Below are positions 1 through 64,000 of a stretch of DNA of 64,000 nt, piece after piece (position 1 is the stretch's first letter; each line of letters begins with the position of its first letter). Made by a program: the position numbers and the translations under genes. The DNA comes from Candidatus Saccharimonadota bacterium (lineage in GTDB: Bacteria > Patescibacteriota > Saccharimonadia > Saccharimonadales > Saccharimonadaceae), in NCBI GenBank assembly GCA_028288995.1, contig JAQGHF010000002.1, positions 1 to 64,000 on the forward strand, given 5' to 3'. The notes beneath the pieces are model-generated. The model saw only the letters and a program-made list of their open reading frames with translations. It did not search any database and was not told the origin of the DNA.

Positions 1-2
1 AG

Positions 3-56
3 ACCATGATGCTGTTCCCAGTTGAATTAATTGATGCACTGCGTGACCGTAAATAG
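3..56 (+). CDS. 3' end of an unidentified protein (partial)
   Basis: An open frame enters from the left edge and ends at TAG (54-56). The visible tail reads TMMLFPVELIDALRDRK. This is too short to assign a family. It lies 52 bases upstream of the pilin-like gene on the same strand, so it could belong to a pilus or secretion locus, but that is only a guess from position. Confidence 0.4.
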   Translation, partial: TMMLFPVELIDALRDRK

Positions 57-108
57 TTCTTCTTTTGCTTGACCGAAAAACCGTTATTACTTATAGTTAC
101 GATTAGGA

Positions 109-1131
109 ATGTGGGCACGTATACCTAAAATACAATCAGCGATTGCAACACAACGTGGATTTACCATCGTTGAGCTTTTGATTGTGATCGTCGTCATTGG
201 TATTCTGGCGGCGATTACAATCGTTGCATATAATGGTATCAGCCAGCGAGCTACGAACGCTTCTCTCGTTTCTGATCTTGAGAATGCAGTAAAACGCTTA
301 AAACTTGATCAGATTGATCTGAGTGCGTACCCCGCAACTGTAGCACTTGCAAATAGCGGTGTCGGCTTGAAGGCAAGCGCGGGGACGACGTATCAGTATA
401 CCGTCGACAATTCTGTGAACCCACAGACATTTTGCTTGACGGCCACAAAAGGAACGACAAGTTACTACATCAATAATAACAGTACCCCAGCAAACGGGGC
501 TTGCGCTGGGCATGCAGCCGGTGGCGGTATTGCGATCACAAACCTGCACACTAATCCTGCCCTTGGAACGGACACAACGAACTGGAGTGTCATTAATGCT
601 GCAGGATCAACTGGCACACAAACACGTCAAACGGTTGGTGGTCCAGCAGGGATCGTCAGTACATTCTATCGTGATACAATCACAAGCTCAATTACGGGTA
701 GCCCTCTCCAATTGACGTTCTCGGCAGCAGGTACAGCCGCAGTGCCTGTTTCAGCGAGCAGCGATTACACGATATCTGTATATCTACGTACATCATACGC
801 AATCACCAATGGATTCCGACTAGATGTCGGTCAATACGATAGTGCCGGTACGGGCATCGGTAGTGATTCAGTTGGGACACTAGTGCCAGCGACGGTTAAT
901 GTCTGGCAGCGTGTATCACGGACTTTCACCAGCGCATCAAACGGTGTGTATATACGACCCAAGATCGCATACTCAGGAGGTGCGGGGGCACCAAGCAATA
1001 ACACATTTGATGCGACGGCGGTGCTTATCACTGCAGGTACGACGCTGTATAACTATGGCGATGGCAATTCAAGCGGATGGGCATGGAATGGTGTACTAAA
1101 TAATTCCACTTCATCCGGTCCAGCATTGTAA
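109..1131 (+). CDS. type IV pilin-like protein with large C-terminal beta-rich domain
   Basis: This is a 340-residue exported pilin or pseudopilin. The type III signal is clear: a short basic leader, then RGF with cleavage expected between Gly and Phe (about residues 17-18), Glu at mature position 5 (FTIVE), and a hydrophobic helix of about 20 residues. After a short pilin alpha/beta head, residues from about 180 on form a Ser/Thr/Gly-rich, probably beta-sandwich domain with a pattern like carbohydrate-binding modules (LRTSYAITNGFRLDVGQYD region). Ordinary pilins are 130-180 residues, so this one is about twice normal length. Family knowledge: a prepilin peptidase would process it and the T4P machine assemble it. 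The ligand role of the tail is inference. The TTATAG motif near 91 may be its -10 box. Confidence 0.8.
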   Translation: MWARIPKIQSAIATQRGFTIVELLIVIVVIGILAAITIVAYNGISQRATNASLVSDLENAVKRLKLDQIDLSAYPATVALANSGVGLKASAGTTYQYTVDNSVNPQTFCLTATKGTTSYYINNNSTPANGACAGHAAGGGIAITNLHTNPALGTDTTNWSVINAAGSTGTQTRQTVGGPAGIVSTFYRDTITSSITGSPLQLTFSAAGTAAVPVSASSDYTISVYLRTSYAITNGFRLDVGQYDSAGTGIGSDSVGTLVPATVNVWQRVSRTFTSASNGVYIRPKIAYSGGAGAPSNNTFDATAVLITAGTTLYNYGDGNSSGWAWNGVLNNSTSSGPAL

Positions 1132-1182
1132 CTTCGTGGTGCCGACATATGTGGTACTAAAATCTCGAACTGAAAATATGGG

Positions 1183-1225
1183 CAAAAATAAGAGGGGTCA
1201 GTGAGCTTTTGAACTCACTGACCCC
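1183..1225 (-). terminator. Rho-independent terminator after tRNA-Phe
   Basis: A perfect 12-bp stem (GGGGTCAGTGAG at 1194-1205 with CTCACTGACCCC at 1214-1225) is followed on the minus strand by a T-rich run (TCTTATTTTTG). It sits just downstream of the minus-strand tRNA-Phe. It may also stop pilin transcripts from the other side. Confidence 0.75.
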
Positions 1226-1239
1226 CGAATTATCTATCT

Positions 1240-1315
1240 TGGTGGCTCCTCCCAGACTCGAACTGGGGACACGTGGATCTTCAATCCACTGCTCTACCAA
1301 CTGAGCTAAAGAGCC
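1240..1315 (-). tRNA. tRNA-Phe (GAA)
   Basis: A complete 76-base cloverleaf. The acceptor GGCTCTT pairs with AGGAGCC, the discriminator is A, and CCA is encoded. The anticodon stem GTGGA/TCCAC holds the loop TTGAAGA (anticodon GAA). The D-loop has the normal GG and the T-loop reads TTCGAGT, so tertiary contacts are canonical, unlike two other tRNAs in this window. Confidence 0.97.
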
Positions 1316-1480
1316 AAATCTGGTACTTGAACTATTGTACGCATACAGAGGTGATTTTTCAAGTACAGCCCCCATTCAACCTAGGGTTTTTGTATCTGCC
1401 TCTCATCATACTTTTAATTTACTTCTAATAAGCTTATAGTCAGCAGTAGAACCGGAAAAAGATAAAGGAGAAAAATTGTT

Positions 1481-2116
1481 ATGGTCACAAAAGCATACCC
1501 AGCTCGTCTCGATATTGATTATCCACCGAAGCTTGATCGTTTTACTTCATTTGTTCGCCTTATATGGGCGATTCCCATCCTTGCTATACTGTTTATTATT
1601 ACAGGAACGTCAGGTAATAGCTTTGTGAATGATGCAGGGCAACAAATGTCAAACAATGGAGGGGGAATTGTCGTCGGACTGTTTGTTGTGACACTCCTTT
1701 TGATTGTATTTCGTCAGCGATACCCTCGCTGGTGGTTCAATTTCAATCTAGAACTGAATCGATTTACGATGAGAGTGACGGTCTATCTCCTCCTCCTAAC
1801 AGATCAGTATCCTTCGACTGTTGATGCACAATCAGTGCATCTCGACATAGACTATCCGAATGTAAAGCAAGACCTTAATCGATGGTTGCCACTTGTGAAA
1901 TGGCTGCTGGCATTACCGCACTACATTGTGCTGTTTGTGCTTACGATTGGCGTACTAGGTGCGGTCGTTATCGCCTGGTTTGCAATACTGTTTACTGGTC
2001 GTTACCCGAAGAGTCTTTTTGACTTTGTTGTCGGCGTCAACAGATGGGATCTACGCGTAACTGCCTATGCAATTCTGCTTGTGACCGATCAGTATCCACC
2101 GTTTAGCTTAAAGTAG
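1481..2116 (+). CDS. DUF4389 family membrane protein
   Basis: A 211-residue protein with two DUF4389-like units. Each starts with a xLDIDYPxxxxR motif (residues about 8-18 and 120-130) and continues into hydrophobic segments; about four membrane helices are visible (residues about 27-42, 60-80, 140-165 and a weaker one). The paired NRxxxRVTxYxxLLTDQYP motifs (near 88-108 and 188-208) are typical of the family. Function is unknown. The start is supported by an AAGGAG Shine-Dalgarno 13 bases upstream. Confidence 0.85.
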   Translation: MVTKAYPARLDIDYPPKLDRFTSFVRLIWAIPILAILFIITGTSGNSFVNDAGQQMSNNGGGIVVGLFVVTLLLIVFRQRYPRWWFNFNLELNRFTMRVTVYLLLLTDQYPSTVDAQSVHLDIDYPNVKQDLNRWLPLVKWLLALPHYIVLFVLTIGVLGAVVIAWFAILFTGRYPKSLFDFVVGVNRWDLRVTAYAILLVTDQYPPFSLK

Positions 2117-2171
2117 CACTCTTACCACTCGCTAGGCGCTAATAAAGGTTGATAAAACTACTGTTATTCGC

Positions 2172-2177
2172 TATACT
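2172..2177 (+). promoter_or_regulatory. -10 box of tRNA-Gly
   Basis: TATACT sits 11 bases before the mature tRNA 5' end, the same spacing seen before tRNA-Cys (25115-25120). No convincing -35 box is seen. Confidence 0.55.
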
Positions 2178-2180
2178 TTC

Positions 2181-3749
2181 CTAAGTATGCGGGTGTAGCT
2201 CAGCTGTTAGAGCGCATCCTTGCCAAGGATGAGGCCCAGGGTTAGAGTCCCTGTACCCGCACCAAATATCTGAATTATGAGCCGTTAGGCTCTTTTTCTT
2301 TGCCTCGACGATGGACTTAAAGGGGTCGTTTAGTATATAAGACAGCTTTTTGTCCTTTAATTCAATGTTTGAAAGTAGGTATTCTAGCAACTTCTGTCTT
2401 AGCCCGTCATCGCTCTCTTTAAATAGCTCTTCGGCTCTCTGGGCTAGGTCTAACAGGTAAGAAGCAGTTACTTGGAATGTTTTGTTATCACTTGTTAGCA
2501 ACTTTAGGCGGTCGTTCAGTTCTTGCTGTTTCTTTTCTAGCTCAGTTGCAATTTCATCGTGGAATGTCTGAGTAATACGACCCTCAAGTAAGTCATAGTA
2601 GACCTTACGCATCTTTTCTTTGATTTTATCGTACTCGCTACGGGTCTGCTCGATGCTCTGGGTGAAGTATTGTTGTTGGTCATCGTGGCGATTACGTAGC
2701 TCGTCTATGACTTGTCCGAGCCACTGTTCGGGTATGTGTATAAATCCTACTTCCGACGTAACACCATCTATAATCAGACTTTCTGCTGTATTGGGATTAT
2801 TACACTTAGCATTGGCGCATCGTAGGTAAACTGTATTACGAGCCTTGAATGGCGACACAGCTCGACCGCAGTTGCCACATTTCACTATCTTTTTGAATGT
2901 GTAGTCCTTGCTGTCATACTTAGTTTTTTCGTGCTTACGAACATCACGAACACGTTGAACTTGGTTGTATAAACCACGGCTAATGAGTGGTGGATATTTA
3001 TGCGGATACCGTCTACCGTCGTGAACCATAAATCCACAATAAAACTCGTTATTTAAAATGCGTTCAAGAAATGCCTTGTTCGGTGCTTTACTGCCAGCGA
3101 TATTACTACGAAAGCCCATAGCACCAAGTTCTTTAGCAATTACTGCATAAGACATGCCACGTGCTCGTAGCTCAAATGCTTTTATGACGTAGTGTGCCTT
3201 TACCTCATCAACTTCTATGTCTTTGAGTGGCTTCTGTGCAGTACCGCCTTTCAACACGTTCTTGTAGCCGATAGGAGCACGATGTACCCAGATGCCATCA
3301 CTTAACATTTGTTCAAATCGTCGCTTAACATTATCGCTGATACTATCCGAGTAGTATTTTGCTAATGCCATACCGATGCCAAGCCTGAACCAGTCTGCGG
3401 CTGACGAGCCTTTGTCGATGTAAAGGCTATCATTTGGAAAGTGTAGCTCTATCTTGCCGAACTTAACGAGTTGCTGTAATTCTTTTACTTCTTCTTGGCT
3501 GCTATCGCGTGTCAGGCGGTCTATCTTGTCGAAGACTACGTAGCACAGACCTTTCTGCTGTTTGATATGTTCTACGAGCTTGTTGAACTTTTGACGTACG
3601 TCCTTGTGAGCACTCTCGTCAAACTCGTGGTACTCAGACGGTAATTGTTTTTGTTCTGCATATCGCTCAAGACGCATTTTCTGAGCTGGCAACGCTTTAC
3701 GTTGCTCAACATCTGATACTCGGGCGATTAGAATTAACTTTGTATCCAT
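2181..3749 (-). CDS. large serine recombinase (integrase)
   Basis: A 522-residue site-specific recombinase. Residues 5-150 form the resolvase catalytic domain with R10 and S12 (ARVSDVEQ, S12 the nucleophile) and the downstream DKIDRLTR stretch. About 160-270 matches the Recombinase domain (APIGYKNVL onwards). A zinc ribbon CGNCG...CANAKC sits near 290-315, then a coiled coil (about 355-410). Residues from about 496 are the antisense of tRNA-Gly (RDSNPGP), so the natural C-terminus changes on excision. The start has AAGGAG 12 bases upstream. It is last in a minus-strand operon behind rep. Expected role: integrate and excise the element at tRNA-Gly. Confidence 0.95.
   Translation of the reverse strand: MDTKLILIARVSDVEQRKALPAQKMRLERYAEQKQLPSEYHEFDESAHKDVRQKFNKLVEHIKQQKGLCYVVFDKIDRLTRDSSQEEVKELQQLVKFGKIELHFPNDSLYIDKGSSAADWFRLGIGMALAKYYSDSISDNVKRRFEQMLSDGIWVHRAPIGYKNVLKGGTAQKPLKDIEVDEVKAHYVIKAFELRARGMSYAVIAKELGAMGFRSNIAGSKAPNKAFLERILNNEFYCGFMVHDGRRYPHKYPPLISRGLYNQVQRVRDVRKHEKTKYDSKDYTFKKIVKCGNCGRAVSPFKARNTVYLRCANAKCNNPNTAESLIIDGVTSEVGFIHIPEQWLGQVIDELRNRHDDQQQYFTQSIEQTRSEYDKIKEKMRKVYYDLLEGRITQTFHDEIATELEKKQQELNDRLKLLTSDNKTFQVTASYLLDLAQRAEELFKESDDGLRQKLLEYLLSNIELKDKKLSYILNDPFKSIVEAKKKSLTAHNSDIWCGYRDSNPGPHPWQGCALTAELHPHT
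2189..2264 (+). tRNA. tRNA-Gly (GCC), integration target, unusual U19/A56
   Basis: A 76-base cloverleaf. The acceptor GCGGGTG pairs with TACCCGC, the discriminator is A, and CCA is encoded (2262-2264). The anticodon stem CATCC/GGATG holds TTGCCAA (anticodon GCC). The D-loop is AGCTGTTA, giving T at position 19 where G is near universal. The T-loop is TTAGAGT, giving A at position 56 where C is near universal. The two changes would allow a U-A pair in place of the G19-C56 tertiary pair. An integrative element abuts the 3' end, and the recombinase reading frame on the other strand runs through the whole gene. Confidence 0.95.
2279..2298 (+). terminator. terminator of tRNA-Gly
   Basis: The short hairpin GAGCC-gtta-GGCTC (2279-2292) is followed by TTTTT on the plus strand, 15 bases after the tRNA CCA. 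It lies inside the 3' coding part of the minus-strand recombinase. Confidence 0.7.
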
Positions 3750-3775
3750 AATATATTACTCCTTATAACTTACCA

Positions 3776-4912
3776 TTACTTACCAGTATTTTCAATGTTT
3801 GAAAGGAAGTCTGACATACGTGTGGGTGTAAACCGTTGCAAGGCTTCGTCTATATGCAAGAACGAGGTAAAGCGGTATGCGTCTGGTGGTTTGAGTAAAG
3901 GCTTAATGCGATACCACGCCTGTTTGCCGTATACAGCTTCCAGTACATTTCGTAGACCAACAGCACCAACCTGACTGGTGATAATTAGCCCAGCAACCGC
4001 TGCAAGAGCGGCTTGGGGTGTTACGTTATCGTTCGCTTCAAGATAATTCTGCAATAGCTCATACGGCTCTTTTACGTCTAACGCCAGCATATCTACTGAA
4101 CTTGTTATTTTATTCCAATGCTTTAATAGAACGGCTTGGCACTTTTCTTTTGTGTAGAGGTTCTCAAATGTCCATTTATCTAATTCAGGATAGGCTCGCT
4201 TGATAGATGCTCTACCGACAAAACGTACTTCATATCTGAATACTTCCATCGGTCGGTATTCAGATAAACCCTCAAGTAGGTTGAGCTGCAAGTTGCTATC
4301 TTTTTCAAATGCACGTTTGCCGCTTTTCTTTGCTTTTCGCAGGTCTGCCATTTTGTCGTAAAAGGCTATATCAAGTGAGTTGGTGTGGATATGTACAACG
4401 TGTCCATCACGAAAATCCGTCTTCTGTAAATCATACATTTTACTTACATCTAATTTACCCATCGTATTGAGGATAGTCTGGCAAGATGTGTAATCAAGAA
4501 ATACAATGTTCTTCGACGGATGCCAAGCTGCAATATCAGCGTGGGCAAGTTGTGTCTTAAAGAACCGATGACCGAGTAATTCGTATAAAGACGATTGTAG
4601 TGCCGTCAGTAGAGCTTCAAAATCACTCTCTTTTAGCTCGTCAAAGTTATTGCCGAATAACATTTTAGGTGCTGAAAACTCAACCGCTAATTGATATACC
4701 ACGCCGAACTTTTGTACTCGTTTGTACATTGTTAAGCGTGGCATATACTTACCCATCTTTGCGTAGGTAGGCGACGGGTTAAGATATGTCTTGCCGTAGC
4801 CCCTACTATTCACAAGTTGCTCAAGTGAGATTGGTGAAAACCTGCCGCCATCGAAAATAAGTGGATTATGTACGGGTATCAGTAGCTTTACTGTGTCTAT
4901 CATAATGTTCAT
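3776..4912 (-). CDS. plasmid/phage-type replication initiator (Rep)
   Basis: About 378 residues. The middle (NSLDIAFYDKMADLRKA) carries the FYDK motif seen in phage gene II/X-like and related Rep proteins, followed by FRYEVRF, typical of the same fold. The catalytic tyrosine cannot be assigned with certainty; the Tyr in FYDK is not necessarily it. Family role: nicking at a double-strand origin to start rolling-circle replication. Two starts fit, ATG 4912 (MNIMIDTVKLL) or ATG 4903, both inside the end of the SpoVG-like gene. The recombinase starts 26 bases downstream. Replication of the excised circle is the likely job. Confidence 0.7.
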   Translation of the reverse strand: MNIMIDTVKLLIPVHNPLIFDGGRFSPISLEQLVNSRGYGKTYLNPSPTYAKMGKYMPRLTMYKRVQKFGVVYQLAVEFSAPKMLFGNNFDELKESDFEALLTALQSSLYELLGHRFFKTQLAHADIAAWHPSKNIVFLDYTSCQTILNTMGKLDVSKMYDLQKTDFRDGHVVHIHTNSLDIAFYDKMADLRKAKKSGKRAFEKDSNLQLNLLEGLSEYRPMEVFRYEVRFVGRASIKRAYPELDKWTFENLYTKEKCQAVLLKHWNKITSSVDMLALDVKEPYELLQNYLEANDNVTPQAALAAVAGLIITSQVGAVGLRNVLEAVYGKQAWYRIKPLLKPPDAYRFTSFLHIDEALQRFTPTRMSDFLSNIENTGK

Positions 4913-5177
4913 CACTTCTTTCAAATAATTCAATGCACTTTGCGACAATTGCTTGCTCAATCAATTTGCCAGCTTCTTTGGTTACGGGGTGAAAATAGTT
5001 AAGCTGTCGTGAGCCTATTCGCTTGGTCGGGTACGTTATTCGGTAACTTGTACCGTCTAACAGTTGATGTACACCCAACGAACCAACATAAAGTTGACCG
5101 TCAATTACACAACTTGCAAATGCCACAAGTCCGTCAGTAGGTTTTACTGGCGTAATGTTTACTTCGCTAACGACCAT
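4866..5177 (-). CDS. SpoVG-family DNA/RNA-binding protein
   Basis: 103 residues. The N-terminal 85 match the SpoVG fold: VSEVNITPVKPTDGLVAFA, a central VGSLGVHQL strand, ITYPTKRIG and YFHPVTKEAGKLIEQ at the helix. In Firmicutes and Borrelia SpoVG binds nucleic acid and affects gene expression. In mobile elements it often sits next to replication genes. It is coupled at both ends: its ATG overlaps the stop of the preceding small gene, and its 3' end overlaps rep by about 40 bases. A role in replication control of the element is inference. Confidence 0.75.
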   Translation of the reverse strand: MVVSEVNITPVKPTDGLVAFASCVIDGQLYVGSLGVHQLLDGTSYRITYPTKRIGSRQLNYFHPVTKEAGKLIEQAIVAKCIELFERSDEHYDRHSKATDTRT

Positions 5178-5310
5178 ATTTTTTTCGCTCCTCGGCAGCC
5201 TTTTGATGTTTATTCGTCCAGAGCCACATAGTCATAAGCCAGTCTATGAGCTTACGCAGCGACACTTGTAGTACTTTGAAAATCATTACCATCTTCATCA
5301 TTCCTTTCAT
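5167..5310 (-). CDS. small hydrophobic protein, unknown
   Basis: Up to 47 residues with one hydrophobic helix (MVMIFKVLQVSLRKLIDWLM) and a basic tail ending KKYGR. The stop overlaps the ATG of the SpoVG-like gene by 11 bases, suggesting translational coupling. AAAGGA lies about 9 bases before an internal ATG at 5292, so the true start may be there. It has no family I recognise, and could be a membrane peptide or simply a leader for spoVG translation. Confidence 0.4.
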   Translation of the reverse strand: MKGMMKMVMIFKVLQVSLRKLIDWLMTMWLWTNKHQKAAEERKKYGR

Positions 5311-5464
5311 TACGTTGTTTTTGCTTCTGTGCAAAGTCCATCTGAATAAGCACATCAAAGAAACCTACCAAGTTGTGAACCGCTTGCTCGTTAAGCTCTG
5401 CTCGTTGTGTCTTGGGAGCTTTACCCTTTTGTTGGTTATTCAGTATCTCTTCCACAGTAACCAT
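5252..5464 (-). CDS. small acidic/polar protein of the element, unknown
   Basis: 70 residues (MVTVEEILNNQQKGKAP to STTSVAA), polar, with one predicted helix (AELNEQAVHNLVGFFDVLI). It is first of the short genes leading into spoVG-like, rep and the recombinase. No Shine-Dalgarno is seen; a hairpin with T-run lies just upstream. It overlaps the next small gene. The same-strand order and coding-like composition support it being real, but no function can be offered. Confidence 0.5.
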   Translation of the reverse strand: MVTVEEILNNQQKGKAPKTQRAELNEQAVHNLVGFFDVLIQMDFAQKQKQRNERNDEDGNDFQSTTSVAA

Positions 5465-5465
5465 T

Positions 5466-5491
5466 AAAAAGAATGGCTTATTTAAGCCATT
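5466..5491 (-). terminator. hairpin with T-run between element genes
   Basis: The inverted repeat AATGGCTT/AAGCCATT (5472-5491) is followed on the minus strand by TTTTT (5470-5466). It lies between the stop of the 417-residue unknown and the start of the rep-side operon, so it could end the former or attenuate the latter. Confidence 0.5.
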
Positions 5492-5515
5492 TAAATATGT
5501 GGATAAAGTCAGGAT

Positions 5516-6769
5516 TTACTGATTGAGATATTCAGGATTTACGAAAACCTCGATGCCCTCAAGCACGAGATAATTAGGCATTGTACCGCCTGAGGCAATC
5601 ATCACTTTTTGGTTGAACTGAAATATATAATTGCGTATTTTGTTTATCCAGTCTTGCTCGTCGTTGTTGATACGCTCGCCAAACGCAGCGAGTATCAAGT
5701 CTTCTATATCCCATCGTTTACTCGCTGTTTCTTGTGTAGAAAGTACCGTACGGGCAAACTGTGTTTGTTTTGAGCTAATAGAAACACTGACTTTGTATGA
5801 GCCAATCTGTATTGATGATGTCGAACGCTTGAAACTGACAGTTGATGGGGCTATGAGCATTTGACCTTGCTGATTATCCCGAGCCAATAATTGTTTTCGC
5901 AGCTCCGCTATTTCACGACTGTTTTCGTCTAGCTTGTTTAGGATAAGTTGCATACCTGCTTGATTGGTAAAAGTGATACCTGCGAAAGTGTTAGTTTGCG
6001 TTGCGGTCGCTGAGGCTATGAGAATATCATCATCGGTTGTAACTTCGTCTATTGCAACATCGACACTCTCGGAATGACTAAACTCGATACTCGTTGAGAG
6101 TGAGCCAACATCAAAGGTTAAACCACGTAAGATACGCTCGTGCATATTCTGAAAATCAGCGAACATTGTACGTGCGATAAGAGGTGCTTGAAATGCCTCT
6201 TGGATACCCTTTATAGAGGCAATTAGGCTTTCTGTTGGCATAGTTAGAGCCAAAGACTTTTGTACGGCAGCAAGAGCTGAGAATTGATTTTGGGCAAACG
6301 CTGTACTTTGATAAATTGCCTGTATCGCAGGCATCATCGTTTTTTGTATGTCTAACATTTGAGTAATCGCAGGTTGTGCGGTAAATAGTGTTAATTTCTG
6401 CATATCAGCAACTATTTTCAGCATTGGTGTTGTGTGTATTTGTAGTGCTTTACTAAGGGTCTGTTGAGCTATCAAGGTAGGGGCAACGTACGACTGCATT
6501 ATCTTTGCCATACCACTAAAGTCATACTGACTAGCTATGGCTTCTGTCATCTTTCTCATTTGCTGTCGTGTTTCATCTAATTGCTTTTGCTCAGTAGGAG
6601 TGAGGACGTGTATATCTTTTTCGCTTAACTCTTTGTATTCACGGAGAGTGAGTGAGTTGCCAGTTGCTAGTTTTCTGTTTTTAAAGTCAGCAGCTTTAGA
6701 AACCGTAGGCTCTACGGCTTTTGGCTTATCTTTTTTTGGCTTACGTTTGCGTTTATCCTTGTCGCTCAT
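5516..6769 (-). CDS. unknown helical element protein, 417 residues
   Basis: Not recognised. The N-terminus is very basic (DKDKRKRKPKKDKPK, residues 2-16). Residues about 70-210 are a run of amphipathic helices rich in Ala, Gln, Met and Ile. A short coiled coil follows (LNKLDENSREIAELRKQLL, about 275-293), and the last 75 residues (RWDIEDLILAAFGERI onward) look like a small mixed alpha/beta domain, possibly winged-helix. The start at ATG 6769 (MSDKDKRK) is preferred over upstream ATGs because those overlap the divergent promoter. It is divergent from the excisionase-like gene. A structural or DNA-binding role in the element is possible but unproven. Confidence 0.6.
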   Translation of the reverse strand: MSDKDKRKRKPKKDKPKAVEPTVSKAADFKNRKLATGNSLTLREYKELSEKDIHVLTPTEQKQLDETRQQMRKMTEAIASQYDFSGMAKIMQSYVAPTLIAQQTLSKALQIHTTPMLKIVADMQKLTLFTAQPAITQMLDIQKTMMPAIQAIYQSTAFAQNQFSALAAVQKSLALTMPTESLIASIKGIQEAFQAPLIARTMFADFQNMHERILRGLTFDVGSLSTSIEFSHSESVDVAIDEVTTDDDILIASATATQTNTFAGITFTNQAGMQLILNKLDENSREIAELRKQLLARDNQQGQMLIAPSTVSFKRSTSSIQIGSYKVSVSISSKQTQFARTVLSTQETASKRWDIEDLILAAFGERINNDEQDWINKIRNYIFQFNQKVMIASGGTMPNYLVLEGIEVFVNPEYLNQ

Positions 6770-6802
6770 CACATCTCTCATCACTACAATTGGTAAGTGC
6801 TG

Positions 6803-6808
6803 TATAGT
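6803..6808 (+). promoter_or_regulatory. -10 box of a leaderless promoter
   Basis: TATAGT ends 6 bases before ATG 6815, so transcription would start at or next to the start codon. It lies in the divergent region with the minus-strand gene ending at 6769. Confidence 0.5.
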
Positions 6809-6814
6809 TATAGT

Positions 6815-7018
6815 ATGACACAATCTGGTAAAAGGCTGCCGAAGTTACTGACGCTCAGGGAAACGAGCGAACTGTTGAATTGCCATCCTAATACTTTGAG
6901 GGCTTGGGATAAAAAAGGTTACTTAGTGGCTGTCCGAATTGGGCTACGCAATGATAGACGCTATCGACGAGAAGACATAATGAAAATACTAGATAAGAAT
7001 AAAAACGATAATGTTTAG
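6815..7018 (+). CDS. MerR/excisionase-type HTH protein
   Basis: 67 residues. LLTLRETSELLNCHPNTLRAWDKKGYLVAVRIG is a classic HTH_17/excisionase winged helix: helix-turn-helix (residues about 14-32), then an RYRREDIMKIL wing and helix. Such proteins act as recombination directionality factors or small repressors. In an integrative element with a serine recombinase, an excision or regulatory role is likely. It appears leaderless and overlaps the next gene by 8 bases. Confidence 0.8.
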   Translation: MTQSGKRLPKLLTLRETSELLNCHPNTLRAWDKKGYLVAVRIGLRNDRRYRREDIMKILDKNKNDNV

Positions 7019-7514
7019 TCTTACGATTACGGCAGATACAGTAGCTTGGTATGGTGCTATCTTGGCAACTTTAAGTGCCGCAAAGGTACTCTACGATATA
7101 TGGGGTGATAAAGGCAGACTAGATATTAGCTTTCAAAGAGATATGTTTATCGCTGGTTCTGATGGCGAAAGCCAAGTTCTCATACGAGTTGTAAATAAAA
7201 GCAAAAGACCAACACAAATTACTCACGTTGGTATGCGATTTTATAAAGACTGGGACAAAGCATTATTATTTGCGGGCGAACCTACTCGTAGCTTGAGTGA
7301 ACAAAGTCCAGCGGCTATGTATGTTCAACCACAAAAAGACTTAAACCTTGAAGACTTGTGGTTTGTCTACGTAGTCGATGTTAGGGGCAAAGAACATCAT
7401 CTGTACTGGCGTAGGCTTGGGTTCTTGAAATGGTGGCAATATAAACTCAGGAACAGGCTACGTAAGATGGGCATTCTAAAGAATAAGAAACAGTCAAAAG
7501 CTGCTAAGAAGTAG
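7011..7514 (+). CDS. membrane-anchored unknown protein
   Basis: 167 residues. One hydrophobic segment at the N-terminus (TVAWYGAILATLSAAKVLYDIW, split about 8-29), then a beta-rich domain (VLIRVVNKSKRPTQITHVGMRF) and a strongly basic C-terminus (KNKKQSKAAKK). The pattern 'one helix plus a beta domain with VxNxSxRPxxI' is common in small proteins carried by phages and mobile elements, some with superinfection or defence roles. No specific function is claimed. Cotranscribed with the HTH gene; its ATG lies inside that gene's end. Confidence 0.6.
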   Translation: MFSLTITADTVAWYGAILATLSAAKVLYDIWGDKGRLDISFQRDMFIAGSDGESQVLIRVVNKSKRPTQITHVGMRFYKDWDKALLFAGEPTRSLSEQSPAAMYVQPQKDLNLEDLWFVYVVDVRGKEHHLYWRRLGFLKWWQYKLRNRLRKMGILKNKKQSKAAKK

Positions 7515-7518
7515 TTAG

Positions 7519-7752
7519 CTACACGCCGTCAAAAAAGTCTGATAGCTTGACTTGCAAACTCTTTGAAAGTACTAACAAGGTGCTGAGCTGTGGTGCTCGT
7601 CTACCTTGCTCAATATAGCCAATCGAAACCCTATCTAGTCCCGATATTGCAGCGAGGCTTTCTTGCGTATGACCCTTACGTTTACGTATGTCCTGTATGC
7701 GTTTGCCGAGTTTTAGCTGTAATAGCTTTAGTTCTTTGGTATTTCTTTTCAT
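7519..7752 (-). CDS. Cro/C-type HTH regulator (XRE family)
   Basis: 77 residues from ATG 7752. The HTH_3 domain is complete: KLGKRIQDIRKRKGHTQESLA, then ISGLDRVSIGYIEQGRRAP and LSTLLVLSKSLQVKLSDFF. It is close to restriction-modification controller (C) proteins in size and position. It is divergent from the mod-res operon, with two identical-type palindromes between them (7792-7806 and 7850-7864). Expected role: autoregulation and timing of restriction-modification expression after the element enters a cell. Confidence 0.85.
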   Translation of the reverse strand: MKRNTKELKLLQLKLGKRIQDIRKRKGHTQESLAAISGLDRVSIGYIEQGRRAPQLSTLLVLSKSLQVKLSDFFDGV

Positions 7753-7791
7753 TCTACTGTCCACGCTACGTATATGTGAACAGTTAGACCA

Positions 7792-7806
7792 CTAACGCCG
7801 TGTTAG
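7792..7806. promoter_or_regulatory. operator 1, CTAAC-N5-GTTAG
   Basis: The 15-base palindrome CTAAC GCCGT GTTAG lies in the divergent region between the XRE regulator and mod. An identical-arm copy lies 58 bases away centre to centre, and both are followed by CAAAA. A further GTTAG...CTAAC inverted pair overlaps its left side (7782-7796). Confidence 0.7.
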
Positions 7807-7849
7807 CAAAAACAGATAGAATATGCTATTTTTGATAACAGAACGTTCG

Positions 7850-7864
7850 CTAACAATGTGTTAG
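7850..7864. promoter_or_regulatory. operator 2, CTAAC-N5-GTTAG
   Basis: CTAAC AATGT GTTAG ends 19 bases before the mod start codon, so binding here would block mod-res transcription or translation initiation. It is a matched pair with 7792-7806. Confidence 0.7.
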
Positions 7865-7883
7865 CAAAAGAGAGAAATATGTG

Positions 7884-9641
7884 ATGACTAAAACCCTTGA
7901 AGAATATACCAAAGATGAACTTATAGACATTATTAAGGGTCTAAAACACCGCAAAAAGTTCGGCTTGGTATGGGAAGATAAGCCAGAAGAAATAGTAAGG
8001 CTATGCGAAGCGAACTTACCCGTCGTCGAAGAAGTAAGTGAACGAGCAATCGAGAAACTAAAAGACGCTCCTACTAGCTTCATCATTGAGGGCGATAATT
8101 ACCATTCACTCACTGCATTAAACTATACTCACGCTGGAAAAGTTGACGTCATCTATATTGACCCGCCGTATAACACAGGCAACAAAGACTTTCTCTACAA
8201 TGACCGCTACATTGATAGCGAGGACACGTTTAGGCATAGCAAATGGTTGAGTTTTATGAGCGAGAGGCTACGACTGGCAAAAGAGTTGCTTGCTAATGAT
8301 GGAGTTATTTTCATCTCAATTGATGATAACGAACATTCATATCTGAGGATTTTGTGTAATCAGATTTTTGGCGAAGAGAACTTCTTAACTAACCTCAACA
8401 TTCAAGTTCGGTATGCGGGTAAGAGCCTCAATGAAGAAAAGGCTTTCAAGCCTCTATTCGAGTACGTCCTTGTATACGCTAAGAACAGCAAACTATTTGA
8501 ACCAAATCGTCCTAAAGAGCAATACACGTCCGACAAGTTCATATATCAGGTTGAAGAACTTGGTAAGGGCGACGAAATAGAAGTTAATGGACAAAAAGTT
8601 ACTGTATTCAAAAAAGGACAATGGAAACTGGTTAAGCACGAAGATGGTGCGAACAACCTTTTGAAAGAAACGTGGATAAGTGGCAGCATATACACGACTA
8701 TGAGCTACGGAAAAGTATTCCAGTCGGTAGTTGAGCCTAGATTGGCAGAAGATGGCTTAGGAAGCCTCTACAAGGTACACGGGCGTGGTGATGACGGCTT
8801 AGGCTATCGTTATTACACAGCCCCTCAGAAAGCTAATGCCACACGAGGAAAGATGTATTCAGGTATGCCTTTATCGAGAGTAGAAGAAATGGGTACAGTT
8901 GAGGGTGCGATACGACTTGCTCCAATTCCTAACTTTTACGATTTTAGTGCTGATTTTGGCAACATACGACACGAGGGCGGTATCGGTTTTAATAGCGGCA
9001 AAAAGCCTGTCAAAATGTTGAAGCAGCTTATCAACTATCATAAACGTACAGACGTTACCGTACTGGACTTCTTTGCTGGCTCAGGTTCAACTGGACACGC
9101 CGTAATAGAGGCTAATAAAGATGATGGTGGTAATCGACGTTTTATTCTTTGTACAAATAATGAAGCCAACATTGCAGAGGAAGTAACCTATCCTCGGATA
9201 AGTAATGTGATAAACGGTTACGCTGGCTATAAAGGCATACCCTCAAATGTTAGATATTTTAAAACTAGCTTGATACCTAGACAGCAGACGGATGACCAAA
9301 CTCGCATTGAGCTTGTTGCACGTAGCACCGATATGATATGCCTACGTGAAGATACTTTTGAAGCGATAATTGATACCAAGATGTTCAAAGTATTTGGTAA
9401 TAACGAACACTACTCAGCAATCGTATTTGAACCAGAGGCAATCGTACTTTTGAAAGATGCCCTTGAAAAACTCAAGGATAGCAAAGCTATTCATATTTAC
9501 GTTTTCAGCCTGAGCAATGACACATACGAAAGTGATTTTGCCGACCTTGAACGTACTCACGATTTACGACCAATACCAGAGAGTATTCTTGAGGTTTACC
9601 GACGTATACATAAAGACCAAAATGTAAGGTTGGGGGCGTAA
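7884..9641 (+). CDS. mod: type III R-M DNA methyltransferase (Mod)
   Basis: 585 residues from ATG 7884 (a GTG lies one codon earlier). It is a beta-class N6-adenine methyltransferase: catalytic motif DPPYNTG at residues 93-99 comes before the SAM-binding FAGSGSTG motif at about 395-402. The central region between them is the variable target-recognition part. Mod methylates one strand of an asymmetric site and gives specificity to the Mod2Res complex. The stop overlaps the start of res by one base (TAATG), the usual coupling. Full length and intact. Confidence 0.95.
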   Translation: MTKTLEEYTKDELIDIIKGLKHRKKFGLVWEDKPEEIVRLCEANLPVVEEVSERAIEKLKDAPTSFIIEGDNYHSLTALNYTHAGKVDVIYIDPPYNTGNKDFLYNDRYIDSEDTFRHSKWLSFMSERLRLAKELLANDGVIFISIDDNEHSYLRILCNQIFGEENFLTNLNIQVRYAGKSLNEEKAFKPLFEYVLVYAKNSKLFEPNRPKEQYTSDKFIYQVEELGKGDEIEVNGQKVTVFKKGQWKLVKHEDGANNLLKETWISGSIYTTMSYGKVFQSVVEPRLAEDGLGSLYKVHGRGDDGLGYRYYTAPQKANATRGKMYSGMPLSRVEEMGTVEGAIRLAPIPNFYDFSADFGNIRHEGGIGFNSGKKPVKMLKQLINYHKRTDVTVLDFFAGSGSTGHAVIEANKDDGGNRRFILCTNNEANIAEEVTYPRISNVINGYAGYKGIPSNVRYFKTSLIPRQQTDDQTRIELVARSTDMICLREDTFEAIIDTKMFKVFGNNEHYSAIVFEPEAIVLLKDALEKLKDSKAIHIYVFSLSNDTYESDFADLERTHDLRPIPESILEVYRRIHKDQNVRLGA

Positions 9642-11950
9642 TGATTGAGCTAAAAGAATATCAACAAGCTGCTGTAAGTGAACTTTTAAAACAGACTAGG
9701 GGCTTGCTCGCTAGTTCGGGTGATAAGGTTTGTGTTTTTAAAGCTCCGACTGGCTCAGGTAAGACGATTATGATGGCTGAGTTGTTACAAAGGCTCAGCG
9801 AAGAAGACTTGCAGGGTGAGTACGTTTTTGTTTGGACGAGCCTTTATGACCTACACTCACAGAGTAAAGCTAAGCTCGCAAGTTATTTGCAGGACACTCG
9901 CTACAAGCTATTGAGCCTAGATGAGATAACTCAAGAACAGCTAAGTGAAAATAGCGTCTTATTCGTGAACTGGCACAGTTTAACAACAACTAAAAAGAAT
10001 AGCGAAAGCAACCAGCGTGATTGGTCAAATGTGTACGTCAAAGACCGTGAAGATGGTCGAAGTATCGTTGAGGTGCTTGAAAAAACACGTGAGGCTGGGC
10101 GTCAAATAATACTGATTGTTGACGAAGCTCATCGAAATTATATGACCGAAAACTCACAGCGGTTTATTACGGAAGCTATCAAACCTAAGCTAACAATCGA
10201 AGTATCTGCTACGCCTCTGTTTAAAGTTGATGCAGAAGATATGATGAACAAAAAAGCTGGTTTCGTTAGTGTTCCTTTTGACGAGGTTGTAAGCTCAGGG
10301 TTAATAAAACAAGAAACAAGTATCAACCAGTCCATCGGTGATTATGTTGATATTTCAAACTCAGCTGACGAGTTAGTAATTGAAGCTGCATTGGCGAAAA
10401 GAGCCGAGCTTAAATCCCTGTTCTTAAACGACGGGTCAAACATCAATCCCCTCGTACTTGTGCAGTTACCAAGTGATAGCGAAAAGACTTCTACGCTAGA
10501 TAAAAGTGTCCGAGAGGAAGTTGAACAACAACTTGCTAATCACGGTATTACATACGAGAATGGCAAATTAGCCGTCTGGCTGTCTGATGACAAGCAGAAC
10601 CTTGAGTTAATCGAAAAGAATAGTTCGGAAGTAGAAGTACTTATATTCAAAGAGGCTGTTGCTGTCGGCTGGGATTGTCCACGTGCTCAAGTTCTTGTGA
10701 TGTTACGTGCAATTCGTTCTCTTACTTTTGAAATACAAACCGTTGGTCGCATTTTGCGTATGCCTGAGGCTAAACACTACGAAATAGCAGAATTAAATAA
10801 GGCATTTGTTTATACGAATATATCTGGCATCAACATAAACAGTAAGCCCGAAGACTTGGACTTTTTTAAAAACATCTTCGTTCATAAAAAAGACGACATA
10901 AATGACGTAAAGTTACCAAGCGTATATTTGCACCGCCAAGACTACGGCGACCTAACCGCTAGTTTTAGCAACATATTAGTCGAAACACTTAATGAGCGTT
11001 TTGGCATCCAGCAATCAGATATGGTAAACGTAGCGTATGATAAGGCTGATGTAGAGCTTGAGTTGTATCCAGAAGAACTAAAAACACCTATTATTGCCGA
11101 CGTGGTACTTCATAATCTCGATACTGTTCAAGACGAAATTGGTACACTTAACCTTGAGAATATCCAAGCAGATGTAAGCGATGCGAATATACAGAAAGAG
11201 TTTGATTACTTGTTAAAAGCGTGGTGCTTACCTTATGCACCTGTTCGTTCGTTCTCAAAGGTAAAAACGGCTATATACAAATGGTTTAACTATATCGGTT
11301 ATGACCAAAGTAGGTGGCACGAAGTACAGCGTATTATTGCTTGCTCGGCTAAGAACCAAAGAGTGTTTGACGAGATTATCAAGACTGCGAAACTCAAATA
11401 CGAAAGCGTCAAACCAGCCGAAATTGCAAATAAGAAGACTACTTCGTATAGCACCTTTAGTTTGCCAGAAAGCGATATGTTTGGCGAAAACTACGAGCTA
11501 GTGCAATCGGGTAAGTACCCATACGAACAATGCTATTTACGCAAAGACCGCTCAGAGCCTGAGCGATATTTTGAACGCTTGCTTGAGGATAGTAATAATG
11601 TTGAATGGTGGTACAAGAATGGTGAAGCTCAACAGCAATACTTCGCTCTTAGTTATCAAACCGTTGATGAAGAAACTAGGTTGACTAAACTAGCGAACTT
11701 TTACCCAGACTACATCGTACGTTATACAGATGGCAGCACTGGTATCTATGATACAAAAGCAGGACGTACGGTTACTGAGCAGCCAACACACGATAAGTCA
11801 GATGCTTTACAAGCGTATATCAGCGAACAAAATGAAGCGGGAGCTAATCTGAGTGGCGGCATACTTAATAAGCGAGCCGATGGCATTTACGTATTTACTG
11901 GTTCTGAATACACACCTGACCTTGATAGGTGGCAACGCTTCACGGTATGA
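9641..11950 (+). CDS. res: type III restriction endonuclease subunit (Res)
   Basis: 769 residues. Superfamily 2 helicase motifs are in order: KAPTGSGKTIMMAEL (Walker A, about 34-48), DEAH (about 162-165), SATP (about 188-191) and QTVGRILRMPE (motif VI, about 366-376). The C-terminal nuclease domain shows PDYIVRYTDG...GIYDTKAG (about 688-708), the PD-(D/E)XK-like pattern of Res proteins. With Mod it cleaves DNA between two head-to-head sites after ATP-driven translocation or sliding. It ends with a 4-base ATGA overlap into the next gene. Confidence 0.95.
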   Translation: MIELKEYQQAAVSELLKQTRGLLASSGDKVCVFKAPTGSGKTIMMAELLQRLSEEDLQGEYVFVWTSLYDLHSQSKAKLASYLQDTRYKLLSLDEITQEQLSENSVLFVNWHSLTTTKKNSESNQRDWSNVYVKDREDGRSIVEVLEKTREAGRQIILIVDEAHRNYMTENSQRFITEAIKPKLTIEVSATPLFKVDAEDMMNKKAGFVSVPFDEVVSSGLIKQETSINQSIGDYVDISNSADELVIEAALAKRAELKSLFLNDGSNINPLVLVQLPSDSEKTSTLDKSVREEVEQQLANHGITYENGKLAVWLSDDKQNLELIEKNSSEVEVLIFKEAVAVGWDCPRAQVLVMLRAIRSLTFEIQTVGRILRMPEAKHYEIAELNKAFVYTNISGININSKPEDLDFFKNIFVHKKDDINDVKLPSVYLHRQDYGDLTASFSNILVETLNERFGIQQSDMVNVAYDKADVELELYPEELKTPIIADVVLHNLDTVQDEIGTLNLENIQADVSDANIQKEFDYLLKAWCLPYAPVRSFSKVKTAIYKWFNYIGYDQSRWHEVQRIIACSAKNQRVFDEIIKTAKLKYESVKPAEIANKKTTSYSTFSLPESDMFGENYELVQSGKYPYEQCYLRKDRSEPERYFERLLEDSNNVEWWYKNGEAQQQYFALSYQTVDEETRLTKLANFYPDYIVRYTDGSTGIYDTKAGRTVTEQPTHDKSDALQAYISEQNEAGANLSGGILNKRADGIYVFTGSEYTPDLDRWQRFTV

Positions 11951-12144
11951 AACCGATAATATCGGTAAAAGAAGCACGTAAGTTACTTGGTAAGGAACAC
12001 GAAAACCTGACCGATGAAGAGGTGGTCGAGCTTATTGAACAAACACACGAACTGGCAAAGTTGGCATTAGACGTAGCAAGAGATAAACTAGCCAGAGAGA
12101 AACGTGATGAAAAAACTGAAAGACCTACTGACCAATCGAAATAG
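11947..12144 (+). CDS. small helical protein coupled to res, unknown
   Basis: 65 residues, entirely helical and charged (ISVKEARKLLGKEHENLTDEEVVELIEQ region). The ATGA overlap with res shows translational coupling. Similar short 'DEEV..LI..LA' proteins follow restriction or toxin genes in mobile islands, often uncharacterised. It could modulate the R-M complex or pair with the downstream 316-residue protein, which it overlaps by 38 bases. Confidence 0.65.
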   Translation: MKPIISVKEARKLLGKEHENLTDEEVVELIEQTHELAKLALDVARDKLAREKRDEKTERPTDQSK

Positions 12145-13057
12145 CTACATTGATAAGCCTTTAGTAGAGGCACTTGAAACCAGCTCCGACAAACCGCCTG
12201 TTAAACTCATTGAACATTGCAACTCACTTAATAACAGTTATAAGAAGCAGAATTATACGACGGTAGCCATTCTTATTCGTGGCGTACTTGATTATGTTCC
12301 TACTATTTTTGGGTTTGCAAATACTGCACAGGTCTATTCTGAACTAAGCGGCAAAAAGACTTTTAAAGACGCATTGCGGCAATTAGACCAAGCTAGTCGC
12401 AACCTCGCAGATGATGGCTTACACAGTCCAGCTCGTAAGGACGAAACGCTAAAAGTAAGTAAGCTCACTGTCGATAATTTACAGGGAAACCTTGCAATTG
12501 TATTAGCGGAAACGGCTCAACAGTTACGAACCAAAGACTTACGTGATGAGGGAAATGCAAAACTAGCTGAACAACGAGCGGTTAAGCCAAAACGTCAAAA
12601 ATCACAGCTCGAAACCTTTGAGGATTATATCGTAACAAAGAATTGGACTGAGCAAGAAATAGATGGCGATACAGTCTGGATATGTGAAAGTGATAACCTC
12701 TATCAAATATATAAGCGGGGTGATTACGATGAGTTTAGTGAACCGTGGACTAAGGTTTATCCTGATAGCAATGGCTCGGGCAAGTATAGCGTTGACCTCG
12801 TGTACAACGGTACGATTATAAAACGCTTCACATTTATCTATTGCGATGGTGGTCGTATTAGCGTTGTTATGCCTGAACTTTATGTTGCACCCGAGTTTCG
12901 TATGCCTAATAAAGATATGGACGATAAAACAGACCATCGTGAATACTTCTGGGAAAAAGATAGCCTCAAGTACAAGCTGATGAAACTCATCGGTAGTTTC
13001 TATATATACAATACGCCCGAGGGTGTCGCTAAACAGTCAGACATCACGATTAAATAG
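12107..13057 (+). CDS. unknown protein in R-M operon, possible helical N-domain plus beta C-domain
   Basis: 316 residues from ATG 12107. The N-terminal 150 residues are helical, with LIEHCNSLNNSYKKQNYTT then AILIRGVLDYVPTIFGF, a layout recalling DUF4145/HEPN-like domains of defence loci, though no catalytic motif is certain. Residues about 165-300 are a beta-rich domain with many aromatic residues (TVWICESDNLYQIYKRG). It is the last gene of the mod-res operon, so a defence accessory role is inferred from context only. Confidence 0.6.
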   Translation: MKKLKDLLTNRNSYIDKPLVEALETSSDKPPVKLIEHCNSLNNSYKKQNYTTVAILIRGVLDYVPTIFGFANTAQVYSELSGKKTFKDALRQLDQASRNLADDGLHSPARKDETLKVSKLTVDNLQGNLAIVLAETAQQLRTKDLRDEGNAKLAEQRAVKPKRQKSQLETFEDYIVTKNWTEQEIDGDTVWICESDNLYQIYKRGDYDEFSEPWTKVYPDSNGSGKYSVDLVYNGTIIKRFTFIYCDGGRISVVMPELYVAPEFRMPNKDMDDKTDHREYFWEKDSLKYKLMKLIGSFYIYNTPEGVAKQSDITIK

Positions 13058-13151
13058 CCCACTAAAAAACGCTTGGTAAATCTGCTCCCATAAATTAGGC
13101 ACTTATACGGCGGAGTGTTAATTCGCAGGATATAGAGGGACTACCCCCGCC

Positions 13152-13210
13152 TAGCTAACAATTTATTGCCAACAGTGCGACCTCTGTTTAGTTAGCAAAT
13201 TGTTGGGCTA
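13152..13210. repeat. imperfect inverted repeat in a 263-base intergenic region
   Basis: TAGCTAACAATTT (13152-13164) pairs with AAATTGTTGGGCTA (13197-13210) with one bulged base, enclosing 32 bases. It contains CTAAC and GTTAG half-sites resembling the R-M operators. It could be a terminator of the mod-res operon, a regulator site, or part of the element's replication origin. The rest of 13058-13320 holds only the downstream -10 box. Confidence 0.5.
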
Positions 13211-13308
13211 TCCTAAAACATACCATTTTTGCTCGTCCACGATAATTTAGGTAGGTAGTGCGTTTACCTATTTTTCAAATAATACACGTGTCGCAGGTAG
13301 GGGGGCTA

Positions 13309-13314
13309 TATAAT
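13309..13314 (+). promoter_or_regulatory. -10 box of a leaderless promoter
   Basis: TATAAT ends 6 bases before ATG 13321. With a normal 6-8 base -10 to start-site distance, the mRNA would begin at the start codon. No Shine-Dalgarno is present. Confidence 0.6.
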
Positions 13315-13320
13315 AAGACT

Positions 13321-13977
13321 ATGACTGAACAGCAAGATGATTACACGTGGCGACCAAATGGCTTGCCAATTAAGGCTCAGGGTATAGCACTTGAGCCTAT
13401 TCTTGCGTTCAAACACTTTGTACAGCCAGCATTGAGTGATGTGAATTGGATTGAAGATAGCGATGACGTAACCGACACGACTATGAGTAAACGTGAATGG
13501 ATTGGTTTGATTGTACACGCTATCGCTCTATCGGATTTAACAGGCGATAAGTTGAGAGTAGCTAAGATGCTTGATAATGATGATGGCGGTTTAGTCCGAG
13601 GCGAAAGTGAAGCGGTGTACGTTGAGCAAACATTGGCAACGTATCGAGATAACAAAAAGCATAAATCCTTACTTGAAGCTGTTGATGCTCGGGTTCAGAG
13701 TAAATCGTCAAAAGGTCAAAACTACGCAGATAATATGCACTTGATAGTATTTTGTAACATCAACGGCGATATGCAGGAAGATGAGTTAGCTAAAATCGTA
13801 TCTAAAGGACGCTTTAATATCGTGAACATCTTTGGCTTCAACAGTAATGACAGGCATTACTTATCTTTTCTATTTGATAAAGACAAACCAGATGCACCTA
13901 TTCACAGGGTTGCTATCAGTGAAGCCGAGCTAGTAAAGGCTGCAAACCAATTACCCGAAAGTCCTGCTAAGCATTAA
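13321..13977 (+). CDS. unknown soluble protein at the right end of the element
   Basis: 218 residues, acidic, no membrane helix. Not recognised. A central motif region (NYADNMHLIVFCNINGDMQEDELAKIV split about residues 135-160) shows a buried beta strand LIVFCNI followed by a helix, suggesting an alpha/beta nuclease- or phosphatase-like core, but no catalytic residues can be named. ATG 13321 is chosen from the -10 box; an in-frame upstream extension has no start signal. A minus-strand frame overlaps its last 11 bases. Confidence 0.65.
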   Translation: MTEQQDDYTWRPNGLPIKAQGIALEPILAFKHFVQPALSDVNWIEDSDDVTDTTMSKREWIGLIVHAIALSDLTGDKLRVAKMLDNDDGGLVRGESEAVYVEQTLATYRDNKKHKSLLEAVDARVQSKSSKGQNYADNMHLIVFCNINGDMQEDELAKIVSKGRFNIVNIFGFNSNDRHYLSFLFDKDKPDAPIHRVAISEAELVKAANQLPESPAKH

Positions 13978-14098
13978 GTAACTCGCCCGATAGGTTGAAC
14001 TGTTCAACTAAGTGTTTGAGCTTATAGTTATCAACCGCCTCTATTGCAGCTGTTTGTAATGCGTCAACTATCCTGCACCAAGCATGAGCATTATTCAA
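13967..14098 (-). CDS. small minus-strand frame at element/island junction, possible gene remnant
   Basis: A 43-codon frame opening with TTG (LNNAHAWCRIVDALQ...) and ending FNLSGELLNA. The frame stays open for about 45 more codons upstream without an ATG. Its first codons and leader (TGAATAATGCTCAT after a hairpin) match the start of the HTH gene at 16726, but the protein then diverges completely. Like the two HTH genes, it overlaps the stop of a convergent gene. It may be an element gene end fused to the 5' remnant of a third HTH paralogue. Real translation is doubtful. Confidence 0.3.
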   Translation of the reverse strand: MNNAHAWCRIVDALQTAAIEAVDNYKLKHLVEQFNLSGELLNA

Positions 14099-14135
14099 AA
14101 CAGAGTCCGATTGCCGAAAATCGGGCTCTGTTTTT
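14074..14135. repeat. about 60-base repeat, copy 1
   Basis: TGCACCAA + (A)TGAGCATTATTCA + hairpin + T-run, homologous to 16704-16763. The hairpin arms differ between copies by changes that keep pairing (T-G to A-T and A-T to G-T). Its CAAGCATGAGCATT (14079-14092) is also the mirror of AATGCTCATGCTTG at 14179-14192, a perfect 14-base inverted repeat. Confidence 0.65.
14100..14135 (+). terminator. terminator, copy 1 of homologous hairpin
   Basis: Stem ACAGAGTCCGATT/AATCGGGCTCTGT (14100-14112 with 14119-14131, one G-T pair) followed by TTTTT. It ends plus-strand transcripts from the 13321 gene. The same hairpin recurs at 16731. Confidence 0.75.
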
Positions 14136-14225
14136 AGTTCACTATGACCGAGTGTGTAGAGCGGGAGTCGGTTCTCTAAATGCTCATGCTTGCTACCCCT
14201 CGAGAAAGCACTTAATCTATAAGTA

Positions 14226-16289
14226 GTGACAAAAAGTCATAAAAATGACATCGTCGTCAGAACACAAGAGCAAGAGCGCGTACAACGCTTTCTATTAAGT
14301 GAGCAAGGCGGTTCATTACTTTTAGGGGGCGATCGTGGCTCGGGCAAGACAACACTTGTCAGGGCCAGTGTTCAAGCTGCTGAGCAAGAACGTCTGGATC
14401 GAATGAGCCCTTTTAGCCGCGTCTTGAGCCGGTTACGACGACTTACAAAGTCGCCATACATCTTCATCAGCATTCCTCTTATAGTGATCGATGTTTCGGC
14501 AGTTGAGGGTACTGAGCCGGATCAGTCAAGGCTGAATGATAGTTATCGATCACTGCTTATGCGCGCGATGCTCATGGGGATGGAAGCTGACTTATTGAGG
14601 CGATACTATTCTTGGCTTGACCTGCCACAGCGCTGGTTTCGATCTATCGGCTACTTTCAGCGCATTACATCGCTCAGGTCTTACTCGCACTATACAAAAC
14701 AGACTAAAACAGTCACTCGAGCACTTGCTGTCCCTGCCAGTTTGATGAACTCGCCCGCACTGCAAGATGCACTATCTGCAGAAGTAGACCTATCGGATAG
14801 TGGCCTTGAAATGAAACTTCGAGATCTTCTGACTCAATATTCGAAGCTCCATAGGTTTGTATTCGTATTTGATGAGCTTGACAAACTTCCTGCGTCTATC
14901 AAGTTAGAGAGCTTGGTACTCCACCTAAAGAACCTTTTTGCAGAAACCGGGGTTCATGCGATTTTTATAACTGACGAGCTAGCCCTTCGGAGGGTGATGA
15001 ATCAGGCACTGGCGATTCCGCCATCAGAACTCACGACACTATTTGTCGATCACGTGTTGCTGAACAATATGTCGCGCGACGAATTTGAAGAAACTGTTCT
15101 TAAGAAGGTAGTGAACCTACCGGCCGATAAAGCGGGTGAACTGATTGCAGCGCTTTCATTAAGAACTCGGCGTTCGCCATATGAGCTTTCGAAGTTTCTC
15201 ATTAGGAATGGCGCGGAGTACTCGAACCTCATAGCTCAATTGAAGTCAGAGCTAGGTAAAAAGCGATTCGAGAACTTGAGTGTAATGCAGCGCTTAACTG
15301 ATTCCGTTGTTGAGATATACACAAATGAACATAATGATCCCTACTACAGGCGCATACTTCAAACAGCACTTGAGGAAGTAGGAACCATCATCGTAGGTGG
15401 TAGCTCAAAGTATGTAGATCAAGAGGTTCCATCCACGATCTTTTATACGACAGAGTCCTTCAACGAAGAAGGGCTCACTCCTGAAGCGGTTTTTGAACGA
15501 GAACTCGAATTCAAACACAGTAGAAAAAATTCACCCGCGGAACGACCACAGATCGTCGACACTATAAGCAATCTTCCAGAAGACCAATCCGTCTCGGTGA
15601 AGCTTGCAATAGGAACTTTCCTGACACTGCTCGATAGGAGCTACATACTTCTTCTCAAGAAGACCGAGCATCACGATGTTCTTGAAATCGGCCGGCTTGT
15701 CGAGTCGAATTTGTCACACGAACGTGTCAATCAGATAGACATGGACAAGGTATTCGACTTGTCGAAAGACGAAGACGCTGTTCTGTCAAAAATTGAAATA
15801 TTCGATCGCCCTTATTTAGGAGTCTCTAAGAAACACATTTACGGTCAGAACAAGATCGTGCACCGTACAGTGCTGAATGAACTCGTGGCGGACAGTAAGT
15901 ATTCGCTTTCCAATTGCCGAGCTGAATGGGGAGAACTGAAGACTGTTGCAAAAGATACTGATCGAAAGCTATCTCGCATGCTGCTCGGGAAGGTTAATGA
16001 GTTTGTGACACCTGGTGTTGGTAAATACACAGCCACCCGGAACGTATCTTTCATTACGACTGCAAACGGAAGAAAATTCATGTTTGTTACGCTGATCGGT
16101 AATCAAAGATTCAGGCAGCTGCCGGGCTATGAAAAGATTTTTGTGGTTAGAGACGTGAGCGCGCGATCAAAGATGAATAAGCCAACTCCCGAAGTAAAGA
16201 ACTTCAAGATGAACAATGTGAACTGGACGAACTTTGAAAGCGTTGCGAAGCATATAGGCGAGTGGATGGCCGTAGTTCAAAACAGCTAG
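14226..16289 (+). CDS. KAP/AAA-like P-loop NTPase
   Basis: 687 residues starting with GTG. Walker A is GGDRGSGKTT (residues about 34-43) and Walker B FVFVFDELDK (about 211-220), with a long insertion of basic helices between them. A sensor-like segment (HAIFITDE, about 245-252) follows. The C-terminal 250 residues are an unassigned mixed domain (KYSLSNCRAEW to IGEWMAVVQNS). KAP-type and other standalone NTPases of this shape are frequent in defence islands, and this one sits beside an integrative element with restriction-modification genes. No membrane helices typical of classical KAP proteins are seen, so it may be another AAA/STAND branch. Stop overlaps the convergent HTH gene by 4 bases. 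Confidence 0.75.
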   Translation: MTKSHKNDIVVRTQEQERVQRFLLSEQGGSLLLGGDRGSGKTTLVRASVQAAEQERLDRMSPFSRVLSRLRRLTKSPYIFISIPLIVIDVSAVEGTEPDQSRLNDSYRSLLMRAMLMGMEADLLRRYYSWLDLPQRWFRSIGYFQRITSLRSYSHYTKQTKTVTRALAVPASLMNSPALQDALSAEVDLSDSGLEMKLRDLLTQYSKLHRFVFVFDELDKLPASIKLESLVLHLKNLFAETGVHAIFITDELALRRVMNQALAIPPSELTTLFVDHVLLNNMSRDEFEETVLKKVVNLPADKAGELIAALSLRTRRSPYELSKFLIRNGAEYSNLIAQLKSELGKKRFENLSVMQRLTDSVVEIYTNEHNDPYYRRILQTALEEVGTIIVGGSSKYVDQEVPSTIFYTTESFNEEGLTPEAVFERELEFKHSRKNSPAERPQIVDTISNLPEDQSVSVKLAIGTFLTLLDRSYILLLKKTEHHDVLEIGRLVESNLSHERVNQIDMDKVFDLSKDEDAVLSKIEIFDRPYLGVSKKHIYGQNKIVHRTVLNELVADSKYSLSNCRAEWGELKTVAKDTDRKLSRMLLGKVNEFVTPGVGKYTATRNVSFITTANGRKFMFVTLIGNQRFRQLPGYEKIFVVRDVSARSKMNKPTPEVKNFKMNNVNWTNFESVAKHIGEWMAVVQNS

Positions 16290-16726
16290 CACGAGTGATT
16301 ATTAGCTCTAATCACTTTTAATATCGTGTGGTGACTGAACCCAAGCTTCTTGCTAATTTGCGTGCTCGCCATACCAGCGACCCACATCTCACGAGCCTTC
16401 TCTTTCTGCTTCTCGCTCATTGACTTTGACCGACGAACTTCAATACCAAGTATTCGAAGATGCGACCGCACAGTCGTGACCGAGATGCGAAACTCACGAG
16501 CTACTTGGCGCATGTTCTTCGTTTCTTCATAGCGAAGCGCAAGGCGGTCAATATCTTCTGGAGTCAGACGGTAATTCCGACCATGTTCGTAGGCGAGTCG
16601 CGGCCGTCGGGCTTCTGCCAAAATTGAGTGAAACAAGCCTCCTCGGACCATGACGAATAGACGTTTTAGAGGTTCCGTCAGGTTCGAGAGCTGTACCGTT
16701 AGGTGCACCAAATGAGCATTATTCAT
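16286..16726 (-). CDS. double helix-turn-helix protein (resolvase-type HTH), paralogue 1
   Basis: 146 residues. YRLTPEDIDRLALRYEETKNM... then VAREFRISVTTVRSHLRILGIEV is one HTH (about 50-92). SEKQKEKAREMWVAGMASTQ followed by ISKKLGFSHHTILKVIR is a second (about 97-140). Both resemble the HTH_7/homeodomain-like units behind serine recombinase catalytic domains, but no catalytic domain is present. About half of residues match the protein at 18155-18580. DNA-binding regulator or orphan recombinase tail. Its 5' leader coincides with a plus-strand terminator hairpin. Confidence 0.75.
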   Translation of the reverse strand: MNNAHLVHLTVQLSNLTEPLKRLFVMVRGGLFHSILAEARRPRLAYEHGRNYRLTPEDIDRLALRYEETKNMRQVAREFRISVTTVRSHLRILGIEVRRSKSMSEKQKEKAREMWVAGMASTQISKKLGFSHHTILKVIRANNHSC

Positions 16727-16763
16727 TTATAGAGACCGGTTGCCCTGCATCGGTCTCTTTTTT
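16704..16763. repeat. about 60-base repeat, copy 2
   Basis: TGCACCAAATGAGCATTATTCA followed by the hairpin and T-run, homologous to 14074-14135. The two copies flank the NTPase and first HTH gene as direct repeats 2.63 kb apart. Confidence 0.65.
16731..16763 (+). terminator. terminator, copy 2 of homologous hairpin
   Basis: Stem AGAGACCGGT/ATCGGTCTCT (16731-16740 with 16749-16758) then TTTTTT. It would end a plus-strand transcript running from the NTPase gene antisense through the HTH gene. Confidence 0.75.
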
Positions 16764-16857
16764 GCTAAACCCTAAAGGGGCTATAGAACCCCACCTCTGT
16801 AAGTATGTTGTATTTATCTCAGGTTTAGCTCATAATCCGCCACAGGAGAACGAGAGC

Positions 16858-17451
16858 ATGGCCCAGAGAAAAAAGTGGCAGGAGAAACAACCAAAAGAAC
16901 GAGTATTTACAGTCGTCACACGTGCGATTCTCGTTGTGGTTGGCCTGGCACTTTTTGGGACGATCGTTTCGGCTACGCAGCCACACTCAACATCCACTTC
17001 AAACACTGCAACCCAGACCGTTAAGACCGTACCGGTCATTACGCATAAGACTGATGTTCAGACGAGCGCAATCCCTTATTCATCTACGACTCAAAACGAC
17101 TCAACGAAAACATCTGGTACGTCGACTGTCACTATTGCCGGCGTAAATGGGGTTGAGACTAAAACTTACGACGTCACATTAACCAATGGAGTTGAAACAT
17201 CTCGCTCAGTAGTGAGTGAAGAGACGACGACAGCGCCGGTTGCTCAAGTTACGACTGTTGGTACTCACGCTGTGCCGTCATGTACGAACGGAACTTACGT
17301 GAATTCGGCAGGCAACACGGTTTGTAGCCCCGAGACCAGCTCGACCACGCCAGCTGGTGCAACTGCACAGTGCTCTGACGGAACGTATAGCTTTAGTCAG
17401 TCTCGGAGTGGGACGTGTTCACATCATGGCGGCGTGGCTACCTGGCTCTAA
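16858..17451 (+). CDS. secreted/anchored protein with G5-like and DUF3761 domains
   Basis: 197 residues from ATG 16858, supported by AGGAGA 9 bases upstream. A basic N-terminus is followed by a membrane helix (TVVTRAILVVVGLALFGTIV, about 19-38), then a Ser/Thr-rich linker and a G5-like repeat (about 75-130: GVNGVETKTYDVTLTNGVET). The C-terminus is the DUF3761 signature CSDGTYSFSQSRSGTCSHHG GVATWL split by a space (about 172-197), with conserved Cys and His-His-Gly. Likely anchored outside the cell, with a possible role in wall or host-surface binding. Confidence 0.85.
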   Translation: MAQRKKWQEKQPKERVFTVVTRAILVVVGLALFGTIVSATQPHSTSTSNTATQTVKTVPVITHKTDVQTSAIPYSSTTQNDSTKTSGTSTVTIAGVNGVETKTYDVTLTNGVETSRSVVSEETTTAPVAQVTTVGTHAVPSCTNGTYVNSAGNTVCSPETSSTTPAGATAQCSDGTYSFSQSRSGTCSHHGGVATWL

Positions 17452-17501
17452 AACGCTACTGCTTGCACTATGTCGGGAACGGCTCATAATCATTCGCAGA
17501 T

Positions 17502-18158
17502 ATGGTGATTGATTTTCTCAACTCTGGTTTCTTCATTGCTCTACTCGGCACAACTGGTGCTGTAACTGCATACGTTCTCTATCGGCGCAGGATCGGGAAT
17601 CAGAAAAAGGATGCGGCAAACATTGTGTCACTTGAGCTTCAAAAAGCTAAACGTCAAATTGGTGTAGCAAGTAAACAAATTCGTGATGCGAACGGTGATG
17701 AAACGAAGATGCTAGCTGAAGACACTTTCTTGATGCCAAATGAGAGCTGGTCGAAGTACAAATACCTTTTCGTGAGAGATTTCGATAGAGATCAGTGGGA
17801 CGCCATTTCAACTTTCTATGACAAAACAAAACTCTTCGACATGGCGGTGGTTGAAAACAATCAGGCTTTTGCGAAGAATGCAGATCAGATCCGTATTTCT
17901 ATGAGTGAAGCTATAAAAAAGATTCTGGAGGACCATATAATTCAGAATCCAACAAGTAAGGTTGGCTCGGCTTTAGAAAAGACTGCAATCGCAAATGCCA
18001 AGAAGGCACACGATCTGATCATCAATAGCAATAACCTTTACGACTACTCACCACGCAAACCTGTCGTTGATGCCCAGGCACTTCTTGCCGTGACCAAAGA
18101 ACAGAGCATTGATTCCGTAATTACAATTCTCAAGAAGATTGCAAAAATAAAGAATTAG
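17502..18158 (+). CDS. membrane-anchored unknown protein
   Basis: 218 residues. One N-terminal membrane helix (GFFIALLGTTGAVTAYVLY, about 9-27) and a cytoplasmic helical domain with SWSKYKYLFVRDFDRDQWDAI in the middle. The one-helix-plus-helical layout resembles small mobile-island membrane proteins of unknown function. It ends with a 4-base overlap with the second HTH paralogue. Confidence 0.65.
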   Translation: MVIDFLNSGFFIALLGTTGAVTAYVLYRRRIGNQKKDAANIVSLELQKAKRQIGVASKQIRDANGDETKMLAEDTFLMPNESWSKYKYLFVRDFDRDQWDAISTFYDKTKLFDMAVVENNQAFAKNADQIRISMSEAIKKILEDHIIQNPTSKVGSALEKTAIANAKKAHDLIINSNNLYDYSPRKPVVDAQALLAVTKEQSIDSVITILKKIAKIKN

Positions 18159-18580
18159 ATCTGAGAAGATCTGTCCGTCCGTACAGCCCTCAAAATCGTG
18201 TGGTGGCTGAAGCCAAGTTTCTTGCCAATCAATGTGCTTAGCATGCCGACGGCCCACATCTCAAGAGCCTTTTGCTTTTGCAGTACAGTCATCGATTTCG
18301 AGATGCGGACTTCAATGCCAAGTGCTCGAAGATGAGACCGAACGGTCGTTTCTGAGATTGCAAATTCACGAGCAACTTGGTGCATGCTTTTTAGCTCGTC
18401 GTAGCGGCTAGCTAGCATCTCCATTTCTGTAGGAGAGAGCCTGTTTTGTTGTTTGGCTTCTGACAGCCGTACTCGTGGCGTAGCTGCCAAGATGACTTCA
18501 AAGACTCCGTCCTGCAAAAACCCGAAAAGCTGTTTAACGGGGACCGTTGGGTTCGCAAGCACCTCGCTTCGGTGCACCAT
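18155..18580 (-). CDS. double helix-turn-helix protein (resolvase-type HTH), paralogue 2
   Basis: 141 residues. Same two HTH units as the 16286-16726 gene: NRLSPTEMEMLASRYDELK plus VAREFAISETTVRSHLRALG, then KQKALEMWAVG plus IGKKLGFSHHTILRAVR. The near-identical core and diverged ends suggest old duplication and positional selection. It overlaps the stop of the convergent gene by 4 bases, as paralogue 1 does. TGGTGCACC at its start is shared with paralogue 1. Confidence 0.75.
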   Translation of the reverse strand: MVHRSEVLANPTVPVKQLFGFLQDGVFEVILAATPRVRLSEAKQQNRLSPTEMEMLASRYDELKSMHQVAREFAISETTVRSHLRALGIEVRISKSMTVLQKQKALEMWAVGMLSTLIGKKLGFSHHTILRAVRTDRSSQI

Positions 18581-18626
18581 CGAAAACGTCTTACGTCAAG
18601 TAGGGCTTTTTTGTTATTATAGATAT

Positions 18627-19073
18627 ATGAAAAATAAAGCCTTAGCTGCACTAGAGCCACTTATCGGTGAGTGGGAATACACGATGTACAATTGTTGGTT
18701 CTTAGAAAGCGTCGACACTGAAGTAAAAGGCTTTACGACCATCGAGCGGCTGCACGACGCTTTTATAGTGATGCGAAATAGCGATGCAGATAAAAAACCT
18801 AGTGATGTATGGATTATAGGTTACAGCGACCCTCAAGAAAAATATCAAATGTTTTATTACGATCAGCGGGGCGTTGCTCGTATCTTCAATATCGACTTAG
18901 ATGACGAGAAAATGGTCTTCTGGAGAGAGGATAAGGACTTCTACCAGAGAATGATTTTAGAAATCAAAGCTGATAGTTTACATACTATAGCTGAGGCATC
19001 TGATGATAAGGGAAAGACTTGGAGAAAAGACCTCGAGATGTCCTACGTAAAGGTTAAAAAGGGGGTAGAGTAG
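18627..19073 (+). CDS. DUF1579-like/lipocalin-fold small protein
   Basis: 148 residues. ALEPLIGEWEYTMYN near the start, then strands such as IVMRNSDAD, DVWIIGYSDPQEKYQMFYYD and RGVARIFNIDL, resemble the DUF1579 or nitrobindin-like beta barrel ('L.G.W' plus 'MFYxDSRGV'). Substrate unknown. ATG 18627 is chosen because TATTAT ends 6 bases upstream (leaderless pattern). The next gene starts 5 bases after the stop. Confidence 0.7.
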   Translation: MKNKALAALEPLIGEWEYTMYNCWFLESVDTEVKGFTTIERLHDAFIVMRNSDADKKPSDVWIIGYSDPQEKYQMFYYDQRGVARIFNIDLDDEKMVFWREDKDFYQRMILEIKADSLHTIAEASDDKGKTWRKDLEMSYVKVKKGVE

Positions 19074-19078
19074 CGGAT

Positions 19079-19537
19079 ATGAAATCAAAAAAATCTAATC
19101 TAAAAAGGATGGATAACGTTGGTATCGTAGTGGAGTCGCTCGATAAAGTCGTTCCTTTTTTTACAGAACTTGGTTTACAGCTTGAAGGACGGGCGATGGT
19201 CGAAGGAGAATGGGCTGGGCGCGTCACAGGGCTAGGCGACCAACGTGTCGAGATTGCTATGATGGTTACCCCTGATGGACAAAGCAGATTGGAGCTATCA
19301 CGTTATCTTACACCACCTGTAGTCGCAGACCATCGCAATGCGCCGGTGAATGCTCTTGGCTATCTACGCACTATGTTCACTGTAGAAGACCTTGACGATA
19401 CGGTATCTAGGCTTCAGGAGTACGGCGCAGAACTTGTCGGTGAGATAGTTCAGTATGAGGACTCGTATCGTTTGTGCTATATCCGTGGTCCTGAGCAAAT
19501 CCTAATTGGACTAGCTGAAGAACTCAATAGGAAGTAA
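19079..19537 (+). CDS. VOC/glyoxalase family protein
   Basis: 152 residues with two beta-alpha-beta-beta-beta units: MDNVGIVVESLDKVVPFFTE (residues about 11-30) and LGYLRTMFTVEDLDDTVSRL (about 93-112), ending in YIRGPEQILIGLAEEL. This is the vicinal oxygen chelate fold, used by glyoxalases, dioxygenases and resistance proteins. The usual metal ligands (His, Glu) are only partly present (E85-like LELS, E near the end), so the activity is open. Probably cotranscribed with the preceding gene. Confidence 0.8.
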   Translation: MKSKKSNLKRMDNVGIVVESLDKVVPFFTELGLQLEGRAMVEGEWAGRVTGLGDQRVEIAMMVTPDGQSRLELSRYLTPPVVADHRNAPVNALGYLRTMFTVEDLDDTVSRLQEYGAELVGEIVQYEDSYRLCYIRGPEQILIGLAEELNRK

Positions 19538-19617
19538 GGTCTATTTTAATATATAATCTTTTCTCATCTCGCGCTCATCAGGGGGGGTAACGCGGTAAGT
19601 TTGGTACTTTGCGCGAA

Positions 19618-19701
19618 GTGCGCGAACAAATGAGGAATCCTGACCTCCCAAAACCGGAACCGATACCGTACCTAGATGAAATGCGGCAGTTCTTTGCATA
19701 G
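19618..19701 (+). other. short coding-like frame, possible remnant
   Basis: A short frame reads VREQMRNPDLPKPEPIPYL then DEMRQFFA and stops at TAG 19699. It has no Shine-Dalgarno and is closed by a stop 27 bases upstream. The proline-rich, coding-like text suggests the tail of a decayed gene. The rest of 19538-19788 holds the clpC promoter region. Confidence 0.25.
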
Positions 19702-19712
19702 CCAGTGATACA

Positions 19713-19736
19713 AAGGTGCGTAGGAAGGTGCGTAGG
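19713..19736 (+). repeat. tandem direct repeat at clpC promoter
   Basis: AAGGTGCGTAGG occurs twice without spacing (19713-19724, 19725-19736) and abuts the -10 box. It occupies the -35 region, a typical place for an operator or activator site. Confidence 0.7.
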
Positions 19737-19738
19737 AG

Positions 19739-19744
19739 TATAAT
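19739..19744 (+). promoter_or_regulatory. -10 box of clpC promoter
   Basis: TATAAT, 44 bases before the start codon, so this gene has a true leader of about 37 bases with a strong Shine-Dalgarno (GGGGAGGTGAGG). Confidence 0.65.
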
Positions 19745-19788
19745 TGAGGTAGACCTATTGAAGATTCTAGTTAGTGGGGAGGTGAGGT

Positions 19789-22482
19789 ATGGCGAATGGA
19801 ATATGCGATATTGATAATCAACGGCCAGCTACTCACACCGTAAAAGTGAGTCGCAACGGCCGCGAAACTACTTTAGAATTATGTTCTATCCACTATAACC
19901 AACTACGATCCCAGCAAGCGCAAACCTCTCCTTTCGAAACTTTATTCTCGGGTAACGACACGAGTAACTTTTTTGGTACTGACTTTCCGAGCTTTGCTTC
20001 GCAGCTAGGTACGCCTCTTCCGCGCGAGCGAGAGGCTACCGGTATAGAAGAATTTATCTCCGATAATACCAAAGAAATTATCCAGAAAGCGGCTGAAACT
20101 GCTGTTAAGTTTGGTCGTAGTGAAGTAGATACCGAGCACCTCCTTTACGCTTTAGCAGATAGTGATGTTGTGCAGGAAATCTTTAAGCAATTTAAGTTAA
20201 AAAGCGAGGATATAAAAAGCTATATTGATGTTAATGCTCCAAAGAATGAGCAGGCGGCAACAGGTGAAAACAATATCGAAGTAACCGTTTCACCGCGCAT
20301 CAAACAAGTACTGGAACAAGCTTTCAGCAGTTCTCGTCAGCTAGGGCATAGTTATGTTGGTCCGGAGCATTTACTGGTTGGATTACTTCAGGAAGATGAG
20401 GGAATGGCTGGCGATATTTTGCGTAAATATGGTTTGACACCAGAAAGTCTGCGTCAAAAAATTGTGAAAGTCGTTGGTAAAGGAGCTGAGGAAGGTCGCG
20501 TCGAAACTCAATCCACTACGCCTCAACTAGATAAATATTCTCGTGATCTTTCCGAACTTGCTCGGCAAGGCAAACTCGATCCTGTTATTGGTCGTTCAAA
20601 AGAAATTGGCACAATGATTGAAATATTGGCTCGTCGGACTAAAAATAACCCCGTTTTAATTGGTGAACCGGGTGTTGGTAAGACGGCTATAGCAGAAGGT
20701 TTAGCACAACGAATTTATAGTGGCCGAGTACCACAGGTTTTGCAGGATAAGCGAGTAGTTGAAGTTAATCTGAACGATATGGTTGCTGGAAGCAAGTATA
20801 GGGGCGAGTTTGAGGAGCGGATAAAAGCGGTATTGGACGAGATCATTGCCCACCAAGATGAACTAGTCATATTCATAGACGAGCTCCATACCGTAGTTGG
20901 GGCTGGTCAAGGCGGGGGAGAAGGTGGTTTAGATGTCAGTAATATCATTAAACCTAGTTTAGCTCGCGGCGAGCTTCATTTAATTGGTGCGACGACGCTC
21001 AATGAGTATCAAAAATATATTGAAAAAGATGCAGCTTTAGAACGCCGTTTCCAGCCAGTGTTAGTGCCTGAGCCGACAATAGACCAAACCATTGAAATAC
21101 TACGTGGATTAAGGGATAAATACGAGGCGCATCACAAAGTTAAAATTTCCGATGAGGCCATTGTTGCGGCGGCTGAACTTTCCGACCGCTACATCGCAAA
21201 CCGCTTTTTGCCTGATAAGGCCATAGACTTAATTGACCAAGCAGCGTCACGGGTGCGTATTGGTGTCGATACTCATGACCAAGAGCTGGCTGAAATAGAG
21301 GATGACATTCGACGGTTAAAAAGAGAGCGTGAATATGCCGTCAATCACAAAGAAATGGATAAAGCCAAGGACCTCGAACAACGTATTAAAAAGTCTGAAG
21401 ATAAAAAAGATACTTCAACTGATCGTTGGCAAAATCAACGCGGTGTGACTTCCAAGTCTGTTCTAGTGGAGCATATTGCTCAAGTAGTCTCGTCGCTAAC
21501 TGGTATACCCGTAGCGGAACTAACTCAAGAAGAAAAGGAAAAATTATTGAGACTTGAGCAACGGTTACACGAACGGGTTATTGGTCAAAACGAGGCCGTA
21601 GAAGCAGTCGCTGATGCCGTTCGCATGTCGCGAGCAGGTCTTGCTGAAGGTAGCAGACCAATTGCTACGTTACTGTTTTTAGGACCTACCGGCGTCGGTA
21701 AAACAGAACTGGCTAAGGCATTGGCATATACAGTTTTTGGTGATGAAGACGCGATGATTAGGATTGATATGAGTGAATATATGGAAAGACACAGCGTTGC
21801 TCGTTTAATCGGTGCGCCACCGGGATATGTTGGGTATGATGAAGGCGGTCAGTTAACCGAACGTGTCCGGCGTAAACCGTATAGTGTCTTATTGTTAGAT
21901 GAGATAGAAAAAGCCCACCCCGATGTCCATAATATATTATTGCAAGTTTTTGATGACGGCCGATTAACTGACGGTAAGGGGCGCGTCATTGACTTTACTA
22001 ACACTATAATCATTGCAACCTCCAATGTAGGAGCAAGCATAATCGCTCAAAACTTGGTGCTAAAAAAAGTTGAGCGAAAATCATATAGCGAATCAAAAGA
22101 TGAATTAATGGAGGTTTTACGGCAACATTTTCGACCTGAATTTTTAAATCGCCTTGACGAGGTTATTGTCTTTGAGGCATTAGATAAAGAACAGATTGAG
22201 GAGATAGTTTATTTGCAACTTGAAAAGGTAAAGCGGATGGCTCGCGGACAAGGTATTGAACTTACCTTTGATAATTCGGTCATTAAGCAATTAGCAAAAA
22301 TAGGTTATTTGCCAGAATATGGTGCCCGCGAACTACGTCGGCAAATTAAGAATGAGATAGAGAATCGTCTGGCTAAAGAAATTCTTAAGGGCACAATCAG
22401 TGACGGCAGTGTCGTTACGGTTTCGTATGACCCTAAAAAAGGTATGCAATTTAAGCCTGCCAAGTTAAAGGTTGCTATATGA
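19789..22482 (+). CDS. clpC: ClpC/ClpA-type AAA+ protein unfoldase
   Basis: 897 residues. An N-terminal metal-binding-like segment has C6, D9, C32 and H35 (CDID...LCSIH), where the usual motif is CxxC...CxxH; the second Cys is Asp here. A Clp_N double repeat follows (about 90-230: [19 protein letters not shown]). AAA-1 has Walker A GEPGVGKT (about 291-298) and IFIDELHT; the middle domain is a short coiled coil; AAA-2 has GPTGVGKT (about 630-637) and [14 protein letters not shown]. The C-terminal ClpB_D2 domain is complete. Family role: ATP-driven unfolding for ClpP or quality control. DHFR-like gene overlaps its stop by 4 bases. Confidence 0.92.
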
Positions 22483-23087
22483 GAAAGATAGTCGTACTAA
22501 CGTTTATCAGTCTCGATGGTGTCATGCAAGCTCCGGGCGGTCCGGAGGAAGATACGTCGAGCGACTTTCAGTATGGCGGTTGGACGGTTCCTTATTCGGA
22601 TGAATTTTTTGGCAATGAAATGGGTAAACAAATGAGTATGCCATTTGATTTACTGCTAGGTAGAAAAACCTACGATATCTTCGCCGGGTATTGGCCAAAG
22701 CAAGATCCGTCGGTTCAGCCTACCGTTCCATTTAATAAAGCGACAAAATACGTTGTTTCACACCACCAGCCAGAACTGACCTGGGAAAACTCTGTGCTTA
22801 TCGGCGGAGATGTCGTCGCAAGCTTAAAAGAATTAAAACGGCAAGATGGACCAATGCTGCAAGTTCATGGTAGTGGTGACTTCATTCAGACGCTACTGAA
22901 GAACGATCTAGTTGACGAACTATGGCTAAAGATATTTCCTGTAACCCTTGGCAAAGGTAAGCGCCTATTTGCAGAAGGGACGATGCCGGCTGCATTCGAA
23001 TTGATAGAAACCCAAACTTCGCCAACCGGCGTCATCTTTGCCAATTATAAAAGAGCTGGTGAGGTCAAGACTGGTTCGTTTGTATAG
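22479..23087 (+). CDS. dihydrofolate reductase-fold (RibD C-terminal) protein
   Basis: 202 residues. KIVVLTFISLDGVMQAPGG at the start, LLLGRKTYDIFAGYWP in the middle and LQVHGSGDFIQTLL...LVDELWLKIFPVTLGKGKRLF later are the signature of the RibD_C/YwjB branch of the DHFR fold. These bind NADPH; true substrates are mostly unknown. The ATGA overlap with clpC implies joint translation. Confidence 0.88.
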   Translation: MRKIVVLTFISLDGVMQAPGGPEEDTSSDFQYGGWTVPYSDEFFGNEMGKQMSMPFDLLLGRKTYDIFAGYWPKQDPSVQPTVPFNKATKYVVSHHQPELTWENSVLIGGDVVASLKELKRQDGPMLQVHGSGDFIQTLLKNDLVDELWLKIFPVTLGKGKRLFAEGTMPAAFELIETQTSPTGVIFANYKRAGEVKTGSFV

Positions 23088-23144
23088 AAGATACGTTTAC
23101 TTATTACACTTGTCTTTCCTGTTCACCCGTTTGATAATGGAAAT

Positions 23145-23852
23145 ATGATTAATGCCCAGTTCGGCGTTCCAGAGCAATATCGCAATACATTCAGCCCGGA
23201 TCAGGTTGATGACTATGTGGTTGCAGCCGAACAACATTACACACCTCAACTTGATTATCACAACTGGGAGCACGCCCAGGATGTGATGCGCGGTGTCGAC
23301 GTGATTGCAGATAAACTAGAGGCGCAGGGTGTCTTTATTGGACGAAACGCTTTAAAAATTGCAGCTGCGTGGCACGATGCTGGGTTCCATGAAGATACGC
23401 CTGAATCGTTCAATAGTAAAGAAGAATACTCGGCGTATTTACTCGATAATTTTCTTGAGGGTAAACCGGTTGAAGCAGCGGTACAGAGGATGCTTATACG
23501 AAATCCGATTGTTGCGACATTCCATCGACATCCGACACACCGCATGCCGGCGGAACTTGTTTTGCACCGTGCAGATACTGCTAATATTGGCGGTCCAGTA
23601 GAAGGATTTATCGAAGCGAATATAAAGCTTTGGCATGAAAGTTCTGGCATTAGTAAAGAGGGATGGCTGCGACACGTTAACCAAACGGCAAGGTTTATCG
23701 AATTCACAGCTGTTGAACATGACTACGAATCACTTATACGTAACGTTGAACTTACCGATACATCGGTTGATGTGAACGACGAATTATTCAGCTTTGCTGC
23801 GGCTCGCAATATCGCTGCGTTACAAGAAATGACTGAGGCACCTATCCGATAA
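23145..23852 (+). CDS. HD-domain hydrolase
   Basis: 235 residues. Metal ligands of the HD fold are visible: LDYHNWEHAQDVM (H near 38-41), AAAWHDAGFHED (HD, about 76-77), a helix with HRHPTHRM and the distal D in HRADTANIG (about 145). It resembles predicted metal-dependent phosphohydrolases of the 'YHNxxHxxDV' group that act on nucleotides or inorganic substrates. Substrate not assignable. Confidence 0.85.
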   Translation: MINAQFGVPEQYRNTFSPDQVDDYVVAAEQHYTPQLDYHNWEHAQDVMRGVDVIADKLEAQGVFIGRNALKIAAAWHDAGFHEDTPESFNSKEEYSAYLLDNFLEGKPVEAAVQRMLIRNPIVATFHRHPTHRMPAELVLHRADTANIGGPVEGFIEANIKLWHESSGISKEGWLRHVNQTARFIEFTAVEHDYESLIRNVELTDTSVDVNDELFSFAAARNIAALQEMTEAPIR

Positions 23853-23867
23853 TATCGGCGCTACTGC

Positions 23868-23873
23868 TATACT
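23868..23873 (+). promoter_or_regulatory. -10 box upstream of 23885
   Basis: TATACT in the string CTGCTATACTATGT, found word for word before tRNA-Cys (25111-25124). It ends 11 bases before the ATG, leaving an ultra-short leader. Confidence 0.55.
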
Positions 23874-23884
23874 ATGTTCTAGTT

Positions 23885-24463
23885 ATGAAAGAATACTTCC
23901 AAAAAGCTAAAACATATGTCGTTGACCATAAAAAAGAATTTATTCTTGGTGGGTCTATCATCGCTGCCATTGCCATTATTCTCCTCATCCTTGCACTCTA
24001 TTCATACAATACGCGTCAGCCAAGTATTGTGTACGAACCAGCGAATGCCTGTGCCCTTCTGACGATGGATGAAGCAAAGACATTACTGGGGGATAAGACA
24101 ATCAACGGCGTTAGTCAAACCCCTGTCCAACAAGGAAATCTGACTGTCAGTAAGTGTAGTTACTCGGATGGGCTGCCAGATACAGCCAATGCGGTTGTCG
24201 CGGCGATCGTTGTTCGTTCTGGTATTAACGATGCAGGAATCTTGCAGAATAAAAATGAATTCGTTGCAGGCAAGCCATCAGCCGGTATTCAAGATGTGAC
24301 GGGTGTTGGGGATAGTGCATACTTTAATGCAGGACTGGGACAATTAAATGTCCTCAAAGATAGTACCTGGATTCTTGTCAGTTATGGTTCCGGAGCATCA
24401 CCGCAAAGTAACTCGCTCGATGATACAGTCAAACTGGCAAAACTTGTCCTTAACGCCCAATAA
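23885..24463 (+). CDS. membrane-anchored extracellular protein, DUF3558-like
   Basis: 192 residues. A lysine-rich cytoplasmic start, one membrane helix (GSIIAAIAIILLILALYSYN, about 19-38), then an outside domain beginning NACALLTMDEAKTLLG, with a Cys pair (CALL and KCSYS) as in DUF3558-type lipoproteins of Actinobacteria. Function unknown. Its end overlaps the convergent oxidoreductase gene by 14 bases. Confidence 0.7.
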   Translation: MKEYFQKAKTYVVDHKKEFILGGSIIAAIAIILLILALYSYNTRQPSIVYEPANACALLTMDEAKTLLGDKTINGVSQTPVQQGNLTVSKCSYSDGLPDTANAVVAAIVVRSGINDAGILQNKNEFVAGKPSAGIQDVTGVGDSAYFNAGLGQLNVLKDSTWILVSYGSGASPQSNSLDDTVKLAKLVLNAQ

Positions 24464-25070
24464 TTGGGAGTTCACGAATAAACGTATTCTTTTCGGCAAC
24501 ATCGAGCATTGCTCGTGCTGCTTCTTCGCGGCTAACAAATGGCAGTGTTGGTCCGTGCGTACGCAAGGTGAATGGTCGGTTGTTTTTGAATTGTAGTTTG
24601 AGTACGCGAATGACAGTCCAATTAAGATCACTTTTTTGTAGGACTTTGACGTGATTGCGACCATCAGTAACACGTTGTTTGTCGAGGATCTCGATACCAA
24701 GGTTTAAAAACCGATCGATCAACGTGATGTGATCGCCAGGTTGTCGTACACCGGTTCCGGTAAGTGTGACAAATCGTTTGATGCCGACTTCTTTCATTGC
24801 TCGAATTATTATTTTGGTTGCAAGTGTCTGAACATTCGGGAGGGAATTCGGTACATGTCCGATACAGCTAAAGACGACGTCCTGATCTTTAATCAACGCC
24901 TTTACTTCGTAATAGTTTGTTGCATCACAAGGTATTGCAGTAAGGTGGGGAGTATCCTTAAAGTGCGATAGACCACGCGTACCCGCTCGCACCGTATGAC
25001 CTGCTTCCAGGGCAACTTTCACCAGTTCACATCCTAGACGACCATTTGCTGCAATGATGGCAATATTCAT
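24450..25070 (-). CDS. NAD(P)-binding epimerase-like protein (NmrA/SDR-a type)
   Basis: 206 residues. The Rossmann start is NIAIIAANGRLGCELVKVAL with a degenerate glycine motif (NGRLG), then GTRGLSHF, DVVFSCIG and RFVTLTGTGVRQPG. Matches the NAD(P)H-binding family (PF13460 type) with short length and no SDR Tyr-x3-Lys visible. Probably a redox sensor or small reductase. Minus strand, alone between convergent and tRNA neighbours. Confidence 0.8.
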   Translation of the reverse strand: MNIAIIAANGRLGCELVKVALEAGHTVRAGTRGLSHFKDTPHLTAIPCDATNYYEVKALIKDQDVVFSCIGHVPNSLPNVQTLATKIIIRAMKEVGIKRFVTLTGTGVRQPGDHITLIDRFLNLGIEILDKQRVTDGRNHVKVLQKSDLNWTVIRVLKLQFKNNRPFTLRTHGPTLPFVSREEAARAMLDVAEKNTFIRELPIIGR

Positions 25071-25114
25071 ACCCTTAGTATAGTTGATGTGAGGTAGAAC
25101 TGATAACCCTCTGC

Positions 25115-25120
25115 TATACT
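25115..25120 (+). promoter_or_regulatory. -10 box of tRNA-Cys/tRNA-Leu
   Basis: TATACT, 10 bases before the tRNA-Cys 5' end. Confidence 0.6.
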
Positions 25121-25130
25121 ATGTCGAGAT

Positions 25131-25204
25131 GGCGCGTTGGCGGAGCAGTTACGCAGCGGTCTGCAAAACCGCGTAGACGGGTGCAACTCCCGTACGTGCC
25201 TCCA
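25131..25204 (+). tRNA. tRNA-Cys (GCA), unusual A18/G55
   Basis: A 74-base cloverleaf. The acceptor GGCGCGT pairs with ACGTGCC, the discriminator U73 is as expected for Cys, and CCA is encoded. The anticodon stem GCGGT/ACCGC holds CTGCAAA (GCA). The D-loop GAGCAGTTA has A where G18 is expected, and the T-loop TGCAACT has G where U55 is expected. Both partners of the normally invariant G18-pseudouridine55 contact are therefore changed. Followed 16 bases later by tRNA-Leu. Confidence 0.95.
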
Positions 25205-25220
25205 TATAATTTTTGTCTAT

Positions 25221-25307
25221 GCGCGGATGATGGAATCGGTAGACATGAGAGACTTAAAATCTCTTGGCCTTAGGGCCGTGCGGGTTCAAGTCCCGCTCTG
25301 CGCACCA
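25221..25307 (+). tRNA. tRNA-Leu (TAA)
   Basis: An 87-base class II tRNA. The acceptor GCGCGGA pairs with TCTGCGC, the discriminator is A, and CCA is encoded. Anticodon loop CTTAAAA (TAA). A variable arm (TTGGCCTTAGGGCCG) is present; D-loop GG and T-loop TTCAAGT are canonical. Confidence 0.96.
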
Positions 25308-25377
25308 TATTTTAGAAACTCGGTTTTTGACCGGGTTTTTGTTATACTGAGAGGATAATTAAATAGAGGGAAATATA

Positions 25378-25941
25378 ATGTTAACGGTTTGGATTATTGT
25401 TGCAGTTATCGTAGTGATTGCCCTGTTCTTTTGGGCAACATACAATGGTTTGGTCACACTTCGTGTCCGTGTTGACGAAGCATGGAGCGACATCAACGTA
25501 CAGCTAAAACGACGTTTGGATTTGATTCCAAACCTTATTGAAACCGTTAAGGGCTACGCGGCACACGAAAGTGGTGTTTTCACTGCAGTAACCGAAGCTC
25601 GTGCAAATGTCTTGAGCGCTAAGGGTGTTAAAGAAACTGCTGCAGCAGACAACCAATTCGAAGGAACACTAAAGAGCCTTTTTGCAGTTTCTGAAGCATA
25701 CCCTGACCTAAAGACAAACCAAAACTTCCAAGAACTTCAAGCTGAACTTGTCGATACAGAAGACAAAATTCAGGCATCTCGCCGTTTCTACAACAGTGGT
25801 GTTCGTGATCTTAATACAAAGATCCAAACATTCCCTCATAATATCGTTGCCTCTCTCTTTCACTTTGTTCTTCGTGACTTCTTTGAAGTCGACGAGGCAG
25901 AGCAAGCAGCAGCAAACAAACCAACTGAAGTTAAGTTTTAA
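25378..25941 (+). CDS. lemA: LemA family protein
   Basis: 187 residues. One N-terminal membrane helix (WIIVAVIVVIALFFWATYN, about 4-22), then NGLVTLRVRVDEAWSDIN and LKRRLDLIPNLIETVKGYAA, the LemA signature, and the C-terminal FPHNIVASLF. The protein forms a long helical bundle facing outside. It lies directly before htpX, a pairing seen in many bacteria and thought to serve membrane protein quality control. Confidence 0.95.
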   Translation: MLTVWIIVAVIVVIALFFWATYNGLVTLRVRVDEAWSDINVQLKRRLDLIPNLIETVKGYAAHESGVFTAVTEARANVLSAKGVKETAAADNQFEGTLKSLFAVSEAYPDLKTNQNFQELQAELVDTEDKIQASRRFYNSGVRDLNTKIQTFPHNIVASLFHFVLRDFFEVDEAEQAAANKPTEVKF

Positions 25942-25980
25942 TCCTCTAAAAGCACACAAAGAAATGAAGCTCTAATCTGT

Positions 25981-25986
25981 TATAAT
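25981..25986 (+). promoter_or_regulatory. -10 box of htpX
   Basis: TGTTATAAT ends 10 bases before ATG 25997, so any leader is only a few bases and the GAGG in between may not be transcribed. Confidence 0.55.
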
Positions 25987-25996
25987 AGAGGTAATC

Positions 25997-26858
25997 ATGT
26001 ATAGAGCGATTGCCGCAAATAAACGAAACACAGTGCTGATTATGGCTGTTTTTGTGGCGCTTATTAGCGCAATTGGATACACTGTCAGTCTTTATTTTAA
26101 TAACACATCGGTCGTTTTTTGGGTGATTGCCGGTGCCGCGTTGTATGCACTTATTCAGTACTTTGCAGCAAGCTCACTTGCGATTGCAGTGTCAGGTGCA
26201 CAGGAGATTGAAAAGAAAGATAACCCGCGGCTATTTCGCATTGTTGAAAATCTTGCAATCACACTTGGCATTCCAACACCAAAAGTGTATATCATTCAGG
26301 ATCCTGCGCCGAATGCATTTGCGACTGGTCGTGATCCAAAGCATGCAGTTGTTGCAGCAACAACTGGCATTCTTGAAGTTATGGATGATAGGGAACTTGA
26401 AGCGGTGATGGCGCACGAAATGGGACATGTCCAAAATTACGACATTCGTGTCAGCATGATTGCATTTGGACTGGTCAGTGTGATCGGTATTTTGGCTGAC
26501 GTTGTGATGCGAATGTTTTTCTTTGGCGATAACCGACGTGACAATAACGCGAATCCCATTGTCCTCATACTTGGGCTGGTTGTCGTTATCTTGGCACCAA
26601 TTATTGCAGCTATCGTGCAACTTGCGATTAGTCGACAACGTGAATATCTTGCAGACGCAACAAGTGTCGTGACAACGCATGATTCAGATGCTATGGTAGA
26701 TGCACTGCGAAAGCTTGAGGCCTACGGACGACCTATGAAAAGACAAAATACATCAGCGGCACATATGTTTTTGAATGACCCACTAAAGCCTGGTATTCTT
26801 TCTCGACTCTTTAGTACCCACCCGCCTCTGGCTGATCGTATAAAAAGGTTACAAACAA

Positions 26859-26875
<17 letters not shown>
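25997..26875 (+). CDS. htpX: HtpX-type membrane zinc metalloprotease (M48)
   Basis: 292 residues. Two N-terminal membrane helices (about 14-31 and 38-58), the zinc site HEMGH (about 140-144), two more helices (about 155-180 and 187-210), and the third ligand Glu in RQREYLADA (about 215). It degrades or clips damaged membrane proteins. Separated from lemA by its own promoter. Its end overlaps the next gene by 17 bases. Confidence 0.95.
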
Positions 26876-29927
<3,052 letters not shown>

Positions 29928-29928
<1 letters not shown>

Positions 29929-30557
29929 TGCCAACATTCATTTTCAATAAACTTATCCGCGACAAGTTACGTGCCGAATATATTCGTATGGGTCAAAAAG
30001 CCGAATATCGAAAGTTATCGAAACACGAGCTGAGCAAAGAACTCGTTAATAAAATTATTGAAGAAGTAAACGAAATTCCTATTGAAGGATCAAAAGACGA
30101 AATCATTGCTGAGCTAGCAGATGCAAAGCAGGCTATGGATGATCTGATGCAGCTTCATGCCATTACGGAAAGTGAAATTACCAAAATTCAAAAAATGAAA
30201 TTTGAGAAAAAGGGTGGATTTAGCGAAGGTACTTTCGTTATTTCGCTCGAATTAAAAGACGATGATGAATGGGTTGAGTATTATCGTAAAGAACCGACTA
30301 TTTTTATTGAAGCAAGTGCTGACGAAAAGCCACTTGTCCTTCCACTTATTGCAGCAGGCGTGTATGAACATTACAAAGGCAAGCGCTATGAAGTCGTGGG
30401 CGTTGGACTTGATTCGGAGACGATGAAGCCAGTCGTTGTGTACATGCCACTGTATGAAACAACCGTCCCGTTCTGGGTGCGACCTTACGAAATGTTTTTA
30501 GAATTTGTTGATGTCGATGGTAAGAAAGTAGAAAGGTTTAAAAAGATTAATGAGTAA
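29928..30557 (+). CDS. MazG-like NTP pyrophosphohydrolase fused to DUF1653
   Basis: 209 residues in two parts. Residues 1-105 match the short MazG-like proteins (FNKLIRDKL start, then ELVNKIIEEVNEI and EIIAELADAKQAMDDL with the acidic metal-binding ExxE...ExxD helices). Residues 140-200 match DUF1653 (GVYEHYKGKRYEVVGVGLD, PFWVRPYEMFLE). The first removes abnormal nucleotides; DUF1653 is of unknown role. The fusion is not one I recall as common. One-base overlap with ligA (TAATG) and an 8-base overlap with the next gene. Confidence 0.85.
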
Positions 30558-30921
30558 ACGTCAGTACATCCTTCGCCACGGGAAAAGAGTTGGTACTGCA
30601 ATTGTCGGTGGTCTTATTGTCCTTATTGGGCTTATCCTTGTTCCATATCCAGGTCCTGGCTGGCTGATCGTTTTTGCGGGACTTGCTATTCTTGCGACGG
30701 AATTTGTATTTGCGGCTAAGGCGCTCGAATGGCTTAAAGAAAAGTATGAAACCTGGAAGTTGTGGGTAAAGCGTCAGCCGAAAATTTTACAAATCCTGAT
30801 CCTTGGGTCTACTGGACTCGTCGTATTGGCGACGGTATGGATTTTGAACACATTTGGACTGATTGATAACTTCTTTAACCTTAATCAAGAGTGGCTGCAT
30901 TCGCCAATACTAAGTAAGTAG
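30550..30921 (+). CDS. PGPGW-motif membrane protein
   Basis: 123 residues. Two hydrophobic hairpins, the first holding LVPYPGPGWLIVFAGLAIL (about 35-53), the hallmark of the PGPGW/TIGR02611 family of small membrane proteins. A basic loop (KEKYETWKLWVKRQPK) separates the helices. Function unknown; in Actinobacteria it is widespread. Overlaps the preceding gene by 8 bases. Confidence 0.85.
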   Translation: MSKRQYILRHGKRVGTAIVGGLIVLIGLILVPYPGPGWLIVFAGLAILATEFVFAAKALEWLKEKYETWKLWVKRQPKILQILILGSTGLVVLATVWILNTFGLIDNFFNLNQEWLHSPILSK

Positions 30922-30931
30922 CTTGGAATAT

Positions 30932-31966
30932 ATGGAAGACACGAATAAACATACACGAGACATACTCTACCAACAAGGCGCAGCTTTAATTCCGGCAATT
31001 GCCTATGGGGATGCCGCCGGACTACCTGTTGAAACCAGAAGTGCAGCATATATTTCTGAAAAATACGGTGTCATTAATGAACTTATTCCTACGAAGGAGA
31101 ATCCTTTTTATGGCTCTGTCGATCACCCAGGTACATGGAGTGATGATACGCAGCTGACACTAGCGGTTGCGAAGGCACTGATTAAAGCAGGCGATTTTAG
31201 CCTCGAAGTACTGACCGAAACACATCTTGAAGCCTACGACGAAACTGCCGAAATCATGCGTAAGGGCAAATTAGTGAAACGGGGTTGGGGCGGATCGACA
31301 ACCGCTGCAATGGAAAAGCTTCACGATGGAATTGATCCAGCAGAAACAGGAACGATTGATGGCGCAGGCAACGGTGTTCTCATGAAGATGGCGCCACTAG
31401 CCTACTGGCAAGCAGTACGTCGACCTGACATGCGAGTAATATTCAATCAATATGACCAACTCACGAATATGACGCATAACAGTGCGGTCGCACGACTGAC
31501 AACGCGCGTGCATGGTGATATGCTTGGCTATTTGCTGCGCGAAGAATATGACAAAAAACAATTCATGAACGTGTTGGAAGGATCACTCGCGCTGCATGAA
31601 TTCGAGACGCGAGAACTAGGTGGTATTCAGCCTGGATTCCTGCGTGACCAACTGAAATACCTTTATGGGTCAGTCAATAAAGAAACCATTCTTTCTGAAA
31701 CTGATGGAAGAGGATTTTACGCACCACAAACATTGGCGATGGCATACGGTGCATTCATGGCGCACGACGGAAACTTCACTCCTGCTGTGTATGAGGCAGT
31801 AAACCTTGGTGGTGATACAGACAGCCTTGCGTCAATCGTTGCATCGATGAGCGCATTCAAGACAAAAGAGGTACTCAGGATGCCGATTGATCATCAAAAT
31901 CTTGAACGACTTGATGAACTAAAATCGGTGTCGCGAAAATTAGCGGAGGCAGCATTAGGTAATTAG
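30932..31966 (+). CDS. ADP-ribosylglycohydrolase family protein
   Basis: 344 residues from ATG 30932; a TTG nine bases upstream is the alternative. Metal-binding motifs of the DraG/ARH fold are present: IAYGDAAGLPVE (about 19-30), GTWSDDTQLTLA (SDDT, about 69-72) and GGDTDSLASI (GDTD, about 285-290). These enzymes remove ADP-ribose from proteins, nucleic acids or small adducts. Third in the ligA-MazG-PGPGW run. Confidence 0.9.
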   Translation: MEDTNKHTRDILYQQGAALIPAIAYGDAAGLPVETRSAAYISEKYGVINELIPTKENPFYGSVDHPGTWSDDTQLTLAVAKALIKAGDFSLEVLTETHLEAYDETAEIMRKGKLVKRGWGGSTTAAMEKLHDGIDPAETGTIDGAGNGVLMKMAPLAYWQAVRRPDMRVIFNQYDQLTNMTHNSAVARLTTRVHGDMLGYLLREEYDKKQFMNVLEGSLALHEFETRELGGIQPGFLRDQLKYLYGSVNKETILSETDGRGFYAPQTLAMAYGAFMAHDGNFTPAVYEAVNLGGDTDSLASIVASMSAFKTKEVLRMPIDHQNLERLDELKSVSRKLAEAALGN

Positions 31967-32017
31967 TGTCAGTCGAAGCTTCGAGAAAGGGTCTCGAGGT
32001 TGTCGCACTAAAAGGGC

Positions 32018-32050
32018 AAAAAAATAACCCCTCGCGTAGGAGGGGTTATT
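32018..32050 (-). terminator. bidirectional terminator, mainly for the RRM gene
   Basis: Stem AATAACCCCTC/GAGGGGTTATT (32023-32033 with 32040-32050). On the minus strand it is followed by seven T, ending the RRM gene; it also faces the stop of the ADP-ribosylglycohydrolase gene. Confidence 0.85.
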
Positions 32051-32062
32051 TGAAACACTGGA

Positions 32063-32365
32063 TTACCAGCTACGCTGACGGAATGAACCGCCGTCGTTGT
32101 TTCGTGGGCGATCTTCTTTAGGTCGTGCAAGACTAACGTTTATTGGACGTCCGTCAAGTTCTTTACCGTTTAGTTGATCAACAGCTTTGTTGTTGTTTGC
32201 TTCATCAGCAAACTCAACGAAACCGAATCCCTTTGAGCGGCCGCTTTCGCGGTCCATAACGACACGTGCACTAGTCACTTCGCCGATAGTCTCAAAGAAA
32301 GCTTTCAAACTGTCATCAGTAGTTGCGTAAGCAAGGCTACCGATGAAAAGATTTTGTGATGCCAT
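32063..32365 (-). CDS. RNA-binding protein with one RRM
   Basis: 100 residues. RNP2 LFIGSL (6-11) and RNP1 KGFGFVEF (about 45-52) define the RRM; the last 18 residues are a basic, disordered tail (RPKEDRPRNNDGGSFRQRSW shortened here). Similar to bacterial cold-shock/Rbp proteins of cyanobacteria and CPR. Role in RNA handling. Its start is preceded by AGAAGAAAAGAAGTAGATATCC, a purine-rich stretch with AAGAAG rather than a canonical Shine-Dalgarno. Single-gene unit with its own terminator. Confidence 0.92.
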   Translation of the reverse strand: MASQNLFIGSLAYATTDDSLKAFFETIGEVTSARVVMDRESGRSKGFGFVEFADEANNNKAVDQLNGKELDGRPINVSLARPKEDRPRNNDGGSFRQRSW

Positions 32366-32537
32366 ATTGGATATCTACTTCTTTTCTTCTCTAATTACTT
32401 GTTGCCAGATCGACCATGACGACAGTATTACGGTGAAGAAGAGAGGATATCTATGGTGAGATAAGCGCTCGTATCCACTTTGGTACGCGTTGTGCTTCTG
32501 AACGCTTACTAGTTAAGCATATTCTCAAATAAAATAC

Positions 32538-32725
32538 TAGTCCCACCCCTGAACTAGAAAGACTTGTGCTTATGCTAAAAACGAGGCATAATGACACTAT
32601 GCTGATGCGCTAGTGGGACAAAGTCCTTTGCGCGACAAAATAAACACGTCAACAAAAAACGGCGTCCCGGGTGGGCGCGCAGCAGCCGAAAGTACGTCTC
32701 TTCTCATACGGAGGCGTGTTTTTGT
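32538..32725 (+). ncRNA. structured leader or small RNA upstream of the Mur ligase
   Basis: Within the 408-base gap 32366-32773, several nested inverted repeats occur: GTCCCAC (about 32541) with GTGGGAC (32613), GGAC-aaa-GTCC, CGGC...GCCG around a GC-rich CCCGGGTGGGCGCGC, and AAACACG (32643-32649) with CGTGTTT (32715-32721). The last is followed by TTTGTTTT, a terminator-like end. This could be a free small RNA or a leader controlling the gene at 32774. Bases 32366-32530 hold the RRM gene's upstream region and nothing else I can name. Confidence 0.45.
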
Positions 32726-32773
32726 TTTATGGTTATGGTTCTTGGCTATAAAATGTATGCAATAATAGAGCTA

Positions 32774-34057
32774 ATGTTCAAAAACTACATCCAGCGAAAA
32801 CTAGAGGGGTATGTGAAGAAGTATCTTCGCGTTCATCCTGATATCAAATTGATTATCGTCACCGGCTCTGTCGGCAAAACTAGTACAAAAGTTGCGATTG
32901 GAACGGTACTTTCAGAAAAATTTCGTGTTCGTCTTCACGAGGGTAATCATAATGCCGAGCTAAGTACACCGCTTGCCATCCTTGGCATCGAGTATCCGAC
33001 CACACTAAAATCTGTTGGTGCATGGCTGGCGATCTTTAAGGCTGCACGGCTTCGTATTAAACAGCCGTCAGATGTTGATGTGATTGTCCAAGAAGTAGGA
33101 AGTGATGGGATTGGGCAAGTGCCACACTTTGGTACCTATGCAACACCATACATTGCTGTTGTGACGGCTGTGTCTGAAGAGCACATGGAATTCTTTAAAA
33201 CGTTGGATGCAGTTGCGGCTGAAGAACTTTCTGCTGCAAATTTTAGCGAACGGGCACTGATTAACCGTGATAATATCGCTGGAAAATACGCCGAGGACCT
33301 GACGAACGCCAATATCAATACGTACGGCACTACTGATGCGGCCGAGTATCACTTTACCCAGGAAGATTTCACACTAGAAGATGGTTTTACTGGATTGTTC
33401 AGGGTTCGCGGTGAATTTGATATGGGAATTAAGGTACATCTGAAAGTTTTTGGTGAGCATAGCATTCGTGCAGCGGTTGCGGCTGGTGCGGTCGGTATTC
33501 GCTTAGGATTATCAGAGGATGAACTTCGAAATGGACTTGAAAAGATCCGAGCAGTCAGCGGTCGCATGAATGTGCTTCGTGGTGTCAAAGACACGATTAT
33601 TATCGATGATACGTATAATTCAAGTCCGCTCGCTATAGAATCGGCGCTCGAAGCACTGTACCAATTATCGGTGCCACAAAAAATCGCGGTCTTAGGAAGC
33701 ATGAATGAATTAGGCGATTCGTCCCCTGCCGCACATGAAGCGGTTGGAAAACTTTGTAACGGAAATCAATTAGCCTATGTCGTGACGGTTGGTGACGATG
33801 CAGAAAAATATCTTGCACCTGCTGCACAAACGAATGGCTGTCAGGTCGTGAGCTTTAAGACCGCACTTGAGGCAGGCGCTTTTGTCCATAAAGTCTTGGA
33901 AGAGGGCGCTGCGATTCTCTTTAAGGGTTCACAAGGTGGTATTTATCTCGAAGAAGCAGTCAAGATCGTGTTACATTCTACTGAAGAAGAATCAAAACTG
34001 GTTCGACAATCGCCGCAGTGGCTTGAAACAAAACAGAACTTCTTTTCAAAGTTTTAA
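32774..34057 (+). CDS. murF: Mur ligase, MurF-like
   Basis: 427 residues from ATG 32774. The ATP loop is IVTGSVGKTSTK (about 26-37), with EGNHNAELSTPLAILG after it (carrying the substrate-domain NxxxxxG pattern), HGEHS-like FGEHSIRAAVAA in the middle and IDDTYNSSPLAIESAL in the C-terminal domain, the MurF/CapB pattern. It would add D-Ala-D-Ala to the UDP-muramoyl tripeptide in the cytoplasm. The N-terminal substrate domain of standard MurF is largely missing, so a related amide ligase of wall synthesis is possible. AATAAT ends 9 bases before the start. Confidence 0.82.
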   Translation: MFKNYIQRKLEGYVKKYLRVHPDIKLIIVTGSVGKTSTKVAIGTVLSEKFRVRLHEGNHNAELSTPLAILGIEYPTTLKSVGAWLAIFKAARLRIKQPSDVDVIVQEVGSDGIGQVPHFGTYATPYIAVVTAVSEEHMEFFKTLDAVAAEELSAANFSERALINRDNIAGKYAEDLTNANINTYGTTDAAEYHFTQEDFTLEDGFTGLFRVRGEFDMGIKVHLKVFGEHSIRAAVAAGAVGIRLGLSEDELRNGLEKIRAVSGRMNVLRGVKDTIIIDDTYNSSPLAIESALEALYQLSVPQKIAVLGSMNELGDSSPAAHEAVGKLCNGNQLAYVVTVGDDAEKYLAPAAQTNGCQVVSFKTALEAGAFVHKVLEEGAAILFKGSQGGIYLEEAVKIVLHSTEEESKLVRQSPQWLETKQNFFSKF

Positions 34058-34085
34058 GTCTCTGTTGTAGCGGCAACAGGTTTGC

Positions 34086-34091
34086 TATACT
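34086..34091 (+). promoter_or_regulatory. -10 box of leuS
   Basis: TGCTATACT ends 10 bases before ATG 34102; the leader would be about 3-4 bases. Confidence 0.5.
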
Positions 34092-34101
34092 TGTAGAAGT
34101 T

Positions 34102-37029
34102 ATGCAGCGCTACAATCCGTCTGAAATTGAACCAAAGTGGCAACAAATCTGGGAGGACCAGAAAGCCAACGAAGTAAAAACTGACCCATCGAAACATAAG
34201 ATGTATGTGTCGGGTATGTTTCCGTATCCAAGTGGTGCTGGAATGCACACCGGACATGCCTTTAGCTGGGCAATCGTTGATGCAATTGCACGGTTCCATC
34301 GTCAACACGGTGAGAATGTTTTGAACCCAATCGGATGGGATACATTTGGACTACCAGCTGAAAATTATGCAATCAAAACAGGCACCTCACCTGCAGTTGC
34401 AACAGCGACAAATATCGCAAACTTTAAAAACCAATTCAAACGAATGGGTGTCAGTATTGATTGGTCCCGCGAGATTAATACCAGCGATCCGTCATATTAC
34501 AAGTGGACACAATGGGTATTTACGAAATTATTTGAACGAGGCTTGGCGTATCAAAAAGAATCACTCCAATGGTGGTGTCCTGTCGACAAGACCGTGCTTG
34601 CCAACGAACAGGTAGAAGCCGGTCATTGTTGGCGCTGCGGAAGCTTAGTTGAAAAGAAATTATTGAAACAATGGTTCTTCAAGATCACTGATTACGCAGA
34701 CTCGCTATTGGATGAAATCGAAGACCTTGACTGGCCACAGAAAATTAAAACAGCGCAGACGAATTGGATCGGGAAGTCGGTTGGGGCGGAAATAGAATTC
34801 TTAGTTGAAGAAACATCTGCAGCCCGAGTTTCTGCCGGAGCGAGCAGCCCGACAGAGACCCGGAGCGAAGCCGTTTCTGATGCTAAGAATTCTATTTCTG
34901 TCTTCACGACTCGCCCAGATACTATTTTCGGTGCGACTTTTATTGTTTTGGCGCCAGAGCATCCTCTATCTTTACAACTTGGAGTTGGGGATTTCAAAGC
35001 TGACCTTGAAGAGTATGTCAAAGCATCAGTGAAGAAGTCTGAAATTGAGCGTACCAACGACACCAAGGAAAAAACAGGTGTCTTCACTGGATCTTATGCA
35101 ATTAACCCAGCTAGTGGCGAAAAGACGCCGATTTGGGTAGCCGATTATGTCCTTGGTGGCTACGGAACTGGTGCGATTATGGCTGTCCCTGCACATGATG
35201 AGCGTGACTTCGCGTTTGCGAATAAATTCCGCTTACCGGTCATTGCTGTTGTTGAGCCTGAAACTGGTGTTCCACAAGAAAATCCTGAGTTCCGACAAAG
35301 TATTGTTGCCATCGTTCGTGATCCAAAAACAAATAAATACCTTTCGATTAATTGGGGTGCAAAGAATGGTGGCAACTTGTTTATAGGTGGCGGTCGTGAA
35401 GAAAACGAAGACATCGTTGAGACTGCAATCCGCGAAATTGCCGAAGAAACAGGCTACACACATGTCCAATTAGTCAGCCAAACTGGCAAGATGCACCACA
35501 ACTACTTTGCACATAGCAAAAATGTCGCTCGTCGCATTGAAGCGAATGCATTACTCTTCGATCTTATTGACGACGAAAAAGTTGAAACTGCACTTGAAGC
35601 TGATGAAAAGAATAAGTTTACCGTTGAGTGGCTGAATGAAACTGAAGCACTTTCAAAAGTATCTGATGAGTTACATGCGACAAGCTTCGAGCTACTGGTT
35701 GGTGGCAAAAACTATCACGGCGAAGGTGTCATGGTGAATAGTGGTCAGTTTGACGGCATGCAATCAAGTCAAGCTCGCGAAGCCATCGTTGCATGGCTTG
35801 AAGAGAAGAAACTTGGTCGTGAAAAGACAACCTACAAAATGCGCGATTGGCTCATTAGTCGTCAACGATATTGGGGTGCACCGATTCCAATTATTCATTG
35901 TCCTGATCACGGTGCAGTTGCTGTTCCTGAAGACCAGCTTCCTGTTGTGCTTCCTGAAATTGAAGACTACGCACCAAAAGGTGATGGTAAGTCTGCCTTA
36001 GCACGAGCGACTGACTGGGTGAATACCACCTGTCCTGAATGTGGAAAGCCTGCACTGCGTGAGACTGACACTATGGACGGTTACGCATGTAGTAGTTGGT
36101 ACTTGCTTCGTTATGCTGACCCTCAAAACGTCGAACAAGCTTGGGATCCCGAGGTTGTTAATTATTGGAATCCTGTTGACGTGTATGTTGGCGGTGACCA
36201 CGCCGTTGCGCACCTTTTGTATGTTCGTTTCTGGACACACGTTTTCTATGACATGGGTCTCGTTAATTTTAAAGAGCCTGTGAAGAAGTTAATTTACCAC
36301 GGCTATATTAATGCCGAAGATGGCACAAAGATGAGCAAGAGCAAAGGCAACGTCGTTGACCCACTTGATGTGATTGATTCTGGCTATGGCGCTGATGCAC
36401 TACGAACCTATTTGCTGTTCATGGGTCCAATCGAACTTGATGCAAGCTGGAGCACAAAAGGTGTTGCTGGCGTGTACCGGTTCCTTAACCGGGTATGGAC
36501 GGTGACGCAGCAATATCTTGAATCCGAAAAGAATAGTGAAATTAACGATCAGAAGCTCGCTGTTGCGTTGAACAAGACGATTAAAAAGGTGACTGATGAC
36601 ATTCGACGTCAAAGCTTTAATACTGCCATCGCAGGACTAATGGAATTTGTGAATGATCTATATAAATTGAAGCTTGATGGATTCTCCGAAAAAGGATGGC
36701 ACGATGCGTTAACCGCATTAGCACAGATGATTGCCGTATTTGCCCCACACATGGCGGATGAACTGTGGACACAACTTGGTGGCGAGGGCTTAGTTCAGAA
36801 TGCAACGTGGCCTTCATGGGACGATAGTCTCATTGTTGAAGATATGATTACGATTGCTATTCAGGTAAACGGAAAGCTTCGCGGTGAAGTCACAGTAGAG
36901 AAAAACGCCGATGCCGAAGAGATTAAGTCTCTTGCGCTCGCGCATGAAAATGTTGCGAAGTTTGTTGGCGACCAAAAACCGACCAAGATCATTTATGTTC
37001 CAGGCCGGCTTGTCAGTATCGTACTTTAG
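34102..37029 (+). CDS. leuS: leucyl-tRNA synthetase with inserted Nudix domain and palindromic insert
   Basis: 975 residues, about 110 more than usual bacterial LeuRS. HIGH motif HTGH (49-52), tRNA-editing CP1 domain with FTTRPDTIFGATF and GTGAIMAVPAHDERD, catalytic core ISRQRYWGAPIP, KMSKS at about 742-746, and anticodon-binding and C-terminal domains to the end. Two additions: residues about 230-266 come from a 110-base palindromic insert (34789-34898), and residues about 390-540 form a Nudix hydrolase fold (GGGREENE...REIAEETGY box near 429-452), between the editing domain and FNSGQFDG-type segment (VNSGQFDG). The reading frame is unbroken. Essential gene, so the hybrid protein is presumably functional. 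Confidence 0.95.
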   Translation: MQRYNPSEIEPKWQQIWEDQKANEVKTDPSKHKMYVSGMFPYPSGAGMHTGHAFSWAIVDAIARFHRQHGENVLNPIGWDTFGLPAENYAIKTGTSPAVATATNIANFKNQFKRMGVSIDWSREINTSDPSYYKWTQWVFTKLFERGLAYQKESLQWWCPVDKTVLANEQVEAGHCWRCGSLVEKKLLKQWFFKITDYADSLLDEIEDLDWPQKIKTAQTNWIGKSVGAEIEFLVEETSAARVSAGASSPTETRSEAVSDAKNSISVFTTRPDTIFGATFIVLAPEHPLSLQLGVGDFKADLEEYVKASVKKSEIERTNDTKEKTGVFTGSYAINPASGEKTPIWVADYVLGGYGTGAIMAVPAHDERDFAFANKFRLPVIAVVEPETGVPQENPEFRQSIVAIVRDPKTNKYLSINWGAKNGGNLFIGGGREENEDIVETAIREIAEETGYTHVQLVSQTGKMHHNYFAHSKNVARRIEANALLFDLIDDEKVETALEADEKNKFTVEWLNETEALSKVSDELHATSFELLVGGKNYHGEGVMVNSGQFDGMQSSQAREAIVAWLEEKKLGREKTTYKMRDWLISRQRYWGAPIPIIHCPDHGAVAVPEDQLPVVLPEIEDYAPKGDGKSALARATDWVNTTCPECGKPALRETDTMDGYACSSWYLLRYADPQNVEQAWDPEVVNYWNPVDVYVGGDHAVAHLLYVRFWTHVFYDMGLVNFKEPVKKLIYHGYINAEDGTKMSKSKGNVVDPLDVIDSGYGADALRTYLLFMGPIELDASWSTKGVAGVYRFLNRVWTVTQQYLESEKNSEINDQKLAVALNKTIKKVTDDIRRQSFNTAIAGLMEFVNDLYKLKLDGFSEKGWHDALTALAQMIAVFAPHMADELWTQLGGEGLVQNATWPSWDDSLIVEDMITIAIQVNGKLRGEVTVEKNADAEEIKSLALAHENVAKFVGDQKPTKIIYVPGRLVSIVL
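34789..34898 (+). repeat. 110-base in-frame palindromic insert in leuS
   Basis: Perfect 16-base terminal inverted repeats: GAAATAGAATTCTTAG (34789-34804) and CTAAGAATTCTATTTC (34883-34898). Inner AGAAAC/GTTTCT extends the stem. The protein text inside (Ala, Ser, Glu and Thr rich) has no counterpart in standard LeuRS, where this position is a short link before FTTRPDT. This resembles a MITE or a Rickettsia palindromic element tolerated inside a coding gene. Confidence 0.75.
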
Positions 37030-37044
37030 AAATCATTCGATAGA

Positions 37045-37596
37045 TTAGTGCGTGTCGGGTGCAGGGATAGTTCCATCTGTATTTGGAACAGCCTTATAAG
37101 TAACGTTACCAAAGATAGGGCTTTTTTCTGCGACAACAGTCACGTTTTCGCCTGGTTGGACGATACCATTTTGATCGCTATGAATATCTACCGCTTGTGA
37201 GATAACGTCTTGGCGTTCAGTTGTGTCTGCTGGATCAATTTTTTGTGATTCGATTTGTTTGATATCACGGTCGACTGATTGCTCGAGACCTTCGCCTGGA
37301 TATACAGTCGATGTTGCTGTGGCAACTTCTTGTCCAGGGACAAGGTGGTCAGCCGTGACGGTTGCGACACCTGCGCCAAGTGTAGCTGCACCTGCGAGGG
37401 CGATCGTTGCACCTACTTTTTTACCAAAGCTCCAGCCTTTTGGGTCTTCAGCTGGGGTGGGTGTATCAATAAAATTTTGTTTTGCCGCTTGCGATGCGCG
37501 GTCCATTAGTTCTACGTCACTCCAGTGCTTGTCTAGGCTCTGATTATCTTCTTCGTTTGGTGATTCTGTTTGTGGTGTTGGTGTTTCTTCGCTCAT
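37045..37596 (-). CDS. membrane-anchored SafA/LysM-like unknown protein
   Basis: 183 residues from ATG 37596 (MSEETPTPQ). An acidic, Pro/Thr-rich cytoplasmic N-terminus of about 70 residues, a small-residue membrane helix (VGATIALAGAATLGAGVATVT, about 73-92), and an outside segment ending NVTYKAVPNTDGTIPAPDTH. The outside part includes IVQPGENVTVVAEKS, recalling short repeats of wall-associated proteins, without a clear domain. No homologue recognised. Convergent with leuS, 15 bases apart. Confidence 0.6.
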   Translation of the reverse strand: MSEETPTPQTESPNEEDNQSLDKHWSDVELMDRASQAAKQNFIDTPTPAEDPKGWSFGKKVGATIALAGAATLGAGVATVTADHLVPGQEVATATSTVYPGEGLEQSVDRDIKQIESQKIDPADTTERQDVISQAVDIHSDQNGIVQPGENVTVVAEKSPIFGNVTYKAVPNTDGTIPAPDTH

Positions 37597-37719
37597 ATGG
37601 ATATACGATATCACAAATCAGATAATAAGCATAACCACTTGAGTACCCCCTTGAGTAATGTGACTAGAAATACTATAATACGACTAAGTTTTAATAATAC
37701 CTGCAAAAGGAGCACATTA

Positions 37720-37899
37720 ATGGGACAACCAAAGAAACAGAGTAGCCCCCGGAAGACCGGACTACGACGTAGTCACTTGCGCTTAGCTCTCGCTCGTCGT
37801 GTAAACGGCAAGTCACCTGTCAAAGCAACAGCAACTCGTAAAGAAACTGGCAAAAAAATTGTCGGCGCAACCGCTAAAGTAGCAAAAGAAGCGAAGTAA
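37720..37899 (+). CDS. rpmF: ribosomal protein bL32
   Basis: 59 residues from ATG 37720, with AAAAGGAG 9 bases upstream. Start GQPKKQSSPRKTGLRRSHLR is the bL32 N-terminus. The zinc-binding cysteines of many bL32 proteins are absent, and the rest is a basic Lys/Ala/Thr tail. Located in the 50S subunit. Followed 59 bases later by nusB. Confidence 0.9.
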   Translation: MGQPKKQSSPRKTGLRRSHLRLALARRVNGKSPVKATATRKETGKKIVGATAKVAKEAK

Positions 37900-37958
37900 T
37901 ACTTCGTTCCTTAGATTTATACCTTAAATTATTACAATAAAAGAGAAACAAACGCATT

Positions 37959-38417
37959 ATGGCATCTAATCGTCATCTCGGCCGCATCGTCGCATTACAG
38001 ACACTCTATGAGTTCGAATTTCGGACAGAATGTGGAGACACTACTGTTGACGTTGCTGAAGTTCTTGGGCGCAACCTTGCGCGCTATGAAACAGCTATTG
38101 ATGATACTGATTTTGTCGACGCATTGGTCCACGGCGTTCTAAAAGAACAAGCATCGATTGATGAAAAGATTCAACCGATTGCTCCGGACTGGCCAATCGA
38201 GCAGATTGCTCGTATTGATCGAAATATCCTGCGAATTGGTGTGTACGAACTGCTCAATGAGGCAGAAGTCGTACCGCCAAAGGTCGCGATCAATGAAGCA
38301 GTCGAGCTTGCTAAAGCGTTTGGTTCTGATAACTCGAGTAAGTTTGTGAATGGTGTCCTAGGTACCGCTTACCGCACGCTTATAGAGGGAGTTACTGATG
38401 GCAGCACCACAGTTTGA
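37959..38417 (+). CDS. nusB: transcription antitermination factor NusB
   Basis: 152 residues. The all-helical NusB pattern is clear: RHLGRIVALQTLYEFEF at the start, DALVHGVLKEQASID, then IARIDRNILRIGVYELL and KVAINEAVELAKAFGSDNSSKFVNGVLG at the end (shown in part). NusB with S10 binds boxA RNA for rRNA antitermination. Its end overlaps the Nudix gene by 20 bases. Confidence 0.95.
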   Translation: MASNRHLGRIVALQTLYEFEFRTECGDTTVDVAEVLGRNLARYETAIDDTDFVDALVHGVLKEQASIDEKIQPIAPDWPIEQIARIDRNILRIGVYELLNEAEVVPPKVAINEAVELAKAFGSDNSSKFVNGVLGTAYRTLIEGVTDGSTTV

Positions 38418-38892
38418 TAAATTCAAAAAATATTTTAGTCGAAAAAAACCATCAATTCAGGAAATAGTTCGCGAGCCAACGGCTGGCGGTATTGTATTTC
38501 GTCACGGCAAAGAAGGCGGCGTTGAAATCCTCCTTATTCAAGATGCAAAAGATCGTTGGACAATTCCAAAGGGTCACATCGAAGAAGGTGAAACAGCGCA
38601 GCAGACCGCAAAGCGCGAAATTGGTGAAGAAGCGGGTCTGAAGACCGTTGATGTTCTTGGTTGGCTTGGAAAGATCCACTTTCGTTACCGCCGTATTGAT
38701 AAATTAGTCCTTATGACTACCCAAATCTATCTTGTCCGCGCTGGTGGCGATACGAATGACATTCAAAAAGAAGAGTGGATGAATGGGATCAAATGGTTTA
38801 CCTTTCACGAAGCACTTGATGCGATTGAATACGAAGATATCGGTAAATTAATGCTTCTTGCGATGAAGCGGATTCGACAGGAGCATTTATAG
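38398..38892 (+). CDS. Nudix hydrolase
   Basis: 164 residues. Complete Nudix box (GHIEEGETAQQTAKREIGEEAG, 22 residues, near 62-83; G, E and REIGEE are the key residues). The N-terminal TAGGIVFRHG and WTIPKGHIEEG fit the diadenosine or nucleoside-diphosphate group. Located between nusB and rnc with overlaps on both sides (20 bases and 1 base), so it is cotranscribed with RNA-metabolism genes; RNA 5'-end or nucleotide cleaning is possible. Confidence 0.9.
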   Translation: MAAPQFDKFKKYFSRKKPSIQEIVREPTAGGIVFRHGKEGGVEILLIQDAKDRWTIPKGHIEEGETAQQTAKREIGEEAGLKTVDVLGWLGKIHFRYRRIDKLVLMTTQIYLVRAGGDTNDIQKEEWMNGIKWFTFHEALDAIEYEDIGKLMLLAMKRIRQEHL

Positions 38893-39596
38893 TGTCTGGA
38901 ATGCAGGTGGAACCATACCAAGCGTTTGCTCGTGATACCTTAGGGTTTGAATTTGTAAATATTGACCTTTTGATTACTGCATTTACCCACCGTAGCTATG
39001 TGAACGAACACCGTAAGAGTGTCACTGAACATAACGAACGCCTTGAGTTTCTAGGGGATGCAGTTCTCGAACTTGTTGTCACTGACTTTTTGTTTCGCAA
39101 CTATTCTGAAGCTGAGGGAATTCTTACTAGCTGGCGTGCTGCGCTTGTTCGTACAGAGAGTATTGGCGATGCCGGTAGCTTGCTTGGGTATGAACCATTG
39201 ATACGCATGAGTCGCGGTGAAAAACAGGGAAGTGATCGTGCTCGTATGCAAATCCTTGCAAATGCCTTTGAGGCACTGATTGGTGCGATCTATCTTGAGC
39301 GTGGCTACGATGATGCGGCGGTCTTTATTACTAAGAATATTAGCTCAAAACTAGATGCAATTATTGCCGAGGGTAGTTGGCGTGATCCGAAATCACACCT
39401 TCAAGAAGTCATGCAGCGAAAAGATGGCGTCACACCTCGCTATGTTGTCATTGAGGAAGTCGGTCCTGACCACGACAAAATCTTTACACTCGGTGTGTAT
39501 TCGGGTGATCGTTTAATAAGCAAGGGTACTGGTCCTAGCAAGCAAGCAGCGCAGCAAGAAGCTGCCAAAGAAGCATTGTTGCAGTATCAAGCTTAA
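38892..39596 (+). CDS. rnc: ribonuclease III
   Basis: 234 residues, GTG start overlapping the Nudix stop by one base. Catalytic signature HNERLEFLGDAVLELVVTD (about 48-66), second acidic site in ANAFEALIGAIYLERG (about 118-133), and a C-terminal dsRNA-binding domain (DPKSHLQEVMQRK to GPSKQAAQQEAAKEALLQY). Processes rRNA and other structured RNAs. Confidence 0.96.
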   Translation: MSGMQVEPYQAFARDTLGFEFVNIDLLITAFTHRSYVNEHRKSVTEHNERLEFLGDAVLELVVTDFLFRNYSEAEGILTSWRAALVRTESIGDAGSLLGYEPLIRMSRGEKQGSDRARMQILANAFEALIGAIYLERGYDDAAVFITKNISSKLDAIIAEGSWRDPKSHLQEVMQRKDGVTPRYVVIEEVGPDHDKIFTLGVYSGDRLISKGTGPSKQAAQQEAAKEALLQYQA

Positions 39597-39725
39597 AAAC
39601 ACGAGTTATCCCTGCTAAGCTGGTTGACGTACAGATGAAAACAGTGTAAAATCAATCGAGAGTTAAAATTATTTTAAAGTGTGAGATAATATATCTCGCT
39701 AAAGAGTTAAAGGAAGTTCTGTTTT

Positions 39726-40136
39726 ATGCTCGCAATTCGATTGCAACGTCTCGGACGCAAAGGATACGCAACGTATCGTTTGGCTGTTCAAGAATCTCAG
39801 CGCCACCCATCAAGTGGTCGCGTCGTAGCCTACGTAGGTAGCTACAACCCACACACTAAAGATGCCACTGTTAAGATTGAGGAAGCACAAAAGTTCCTTG
39901 ACAACGGTGCACAGCCAACACCTCGTGTGGTGAAGCTTCTTAAAGACGCTGGTGTAAAACTTCCATCATGGGTTGTTGAACCAACTGCTGACAAGCAAAA
40001 AACTATCCGTCACTCTGACAAGCTTCGTAAGAACCAACCAGCTCCAGAAGTTGAGGAAGCTCCCGTAGCTGAAGAGCCAGCTGCCGAAGCCGAAGTAGTT
40101 GCTGAAGAAGTAGCTGCTGACGAAACAGAAGCATAA
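39726..40136 (+). CDS. rpsP: ribosomal protein bS16 with acidic tail
   Basis: 136 residues. LAIRLQRLGRKGYATYRLAV at the start and the YVGSYNPHTKD segment are typical bS16. The last 30 residues are an acidic Ala/Glu/Pro/Val tail (EEAPVAEEPAAEAEVVAEE), much longer than the 80-90 residue standard. It binds 16S rRNA during 30S assembly. Promoter-like GATAAT at about 39684; AAAGGAAG Shine-Dalgarno upstream. Own terminator follows. Confidence 0.95.
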   Translation: MLAIRLQRLGRKGYATYRLAVQESQRHPSSGRVVAYVGSYNPHTKDATVKIEEAQKFLDNGAQPTPRVVKLLKDAGVKLPSWVVEPTADKQKTIRHSDKLRKNQPAPEVEEAPVAEEPAAEAEVVAEEVAADETEA

Positions 40137-40155
40137 ACTCCTTTTTATCTCATTT

Positions 40156-40183
40156 AAACTCCCACGCTTGTGGGAGTTTTTTG
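40156..40183 (+). terminator. terminator of rpsP
   Basis: Stem AAACTCCCAC/GTGGGAGTTT (40156-40165 with 40170-40179), then a run of T. Confidence 0.9.
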
Positions 40184-40250
40184 TATCCTGCATATGCTAC
40201 AATTAAATTACGATAACTTTGCATGTGACCGTAAGGCATTAAGGGGGAAT

Positions 40251-40688
40251 ATGTCCACAATTGACCAGCAATTCATAGAATATATCGTAAAATCTGTCGT
40301 GGGTCATCCTGACGACGTCGTTGTTGATCGAATTATCGATGAAAAAGGCGTTTTGCTCACACTGACAGTTAATCCAGAAGATTTAGGACGAGTGATTGGT
40401 AAGCGTGGCATTACTGCCCAGAGTCTTCGCACATTACTCCGCGCACTTGGAACAAAGAACGATGCTCGGTACAACTTAAAAATTGTGAATAATGATGGTC
40501 AAGATGGTCCAATTATTGCATCTTACACTCCGGCTTCGAAAGTCGACGAAAGTAGTGATAACGTAAGCGATTTGACCGAAAGTATTCCACCTGTGGAAAC
40601 ATCTACAGATGAACCTGTGGACAAGGAGTCTAACTACACCAAAAAGACTCGTGCAGAGCTTGCGGAATTCGACGACCTTGATATATAA
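40251..40688 (+). CDS. khpA: KH-domain RNA-binding protein KhpA
   Basis: 145 residues from ATG 40251 with AAGGGGGA just upstream. QFIEYIVKSVVGHPDDVVVDR is followed by the KH core LGRVIGKRGITAQSLRTLLRAL (GKRG is the GxxG loop, about 50-53), the usual 75-residue KhpA. A 65-residue acidic, disordered extension follows (to ELAEFDDLDI). KhpA pairs with KhpB in Gram-positives and binds many RNAs; here it keeps the classic place between rpsP and trmD. Confidence 0.9.
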   Translation: MSTIDQQFIEYIVKSVVGHPDDVVVDRIIDEKGVLLTLTVNPEDLGRVIGKRGITAQSLRTLLRALGTKNDARYNLKIVNNDGQDGPIIASYTPASKVDESSDNVSDLTESIPPVETSTDEPVDKESNYTKKTRAELAEFDDLDI

Positions 40689-40777
40689 TCACTCATAAGT
40701 TCAGAACATCTTGAACTGCGAGAACAGCTCATGCGAGCAACGAATCACCACATTTGTTGAGAGCCTATGTGTATAAG

Positions 40778-40823
40778 AAACCACCCTAAGGTATATTCAT
40801 ATCTTTCATGGGTGGTTTTTTTA
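40778..40823 (+). terminator. terminator after khpA
   Basis: Stem AAACCACCC/GGGTGGTTT (40778-40786 with 40810-40818) with a 23-base loop, followed by seven T. Confidence 0.8.
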
Positions 40824-40837
40824 TTGAACATGATTTT

Positions 40838-40931
40838 AGCTAATGGAGCCATCGATCAACGATCCATAATTCCATTAGCTGCCCGAGTCCCCCCAGGCAA
40901 CTAAGTGCTACTTAGGCGGTGAGAGTCGGGC
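40838..40931. repeat. two adjacent hairpins, 3' of the gene at 40942
   Basis: Hairpin 1: AGCTAATGGA/TCCATTAGCT (40838-40847 with 40871-40880, perfect). Hairpin 2: GCCCGA/TCGGGC (40881-40886 with 40926-40931) enclosing CTAAGT-gct-ACTTAG (40901-40915). They abut exactly. Could be a structured 3' UTR or terminator for the minus-strand gene, or a small RNA. The remainder of 40689-40941 is the khpA terminator. Confidence 0.55.
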
Positions 40932-40941
40932 GATGATAGTC

Positions 40942-41412
40942 CTACCGATTGCGCCGTGGCAGCCTGATGCCGAAAATACGGCGCTCGGGCTGGTCGGGAA
41001 TAGGCTCCATCATGTCGTTAACGTATGCTGCAGTTTCGGCCGAAGCTTCAGCATCGAACGATACGGGTGTCACCGATACACCGATGTCATACAGATGTAT
41101 CAGCTGTGCCGTTGCGGTGTTCTTATTGGGCACTGCGAGGACTGCGTCGACGATGTAAAGGCTGCTGCCTCCGCTTTTGTCGTCCTCGCCGAAGCCGAAA
41201 AGGTGGAGCGGGATTTGCGGCGTCTTATCGGACTCCTTGTTGGGGAAGTCGAACTTGATGAACTGGTCACGCGTGTTGATGGTCAGGATAGTGCCGGTAT
41301 GGGCACTGATCCATTCTTCCGTCATAGTGATGCGGGTGCTCATTAGTACGACCGACATACCAACGTTCAGCTCACTAAAAGCGAGAGCTGGGGCGATAGA
41401 AATGGTGTCCAT
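40942..41412 (-). CDS. unknown beta-rich protein
   Basis: 156 residues from ATG 41412, supported by CGAGAGG 8 bases upstream. Not recognised. It reads as an alternation of beta strands (NVGMSVVLMSTRITM, GTILTINTRDQFIKFDF) with a proline-arginine-rich end (QPERRIFGIRLPRRNR). It is more G+C-rich than its neighbours and sits alone on the minus strand within the rpsP-khpA-trmD cluster, an arrangement suggesting insertion. Confidence 0.6.
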   Translation of the reverse strand: MDTISIAPALAFSELNVGMSVVLMSTRITMTEEWISAHTGTILTINTRDQFIKFDFPNKESDKTPQIPLHLFGFGEDDKSGGSSLYIVDAVLAVPNKNTATAQLIHLYDIGVSVTPVSFDAEASAETAAYVNDMMEPIPDQPERRIFGIRLPRRNR

Positions 41413-41518
41413 GAGGACCTCTCGGTAGGATGAATAGGTACAGATCGTACGAATGTAGATCAATCTTTATAATAGCATATATTTACAAAAAGGTCAATGT
41501 ACCGTAAACTGGTGAGAG

Positions 41519-42175
41519 ATGAAAAAGATCCAAGTTATTACCTTATTTCCTGAAATGTTTGAAGGTGTCCTCAATACTTCAATGATGTGGAAAGCCCAAC
41601 AGCAAAAAGCGGTCGAGTTTTCGATGGTCAATCTTCGTGACTTTGGGATTGGTCCTCGTCAGCAAGTTGACGATACGCCATATGGTGGCGGTGACGGCAT
41701 GCTTCTCAAGCCGGAACCACTGTTTGCAGCCGTTGCAAAGGCGAAAGAAGCCGACCCAACTGCGAAAGTACTCCTTATGACGCCACGAGGACAGCGCTGG
41801 AAGCAGTCTCTCGCAAAAACCTATGCTGATGCTGATCAGGGCTATATTTTTATCTGCGGGCGCTACGAGGGTTACGACGAACGTATAGTCAGCCTTGTTG
41901 ATGAACAGGTAAGTGTTGGCGATTACGTCTTAACTGGTGGTGAACTGCCTGCGATGACTATTATTGATTCGATCGTGCGATTACTACCCGGTGTGCTTGG
42001 CGGTGAAATGAGTGCTGAAATTGAAAGCTTCTCAGACGGTGAGACTTTAGAGTTCCCCCAGTACACAAAACCTTCTGACTTCAACGGTATGAAAGTACCG
42101 GACGTCCTCCTAAGTGGCAACCATGCAGAAATTGCCAAGTGGCGCGCTGCGAATTCTCTTAAAGCTGACAAATAA
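41519..42175 (+). CDS. trmD: tRNA (guanine37-N1)-methyltransferase TrmD
   Basis: 218 residues. SPOUT-fold signatures: QVITLFPEMFEGVLNTS at the start, DDTPYGGGDGMLLKPEPLF (about 51-69), ICGRYEGYDERI (about 113-124) and SVGDYVLTGGELPAM (the knot, about 132-146). It methylates G37 of tRNAs with G36 to prevent frameshifts. TrmD follows rpsP and khpA in order, with rimM absent and the 40942 gene inserted between. Confidence 0.97.
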   Translation: MKKIQVITLFPEMFEGVLNTSMMWKAQQQKAVEFSMVNLRDFGIGPRQQVDDTPYGGGDGMLLKPEPLFAAVAKAKEADPTAKVLLMTPRGQRWKQSLAKTYADADQGYIFICGRYEGYDERIVSLVDEQVSVGDYVLTGGELPAMTIIDSIVRLLPGVLGGEMSAEIESFSDGETLEFPQYTKPSDFNGMKVPDVLLSGNHAEIAKWRAANSLKADK

Positions 42176-42197
42176 GTTCCAAAAAATCTCAGTAACG

Positions 42198-42222
42198 AAA
42201 AACCCACTACCGAAGTAGTGGG
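42198..42222. terminator. hairpin after trmD
   Basis: CCCACTAC-cgaa-GTAGTGGG (42203-42210 with 42215-42222), 28 bases after trmD. The T-run is on the minus strand (TTTTTCG) but no minus gene ends here, so it most likely acts on trmD. The rest of 42223-42428 has T-rich blocks and a GTTGTG/CACAAC pair but no gene. Confidence 0.55.
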
Positions 42223-42428
42223 AATCTCGTTTGTTGTGGTGGATATCGTATAGCGAAACAGTCACAACATATGGAGCTTTTTTTGCTTTTTTTGGAGTTA
42301 TGTTTGTTTTTGTAACTTTCGCTGGTTGATACTGTAATGGAGTAGCCTCAAAAGCGCAAGCGAAATAACAAAAAAGACAACAATATACCTAATATAGTTT
42401 GCCTGGGGTACGGTACTGTCGTTTGGTG

Positions 42429-42434
42429 TATACT
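42429..42434 (+). promoter_or_regulatory. -10 box of a leaderless promoter
   Basis: TATACT ends 6 bases before ATG 42441. Confidence 0.55.
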
Positions 42435-42440
42435 TTTAGC

Positions 42441-42941
42441 ATGAGTATTTTTCCGCAACCAACACCTGCGCCAACCCCAAAAACCAAGAACGTAGAGAAG
42501 ATAGCGATCTTTTATGCAGTGATTCTCGTCATTATGGCAGTCGCGCAATTATTTACTTTTGACGAATTCTTAAACCTCGTCACGAGTTTCAATTTTCCTG
42601 GCGGTATCCGGTACGCGCATTTTATCGCTGCGTTCGTTGTTGTCGCTGAAGTGTTTGCTTTACCATTCTTGTTACGAATGCCACTGAGTACTGCATTTCG
42701 ATGGTTTAGCATGATTCTCGGGTGGTTTGTTGCGCTCGTATGGGCAAAGATAACTATCTGGTTAGTCATTCAGGATAGTATCGTTACTAATGTTGGGTTC
42801 TTGGGAACGGTCGTTAGTCTTATGCCGGGATGGTGGGCAATCTTCATGAGTATCGCTCTTGGGATCTTGGCTGCTTGGGCATCTTGGGGCATGTGGCCGC
42901 ATCAGCGAGTGGCTAAAAGGGTTGTAACTGGTAGTAAGTAG
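42441..42941 (+). CDS. four-helix membrane protein, unknown
   Basis: 166 residues from ATG 42441. A Pro-rich start (PQPTPAPTPKTK) is followed by four hydrophobic helices (about 22-42, 52-75, 92-112, 125-150), with short loops and tryptophans near the last (PGWWAIF, WASWGMWPH). Layout resembles small DoxX-like proteins but no shared motif is certain. Followed by another four-helix protein, perhaps a functional pair. Confidence 0.65.
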   Translation: MSIFPQPTPAPTPKTKNVEKIAIFYAVILVIMAVAQLFTFDEFLNLVTSFNFPGGIRYAHFIAAFVVVAEVFALPFLLRMPLSTAFRWFSMILGWFVALVWAKITIWLVIQDSIVTNVGFLGTVVSLMPGWWAIFMSIALGILAAWASWGMWPHQRVAKRVVTGSK

Positions 42942-42995
42942 TTGTTGAAACGCTCATAAAGCGGTATTATGAGGCTACTTAATAAGGAGTTTTCT

Positions 42996-43523
42996 ATGGA
43001 GTATATTAGCAAACTTGAGAAGTTAGTACTTGGGTGGGCAAAAAATGCCCCTCATCTTCCCGCAGCAGGTCAGAAATGGCTTGGCGCAAATGTATGGTGG
43101 ATCGCGCTTGTCGGCGCAATTATTAGTGGTATTGCGATTCTTGTTTCGCTTGGTGCGATAGTTACATTAATTGGAACACTTGGTGCGCCCAGCAACGCCT
43201 ACTACGTCACAAGTGATTACACGAGTCTGGCAATTATGACTGCTATCGTGAGCTTTGTTTTCCTTGTTGCTAACGGTATACTTTTAGCACTTGCGGTAAA
43301 ACCACTCCAAGAGATGCAGAAAAAGGGTTGGGTACTCCTCTTTTTGACATTACTTGTTGAAGCGCTTTCAGTTGTTGTACATGCAGTCCTTAGCTTTAGT
43401 GTTGTCGGGTTTATTATCGGTATCATCTTTGGCGCAGTTGGTCTTGCGATCAGCGCCTACTTTATTGCAGAAATTCACGACCAATTTGGTCACCGTGCAA
43501 GAGCAACTGTTAAAAAAGCCTAG
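42996..43523 (+). CDS. four-helix membrane protein, unknown
   Basis: 175 residues from ATG 42996, supported by AAGGAG 9 bases upstream. Helices at about 30-60, 80-105, 110-130 and 135-160; loops carry KPLQEMQKKGW, and the end is basic (HRARATVKKA). Small 'helix-loop KKGW' proteins of this shape are common in Saccharibacteria with no known role. Confidence 0.65.
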   Translation: MEYISKLEKLVLGWAKNAPHLPAAGQKWLGANVWWIALVGAIISGIAILVSLGAIVTLIGTLGAPSNAYYVTSDYTSLAIMTAIVSFVFLVANGILLALAVKPLQEMQKKGWVLLFLTLLVEALSVVVHAVLSFSVVGFIIGIIFGAVGLAISAYFIAEIHDQFGHRARATVKKA

Positions 43524-43591
43524 TTACTGCTAGCCACTTGAGCGTTCACCTCAGTTAGTGTACAATTTGTTGGTACAATAATTGCAAGCAT

Positions 43592-43666
43592 TGGGGATTC
43601 GCCAAGTGGTAAGGCACTGGTTTCTGGTACCAGCATTCGGGGGTTCGAATCCCTCATCCCCAGCCA
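43592..43666 (+). tRNA. tRNA-Gln (CTG)
   Basis: A 75-base cloverleaf. TGGGGAT pairs with ATCCCCA, the discriminator is G, and CCA is encoded. The anticodon stem CTGGT/ACCAG holds TTCTGGT (CTG). D-loop GG and T-loop TTCGAAT are canonical. TACAAT 12 bases upstream may be its -10 box. Confidence 0.95.
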
Positions 43667-43724
43667 AGATGATTATGCTTAAAATAACGAGAAATCGTCA
43701 TTTTTTGTTTGCTACAATATACAT

Positions 43725-44279
43725 ATGACACGAATAGTATTACTTCACGGCAATGGTGGCGGTTCAGGCGAAGACAATTGGTTTCCATGGCTGAAGTACA
43801 AACTTGAAGCACTCGGTATACAATGCGAAACACCCGACTTGCCAGATCCTATTGAGGCAAAGGCAATTGAATGGCTCCCTTACATAACCAATGTGATCAA
43901 GGCTGATGAATAAACGATTCTCATAGGGCATTCGTCTGGTGCGGTAGCTGCGACTAGATATGCAGAAAACAATAAACTAGCCGGTCTAGTTCTTGTGGCA
44001 ACTTACTATACGGATCTTGGGTATGATGATGAAAAAGCGAGTGGCTATTTTGATAAACCTTGGAATTGGGAATCTGTAAAGAAAAATGTTCCGTGGAGTT
44101 TAATATTTGCTTCAAGTGATGATCCATATATAAATATTGAAGAACCTCGACTCATTAAAGAAAAGCTTAATGCAGATTATTATGAGTTCGAAGATAAAGG
44201 ACACTTTGGCTATGATAGAGATACTGCCGAGTTCCAAGAGTTGCTTGAGAAACTGAAGGAAAAGTTAAATCTTTCCTGA
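43725..44279 (+). pseudogene. alpha/beta hydrolase (RBBP9/YdeN type) broken by one TAA
   Basis: One frame of 184 codons is interrupted by a single TAA at 43911-43913, between ...VIKADE and TILIGHSSGAVAATRYAE. The text on both sides is a full serine-hydrolase: LLHGNGGGSGEDNW at the start, the nucleophile GHSSG directly after the stop, LIFASSDDPYI with the acid, and DKGHFGY with the His. In homologues the codon between DE and TIL is usually Asn or Lys, one change from TAA. Other genes use TAA as stop, so this is a nonsense mutation, not recoding. A restart at ATG 43995 would lack the catalytic Ser. Confidence 0.85.
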
Positions 44280-44430
44280 AACACATCCACTAATCCCAGC
44301 CAAATGCGACAGTTTAAAATGAGATCCATGTGGGTCTCGTTTAATTTGAGTGAGTCTTTGGTGATGCCATCAGCGCTATCGGGTGGCGGAAGTGGATTGA
44401 GTGTCACACATAATTGATTGTGGTGTCAAG

Positions 44431-45924
44431 CTATCGACTATTTTCCTGTTTCCAAGCGCGATGTTTGCTGTCGAGGATTGCGGTAACTGTCCATGCCTGA
44501 ACTTCCTGAGGAGGTTGTTCGATGACATTTTTGCGGTTAGCCGATTCGTCCCAAAGTATAACTGTGTCTTGATTTAAAGCAATCTTGTCCTGTTCACCAC
44601 GAACATATTCTGGGAATAACCCAGTCGTATTCGCAAGATCAATGAGATTGGCATCGATCGTATCAGCGTCTTTAGTATAGCCGTGACGACGAAGCCCCTT
44701 GGCAATGTAGTGTGTATCCCAGATCCAGACACTACCGTTATGATAAGCACCTGACCTAAATCGTACTTCGTCCGATGCTAGCGTACGTATACCGGCTTTG
44801 CACCATAATTCTGGCGATAGTATATGACTCACGACGGCTGTCCGTTTTTGAGCGACTTCTGGGCTATCCCCCTCAAGCAAGTGTGAGTTGAGGACATGCC
44901 CCATATTAGAGGTTCGAATTTTTAACTGCCGAAGCATACCTTCGTCGTCTCTGTCAGTCCCAAGTACAAAATAGCCATCTTTTTCATCGGTCCAGAAATG
45001 TTCAAAGATAACCTGCTTTAGTTCGGCGGCTTGGATGCGAAGAGCTGTTGCTCGCGTGTCGTTATCAAGTAAACGGTCATATAATTCAGCAGCGTCAAGG
45101 AACGCATCGTAGGCAGCGACTTGCACCTCAAGTGATGCAACGCCTTGTTCGTGGTTTGCAAGTGTCCCATCGCTATGATGGTAGGCGTCCCATGAATCTT
45201 TCCAGACCTGATTTTCGATACCATGAGGGAGGACAGACTTAAACTCAATCAGACCTTCTGGATTTTGGCTACGACGACGAGCGATCCAATTAAGTGCAGC
45301 ATTGAGGGCGTCATTGACGGTAGATTCTTTTCCACTTCGATCGGTATAGCGTTCTTCCAGGAAGTTATAATTTTCTGGTCGAGAAAGCGTATATGCTACC
45401 AATGTTCGTATAAAATCAGGAGTTGCATCAACCGACCCATAGTATGGCCAGCTCCAACCCAGTTCAGCGGTCAGCTGTTTTGCTTTCGGATCCTTGTCAT
45501 CGCGTGCTTCATGGACAATACGACCAGGCTCTTCTTCCCGAGATGTATCGTATGTGACACCTTGTAACTTTGTAAGTGTTAAAAGTGTAGAACGGGCAAG
45601 TTCAGGGTATTCATCGATAAGGTCACTGGCGGCTCGCAGAGAATCACGTCCAAAGATCGCTTCGTACAAATGAAGATGTTCAGAATTTTCGGTTGGTGCA
45701 TCGCTATCCGGTGACATCGCGAGTGAAGCAAGTGCTGGTCCGGCAGAGCCAATGTCACCAATGTGTTCAGACTCAGTCAGGCGGAGCAGTTGCTGTACCG
45801 AAGAGGGGTTCTCTAGGTGAGATGTGGGCGTATGGTGCGTTATAGAGAGGAGTCGTTCACCTGGCAGCAATGGGTATGACTGCTTGCGTTCGGGGTTGTC
45901 GTCATTGCTGCGAATGGTATCCAT
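44431..45924 (-). CDS. amylo-alpha-1,6-glucosidase/GH15-like alpha-glucan hydrolase
   Basis: 497 residues from ATG 45924. (alpha/alpha)6-barrel signatures: EAIFGRDSLRAASDL (FGRDS, about 85-99), the STVNDALNAALNWI region, SYGHE-like RSGAYHNGSVWIWDTHYIAKGL (about 395-416), and GLFPEYVRG with the general-acid Glu (about 440). Family knowledge: hydrolysis of alpha-1,6 or trehalose-like linkages in glycogen-type or mannosylglycerate stores. Divergent from a GT4 glycosyltransferase with 43 bases between starts. Confidence 0.82.
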   Translation of the reverse strand: MDTIRSNDDNPERKQSYPLLPGERLLSITHHTPTSHLENPSSVQQLLRLTESEHIGDIGSAGPALASLAMSPDSDAPTENSEHLHLYEAIFGRDSLRAASDLIDEYPELARSTLLTLTKLQGVTYDTSREEEPGRIVHEARDDKDPKAKQLTAELGWSWPYYGSVDATPDFIRTLVAYTLSRPENYNFLEERYTDRSGKESTVNDALNAALNWIARRRSQNPEGLIEFKSVLPHGIENQVWKDSWDAYHHSDGTLANHEQGVASLEVQVAAYDAFLDAAELYDRLLDNDTRATALRIQAAELKQVIFEHFWTDEKDGYFVLGTDRDDEGMLRQLKIRTSNMGHVLNSHLLEGDSPEVAQKRTAVVSHILSPELWCKAGIRTLASDEVRFRSGAYHNGSVWIWDTHYIAKGLRRHGYTKDADTIDANLIDLANTTGLFPEYVRGEQDKIALNQDTVILWDESANRKNVIEQPPQEVQAWTVTAILDSKHRAWKQENSR

Positions 45925-45967
45925 GTGGTTAGTATACAATGGCTGTGCTACAGTAGAAATAGAGGCT

Positions 45968-47176
45968 ATGATACAGAAGAAACTTCGCATTGCTCTTATT
46001 GCACCACCTTGGCTCGCACTCCCAGTAAAGGAGTACGGAGGTATTGAGTTAGTACTACAAGGTCTTATTTCAGCACTACAATCACATGAAAACATCGAAG
46101 TTGAACTATTTGCTAATGGACAGCGAACACTGAGGGGTGTCAAGACACACTCTCTATTCAAAAAAGAACAATTCGAACATATCAATGAACCGTATTTTGA
46201 GAGTTATGCCATTGTTAGGGCGCACCTTGAGTTTGCTTATAACTATATAAAAAAAGCGGGTAACTTTGACCTTATTCACGATCATGTTCCACACATAGGA
46301 CCAGCATTTTGGTCGATGGCATCAAGTCATACCAAAGAACTTCCGCCAGTGCTCCATACATTCCATGGTCCTCCATTCACCGCGGCCGACAGCACAGATT
46401 TCGGATCGGTCTATAATACGAAAGACCTCGAACAGATACAAGATTTTGGATCTTGGTATGCTAATTGCATCTCTGAAGTCATGGCCCTATCTGCGCCCGA
46501 GAACATCAAACCACGCCTCCTGCGTTCGGTGCATAATGGCGTTGCGGTGAAAGATTTCCCCTTTGTCGCAAAAAAGAAAGAATACTTTGTTACATTGGCT
46601 CGATTCGCTTCTTACAAAGGGCAACATATCGCAGTTGAAGCCGCAGCAAAATTAAAAAAGCGACTTCGAATGGCTGGACCAGTGTCTAATATTGGGTCGA
46701 ACCGTAAACTTCTTTTAGAATTATCCAACCCAACAAGTCATTACCGCAATGATGCTCAATTCATGTATTACAGTGATAAAATATTACCGTATGTACTGCA
46801 GAATCCTCGTATAACCTATTCGGGAAGTCTGAGTGGAAAGCGAAAAATGAAGTTTTTGTCGGAGGCAAAAGCGTTGCTGTTTCCGGTTACCTGGGATGAG
46901 CCATTCGGCGTGTCGGTTATCGAAGCATTAGCTTGTGGAACACCTGTTATTGCTATGAACCGTGGGGCGATGCCGGAAATCATTCAACATGGGGTGAATG
47001 GCTTTTTAGCAAATACGGTTGAAGAGTTTGAGCAGTACATGCTTCGCATCGACGAGATTAACCCTGAAGACTGTCGACAATCGGTGATTGACCAATTTTC
47101 AAATACTGCTATGGCAGAAAAGTACATCTCTTGCTACTACGAAGTACTTGAACGAGAAGCTTTGAAATCTAAGTAG
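45968..47176 (+). CDS. GT4-family glycosyltransferase
   Basis: 402 residues from ATG 45968. An N-terminal acceptor domain with VKEYGGIELVLQGLISAL, then the donor domain with RFASYKGQHIAVEAAAKL and the GT4 nucleotide-sugar site PVTWDEPFGVSVIEALACG...MPEIIQHGVNGF (about 308-345). Resembles trehalose/mannosylglycerate and glycogen synthase-like GT-B retaining enzymes. Paired head to head with the glucosidase, so synthesis and breakdown of one glycan or glucan is likely. Confidence 0.85.
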   Translation: MIQKKLRIALIAPPWLALPVKEYGGIELVLQGLISALQSHENIEVELFANGQRTLRGVKTHSLFKKEQFEHINEPYFESYAIVRAHLEFAYNYIKKAGNFDLIHDHVPHIGPAFWSMASSHTKELPPVLHTFHGPPFTAADSTDFGSVYNTKDLEQIQDFGSWYANCISEVMALSAPENIKPRLLRSVHNGVAVKDFPFVAKKKEYFVTLARFASYKGQHIAVEAAAKLKKRLRMAGPVSNIGSNRKLLLELSNPTSHYRNDAQFMYYSDKILPYVLQNPRITYSGSLSGKRKMKFLSEAKALLFPVTWDEPFGVSVIEALACGTPVIAMNRGAMPEIIQHGVNGFLANTVEEFEQYMLRIDEINPEDCRQSVIDQFSNTAMAEKYISCYYEVLEREALKSK

Positions 47177-47204
47177 CGCATGATGATGTATAATAAACTT
47201 GAAA

Positions 47205-47300
47205 ATAAATCCGCCTAGCGGTCTGGCTGTCTAGCCCACAGCGTGAACAGGCTTGCGGTTTTCTATCGAATACGGGCTGGTCGATAATTAATAAGGAGAT
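47205..47300 (+). promoter_or_regulatory. structured leader of the small membrane protein gene
   Basis: TATAAT at 47192-47197 begins a leader of about 100 bases, unlike the short leaders elsewhere. It holds CCGC-CTA-GCGG, GGCT-gtct-AGCC and other short stems, then the AATAAGGAG Shine-Dalgarno. It could be a riboswitch or thermosensor, but no known class is recognised. Confidence 0.35.
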
Positions 47301-47304
47301 CACT

Positions 47305-47511
47305 ATGGTTGATCGAGAAGAAAAGCGACTGAAGCGAGAGAAAGAAACCAAGGAGCAGTATGAACAGTGGCGTGAGCTATCACAGGCACACTGGAGTCAC
47401 TGGCGTGCTTGGGGTTCATGGTTCAGCTGGGGTTCACCAGTTGGTCTAGGACTGTTCTTCGTCTTACTCGCACTCGCTGCCGCTGTCTTACTATGGGTTA
47501 TTAAACTCTAA
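47305..47511 (+). CDS. small single-helix membrane protein
   Basis: 68 residues. A charged helical start (MVDREEKRLKREKETKEQ) and a Trp-rich linker (AHWSHWRAWGSWFSWGSP) lead into one membrane helix (GLGLFFVLLALAAAVLLWVI, about 47-66). It is preceded by a strong Shine-Dalgarno and followed by its own terminator. No family recognised. Confidence 0.6.
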   Translation: MVDREEKRLKREKETKEQYEQWRELSQAHWSHWRAWGSWFSWGSPVGLGLFFVLLALAAAVLLWVIKL

Positions 47512-47527
47512 AGATATGCCAAGAAAA

Positions 47528-47560
47528 CAAAACACCGCTTTGATGAGCGGTGTTTTGTTT
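47528..47560 (+). terminator. terminator of the small membrane protein gene
   Basis: Stem AAAACACCGCT/AGCGGTGTTTT (47529-47539 with 47546-47556), then GTTTT. Confidence 0.85.
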
Positions 47561-47563
47561 TGC

Positions 47564-47569
47564 TATAAT
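47564..47569 (+). promoter_or_regulatory. -10 box of a near-leaderless promoter
   Basis: TATAAT in TGCTATAAT ends 8 bases before GTG 47578. Confidence 0.55.
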
Positions 47570-47577
47570 AGTCTGTA

Positions 47578-47937
47578 GTGGTTAAGAAAAATAAAATTCC
47601 CGTTTACAGTGACGACGACGATTCATTTCTTGGATTTATCATAAACGACAATACGACCTGGCAGGCAGTCACTATTTTTGGCTATCTCATTTCTCTGACG
47701 ACGAGTCGCAATGAGGCTGAAGCTGTTTTGAAAGAAAAAGGACCGGACTATCTGAAGGGCATTTGGCAGTATTACGATAAAGACGAGCGCGACTGGTTTC
47801 CGTGTGTTATTAAGCAGGCTTTTGAGCAGAGGGTGGTTGTGAATCGAACCAATACACTTGGATATCAGGATCCAGATGACTATAAACAGGTTGTAATTGA
47901 GGATCCTACGGAAAACGATCTTATTAAATCAACGTAA
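47578..47937 (+). CDS. unknown small soluble protein
   Basis: 119 residues, GTG start. Acidic N-terminus (YSDDDDSFLGF), then a helix-rich body (SRNEAEAVLKEKGPDYLKG, WQYYDKDERDWFPCVIKQAFEQ broken here) and a strand-rich end (VVVNRTNTLGYQDP). No family recognised. Overlaps the convergent TerC-like gene by 14 bases. Confidence 0.6.
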   Translation: MVKKNKIPVYSDDDDSFLGFIINDNTTWQAVTIFGYLISLTTSRNEAEAVLKEKGPDYLKGIWQYYDKDERDWFPCVIKQAFEQRVVVNRTNTLGYQDPDDYKQVVIEDPTENDLIKST

Positions 47938-48940
47938 GTTTTTGTCGATGAGAAGCGACAAAAGATATCCCAATAATCAAGATTGTACCAAGACCGGTAA
48001 CATAGTCTGGAATTGAAAAGAGTAGGCTGAGGAGCATGCTGAGTGCCAGGAACGCAACTGCGTAGTGTGCACCATGTTCAAGAAAGACGAATTCATCAAG
48101 AGTTTTGTGGCGCACCATAAAGATAGTCAGTGATCGTACCCAAAATGCACCGATACCTAACCCGACTGCGATGAGGATGACGTCACTCGTAATCGCGAAG
48201 GCGCCCAAGACACCATCGAAGGAAAAACTCGCATCAAGGATCTCAAGATAGAAGAACGACGTCAGCGCAGCGAGACCGGTGAGTTTTGTCGCCCTGTCTG
48301 TGTCAATATGAGCAATTTTCCCTACGAGCCATAGTAAGAGTTGGATCGTCAGATAGATGCCAATGCCTATACTCCCGAGTTCTATTGTTTCGAGTCCGTG
48401 ATGATTCATTGGCAAAACTGCCAAAATACCTAGCAGTGCAAAAGCGATAATCGGAGGGACGGTCCAGTGACCAATTTTCTGCATATGCCTTTCAACAGGA
48501 AGCCAGTGGATGGTTTTGTTTCTATTAAAGAAGAAACAGAGCGCCAGCATGATCAGGAATCCTCCACCGAAAGCACTAATTGCTGGATGCGCGGCTTCAA
48601 TATGGTGCGCATAGGTTTGTGGATGGTTGAGGGCAATGTTTATGACTTCTGTCCAATGCAAGTTTGCCGTGAGTGCAACCAATAAGATAGGGAATACAAG
48701 GCGCATACCGACAACAGCTATCAAGATACCGAGTGTCAGGAAGAGTATCTGCCAAAATCGTGAAAGACGTGCGAGGATCTTGGCATTGATCACCGCATTA
48801 TCGAAGCTAAAGGCAATCTCGATAATTAGCACGACGATGACGATGCCTGCAGCAAAGATGCCCTTAAAAGCGAGGATGGCTGTAATTGCAAGAAAGGTGA
48901 GGATGAGGTCGAACCAGAAGTGTCTCAGGAATAGTTTCAT
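47924..48940 (-). CDS. DUF475/TerC-like membrane protein
   Basis: 338 residues with about nine membrane helices. The core EIAFSFDNAVINAKILA (about 41-57, with Asp-Asn in the helix) and EILDASFSFDGVLGAFAI (about 231-248, with Asp-Gly) are the paired inverted-repeat signatures of the TerC superfamily, DUF475 branch. TerC-like proteins export metal ions such as manganese during protein export or stress. Likely role: metal homeostasis. Confidence 0.87.
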   Translation of the reverse strand: MKLFLRHFWFDLILTFLAITAILAFKGIFAAGIVIVVLIIEIAFSFDNAVINAKILARLSRFWQILFLTLGILIAVVGMRLVFPILLVALTANLHWTEVINIALNHPQTYAHHIEAAHPAISAFGGGFLIMLALCFFFNRNKTIHWLPVERHMQKIGHWTVPPIIAFALLGILAVLPMNHHGLETIELGSIGIGIYLTIQLLLWLVGKIAHIDTDRATKLTGLAALTSFFYLEILDASFSFDGVLGAFAITSDVILIAVGLGIGAFWVRSLTIFMVRHKTLDEFVFLEHGAHYAVAFLALSMLLSLLFSIPDYVTGLGTILIIGISFVASHRQKLTLI

Positions 48941-49004
48941 TCTTTTCTACTATACAGCATAGGCGTTTTACGGTTGGTTAATTCAGTAAACCAAGATATT
49001 ATGA

Positions 49005-49946
49005 ATGAAGCATATGCGTAAAGAAAAAAAGCGTGACTTTCGGCGGGTAAAACAAATTCTTATTTCTGGCTTTATAGCTGTCATTATTCTTGGTATTCTT
49101 GCGTTTGTCACCTACGGTAGAGCAATACCAGTGCTTGATCCTAAGGGGCTGATTGCTGATCAAGAGCGTAATCTTATTTTGCTGACATTTGGTCTAGGAC
49201 TTGTTATCGTTATTCCGGTATTTATTATGTTGTTCTCGATTGCCTGGCGTTACCGAGCGAGTAATACGAAGGCTCGCTATGAGCCTGACTTTGCGAACCA
49301 CAAAGGTATTGAAGCACTATGGTGGGGAATTCCTTGTATCATTATTCTTGTCCTAGGTATCATCACCGCAGTCTCGACGCATGCACTTGACCCATTCAAA
49401 CCAATCAGCTCATCTGTGCAGCCAGTAAAGATTGAGGCGGTTTCTTTAAACTGGCGATGGCTATTTATCTATCCTGACGAAGGTATCGCCACAATGAATT
49501 ACATTAATATTCCAAAAGACACGCCGATTAATTTCATGATTACATCTGATGCGCCAATGAACTCATTCTGGATCCCAGCACTTGCTGGTCAAGTGTATGC
49601 AATGTCTGGTATGTCGACACAGCTGCATGTGATGGCCGATTCGACAGGAACGTTTACTGGATCATCAGCCAACATTAGTGGTGACGGATTTGCTGATATG
49701 CACTTTAAAGTAAACTCAATGAATGAGGCTGACTATAAGACGTGGGCAACCAATACATTTAATTCAACGAAGACAACGTTACTGACTGACGATAGCTACA
49801 AAAAGCTAGCAGTTGCAAGTCACGATAGTTCGCAGCAGACGTTTCTGCTTATGGATTACAGCTTGTATAATGAAATCATTATGAAATACATGTCACCAGG
49901 TGATTCAAAAGTTAATAGCGTCGATGCATCTGGGACAAGCATATAA
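49005..49946 (+). CDS. cyoA: cytochrome bo3 ubiquinol oxidase subunit II
   Basis: 313 residues (ATG 49005; ATG 49014 also possible). Two N-terminal membrane helices (about 18-37 and 60-82) precede a cupredoxin domain. The CuA ligand motif of cytochrome c oxidases (CSELCG...M) is missing, as in quinol oxidases; ALAGQVYAMSGMSTQLHV and SLNWRWLFIYPDEG match CyoA. Unlike E. coli CyoA there is no lipobox cysteine. Electron entry is from quinol, not cytochrome c. Overlaps cyoB by one base (TAATG). Confidence 0.95.
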   Translation: MKHMRKEKKRDFRRVKQILISGFIAVIILGILAFVTYGRAIPVLDPKGLIADQERNLILLTFGLGLVIVIPVFIMLFSIAWRYRASNTKARYEPDFANHKGIEALWWGIPCIIILVLGIITAVSTHALDPFKPISSSVQPVKIEAVSLNWRWLFIYPDEGIATMNYINIPKDTPINFMITSDAPMNSFWIPALAGQVYAMSGMSTQLHVMADSTGTFTGSSANISGDGFADMHFKVNSMNEADYKTWATNTFNSTKTTLLTDDSYKKLAVASHDSSQQTFLLMDYSLYNEIIMKYMSPGDSKVNSVDASGTSI

Positions 49947-51922
49947 TGTTGCAGAATATTCTCGATTTTGTTTTTGGTCGCCTCAAGCCATCTGACTTTG
50001 TCCATGATCCAATCATGGCGGGTGCTGGCTTTGCAATGGTTGGAGCACTGATTCTTGCTATCATCGGACTGACGTATTTTAAGAAGTGGGGTTGGCTATG
50101 GCGCAACTGGATTACTTCACTAGATCCGAAGAAAATTGGTGTCATGTATATTCTCGTTTCGGTAATTATGTTGCTTCGTGGGCTTGCGGATGCATTACTC
50201 CTCCGTGCACAACAAGCGACTGATGGCTCGGCGGGATTATTAACCTCAGATCACTTCCAACAGATTTTCTCTGCGCACGGATCAATCATGATTTTCTTCG
50301 TTGCAATGGGTATTATCTTCGGTGTCTTTAACCTCATTATTCCATCACAAATCGGTGCGAGAGATGTCGCATTTCCGTTCCTCAACTCAGTCAGTTTCTG
50401 GTTATTCGCAGCAGGTATGATTCTGATTAACGCACCACTTATTGTCGGTGAATTCTCAACTGCTGGTTGGTTGGCATATCCGCCTCTATCTGAGTTACAG
50501 TACAGTCCAGGTGTTGGCGTCGATTATTGGATATGGAGTCTGCAGATTGCCGGTATCGGAAGCCTTCTGTCTGGTATAAACTTCTTTGTCACAATTTTAA
50601 AAATGCGCGCGCCTGGCATGACACTTATGAAGATGCCTATTTTTGTCTGGAGCGCACTGACAAGTACAGGGTTGATTATGTTCGCGTTTCCAATTCTGAC
50701 GGCGACACTTGGTATGCTGTCGCTCGACCGTTTAATGGGCATGCATTTCTTTACCGCAACGGGCGGTGGTAATCCAATGATGTACGTGAACCTTATTTGG
50801 GCATGGGGTCACCCCGAAGTTTACATTCTGGTGCTTCCAGCGTTCGGTATTTTTTCTGAAGTCGTTTCGGCGTTTTCTGGAAAGAAACTGTTTGGCTATA
50901 CGTCGATGGTTGTTGCGCTGCTTGCGATTGCGATTTTGTCATTTACGGTTTGGTTGCATCACTTCTTTACGATGGGTGCTGGGGCGGACGTCAATACATT
51001 CTTTGGTATTATGACAATGATAATTGCTATCCCGACAGGGGTAAAAGTCTTCAACTGGATCTTTACTATGTATAGAGGGCGGGTGCGATTTGCGACACCG
51101 ATGCTTTGGTTCATGGGCTTTATCGTGACGTTCACACTGGGTGGGCTTGCCGGAGTGCTTATGTCAGTACCACCAGCTGACTTCCAATTCCATAATAGTT
51201 TGTTCTTGGTGGCTCACTTCCATACGATGATTGTTGGTGGCGTTTTGTTCGGTGCCTTTGCAGGATTCGCGTATTGGTTCCCGAAGTTCACAGGCTTCAC
51301 GCTTAACGAACGACTCGGTCGCTATGCATTCTGGAACTGGATTGTTGGATTTTTGCTAGCATTCGTACCGCTCTATATTCTGGGCTTCATGGGCGCAACG
51401 CGTCGGCTCGATCACTACGATCCTTCAATGGGATGGCAAGGACTTTTTGTTGTTGCTGGTATCGGCGTCGCAATTATCTGTGTGGGTGTCTTCTTCCAGC
51501 TTTTGCAACTCGGCTACAGTATTTGGAAACGTAATGATAATCGAGTAGGCAGTGATCCATGGAATGGACGATCGTTTGAGTGGTCAATTGCATCACCGCC
51601 ACCAGAATATAACTTTGCCGTCATTCCGACCGTTACTCAGCGTGATGAGTTCTGGGAATTAAAGAAAAAGAAACACGGTTCTCTATTAAAGTCGCACTAT
51701 GAGGATATCTGGTTGCCAAAGAATAGTGGGCTTGGTCCAATCATCGGCGCGTTTGCATTAGCCTTTGGTATCGCCGTTATTTGGCATATGTGGTGGCTAT
51801 TGATCGTTGGACTCGTCGGTGTTGTTGTGACGTTGATTATTCGTCTGACGAGCGATGAGACTGAAGAAAAAATGACTGCTGCAGAAGTTGCGAAACATGA
51901 ATTAAAGCGGGGCATTGTATGA
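49946..51922 (+). CDS. cyoB: cytochrome bo3 ubiquinol oxidase subunit I
   Basis: 658 residues. Quinol-site motif MLLRGLADALLLRAQQ (about 71-86), heme ligand H in AHGSIMIFF (about 110), CuB and cross-linked pair in WGHPEVYILVLPAFG (about 288-302), the HH pair in VWLHHFFTMGAG (about 338-339), and the heme-a-type ligands in FLVAHFHTMIVGG (about 424). Reduces O2 to water and pumps protons. Overlaps cyoC by 4 bases. Confidence 0.97.
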   Translation: MLQNILDFVFGRLKPSDFVHDPIMAGAGFAMVGALILAIIGLTYFKKWGWLWRNWITSLDPKKIGVMYILVSVIMLLRGLADALLLRAQQATDGSAGLLTSDHFQQIFSAHGSIMIFFVAMGIIFGVFNLIIPSQIGARDVAFPFLNSVSFWLFAAGMILINAPLIVGEFSTAGWLAYPPLSELQYSPGVGVDYWIWSLQIAGIGSLLSGINFFVTILKMRAPGMTLMKMPIFVWSALTSTGLIMFAFPILTATLGMLSLDRLMGMHFFTATGGGNPMMYVNLIWAWGHPEVYILVLPAFGIFSEVVSAFSGKKLFGYTSMVVALLAIAILSFTVWLHHFFTMGAGADVNTFFGIMTMIIAIPTGVKVFNWIFTMYRGRVRFATPMLWFMGFIVTFTLGGLAGVLMSVPPADFQFHNSLFLVAHFHTMIVGGVLFGAFAGFAYWFPKFTGFTLNERLGRYAFWNWIVGFLLAFVPLYILGFMGATRRLDHYDPSMGWQGLFVVAGIGVAIICVGVFFQLLQLGYSIWKRNDNRVGSDPWNGRSFEWSIASPPPEYNFAVIPTVTQRDEFWELKKKKHGSLLKSHYEDIWLPKNSGLGPIIGAFALAFGIAVIWHMWWLLIVGLVGVVVTLIIRLTSDETEEKMTAAEVAKHELKRGIV

Positions 51923-52503
51923 AAAATGTCATAGAAGAAGCGGCTGTTCAGCAAAAGAAGACACTTGGCTTCTGGATATACCTAATGACCGACCTAGTCT
52001 TGTTTGCGTCACTTTTCGCAACGTTTGCTGTGCTTCGTGGTCAAACATTTGGTGGTCCAAGCGGTCATGACCTATTCAATATGCCATTTGTACTGCTGGA
52101 AACAATGATTCTGCTGACTAGTAGCTTCACTGCTGGTCTCGCGATCCTCGGCAGTAATAGGGGATACAAAAAGCAGACAATCTTTTGGTTGTTTGTAACA
52201 TTTGCACTTGGGGCAGCTTTCCTTACGCTTGAACTGACAGAGTTTAGTCATCTTGTTTCTGAAGGAGATGGATGGCAGCGAAGTGCGTTCTTATCGTCAT
52301 TCTTCACATTAGTAGGAACACACGGACTTCACATCGCGATTGGGCTTTTGTGGCTTGCGGTCATGATTATTCGTCTGATTAGGTTCAAGTTCAAGCAGAC
52401 TGATCTTAACCGCCTTGCACTGTTTGCGCTATTCTGGCACTTCCTTGATGTTGTCTGGATCTTCATCTTCAGCATCGTGTACTTGATTGGAGGTATGGCA
52501 TGA
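51919..52503 (+). CDS. cyoC: cytochrome bo3 ubiquinol oxidase subunit III
   Basis: 194 residues, five membrane helices. TLGFWIYLMTDLVLFASLFATFAVL (split about 12-36) and GTHGLHIAIGLLW (about 130) are CyoC signatures, with the terminal HFLDVVWIFIFSIVYL. Stabilises the oxidase core. Overlaps cyoB and cyoD by 4 bases each. Confidence 0.95.
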   Translation: MKNVIEEAAVQQKKTLGFWIYLMTDLVLFASLFATFAVLRGQTFGGPSGHDLFNMPFVLLETMILLTSSFTAGLAILGSNRGYKKQTIFWLFVTFALGAAFLTLELTEFSHLVSEGDGWQRSAFLSSFFTLVGTHGLHIAIGLLWLAVMIIRLIRFKFKQTDLNRLALFALFWHFLDVVWIFIFSIVYLIGGMA

Positions 52504-52868
52504 AAAAACCTCAGCTAGAAACACGACACGATGAAGCGAGGTACATTTCATATATTGTTGGATTTGTTTTGTCAGTCGCTGCAACATTACTTGCGTATTT
52601 CTTTGTAGTGAATCATGTCTGGCCAAAAGAAATGTTGATATACGTCGTCCTTGGTATTGCGGTCGTCCAGCTGATTATTCAGGCAGTATTTTTCCTTCAT
52701 ATCGGACGCGGAAGTCAGTTAAAATTCGTCACATTTGTCTTTGCCATCCTCATTATCTTAATTGTGGTCGTTGGTTCGATCTGGATTATGAATAATCTTG
52801 ATTACACGATGATGCAAATGTCACCTGACCAGATGCAAGTTTATATGCATCAAAATGAAGGAATTTAA
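52500..52868 (+). CDS. cyoD: cytochrome bo3 ubiquinol oxidase subunit IV
   Basis: 122 residues with three membrane helices (about 18-38, 47-68, 78-100). YIVGFVLSVAATLLAYFFVV and VVQLIIQAVFFLHIG match the CyoD family. Stop overlaps the cyoE start (TAATG). Confidence 0.93.
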   Translation: MKKPQLETRHDEARYISYIVGFVLSVAATLLAYFFVVNHVWPKEMLIYVVLGIAVVQLIIQAVFFLHIGRGSQLKFVTFVFAILIILIVVVGSIWIMNNLDYTMMQMSPDQMQVYMHQNEGI

Positions 52869-53734
52869 TGGAGCGACGTTCTCGCTCTTACTTCCAACTG
52901 ATTAAACCTGGGATTACACTCAGTAATACGTTGACGGGCATTGCAGGATTTTTCCTTGCAGCAAGTATCGTCGCTTTTACTATTACTGCATTAATTGGTG
53001 CAGTTGTCGGTATTGCACTGATCATTGCGTCTGCCTGTGTCTTTAATAACATCCTCGATCGTGACATTGATAAACGTATGAAGCGAACAAAGAAACGTGA
53101 TGTCGCAAGCGGCGCCATTAGTGTGCCTAAAGCTTTGGTGTTTGGTAGCGTGGTCGGGCTCGTTGGATTTGCTGTAATCCTTCTTTTAACGAATGTGCTG
53201 ACATTTACGTTAGGCGTCATTGCTTTTATTTGGTACGTGGTCGTATATGGCTATGCAAAGCGAATGACAGCGATGAGCACCATCATTGGGGGTGTCGCAG
53301 GTGCATTGCCGCCAGTAGCTGGCTACACCGCGCTAACGGGGAGAGTTGATGCCGCAGCGGTTATCTTATTCTTCATCCTATTCTTTTGGCAGATGCCACA
53401 CTTTTACGCAATTGCGATGTTCCGTCGATCTGATTATGCGAGCGCAAAACTTCCTGTATGGTCAGTAAAATATGGTATGAAGAGTGCCAAGAAACAGATT
53501 CTTATATTCGCTATTGTGTATGCAATTGCTTCAGGTTTATTGTATGTCTTTGGTTATACGCACATTGTGTATCTTGTGCTCAGCGTTGCACTTTCAGCGT
53601 ACTGGTTACACCAAGGTATTTCTTTTTACAAGAAAGTAGATGACGAGAAGTGGGCACGAAAAATGTTCGGGGCATCGTTACTCGTACTCTTGTCGATGTG
53701 CCTACTCATTGCCGTCGGCGGGTTTTTGCCGTAA
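52868..53734 (+). CDS. cyoE: heme O synthase (protoheme IX farnesyltransferase)
   Basis: 288 residues, UbiA-type prenyltransferase with about eight helices. First Asp-rich motif NNILDRDIDKRMKRTKKRD (about 60-78) and the second YAKRMTAMSTIIGG / FFWQMPHFYAIAM are clear. Converts heme B to heme O, the cofactor of the adjacent oxidase. Its presence with cyoABCD makes a complete, self-sufficient operon. Confidence 0.96.
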   Translation: MERRSRSYFQLIKPGITLSNTLTGIAGFFLAASIVAFTITALIGAVVGIALIIASACVFNNILDRDIDKRMKRTKKRDVASGAISVPKALVFGSVVGLVGFAVILLLTNVLTFTLGVIAFIWYVVVYGYAKRMTAMSTIIGGVAGALPPVAGYTALTGRVDAAAVILFFILFFWQMPHFYAIAMFRRSDYASAKLPVWSVKYGMKSAKKQILIFAIVYAIASGLLYVFGYTHIVYLVLSVALSAYWLHQGISFYKKVDDEKWARKMFGASLLVLLSMCLLIAVGGFLP

Positions 53735-53743
53735 AATAAGAAC

Positions 53744-54016
53744 ATGATTATCCTTATTCACGTTATTATTGCACTGACGAGTATCGTTATCGCAAGTTTT
53801 ACATTCTTTAAACCGACTCTGAAAAAACTCATTGTCAGTTATGGCTTCATCCTTGGTACAGTTGCCAGTGGCACCTATCTTTTGATTACTATCCCAAGCC
53901 ATATTTTGCAGAGCTGTTTGACTGGTCTGACGTACTTAACGATCGTGTCGATTGCCACAATCGCTGCACACGTTCGCATGCATAAACGACAACTTGCCTT
54001 CGAAAAAGAAAACTAG
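53744..54016 (+). CDS. small three-helix membrane protein downstream of cyoE
   Basis: 90 residues; helices at about 3-20, 30-50 and 58-80. IHVIIALTSIVIASFTFF and SYGFILGTVASGTYLLIT have the look of DUF420-type oxidase-associated proteins. It starts 9 bases after cyoE and shares its terminator, so it is probably the sixth gene of the oxidase operon. Confidence 0.7.
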   Translation: MIILIHVIIALTSIVIASFTFFKPTLKKLIVSYGFILGTVASGTYLLITIPSHILQSCLTGLTYLTIVSIATIAAHVRMHKRQLAFEKEN

Positions 54017-54048
54017 TCTCCGAGTTACTGACTTGGAGACTAGTTTTT
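54011..54048. terminator. bidirectional terminator after the cyo operon
   Basis: Stem AACTAGTCTCC/GGAGACTAGTT (54011-54021 with 54035-54045) followed by TTTT; its left arm includes the stop of the last gene. Convergent with the NADH dehydrogenase gene. Confidence 0.85.
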
Positions 54049-54063
54049 AATTGCGGAAGTTCT

Positions 54064-55230
54064 TTACTTTCCAATAGGGAAATAGTCGTCTTCGTAAATT
54101 CTCTGTGCATGCCATACACCAAGTGCTTGACCAAATGGTAAGAGGTCGCTATATCCAACAAAGTCAGCAGCGCTTCGGATGACTGATGCAGAGTTGCCTG
54201 AAAGACGAATCTTTTTGTATTCGAAGATCGCCCAGTTTTCACCAACAGGCACAACAATTGGTGGCATTTTTGCAACGTATTTTTTCTTTGATTTACCACT
54301 GAGATGAGCAGCAACAAAGATGCCATCGCGGAGTGCAGTTTGTGCGAGTCCGCTAAATGGTGTGAATGCGTTATCGCCAATCACGTAAACGTGTTCGCTT
54401 TCGCGGAGATATTTGTCGACGATCACCTTATTGTTTTTTGAGAATGTGAACTGATCGGCATTGGCTGTAAAGAACGGATTATTCGCAACGCCAGATGTCC
54501 AGATAACCGTCTGGCTTTTGATTGGCTGACCGCTGACGATAAGACTATCTACAGTTTGCTCTTCAACTTTTTTATTTAGTTCGATATGGACGCCGAGTTT
54601 CTTTAGTCGGGCATGTACTATCTTACTTGCCGCTTCTGACATACGCGGGAGCACACGAGGCGCTGCTTCGATAATAGTAATTTTAATATGTGGTTCAGGT
54701 TTATTGAAATGTTTCTTTAATTTGTGAAGATAGGTTCCAAGTGACGAGGCAAGCTCGACACCAGTTGGTCCTGCACCAACGATAAGGAAGTTCGTGTCTG
54801 CAGTTTGCGGTTGCGAGAACTCATCGAAAAGATGCTGTTTGAGGCGCTTAATTTCTGCGGCAGATTTGATACCGAAGGCGTATTGGTCGAGACCTTTGAT
54901 ACCAAAGTATGTGGTGACTGATCCGAGGGCGAGAATGAGTGTCGTATAGTGGTATTTAGCACCAGATTCACCGGTGAGCGTTTTCTCTTTTTTATTAATC
55001 TTTTGGATAGAGTCGATAACGACCAGGATATTGTCGCGACCGGCAAAGATTTCTCCAAGTGGCACCCATGATTGTAAGTGACTCTTACCCGTTGCTGTGC
55101 CGTAAAGACCCGGGTAGTACTGAAAGTCGGTCTTGTCATTAATGAGCGTGATGTGGTTCTTCTTGTCCTTTGAAAGTTCGAGCGCTGCTTTTACGCCGCC
55201 AAAGCCGCCACCTACGATTGTGATTTTCAT
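54064..55230 (-). CDS. ndh: type II NADH:quinone oxidoreductase (NDH-2)
   Basis: 388 residues. FAD dinucleotide fold GGGFGGVKAALELSK (7-21), second NADH-binding fold FLIVGAGPTGVELASSLG (about 148-165), YVIGDNAFTP (FAD-binding, about 287-296) and AQTALRDGIFVA. The C-terminal membrane-association segment is present but short. Transfers electrons from NADH to quinone without proton pumping. The start has AGGA 10 bases upstream. Convergent with the cyo operon; together they make an NADH-to-oxygen chain. Confidence 0.9.
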   Translation of the reverse strand: MKITIVGGGFGGVKAALELSKDKKNHITLINDKTDFQYYPGLYGTATGKSHLQSWVPLGEIFAGRDNILVVIDSIQKINKKEKTLTGESGAKYHYTTLILALGSVTTYFGIKGLDQYAFGIKSAAEIKRLKQHLFDEFSQPQTADTNFLIVGAGPTGVELASSLGTYLHKLKKHFNKPEPHIKITIIEAAPRVLPRMSEAASKIVHARLKKLGVHIELNKKVEEQTVDSLIVSGQPIKSQTVIWTSGVANNPFFTANADQFTFSKNNKVIVDKYLRESEHVYVIGDNAFTPFSGLAQTALRDGIFVAAHLSGKSKKKYVAKMPPIVVPVGENWAIFEYKKIRLSGNSASVIRSAADFVGYSDLLPFGQALGVWHAQRIYEDDYFPIGK

Positions 55231-55313
55231 GAGTGTATCCTGTTTATGTTTCTCGGTATGTTCGTATAATAGGGCTTATAGGGGTATTAATCAAGGGGAT
55301 AGCACCATATATG

Positions 55314-55340
55314 AAAATAGCCCTCATGGAGGGCTATTTT
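55314..55340. terminator. bidirectional terminator after the FMN reductase gene
   Basis: Stem AAAATAGCCCTC/GAGGGCTATTTT (55314-55325 with 55329-55340), T-rich at both exits. Confidence 0.85.
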
Positions 55341-55359
55341 CTGAAGGAGGATGTTTTGG

Positions 55360-55890
55360 CTACGCGATTTCGTCGAGAGCTGTTTTGATTTGTCCAGTCA
55401 CACTTGCTTCGTCAAGAATAGAGCCATCAGGATTGATGTCTTTCATGAACGTCAGCTGCGCTGGGTTTGGTTTGAAGTCAGTCTTTAAGAATGAGAAAAT
55501 CTCATTCAATGTCACGAGTGAAAGTGATGCGCCTGACCAACCATATCCAATCACTACAATTGGCTTGCCAGTCCACTCGTTTTTAAGTGAGTCGATAGCG
55601 TTCTTTTGGATTGCATTAATGGTGTGGTTGTATTCAGGCGTTAAAAAGACAACTGCATCTGCTTCGGTGACGAGCTTTTCCCACTTGATAACTCCTGGGT
55701 CGGTCGGGACGTAGTCAGGTGAGGCTGGTGAAAGTTCGTGTGCAAAGAAGGGAAGGTTGATTTCTTTGAGGTCTGCAACGGTAATTTCGACACCATCACG
55801 TGCATCGAGATCCTTCTTTACGTGTTCAAAAATCTTGTCGGCAACACGGCCTTTACGAGCGCTCGCAAGCACCACTAAAATGTTAGACAT
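55360..55890 (-). CDS. NADPH-dependent FMN reductase (flavodoxin-like)
   Basis: 176 residues. ILVVLASARKGRVADKIFEHV binds FMN phosphate, then LTPEYNHTINAIQKNAIDSL (the FMN-site TPEYN, about 92-96) and PIVVIGYGWSGAS. Belongs to the NADPH-dependent FMN/quinone/azo reductase family. Reduces flavin or quinones in the cytoplasm; a two-electron quinone reductase would fit beside NDH-2. AGGAG is 10 bases upstream of the start. Confidence 0.9.
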   Translation of the reverse strand: MSNILVVLASARKGRVADKIFEHVKKDLDARDGVEITVADLKEINLPFFAHELSPASPDYVPTDPGVIKWEKLVTEADAVVFLTPEYNHTINAIQKNAIDSLKNEWTGKPIVVIGYGWSGASLSLVTLNEIFSFLKTDFKPNPAQLTFMKDINPDGSILDEASVTGQIKTALDEIA

Positions 55891-56030
55891 ATATTATGAC
55901 TCCTGTTTCTTTCATTCCGGAAATCGCGTACGCGACGGTCAATGGGGTAGATTATTAGTATCTTTAGTATAGCATAGAATTACTATACAAACTATAGTAT
56001 TAATTAAAACAATTGTTTACAAAGATCTTG

Positions 56031-56036
56031 TATAAT
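56031..56036 (+). promoter_or_regulatory. -10 box of the Nudix/yaaA operon
   Basis: TGTATAAT, ending 9 bases before ATG 56046. Confidence 0.55.
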
Positions 56037-56045
56037 GGGAGCGAT

Positions 56046-56510
56046 ATGGCGTACCAAAAGATTATGAAAAGTGGCGTGATTATAGAATCCGTTGCTAAGA
56101 CAGTTGTTGTTAACGAAAACAACGAAGCCCTTGTGTTAACGATCGGTGAGTATAAAGAGCGACCCGACAAATCGCATACTTCAGACCTTCCTGGTGGGCA
56201 AATTGAAATCGCTGACGGTGAATCTGAAATGGCTGGGGCAATTCGAGAAGCCGAAGAAGAAGCAGGGATTGTGATTGATCCTAAGCGCATGGTGTTAGCC
56301 TATACAAAGACGCGAGGGTTTATTGATGAGAACAAATCGGTATCGTTCTTTTTGTATATCGCGAATCTTGATCATACACCAGAAGTTGTTGTGAGTTGGG
56401 AACACGAAAGCTACGAATGGGTCCCACTTGAGAAATTACTTGAAACAAAAACATTCAGACCTTTCTATAAAGAAGCGATGGAATACGCATTCGCGAATAA
56501 ACTATTGTGA
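56046..56510 (+). CDS. Nudix hydrolase
   Basis: 154 residues from ATG 56046. Nudix box GGQIEIADGESEMAGA followed by IREAEEEAGI (about 54-79), with two extra residues between the first Gly and the first Glu compared with the standard box; catalytic REAEEE is intact. Nucleotide-type pyrophosphatase of unknown substrate. Overlaps yaaA by 4 bases. Confidence 0.85.
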   Translation: MAYQKIMKSGVIIESVAKTVVVNENNEALVLTIGEYKERPDKSHTSDLPGGQIEIADGESEMAGAIREAEEEAGIVIDPKRMVLAYTKTRGFIDENKSVSFFLYIANLDHTPEVVVSWEHESYEWVPLEKLLETKTFRPFYKEAMEYAFANKLL

Positions 56511-57304
56511 TTATCCTGATCCACACATCAAAAACGATGCGTCCTGCAGAGACCCAGAATACGCAGACCTTATCACGACCAGTACTTATTGAGAAAGCAG
56601 AGGAATTGGCGGGATATCTTAAAAGCTTATCCGTAGATGATATCGAAAAGACGATGAAGCTATCTAAGAAACTTGCGAAAACAACCAAGGACACGATGTC
56701 GACTTGGAACGATGAACCACACTCTCAACGTGCTGCAATCGATAGTTTTCTTGGTGATATTTATAGTGGTCTGCAAGTAGCCAATTTTACTGAAGAAGAT
56801 CGCTTGTATGCTAACGAGCATCTCCGTATTCTTTCTGGACTCTATGGAATTTTGAGACCTCTTGATGGCATCTATCCGTATAGATTTGAAATGGGCTACA
56901 GGGTACCAGATACCACGTACGCAAACTTGTACACGTTCTGGGGGACGTCAATTGCGGACACATTGCCTAAAAAAGAGACAATAATTGACCTTTCTGCAGT
57001 AGAATATGGCAAAACTGTCACAAATTTCATTGAAACTGCAGGAATTGTGACGCGCATTCTGACTCCCAGGTTTTTGACGATGAGTCCAAAAACGGGCGAG
57101 CCTGCCTTTGTTGTTGTCCACGCCAAGATCGCGCGTGGTGCATTTGCGAGTTGGATGATACGAAATCGAATTGAAGACGAAGCAAAACTAAAAGATTTTG
57201 CTGAGATTGGCTATGAATATGATGCAACACTAAGCACTAAAGAAGTACCAGTATTTATTTGCAAAGAGTTCAAAGGCATTGGTTTCAGCGTCAGATTGAC
57301 ATAG
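56507..57304 (+). CDS. yaaA: YaaA/DUF328 family peroxide-stress protein
   Basis: 265 residues, GTG start. HTSKTM near the start (LIHTSKTMRPAE), KLSKKLAKTT, AIDSFLGDIYSGLQ, LSGLYGILRPLDGIYPYRFEMG (about 106-127, split here) and FAEIGYEYD are family signatures. In E. coli YaaA lowers free iron and protects DNA during peroxide stress by binding DNA; a useful partner for an aerobic chain. Convergent to the methyltransferase gene one base away. Confidence 0.92.
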   Translation: MIILIHTSKTMRPAETQNTQTLSRPVLIEKAEELAGYLKSLSVDDIEKTMKLSKKLAKTTKDTMSTWNDEPHSQRAAIDSFLGDIYSGLQVANFTEEDRLYANEHLRILSGLYGILRPLDGIYPYRFEMGYRVPDTTYANLYTFWGTSIADTLPKKETIIDLSAVEYGKTVTNFIETAGIVTRILTPRFLTMSPKTGEPAFVVVHAKIARGAFASWMIRNRIEDEAKLKDFAEIGYEYDATLSTKEVPVFICKEFKGIGFSVRLT

Positions 57305-57305
57305 A

Positions 57306-58604
57306 CTATTTTAAATCAAGAATGACGAGATTTTCGATATGCGGAGTGCGCGGGAAGAAATTGTATCCACGGTGTGATTTAATTTCATATTTCTCATTAA
57401 GAAGGGCAACGTCACGTGCTTGTGTGACTGGATTACATGACAAGTAAATGATACGCGCAGGTTCCGCTTCGAGGAGTCGATCAACAACAGTTTTATCAAG
57501 ACCAGCACGAGGGGGGTCAACGATGATAGTCGCGTCGCCGGAAATAAAATCGAGAGCTTTTTCACTCGGTGCGTGTACTGCCTGAGCGTTCTTAATTTTT
57601 AAACGATCAATATTCTCTTTCATCTCACGGACGGCACCTTCGTTGATTTCAACGAGTGTCAGATCACCAGCACCAATAGTCAGACCGATTGTTCCAACGC
57701 CGCTATAAAGGTCAACGGTTGGTTTCGCAGGGTCAACCCATTCATGCATATCAAGCAGTGCTTGTTCGTAAACGGGAAGGTTGATTTGAAAAAAGCTTTC
57801 AGTTGCATAGGTAAATGGAATGTCGTTAATGGTGTCGGTAAGTGTTGTATTACCCCATTCTTGAAGCCGTTTTGTAATAACACTGGCTGGGCTGTTTGGA
57901 TTTGAGTAGATCATTTCGAAACCTTTAACACCAAGTGTTTCAATATCGATATCACGAATCGGGTTAAAAGATTCGCTTTTCACGTAGAGTTGCATTGAAA
58001 CGTCACCCTTTTGGTTAGCACGAATCAAAAGTGTCTTAAGAGAAAAGCCCGTTGCGTGGTGAGCACGAAGAAGGTCGCGCATTGCAAGCGCTGTCTTATT
58101 GATACTTTCGATTGCCAGGTGGCTACCGTCGACAGGAACTTTACTGTGTGTGCCGCGTCCGAAAAATGCGAGATCGAGTTGTTCAGATTCTTTGTCCCAG
58201 TACCAGCTGAATTCCATCTTGTTGCGGTAGTTGTATTCGTGATCATCGCTATAAACTTCGATTTTGCCAGGAAGTTCAACGTGGTGAAGATCGAAAGCTT
58301 CTTTGATAAGGTTAGCTTTATGCTTTTGTTCGCTTTCGAATTTCATAATTTGCCATGGACTAGTAGAAATGTAACTTCCTGGATCAAGCGCTTCAATACG
58401 ATCCTTTGCAGGTTTTAGGACTGAGATAACGTAGCCTTCAGCAAAACTATTCTTCTTACGAAATAGTTGTACTTCAACTTCTTCTGTTGGTAATCCGCCC
58501 CATACAAAAAGTTTGCGGCCATCGTCCATGGTCGCGAGTGTTTGTCCGCCACCGACGATCTTCTCGAGGGTAACAGTAACGATAGGGAAGGGTCGTTTAC
58601 TCAT
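57306..58604 (-). CDS. TrmA/RlmD-family RNA (uracil-5-) methyltransferase
   Basis: 432 residues. A TRAM-like N-terminal domain (VTLEKIVGGGQTLATMDDG, residues about 10-60), then EYNYRNKMEFSW, ATESFFQINLPVYEQAL (motif X-like), VDLYSGVGTIGL (SAM, about 289-300), IIVDPPRAGLD and the catalytic-cysteine motif YLSCNPVTQARD (Cys about 388). The iron-sulphur cysteines of RlmD are not seen. Adds a methyl group to U in rRNA or tRNA (which U cannot be told from sequence). Confidence 0.9.
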   Translation of the reverse strand: MSKRPFPIVTVTLEKIVGGGQTLATMDDGRKLFVWGGLPTEEVEVQLFRKKNSFAEGYVISVLKPAKDRIEALDPGSYISTSPWQIMKFESEQKHKANLIKEAFDLHHVELPGKIEVYSDDHEYNYRNKMEFSWYWDKESEQLDLAFFGRGTHSKVPVDGSHLAIESINKTALAMRDLLRAHHATGFSLKTLLIRANQKGDVSMQLYVKSESFNPIRDIDIETLGVKGFEMIYSNPNSPASVITKRLQEWGNTTLTDTINDIPFTYATESFFQINLPVYEQALLDMHEWVDPAKPTVDLYSGVGTIGLTIGAGDLTLVEINEGAVREMKENIDRLKIKNAQAVHAPSEKALDFISGDATIIVDPPRAGLDKTVVDRLLEAEPARIIYLSCNPVTQARDVALLNEKYEIKSHRGYNFFPRTPHIENLVILDLK

Positions 58605-58642
58605 TTACTACGCTTATTATAGTCTATAAGGGGTAAATAGCC

Positions 58643-58648
58643 TATAAT
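58643..58648 (+). promoter_or_regulatory. -10 box of the dimethyltransferase gene
   Basis: TATAAT ends 11 bases before ATG 58660. Confidence 0.5.
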
Positions 58649-58659
58649 TAGCTAAAGAT

Positions 58660-59391
58660 ATGAAACGACTTGATAATTATTCTCAGCATAACCTCCGCGG
58701 CCAGGACTTTATTAAAGAACTCATTGGCCACACGAATATTAAGCCTAGTGATATCGTGTATGACATTGGTGCCGGGACCGGCGCAATCTCTGCTGCACTT
58801 GCGAGTAGAGTACTCCACGTCTATGCAATTGAGTTCGAACCAGTCGCAGCCGAGAAACTGCGTGAGAACATGCGAGGTGTTGAAAACGTCACCATCAAAG
58901 AAGGTGACTTCCTTGAAATGAAATTACCGAATGGTGCGTATAAGATTTTCGCGAACATTCCGTTCCACTTGAGTTCACCGATTATCCATAAAATCACGGA
59001 AGACGATAATCCGCCGTCCGCCGCGTACTTAATCGTGCAAAAGCAGTTCGCTAATAAATTATTACCAAACTACGACGGCTTTACTGGAGCGCTAGGTATG
59101 ATGATCGGACCGACATTTGGCGTACGTATTCGTCGACCTTTAAAGCGATCGGATTACACACCACCGCCAGCCGTTGATACAGTACTTATTGAAATCAAGA
59201 AACGTGAAGAGCCATTCATTCCTTTGAACGAAATGGAGAAATATCGAACATTCATTGAAGGATGTTTTTCAGATCCGAAGATCTTTGCGAAAACACCCCG
59301 TGCAAAGATTGGGCTTCGAGAGGGCATTAAACCTTCCGAGATGAAGTTGCATCAATGGGTGGAACTTTTTAACGCGTATAAATTCAAATAA
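58660..59391 (+). CDS. Erm/KsgA-type rRNA adenine N6-dimethyltransferase
   Basis: 243 residues. SQHNLRGQDFIKELI at the start is Erm-like, then motif I VYDIGAGTGAIS (about 35-46), GDFLEMKLP (motif III) and catalytic FANIPFHLSSPII (NIPF, about 101-104; KsgA normally has NLPY). TPPPAVDTVLIEI matches the KsgA/Erm C-terminal linker. Erm proteins dimethylate 23S A2058 (macrolide resistance), KsgA dimethylates 16S A1518/A1519. The motif choice favours Erm, so possible intrinsic resistance, but no test is possible here. Confidence 0.85.
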   Translation: MKRLDNYSQHNLRGQDFIKELIGHTNIKPSDIVYDIGAGTGAISAALASRVLHVYAIEFEPVAAEKLRENMRGVENVTIKEGDFLEMKLPNGAYKIFANIPFHLSSPIIHKITEDDNPPSAAYLIVQKQFANKLLPNYDGFTGALGMMIGPTFGVRIRRPLKRSDYTPPPAVDTVLIEIKKREEPFIPLNEMEKYRTFIEGCFSDPKIFAKTPRAKIGLREGIKPSEMKLHQWVELFNAYKFK

Positions 59392-59402
59392 GAGTTGATC
59401 TG

Positions 59403-59408
59403 GTATAA
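59403..59408 (+). promoter_or_regulatory. -10 box of the SAM riboswitch/metK transcript
   Basis: TATAAT in GGTATAAT, about 30 bases before the aptamer. Confidence 0.6.
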
Positions 59409-59431
59409 TAACAAGGTTAAACAATTTAAAA

Positions 59432-59602
59432 CGTATCCAGAGTGCAGCGAGAGATCTAGCTCTATGACCTGCCGGCAACCATCCTACATATCTATGTGTA
59501 CGAAACGGTGCCCCTTCTAGCCCTACTCTAGGGAAGATAAGACTAATACTCCTTCATCTTGCCTAGCCGACCGGCGCGGAAGATACGAGAAGGAGTATTT
59601 TT
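59432..59602 (+). promoter_or_regulatory. SAM-I-type riboswitch and expression platform before metK
   Basis: Conserved SAM-I pieces appear in order: CCAGAGTGCAGCGAGAGA (P1/P2a), ATGACCTGCCGGCAACC (the GCAACC core), GTACGAAACGGTGCC (P3, ggTGCC) and GGGAAGATAAGA (closing P1). The expression platform is AATACTCCTTC (59545-59555) pairing with GAAGGAGTATT (59589-59599) followed by TTTTTATG. That hairpin both ends in a T-run and buries the AAGGAG Shine-Dalgarno of metK. Expected logic: SAM bound, metK off. Confidence 0.9.
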
Positions 59603-60565
59603 ATGTCAATTTTTAAAACCGCCGAGAGCGTCTCGCCAAAACACCCGGATAAAATCTGTGATCAAATATCCGATGCGATACTAGATGCACATTTAACGGA
59701 AGACCCAGACGCACGTGTCGCAGTTGATGTTGCTGGTGGGCATGGCAAAGTATTTGTGACCGGTGAGGTAACGTCGAAAGCAAAGAATGTCGATGTTGCA
59801 GCAATTGTGAAACGTCTGGCTGGTGACGTTGAACTTATTGAACATATTGCTGCGCAGAGTCCAGAGATTGCACAAGGTGTTGATATTGGTGGTGCAGGGG
59901 ATCAAGGGATTATGGTTGGCTATGCCACGAATGAAACCGAAGAATTACTGCCGCTGGAGTTTGTATTAGTCCGAAAGCTAAATCAGTACCTATATAAAAC
60001 CTGGCCGTATGACGGTAAGACACAGGTAACAACAAAAGATGGCAAGATCGTATCGATTGTCGCGAGTTTTCAACATGCGCCGCAAGCTGAACTGACTGCT
60101 AATGTTTTGAAATGGGTGAAGCAAGAATCGACCGCTGTTGCCTCAGAAGATGTCGCGCTCCATGTGAACCCAGCAGGGGATTGGGAAGTCGGTGGCTTTG
60201 ACGCTGATGCAGGTCTGACCGGACGAAAACTAATCGTTGATAATTATGGTCCACGCATCCCAATTGGTGGCGGTGCGTTTAGCGGTAAAGATCCAAGCAA
60301 GGTCGATCGATCGGCGGCGTATATGGCGCGGAAGGTCGCTGTCGATTATTTGAAGGCAAGGGAAGCGAAGGAAGTGTTTGTATATCTTGCCTATGCGATT
60401 GGGTATGATCAGCCGCTGGAAGCAACAGTTGTGATTGATGGAAAAGAAGAGATCGTTGAAGGCTATGATTTATCGCCAAATGGGATTATAAAGGCGCTTG
60501 ATTTAAAGCGACCTATGTATGAGGAGTTAGCGCGGTATGGTCACTTTGGGTACGAACAAATTTAG
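59603..60565 (+). CDS. metK: S-adenosylmethionine synthetase, short form
   Basis: 320 residues, about 60 shorter than the common bacterial enzyme. ESVSPKHPDKICDQISDAIL (5-24), VTGEVTSKA, GAGDQGIMVGYA (GAGDQG, about 98-103), GGFDADAGLTGRKLIVDNYG (about 200-219) and GGGAFSGKDPSKVDRSAAY (phosphate-binding loop, about 225-243) are all there, so it should be active. It joins ATP and methionine. Shortening affects the central domain and fits CPR homologues. Controlled by the SAM riboswitch above. Confidence 0.95.
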   Translation: MSIFKTAESVSPKHPDKICDQISDAILDAHLTEDPDARVAVDVAGGHGKVFVTGEVTSKAKNVDVAAIVKRLAGDVELIEHIAAQSPEIAQGVDIGGAGDQGIMVGYATNETEELLPLEFVLVRKLNQYLYKTWPYDGKTQVTTKDGKIVSIVASFQHAPQAELTANVLKWVKQESTAVASEDVALHVNPAGDWEVGGFDADAGLTGRKLIVDNYGPRIPIGGGAFSGKDPSKVDRSAAYMARKVAVDYLKAREAKEVFVYLAYAIGYDQPLEATVVIDGKEEIVEGYDLSPNGIIKALDLKRPMYEELARYGHFGYEQI

Positions 60566-60575
60566 AATGTAAGGG

Positions 60576-61943
60576 CTATCTCCGAATTCTTGGAATCTCA
60601 ATATTAAATTGAGTATATGCAGTCGCGGAACTCAGCCAGATCTTTCCTTTAAAATGGGTGTCGATTATTTGTTTCGTTACGTAAAGTCCGATTCCTAAGC
60701 CGGAACCTTTCTTGCTTTTTTGTGGCTGGAATAAAGTGTGTCGTACAACTTCCGTAATTCCTGTACCAAAATCTTTTACCGAAATAAGTATTTTTGATTT
60801 AGTTGAGCTAACTTCAATCGAGATTTCGGATTGTTTATTTTTATTTGCTTGGGCGGCATTCGTTACCAATATCGTAATCGCTTGAGACAATCTCAAGGGA
60901 TCACCAAAGATAAGGTAACTTTTCAAATCACTATCTTCAATGAATAACTTTATATCAGAATCACCCAACTTTTTTCGAAGCTGCTCGATCGAGTCTTTAG
61001 TTGTTGTAAGAGCATCAAATTTTTTGGTATTATCACTGTCTTTTATTTGATTTCTTACTTGGTCAATTATTGTGTCTATATAAAATATACTTTCTTTAGC
61101 ATGTTCGATCGCAATAGAGTTCTGGTGTCGTTCTTTTAGATCTTCAATATCTAAAGTAAGGACACTTAAGTAGTTTGCTAGTTCATGAAGAATTATTGTC
61201 GTAAGCTGTCCAAGCTCGGCAAATTTATAAAGTTGTTTGAGTTCTTTTTGCTGAGCTTCACCTATGTGCTTCGTCTGTTCTTCGACACGAATCGCCAATT
61301 CATCCCGCTCTTTTTGAAGCGTTTCCTCTGCTTTTATAGCTCTCTCAAGTGTTGTTTCCATCTTTGTGCCTGATAACCACGCGATGACTGCGAAAATTGC
61401 AAAAATAATCGAGTACCCTGCAACATCGCTATAGTTAGAAGTATCATCGAGTAAGGAGAAATCTGGTTGGCTGAGCCCGATAATATTAAAGTATTGGAGA
61501 AGTGAAAGTGTCCCAATGATACCTATGGTTACAAAGAAGATATGTTTTGATCCTAACATGACGTTCGCGAGAAATATTACAAATCCTAGGATGAGAATCC
61601 CGATTGGTGCATTAATACCCCAAGTATGTAATATAAGCATACCAACGAGTCCATAGAGAATAACTAGCATCCAAGCTCCCAATCGGGAACGCTTTCTATA
61701 AACAAAAAAACTAATAAGACTGAGATACACCAGTACGCCCAGACTTATCATAATTCTTCCTATAACATATGCATGTCCAAGAACTAACCAATAAAAAATC
61801 AAAAAAAGAAGTATCATTATGTCGATTGCAAACGATCCGACTAAGATAATGCGCGTCGTGTGTTCTGTAGATCTACGTATTTTGAATCGTGGAATAGAGC
61901 TGTACTTTTTTGCGAGCGAGGTGGCTATGGATGAAGCGCACAT
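60576..61943 (-). CDS. membrane sensor histidine kinase
   Basis: 455 residues. About six membrane helices in the N-terminal 200 residues (from RIILVGSFAIDIMILLFLIF to VAGYSIIFAIFAVIAW), a coiled coil (residues about 205-245: ETLQKERDELAIRVEEQTKH), an H box IILHELANYLS (His about 251), and an ATPase domain with N box LVTNAAQANKN, DFGTGI and GSGLGIGLYVTKQ. Membrane-integral sensor without periplasmic domain, like 7TMR-type kinases. Its ATG comes 3 bases after the regulator stop. The signal is unknown. Confidence 0.9.
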   Translation of the reverse strand: MCASSIATSLAKKYSSIPRFKIRRSTEHTTRIILVGSFAIDIMILLFLIFYWLVLGHAYVIGRIMISLGVLVYLSLISFFVYRKRSRLGAWMLVILYGLVGMLILHTWGINAPIGILILGFVIFLANVMLGSKHIFFVTIGIIGTLSLLQYFNIIGLSQPDFSLLDDTSNYSDVAGYSIIFAIFAVIAWLSGTKMETTLERAIKAEETLQKERDELAIRVEEQTKHIGEAQQKELKQLYKFAELGQLTTIILHELANYLSVLTLDIEDLKERHQNSIAIEHAKESIFYIDTIIDQVRNQIKDSDNTKKFDALTTTKDSIEQLRKKLGDSDIKLFIEDSDLKSYLIFGDPLRLSQAITILVTNAAQANKNKQSEISIEVSSTKSKILISVKDFGTGITEVVRHTLFQPQKSKKGSGLGIGLYVTKQIIDTHFKGKIWLSSATAYTQFNIEIPRIRR

Positions 61944-61946
61944 TGA

Positions 61947-62618
61947 TTATTCCCCATCAACCTTATAACCCAGTCCGTAAGCGGTTTTTATATAGGCGTC
62001 TTCAAATGGTTTGTCGACTTTATCTCTTAAATGTTTTATATGAACATCTACGGTACTCGTCCAGCTATTTGTATGTGAGCTCCAGACATGATCCATGATC
62101 ATATCTCGAGTCATTATTCTGCCCTTATTAATAATCAAGTATTCTAATATATCGAATTCCTTACGACGTAGCTTGATATCGACTCCTAATCTCGAGACTT
62201 TGTGTTGGTCTACATCCATCTTAAGATCGCGGTATTCGATCATTGATCGTATATGGTTCCTGTTTTGTCGACGACCGACGGCTGCAATCCTGGCACGTAA
62301 CTCATCAGTATTAAAAGGTTTTGTAACGTAATCGTCTGCGCCGGCATCTAGTAAGCTTATTCGGTCTGTCATATCGGAATTACCAGTGAGTACGAGGATG
62401 GGATTGTTAACTTTTAGCAAACGCATATTCTTACAAACCTCTAACCCTGACATACCCGGCAAACCAAGATCTAAAAGAATAACACCGTATTCAATTGATT
62501 TAACTCTTTCTAGCGCATCTTCACCATTCTCAACTACATCAACAACGTAAGATTTCCTAAGGTAATAGGATATTCTTTCCGCAAGGCGTTGATTATCTTC
62601 AACAAGAAGTAATTTCAT
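61947..62618 (-). CDS. OmpR/PhoB-family response regulator
   Basis: 223 residues. Receiver: LLVEDNQRLAERISYYL, phospho-acceptor D in VILLDLGLPGMSGLEV (about 51), T in VLTGNSDMTD and K in YVTKPFN (about 101). Winged-helix DNA-binding domain: LRRKEFDILEYLIINKGR, WSSHTNSWTSTVDVHIKHLRDK and TAYGLGYKVDGE. Forms a two-gene operon with the kinase. Target genes unknown. Confidence 0.95.
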   Translation of the reverse strand: MKLLLVEDNQRLAERISYYLRKSYVVDVVENGEDALERVKSIEYGVILLDLGLPGMSGLEVCKNMRLLKVNNPILVLTGNSDMTDRISLLDAGADDYVTKPFNTDELRARIAAVGRRQNRNHIRSMIEYRDLKMDVDQHKVSRLGVDIKLRRKEFDILEYLIINKGRIMTRDMIMDHVWSSHTNSWTSTVDVHIKHLRDKVDKPFEDAYIKTAYGLGYKVDGE

Positions 62619-62724
62619 ATTTCTTTGTAATATCTTTCATATTACTTAAGCTTATGCCATTTTTATTAAATAATCTTTAACTTTTTTAGCGGGCTTGTGT
62701 ATTCAAGAGGAGTATCATAAAGAC

Positions 62725-63252
62725 ATGACCATTTACGACCTCTTAGTCCGTATATTCGCTGACGGTGGTGTTGTCGCTGTTATCCTCATCGGCGGCCTTG
62801 TCCTACTCTTCAAGATTCCCAAAGGCAAACGCTTTGAAGCCTATACTCGCATTCTTATGGCGGGTCTGACGACCTACTTAATTGCGAAATTTGTTGCCTC
62901 AATCTATCAACCATCGTTCGAACGTCCTTTCGAGCTGCTGGGCGCTGCACCTGGTGCACTCTACCTTAATAATCCTGGTTTTCCATCAGACCATGCACTA
63001 TTTGCAACCGCCATTACTGCAGCCGTTTGGTTTGAGACTCGCATGAAAAAGACCACGCTAGTACTAGTGGTTCTGACGGTATTAATGTGTGTTGGTCGAG
63101 TGTTGGCGCTAGTTCACACGCCACTCGATGTCGCAGGGGGTATTGTCATAGGCCTTGTAGGTGCGGTATGGTATGTACATAAGACACCGGTGGGAGAAAA
63201 AGAGGTGAGTCATGGCACAGATAATCATCACAGATCAGCAAGCAGTCGCTGA
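62725..63252 (+). CDS. PAP2-family membrane phosphatase
   Basis: 175 residues from ATG 62725, AGAGGAG upstream. Three phosphatase motifs: KFVASIYQPSFERPFE (ERPF, motif 1), PGFPSDHALFATAI (PSDHA, motif 2), and GRVLALVHTPLDVAGGI (R...H...D, motif 3). Five or so membrane helices. Likely removes phosphate from undecaprenyl pyrophosphate or other lipid phosphates outside the membrane, for wall synthesis. Overlaps the next gene by 41 bases. Confidence 0.9.
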   Translation: MTIYDLLVRIFADGGVVAVILIGGLVLLFKIPKGKRFEAYTRILMAGLTTYLIAKFVASIYQPSFERPFELLGAAPGALYLNNPGFPSDHALFATAITAAVWFETRMKKTTLVLVVLTVLMCVGRVLALVHTPLDVAGGIVIGLVGAVWYVHKTPVGEKEVSHGTDNHHRSASSR

Positions 63253-63694
63253 ATCGTATGCAATGTGGGTACGAACTGTCGTACTTGGTGCCGTTACTGG
63301 AATTATCTTTTGGCTTCTGACTATTATCACCTCGCGTTACATTGTCGATCCGCTCGCATGCGGGCGACTGATGAATGCAACCCTCTGCGTTGATTCGATG
63401 CCTTTTGCTGGCAATATTGCTGCAATCTTAGCAGCGGTTGTCGGAGTCATCGCGATGGTGCGTATTGGTGCTGCACGACCGATTGTGATTGCCATTGCAT
63501 CGGCGGCACTCCTCTGGGATCTAGCAACGTGGACTGACGGACTTTTCTGGCTGGAAGCAGTTGCGTGGAGCATCGTTTTGTACGCAGCTGTCTATGCCTT
63601 GTTTGCCTGGATTACTCGTTATGCAACCCTTTGGATGACGATCGCAATCAGTGTACTTATTGTCCTCATTATTCGTATTGCACTCGTCCTGTAA
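63212..63694 (+). CDS. four-helix membrane protein, unknown
   Basis: 160 residues, helices at about 17-38, 58-80, 85-105 and 115-155. A PLACGRLMNATLCVDSMPFAG loop with two Cys may lie outside. Overlap with the PAP2 gene implies joint expression, so a role in envelope lipid or wall work is possible. No family recognised. Confidence 0.65.
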   Translation: MAQIIITDQQAVAESYAMWVRTVVLGAVTGIIFWLLTIITSRYIVDPLACGRLMNATLCVDSMPFAGNIAAILAAVVGVIAMVRIGAARPIVIAIASAALLWDLATWTDGLFWLEAVAWSIVLYAAVYALFAWITRYATLWMTIAISVLIVLIIRIALVL

Positions 63695-63777
63695 AATCCT
63701 GTAAAAAGCCTGAGAAAATCGTCGCAAACCATAGCCTTTATGCTAGAATAGCCACAGTAATAATCCGAGGGTAGGGA

Positions 63778-64000
63778 ATGGTCACTAAAAAGCAAAAGCA
63801 TGCTGTGTCTGTACATAAACACGTCAAGTTAAAGGCACACCACGCGAAGCCGTATCGCAAACGTCATGTTGGACTTTTGTTCGTCTCTTTATTGGCACTG
63901 ATCTTCCTCGGAACTCTTTTAGTGCAGTATCGTGATCAAATTGTTAGCGGTATTTCGAGTAGTAAGACCTTCGTCAGTGGTCTATTTCTTCAGAAGGATT
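63778..64000 (+). CDS. N-terminal part of a membrane-anchored protein (partial)
   Basis: ATG 63778 is preceded by GAGGGTAGGGA. The first 74 codons run off the right edge. A basic start (MVTKKQKHAVSVHKHVKLK) is followed by a membrane helix (VGLLFVSLLALIFLGTLLV, about 37-55). A TAGAAT box lies near 63744. The rest is not visible, so no family can be given. Confidence 0.6.
   Translation, partial: MVTKKQKHAVSVHKHVKLKAHHAKPYRKRHVGLLFVSLLALIFLGTLLVQYRDQIVSGISSSKTFVSGLFLQKD

Follow-up and report, generated by a model that had tools for sequence, protein, structure and literature searches.

Tandem integrative elements behind a tRNA-Gly gene in a Saccharibacteria genome and the apparent origin of their terminal helix-turn-helix gene in a split serine recombinase

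Introduction

The 64,000-nt stretch of DNA analysed here (the window) comes from a Candidatus Saccharibacteria genome, the group to which nearly all of the nearest relatives of its HtpX protein belong. This 0.84-Mb genome of a tiny episymbiotic bacterium contains, within the window, a run of modules in which a plus-strand gene converges on a minus-strand gene that starts beside a hairpin. In two of them the minus-strand gene encodes a double helix-turn-helix (HTH) protein. Why should the same minus-strand end be attached to different plus-strand genes? The first-pass annotation had offered two answers, a moving or duplicated unit and an excludon-like control circuit. The former is borne out here in the form of elements inserted at the end of a tRNA gene; the latter is not. 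We consider it likely that the modules are integrative elements stacked in tandem after the CCA of tRNA-Gly, and that the HTH protein is the C-terminal part of a recombinase that was split off at insertion.

Results

The array begins at a tRNA-Gly(GCC) gene (2189..2264, plus strand; ARAGORN), the 3´ end of which, GCACCA, served as the site of insertion; the same 6-mer recurs in both HTH right ends, and tRNA-Gly is an insertion hotspot in relatives too. The first element opens with the catalytic part of a large serine recombinase (2265..3749, minus strand; Pfam Resolvase, Recombinase and Zn ribbon), which provides it with an integrase of its own; both HTH-bearing elements of the window lack one. 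An unannotated open reading frame follows (3776..4960, minus strand) that looks like a replication protein by eye only and has no match in Pfam or NCBIfam. The cargo includes a type III restriction-modification system (7881..11950, plus strand, with Mod at 7881-9641 and Res at 9641-11950; Pfam, PADLOC). The stretch from the recombinase region to the restriction genes also has a small MerR/HTH_17-type, excisionase-like gene (6797-7018) and an opposed small gene that appears HTH-XRE-like by eye (7519-7764). The right end is a 43-aa minus-strand frame (13967..14098; WCRIVDALQTAAIEAVDNYKLKHLVEQF...), apparently the severed native tail of the recombinase.

An att core, GCACCA at 14075..14080, forms the junction with the second element (14081-16710), the left end of which (14081..14200, plus strand) comprises RCATGAGCATTATTCA and a terminator hairpin at 14097-14134. 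Its cargo is a 687-aa P-loop protein of the AAA_16 type (14226..16289, plus strand; Pfam), for which PADLOC gives no match, and its right end is HTH1 (16286..16726, minus strand), a double-HTH gene resembling an int(C), whose codons overlap the next core copy at 16705..16710. The third element (16711-18579) has its left end at 16711..16790 (plus strand; terminator hairpin 16731-16758) and carries a G5 and DUF3761 protein (16852..17451, plus strand; Pfam) and a 218-aa protein (17502..18158, plus strand), a 37% identical homologue of which occurs in an element of genome G459. It ends in the double-HTH gene HTH2 (18155..18580, minus strand) with a core at 18574-18579. Past the end of the array lies a terminator (18588..18606, plus strand), probably the displaced native terminator of tRNA-Gly; a similar sequence is found beyond the HTH gene of genome G158.

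HTH1 and HTH2 are paralogous double-HTH genes, as the first-pass annotation had it: the proteins are 56% identical, each has two HTH domains, and they are the sole two copies in the genome. In the predicted fold, confidence is confined to the two HTH bundles, and matches to bipartite DNA-binding domains are weak. The 4-nt overlap of each gene with the stop of its plus-strand neighbour is real but carries no information, such overlaps being ordinary in these compact genomes; within the same stretches, an overlap of exactly 4 nt occurs in 6/30 convergent pairs with an HTH gene and 10/99 other convergent pairs. The frame at 13967-14098 had been counted as a third member of the set. It does share the leader exactly, and it is genuine coding sequence, given 61% identity across 41 aa with a frame at the same position in another genome, but it encodes no HTH protein. 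At the DNA level, this right end and that in G158 share 76% identity along 102 bp. The leader is common to this frame and HTH1 because each is adjacent to an element left end of the same type.

The leader consists of a 14-mer, ATGAGCATTATTCA, that is identical at 14084 and 16712, and together with the hairpin it is 77% identical over 60 nt (E 7.7e-6), in agreement with the proposed homology of the hairpins. The repeat of about 60 bases, which had been put forward as a possible recombination junction, is indeed one. The genome has a third exact copy of the 14-mer, immediately 3´ of a tRNA-Ser CCA and again ahead of a terminator, and in the third module of the array a terminator (18588-18606) likewise lies directly past the HTH2 start. 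In other genomes, a 20-mer of the leader occurs after the CCA of tRNA-Gln or at the start of an HTH gene the product of which is only 27% identical. The first bases of the HTH genes are TTGGT.. or ATGGT.., which read ..ACCA on the opposite strand, and past this start come a short spacer and then a terminator, as is found 3´ of a tRNA gene. The hairpin beside each HTH gene is a terminator, belonging either to the left end of the element that follows or, displaced, to the tRNA.

Other roles for these sequences were rejected. As a widespread regulatory motif ATGAGCATTATTCA is too rare (12 sites in 394 genomes, against 3 for the reversed control) and is tied to element ends; one of the matches (G078) is probably an ordinary tRNA trailer. 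A hairpin RNA with a function of its own was also rejected: the hairpins are terminators with a sequence that differs by element, and Rfam recognizes only the tRNAs beside them. The left-end sequence after tRNA-Ser (L044:7207-7270; host contig C5:239203) has no HTH right end nearby and may be a solo left end or a decayed element. One left-end subfamily has three copies of TGTACCGAT at nearly fixed positions, about 52, 156 and 204 nt from the tRNA CCA, together with AACAGAGGTC (e.g. L049:4003-4220, L050:3710-3930 and L053:1723-1943). In this subfamily TGTACCGAT and a second motif are enriched 15- and 30-fold over background and are candidate binding sites. Some elements also have a tRNA T-arm-like sequence, GGTTCGAGTCCCG.

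The relation between right ends and tRNAs extends well beyond the window. Among 40 right ends, 28 have a sense tRNA in the stretch fetched (the other 12 have none), and in 27 of these 28 the right-end 6-mer NNNCCA equals the last six bases of the nearest sense tRNA (automatic pairing; 10.7 by re-pairing, P<5e-5), many of the loci belonging to other families of the class that were discovered after the hypothesis had been formed. The sole mismatch is G159. The matches comprise Gly, Ala, Val, Leu, Gln, Pro, Arg and Ile tRNAs and loci from several families; since tRNA ends as different as GTACCA (Leu), CGACCA (Pro) and CAGCCA (Gln) are among them, the right ends follow the tRNA that they sit behind. 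An empty site is found at the tRNA-Gln(CTG) gene of the window (tRNA 43592-43666; with native trailer and terminator 43592..43714, plus strand), where tRNA and trailer are uninterrupted and the homologous site in G090 is occupied. The left flanks of the two sites are 75.6% identical over 2.2 kb up to the tRNA and the right flanks 98% over 55 nt from the core on, with 8.6 kb intervening in G090. The G090 insert consists of tandem units, each with a terminal HTH gene, and the remnant of a third HTH gene; in G194 a single 3.7-kb unit lies behind the same tRNA-Gln. On the evidence of core match and empty site, the HTH gene starts within a copy of the last six tRNA bases, and the element is placed directly 3´ of the CCA.

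In L055 (G022 contig 28) and L057 (G091), HTH right ends again occur in pairs, at distances of 1-3 kb and some with internal stops, and point to further decaying tandem arrays. A perfect 27-bp copy of the tRNA-Gly 3´ end, as from a classical tRNA-duplicating element, lies to the right of the tRNA in G105 (L172 raw 11378-11404).

The gene at the opposite end of the first element helps to place the HTH protein. The open frame of the window recombinase continues to 2181 as tRNA antisense (..NSDI followed by WCGYRDSNPG..), and its C-terminus is therefore encoded by the tRNA. The 43-aa right-end frame, which reads WCRIVDALQTAA..., is in the same phase, and rejoining the two yields a single frame of 532 aa. 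In a related clade the corresponding right-end part is the double HTH. Here a single G041 protein of 749 aa combines two HTH domains with Resolvase, Recombinase and Zn ribbon; it is the only complete recombinase-HTH fusion found, and it matches CcrC weakly, with a score far below the CcrC cut-off. G135 has a split pair at tRNA-Ile, 52% (recombinase) and 27% (HTH) identical to the G041 protein, with halves 21 kb apart at opposite element ends. The halves of a second split pair (G136) are 5.3 kb apart, with a DNA methyltransferase-like gene between them. In-frame rejoining is found in 3/3 cases (G135, G136 and the window recombinase with its 43-aa end); when the window recombinase is joined to a mismatched end, that of HTH1 or HTH2, there is no read-through into the HTH. 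The core is in phase 0 in 14/14 recombinases of the window-type clade, across different tRNAs, and in phase 1 in 7/7 G041-type recombinases of at least 34% identity, as well as in the HTH right ends; these are related and not independent sequences, hence no probability is attached to the counts. Two recombinases of the G041 clade (G007 and G030) have no recognisable HTH within the stretch fetched. From the fused and split forms, the double HTH appears to be the detached C-terminus of a large serine recombinase with the att core in its own gene.

In G158, G105 and G135, the DNA following tRNA-Gly matches the left end of the first element at 87-90% identity for as much as 410 nt. Between ends like those of the first element, G158 carries a cation-efflux gene with an ArsR-type regulator and G105 copper-type genes (both named by eye), and the G105 element ends with a frame similar to that at 13967-14098. 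Window 14081-18579, G158 and G105 all combine retained attL and attR, loss of integration genes and tandem order, and by this layout G158 and G105 show the pattern of elements that have kept their ends and lost their integrase (CIME-like). Defence genes recur in related elements, including SIR2-HerA, Shedu (SduA), an OLD/GajA-like nuclease, AriA-like ATPases and restriction systems (PADLOC/Pfam), and defence is a main load of these elements. A conserved protein of about 150 aa starting M.RLT (the MPRLT family; e.g. L052:2863-3336, L053:3248-3718 and L054:6906-7313, among others) occurs in about 15 of 388 family genomes, mostly inside these elements and immediately ahead of the HTH gene; it has no match in Pfam or NCBIfam, and its predicted structure no fold match in the PDB. 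An origin from phages or plasmids was considered and rejected: viral contigs have no relatives of the recombinase or the MPRLT protein, and plasmids give only partial recombinase matches. In G194 contig 12, a phage-type tyrosine recombinase (L047:2561-3439) lies a few kb from an HTH right end, beside an OLD-like defence gene.

Discussion

The modules can be accounted for by the following scheme. The ancestral HTH would have been encoded at the 3´ end of a large serine recombinase gene spanning attP, as the DNA-binding C-terminus of the enzyme, and in the circular form recombinase and HTH would be one frame or adjacent co-oriented genes. Integration at the tRNA would split this gene, such that the catalytic part remains at the left end, with its tail swapped for antisense tRNA, and the HTH part is left stranded at the right end. 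In each element the 6-bp tRNA-derived core would then be followed by the left end with its terminator, the cargo and finally an HTH gene on the minus strand, whose start falls within the following copy of the core. The two HTH elements of the window exemplify small elements that would have lost the catalytic half, retaining both ends and the HTH gene, and that are presumably moved in trans. The sequences show the site, the core, the empty site, the tandem arrays, the split and fused gene forms and the conserved frame. Beyond these, the serine recombinase would perform the cutting, the splitting of its gene may regulate excision, the HTH protein may bind the element ends, and the small elements could be mobilised in trans. 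The HTH protein may also act as an excision factor, and the integration state may alter the activity of the recombinase.

Excludon-like control, in which the plus-strand mRNAs would cross the antisense HTH genes, end at the hairpin and regulate the HTH, is very improbable. The geometry of the window permits it, with plus-strand terminators just past each HTH start, but the partner genes vary and are unrelated across elements, the convergent spacing is ordinary and not clearly different from background, and no conserved antisense pair with opposing function was found among them. At least one HTH homologue elsewhere (G111) is without convergent overlap, its cargo being non-convergent. The hairpins are explained as tRNA or element-end terminators and lie where they do because of where the elements insert. 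Another reading has the small elements moved by an Xer-type or phage-type tyrosine recombinase, with the serine recombinases as unrelated residents of the same tRNA hotspots. The 3´ ends of tRNAs are classic targets of tyrosine integrases, the host genome encodes one tyrosine recombinase (307 aa, away from the array), the HTH locus on G194 contig 12 has one a few kb off, and the 27-bp tRNA-Gly repeat in G105 is typical of such elements. With regard to integron gene cassettes, which are defined by an IntI tyrosine integrase and attC sites, the host genome has this single tyrosine recombinase. Nevertheless, with a core of merely 6-9 bp or so, and a serine recombinase that is in frame with the HTH in G135 and G136 and fused to it in G041, we regard this reading as unlikely.

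It is possible, if somewhat doubtful, that tRNA-end elements exist as described while the double HTH is an independent gene beside attP, encoding an excision factor or regulator. The fusion in G041 would then be secondary, and the exchange of the recombinase tail a neutral by-product of an attP at the 3´ end of the gene. The HTH may be such a gene, merely abutting attP, because the majority of elements have an intact HTH gene and no recombinase or fragment of one, and most HTH genes have a usable TTG or ATG start of their own at the core; in G171, moreover, recombinase fragment and HTH seem adjacent instead of fused. What argues against independence is the core frame, conserved within recombinase clades across tRNAs, the in-frame rejoining of three split pairs and the full fusion in G041.

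Origin of the HTH by splitting of a serine recombinase thus remains our preferred explanation, and it allows a further proposal, which we put forward tentatively and at somewhat less than even odds. The split integrase may free the double HTH as a switch (excision factor or repressor), and the HTH end may have come to typify a large family of very small elements at tRNA ends, through which defence genes spread among Saccharibacteria. If the explanation is true, the self-splitting logic of archaeal tyrosine integrases evolved twice, being present in bacterial serine recombinases too, and poses the same puzzle of how such elements persist. For Saccharibacteria, which are ultrasmall and depend on hosts, the elements would also be a definite means of acquiring and exchanging genes for phage defence and metal resistance, with the NNNCCA core and the HTH right end as exact marks for mapping them. 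A literature search, the coverage of which excluded most subscription journals and preprints, found neither a serine-recombinase counterpart nor such elements in Saccharibacteria.

Several known systems share parts of this design. The staphylococcal cassette chromosome uses large serine recombinases (Ccr) and, at a single 3´-end target, forms arrays in which some elements have a recombinase and others do not. The present elements differ from it in that their targets are tRNAs and their core overlaps the gene of the recombinase. That elements lacking an integrase accumulate in tandem is already known from CIMEs and ICE/IME (PMC5704250), where such elements likewise keep attL and attR and are stacked next to a complete one at a single site; here, by contrast, each has a right-end HTH gene, the elements are tiny defence or resistance cassettes of 2-5 kb, and mobilisation is presumed. 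In the integration-dependent immunity of mycobacteriophage BPs, attP lies within the repressor gene (PMC4557955), and integration alters the C-terminus of the protein, as here, except that the repressor is changed in BPs and the recombinase in the present case. The closest likeness is to the archaeal SSV-type (“suicidal”) integrases, which have the att site in their own gene, are split on integration and were described in a 2021 review as exclusive to archaea (PMC8371274). Common to both are an att core within the integrase frame and, after integration at a tRNA, halves of the gene at both element ends. SSV-type integrases are, however, archaeal tyrosine recombinases with Phage_integr_3 and a C-terminal catalytic domain in int(C), whereas the present enzymes are bacterial serine recombinases with N-terminal Resolvase and Recombinase domains. 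Judged by its organization, the serine recombinase works like an SSV-type suicidal integrase and is not a member of that class. Tandem accretion and an attP within a gene are known; the self-splitting design has so far been described only for archaeal integrases, and its bacterial serine version would be new.
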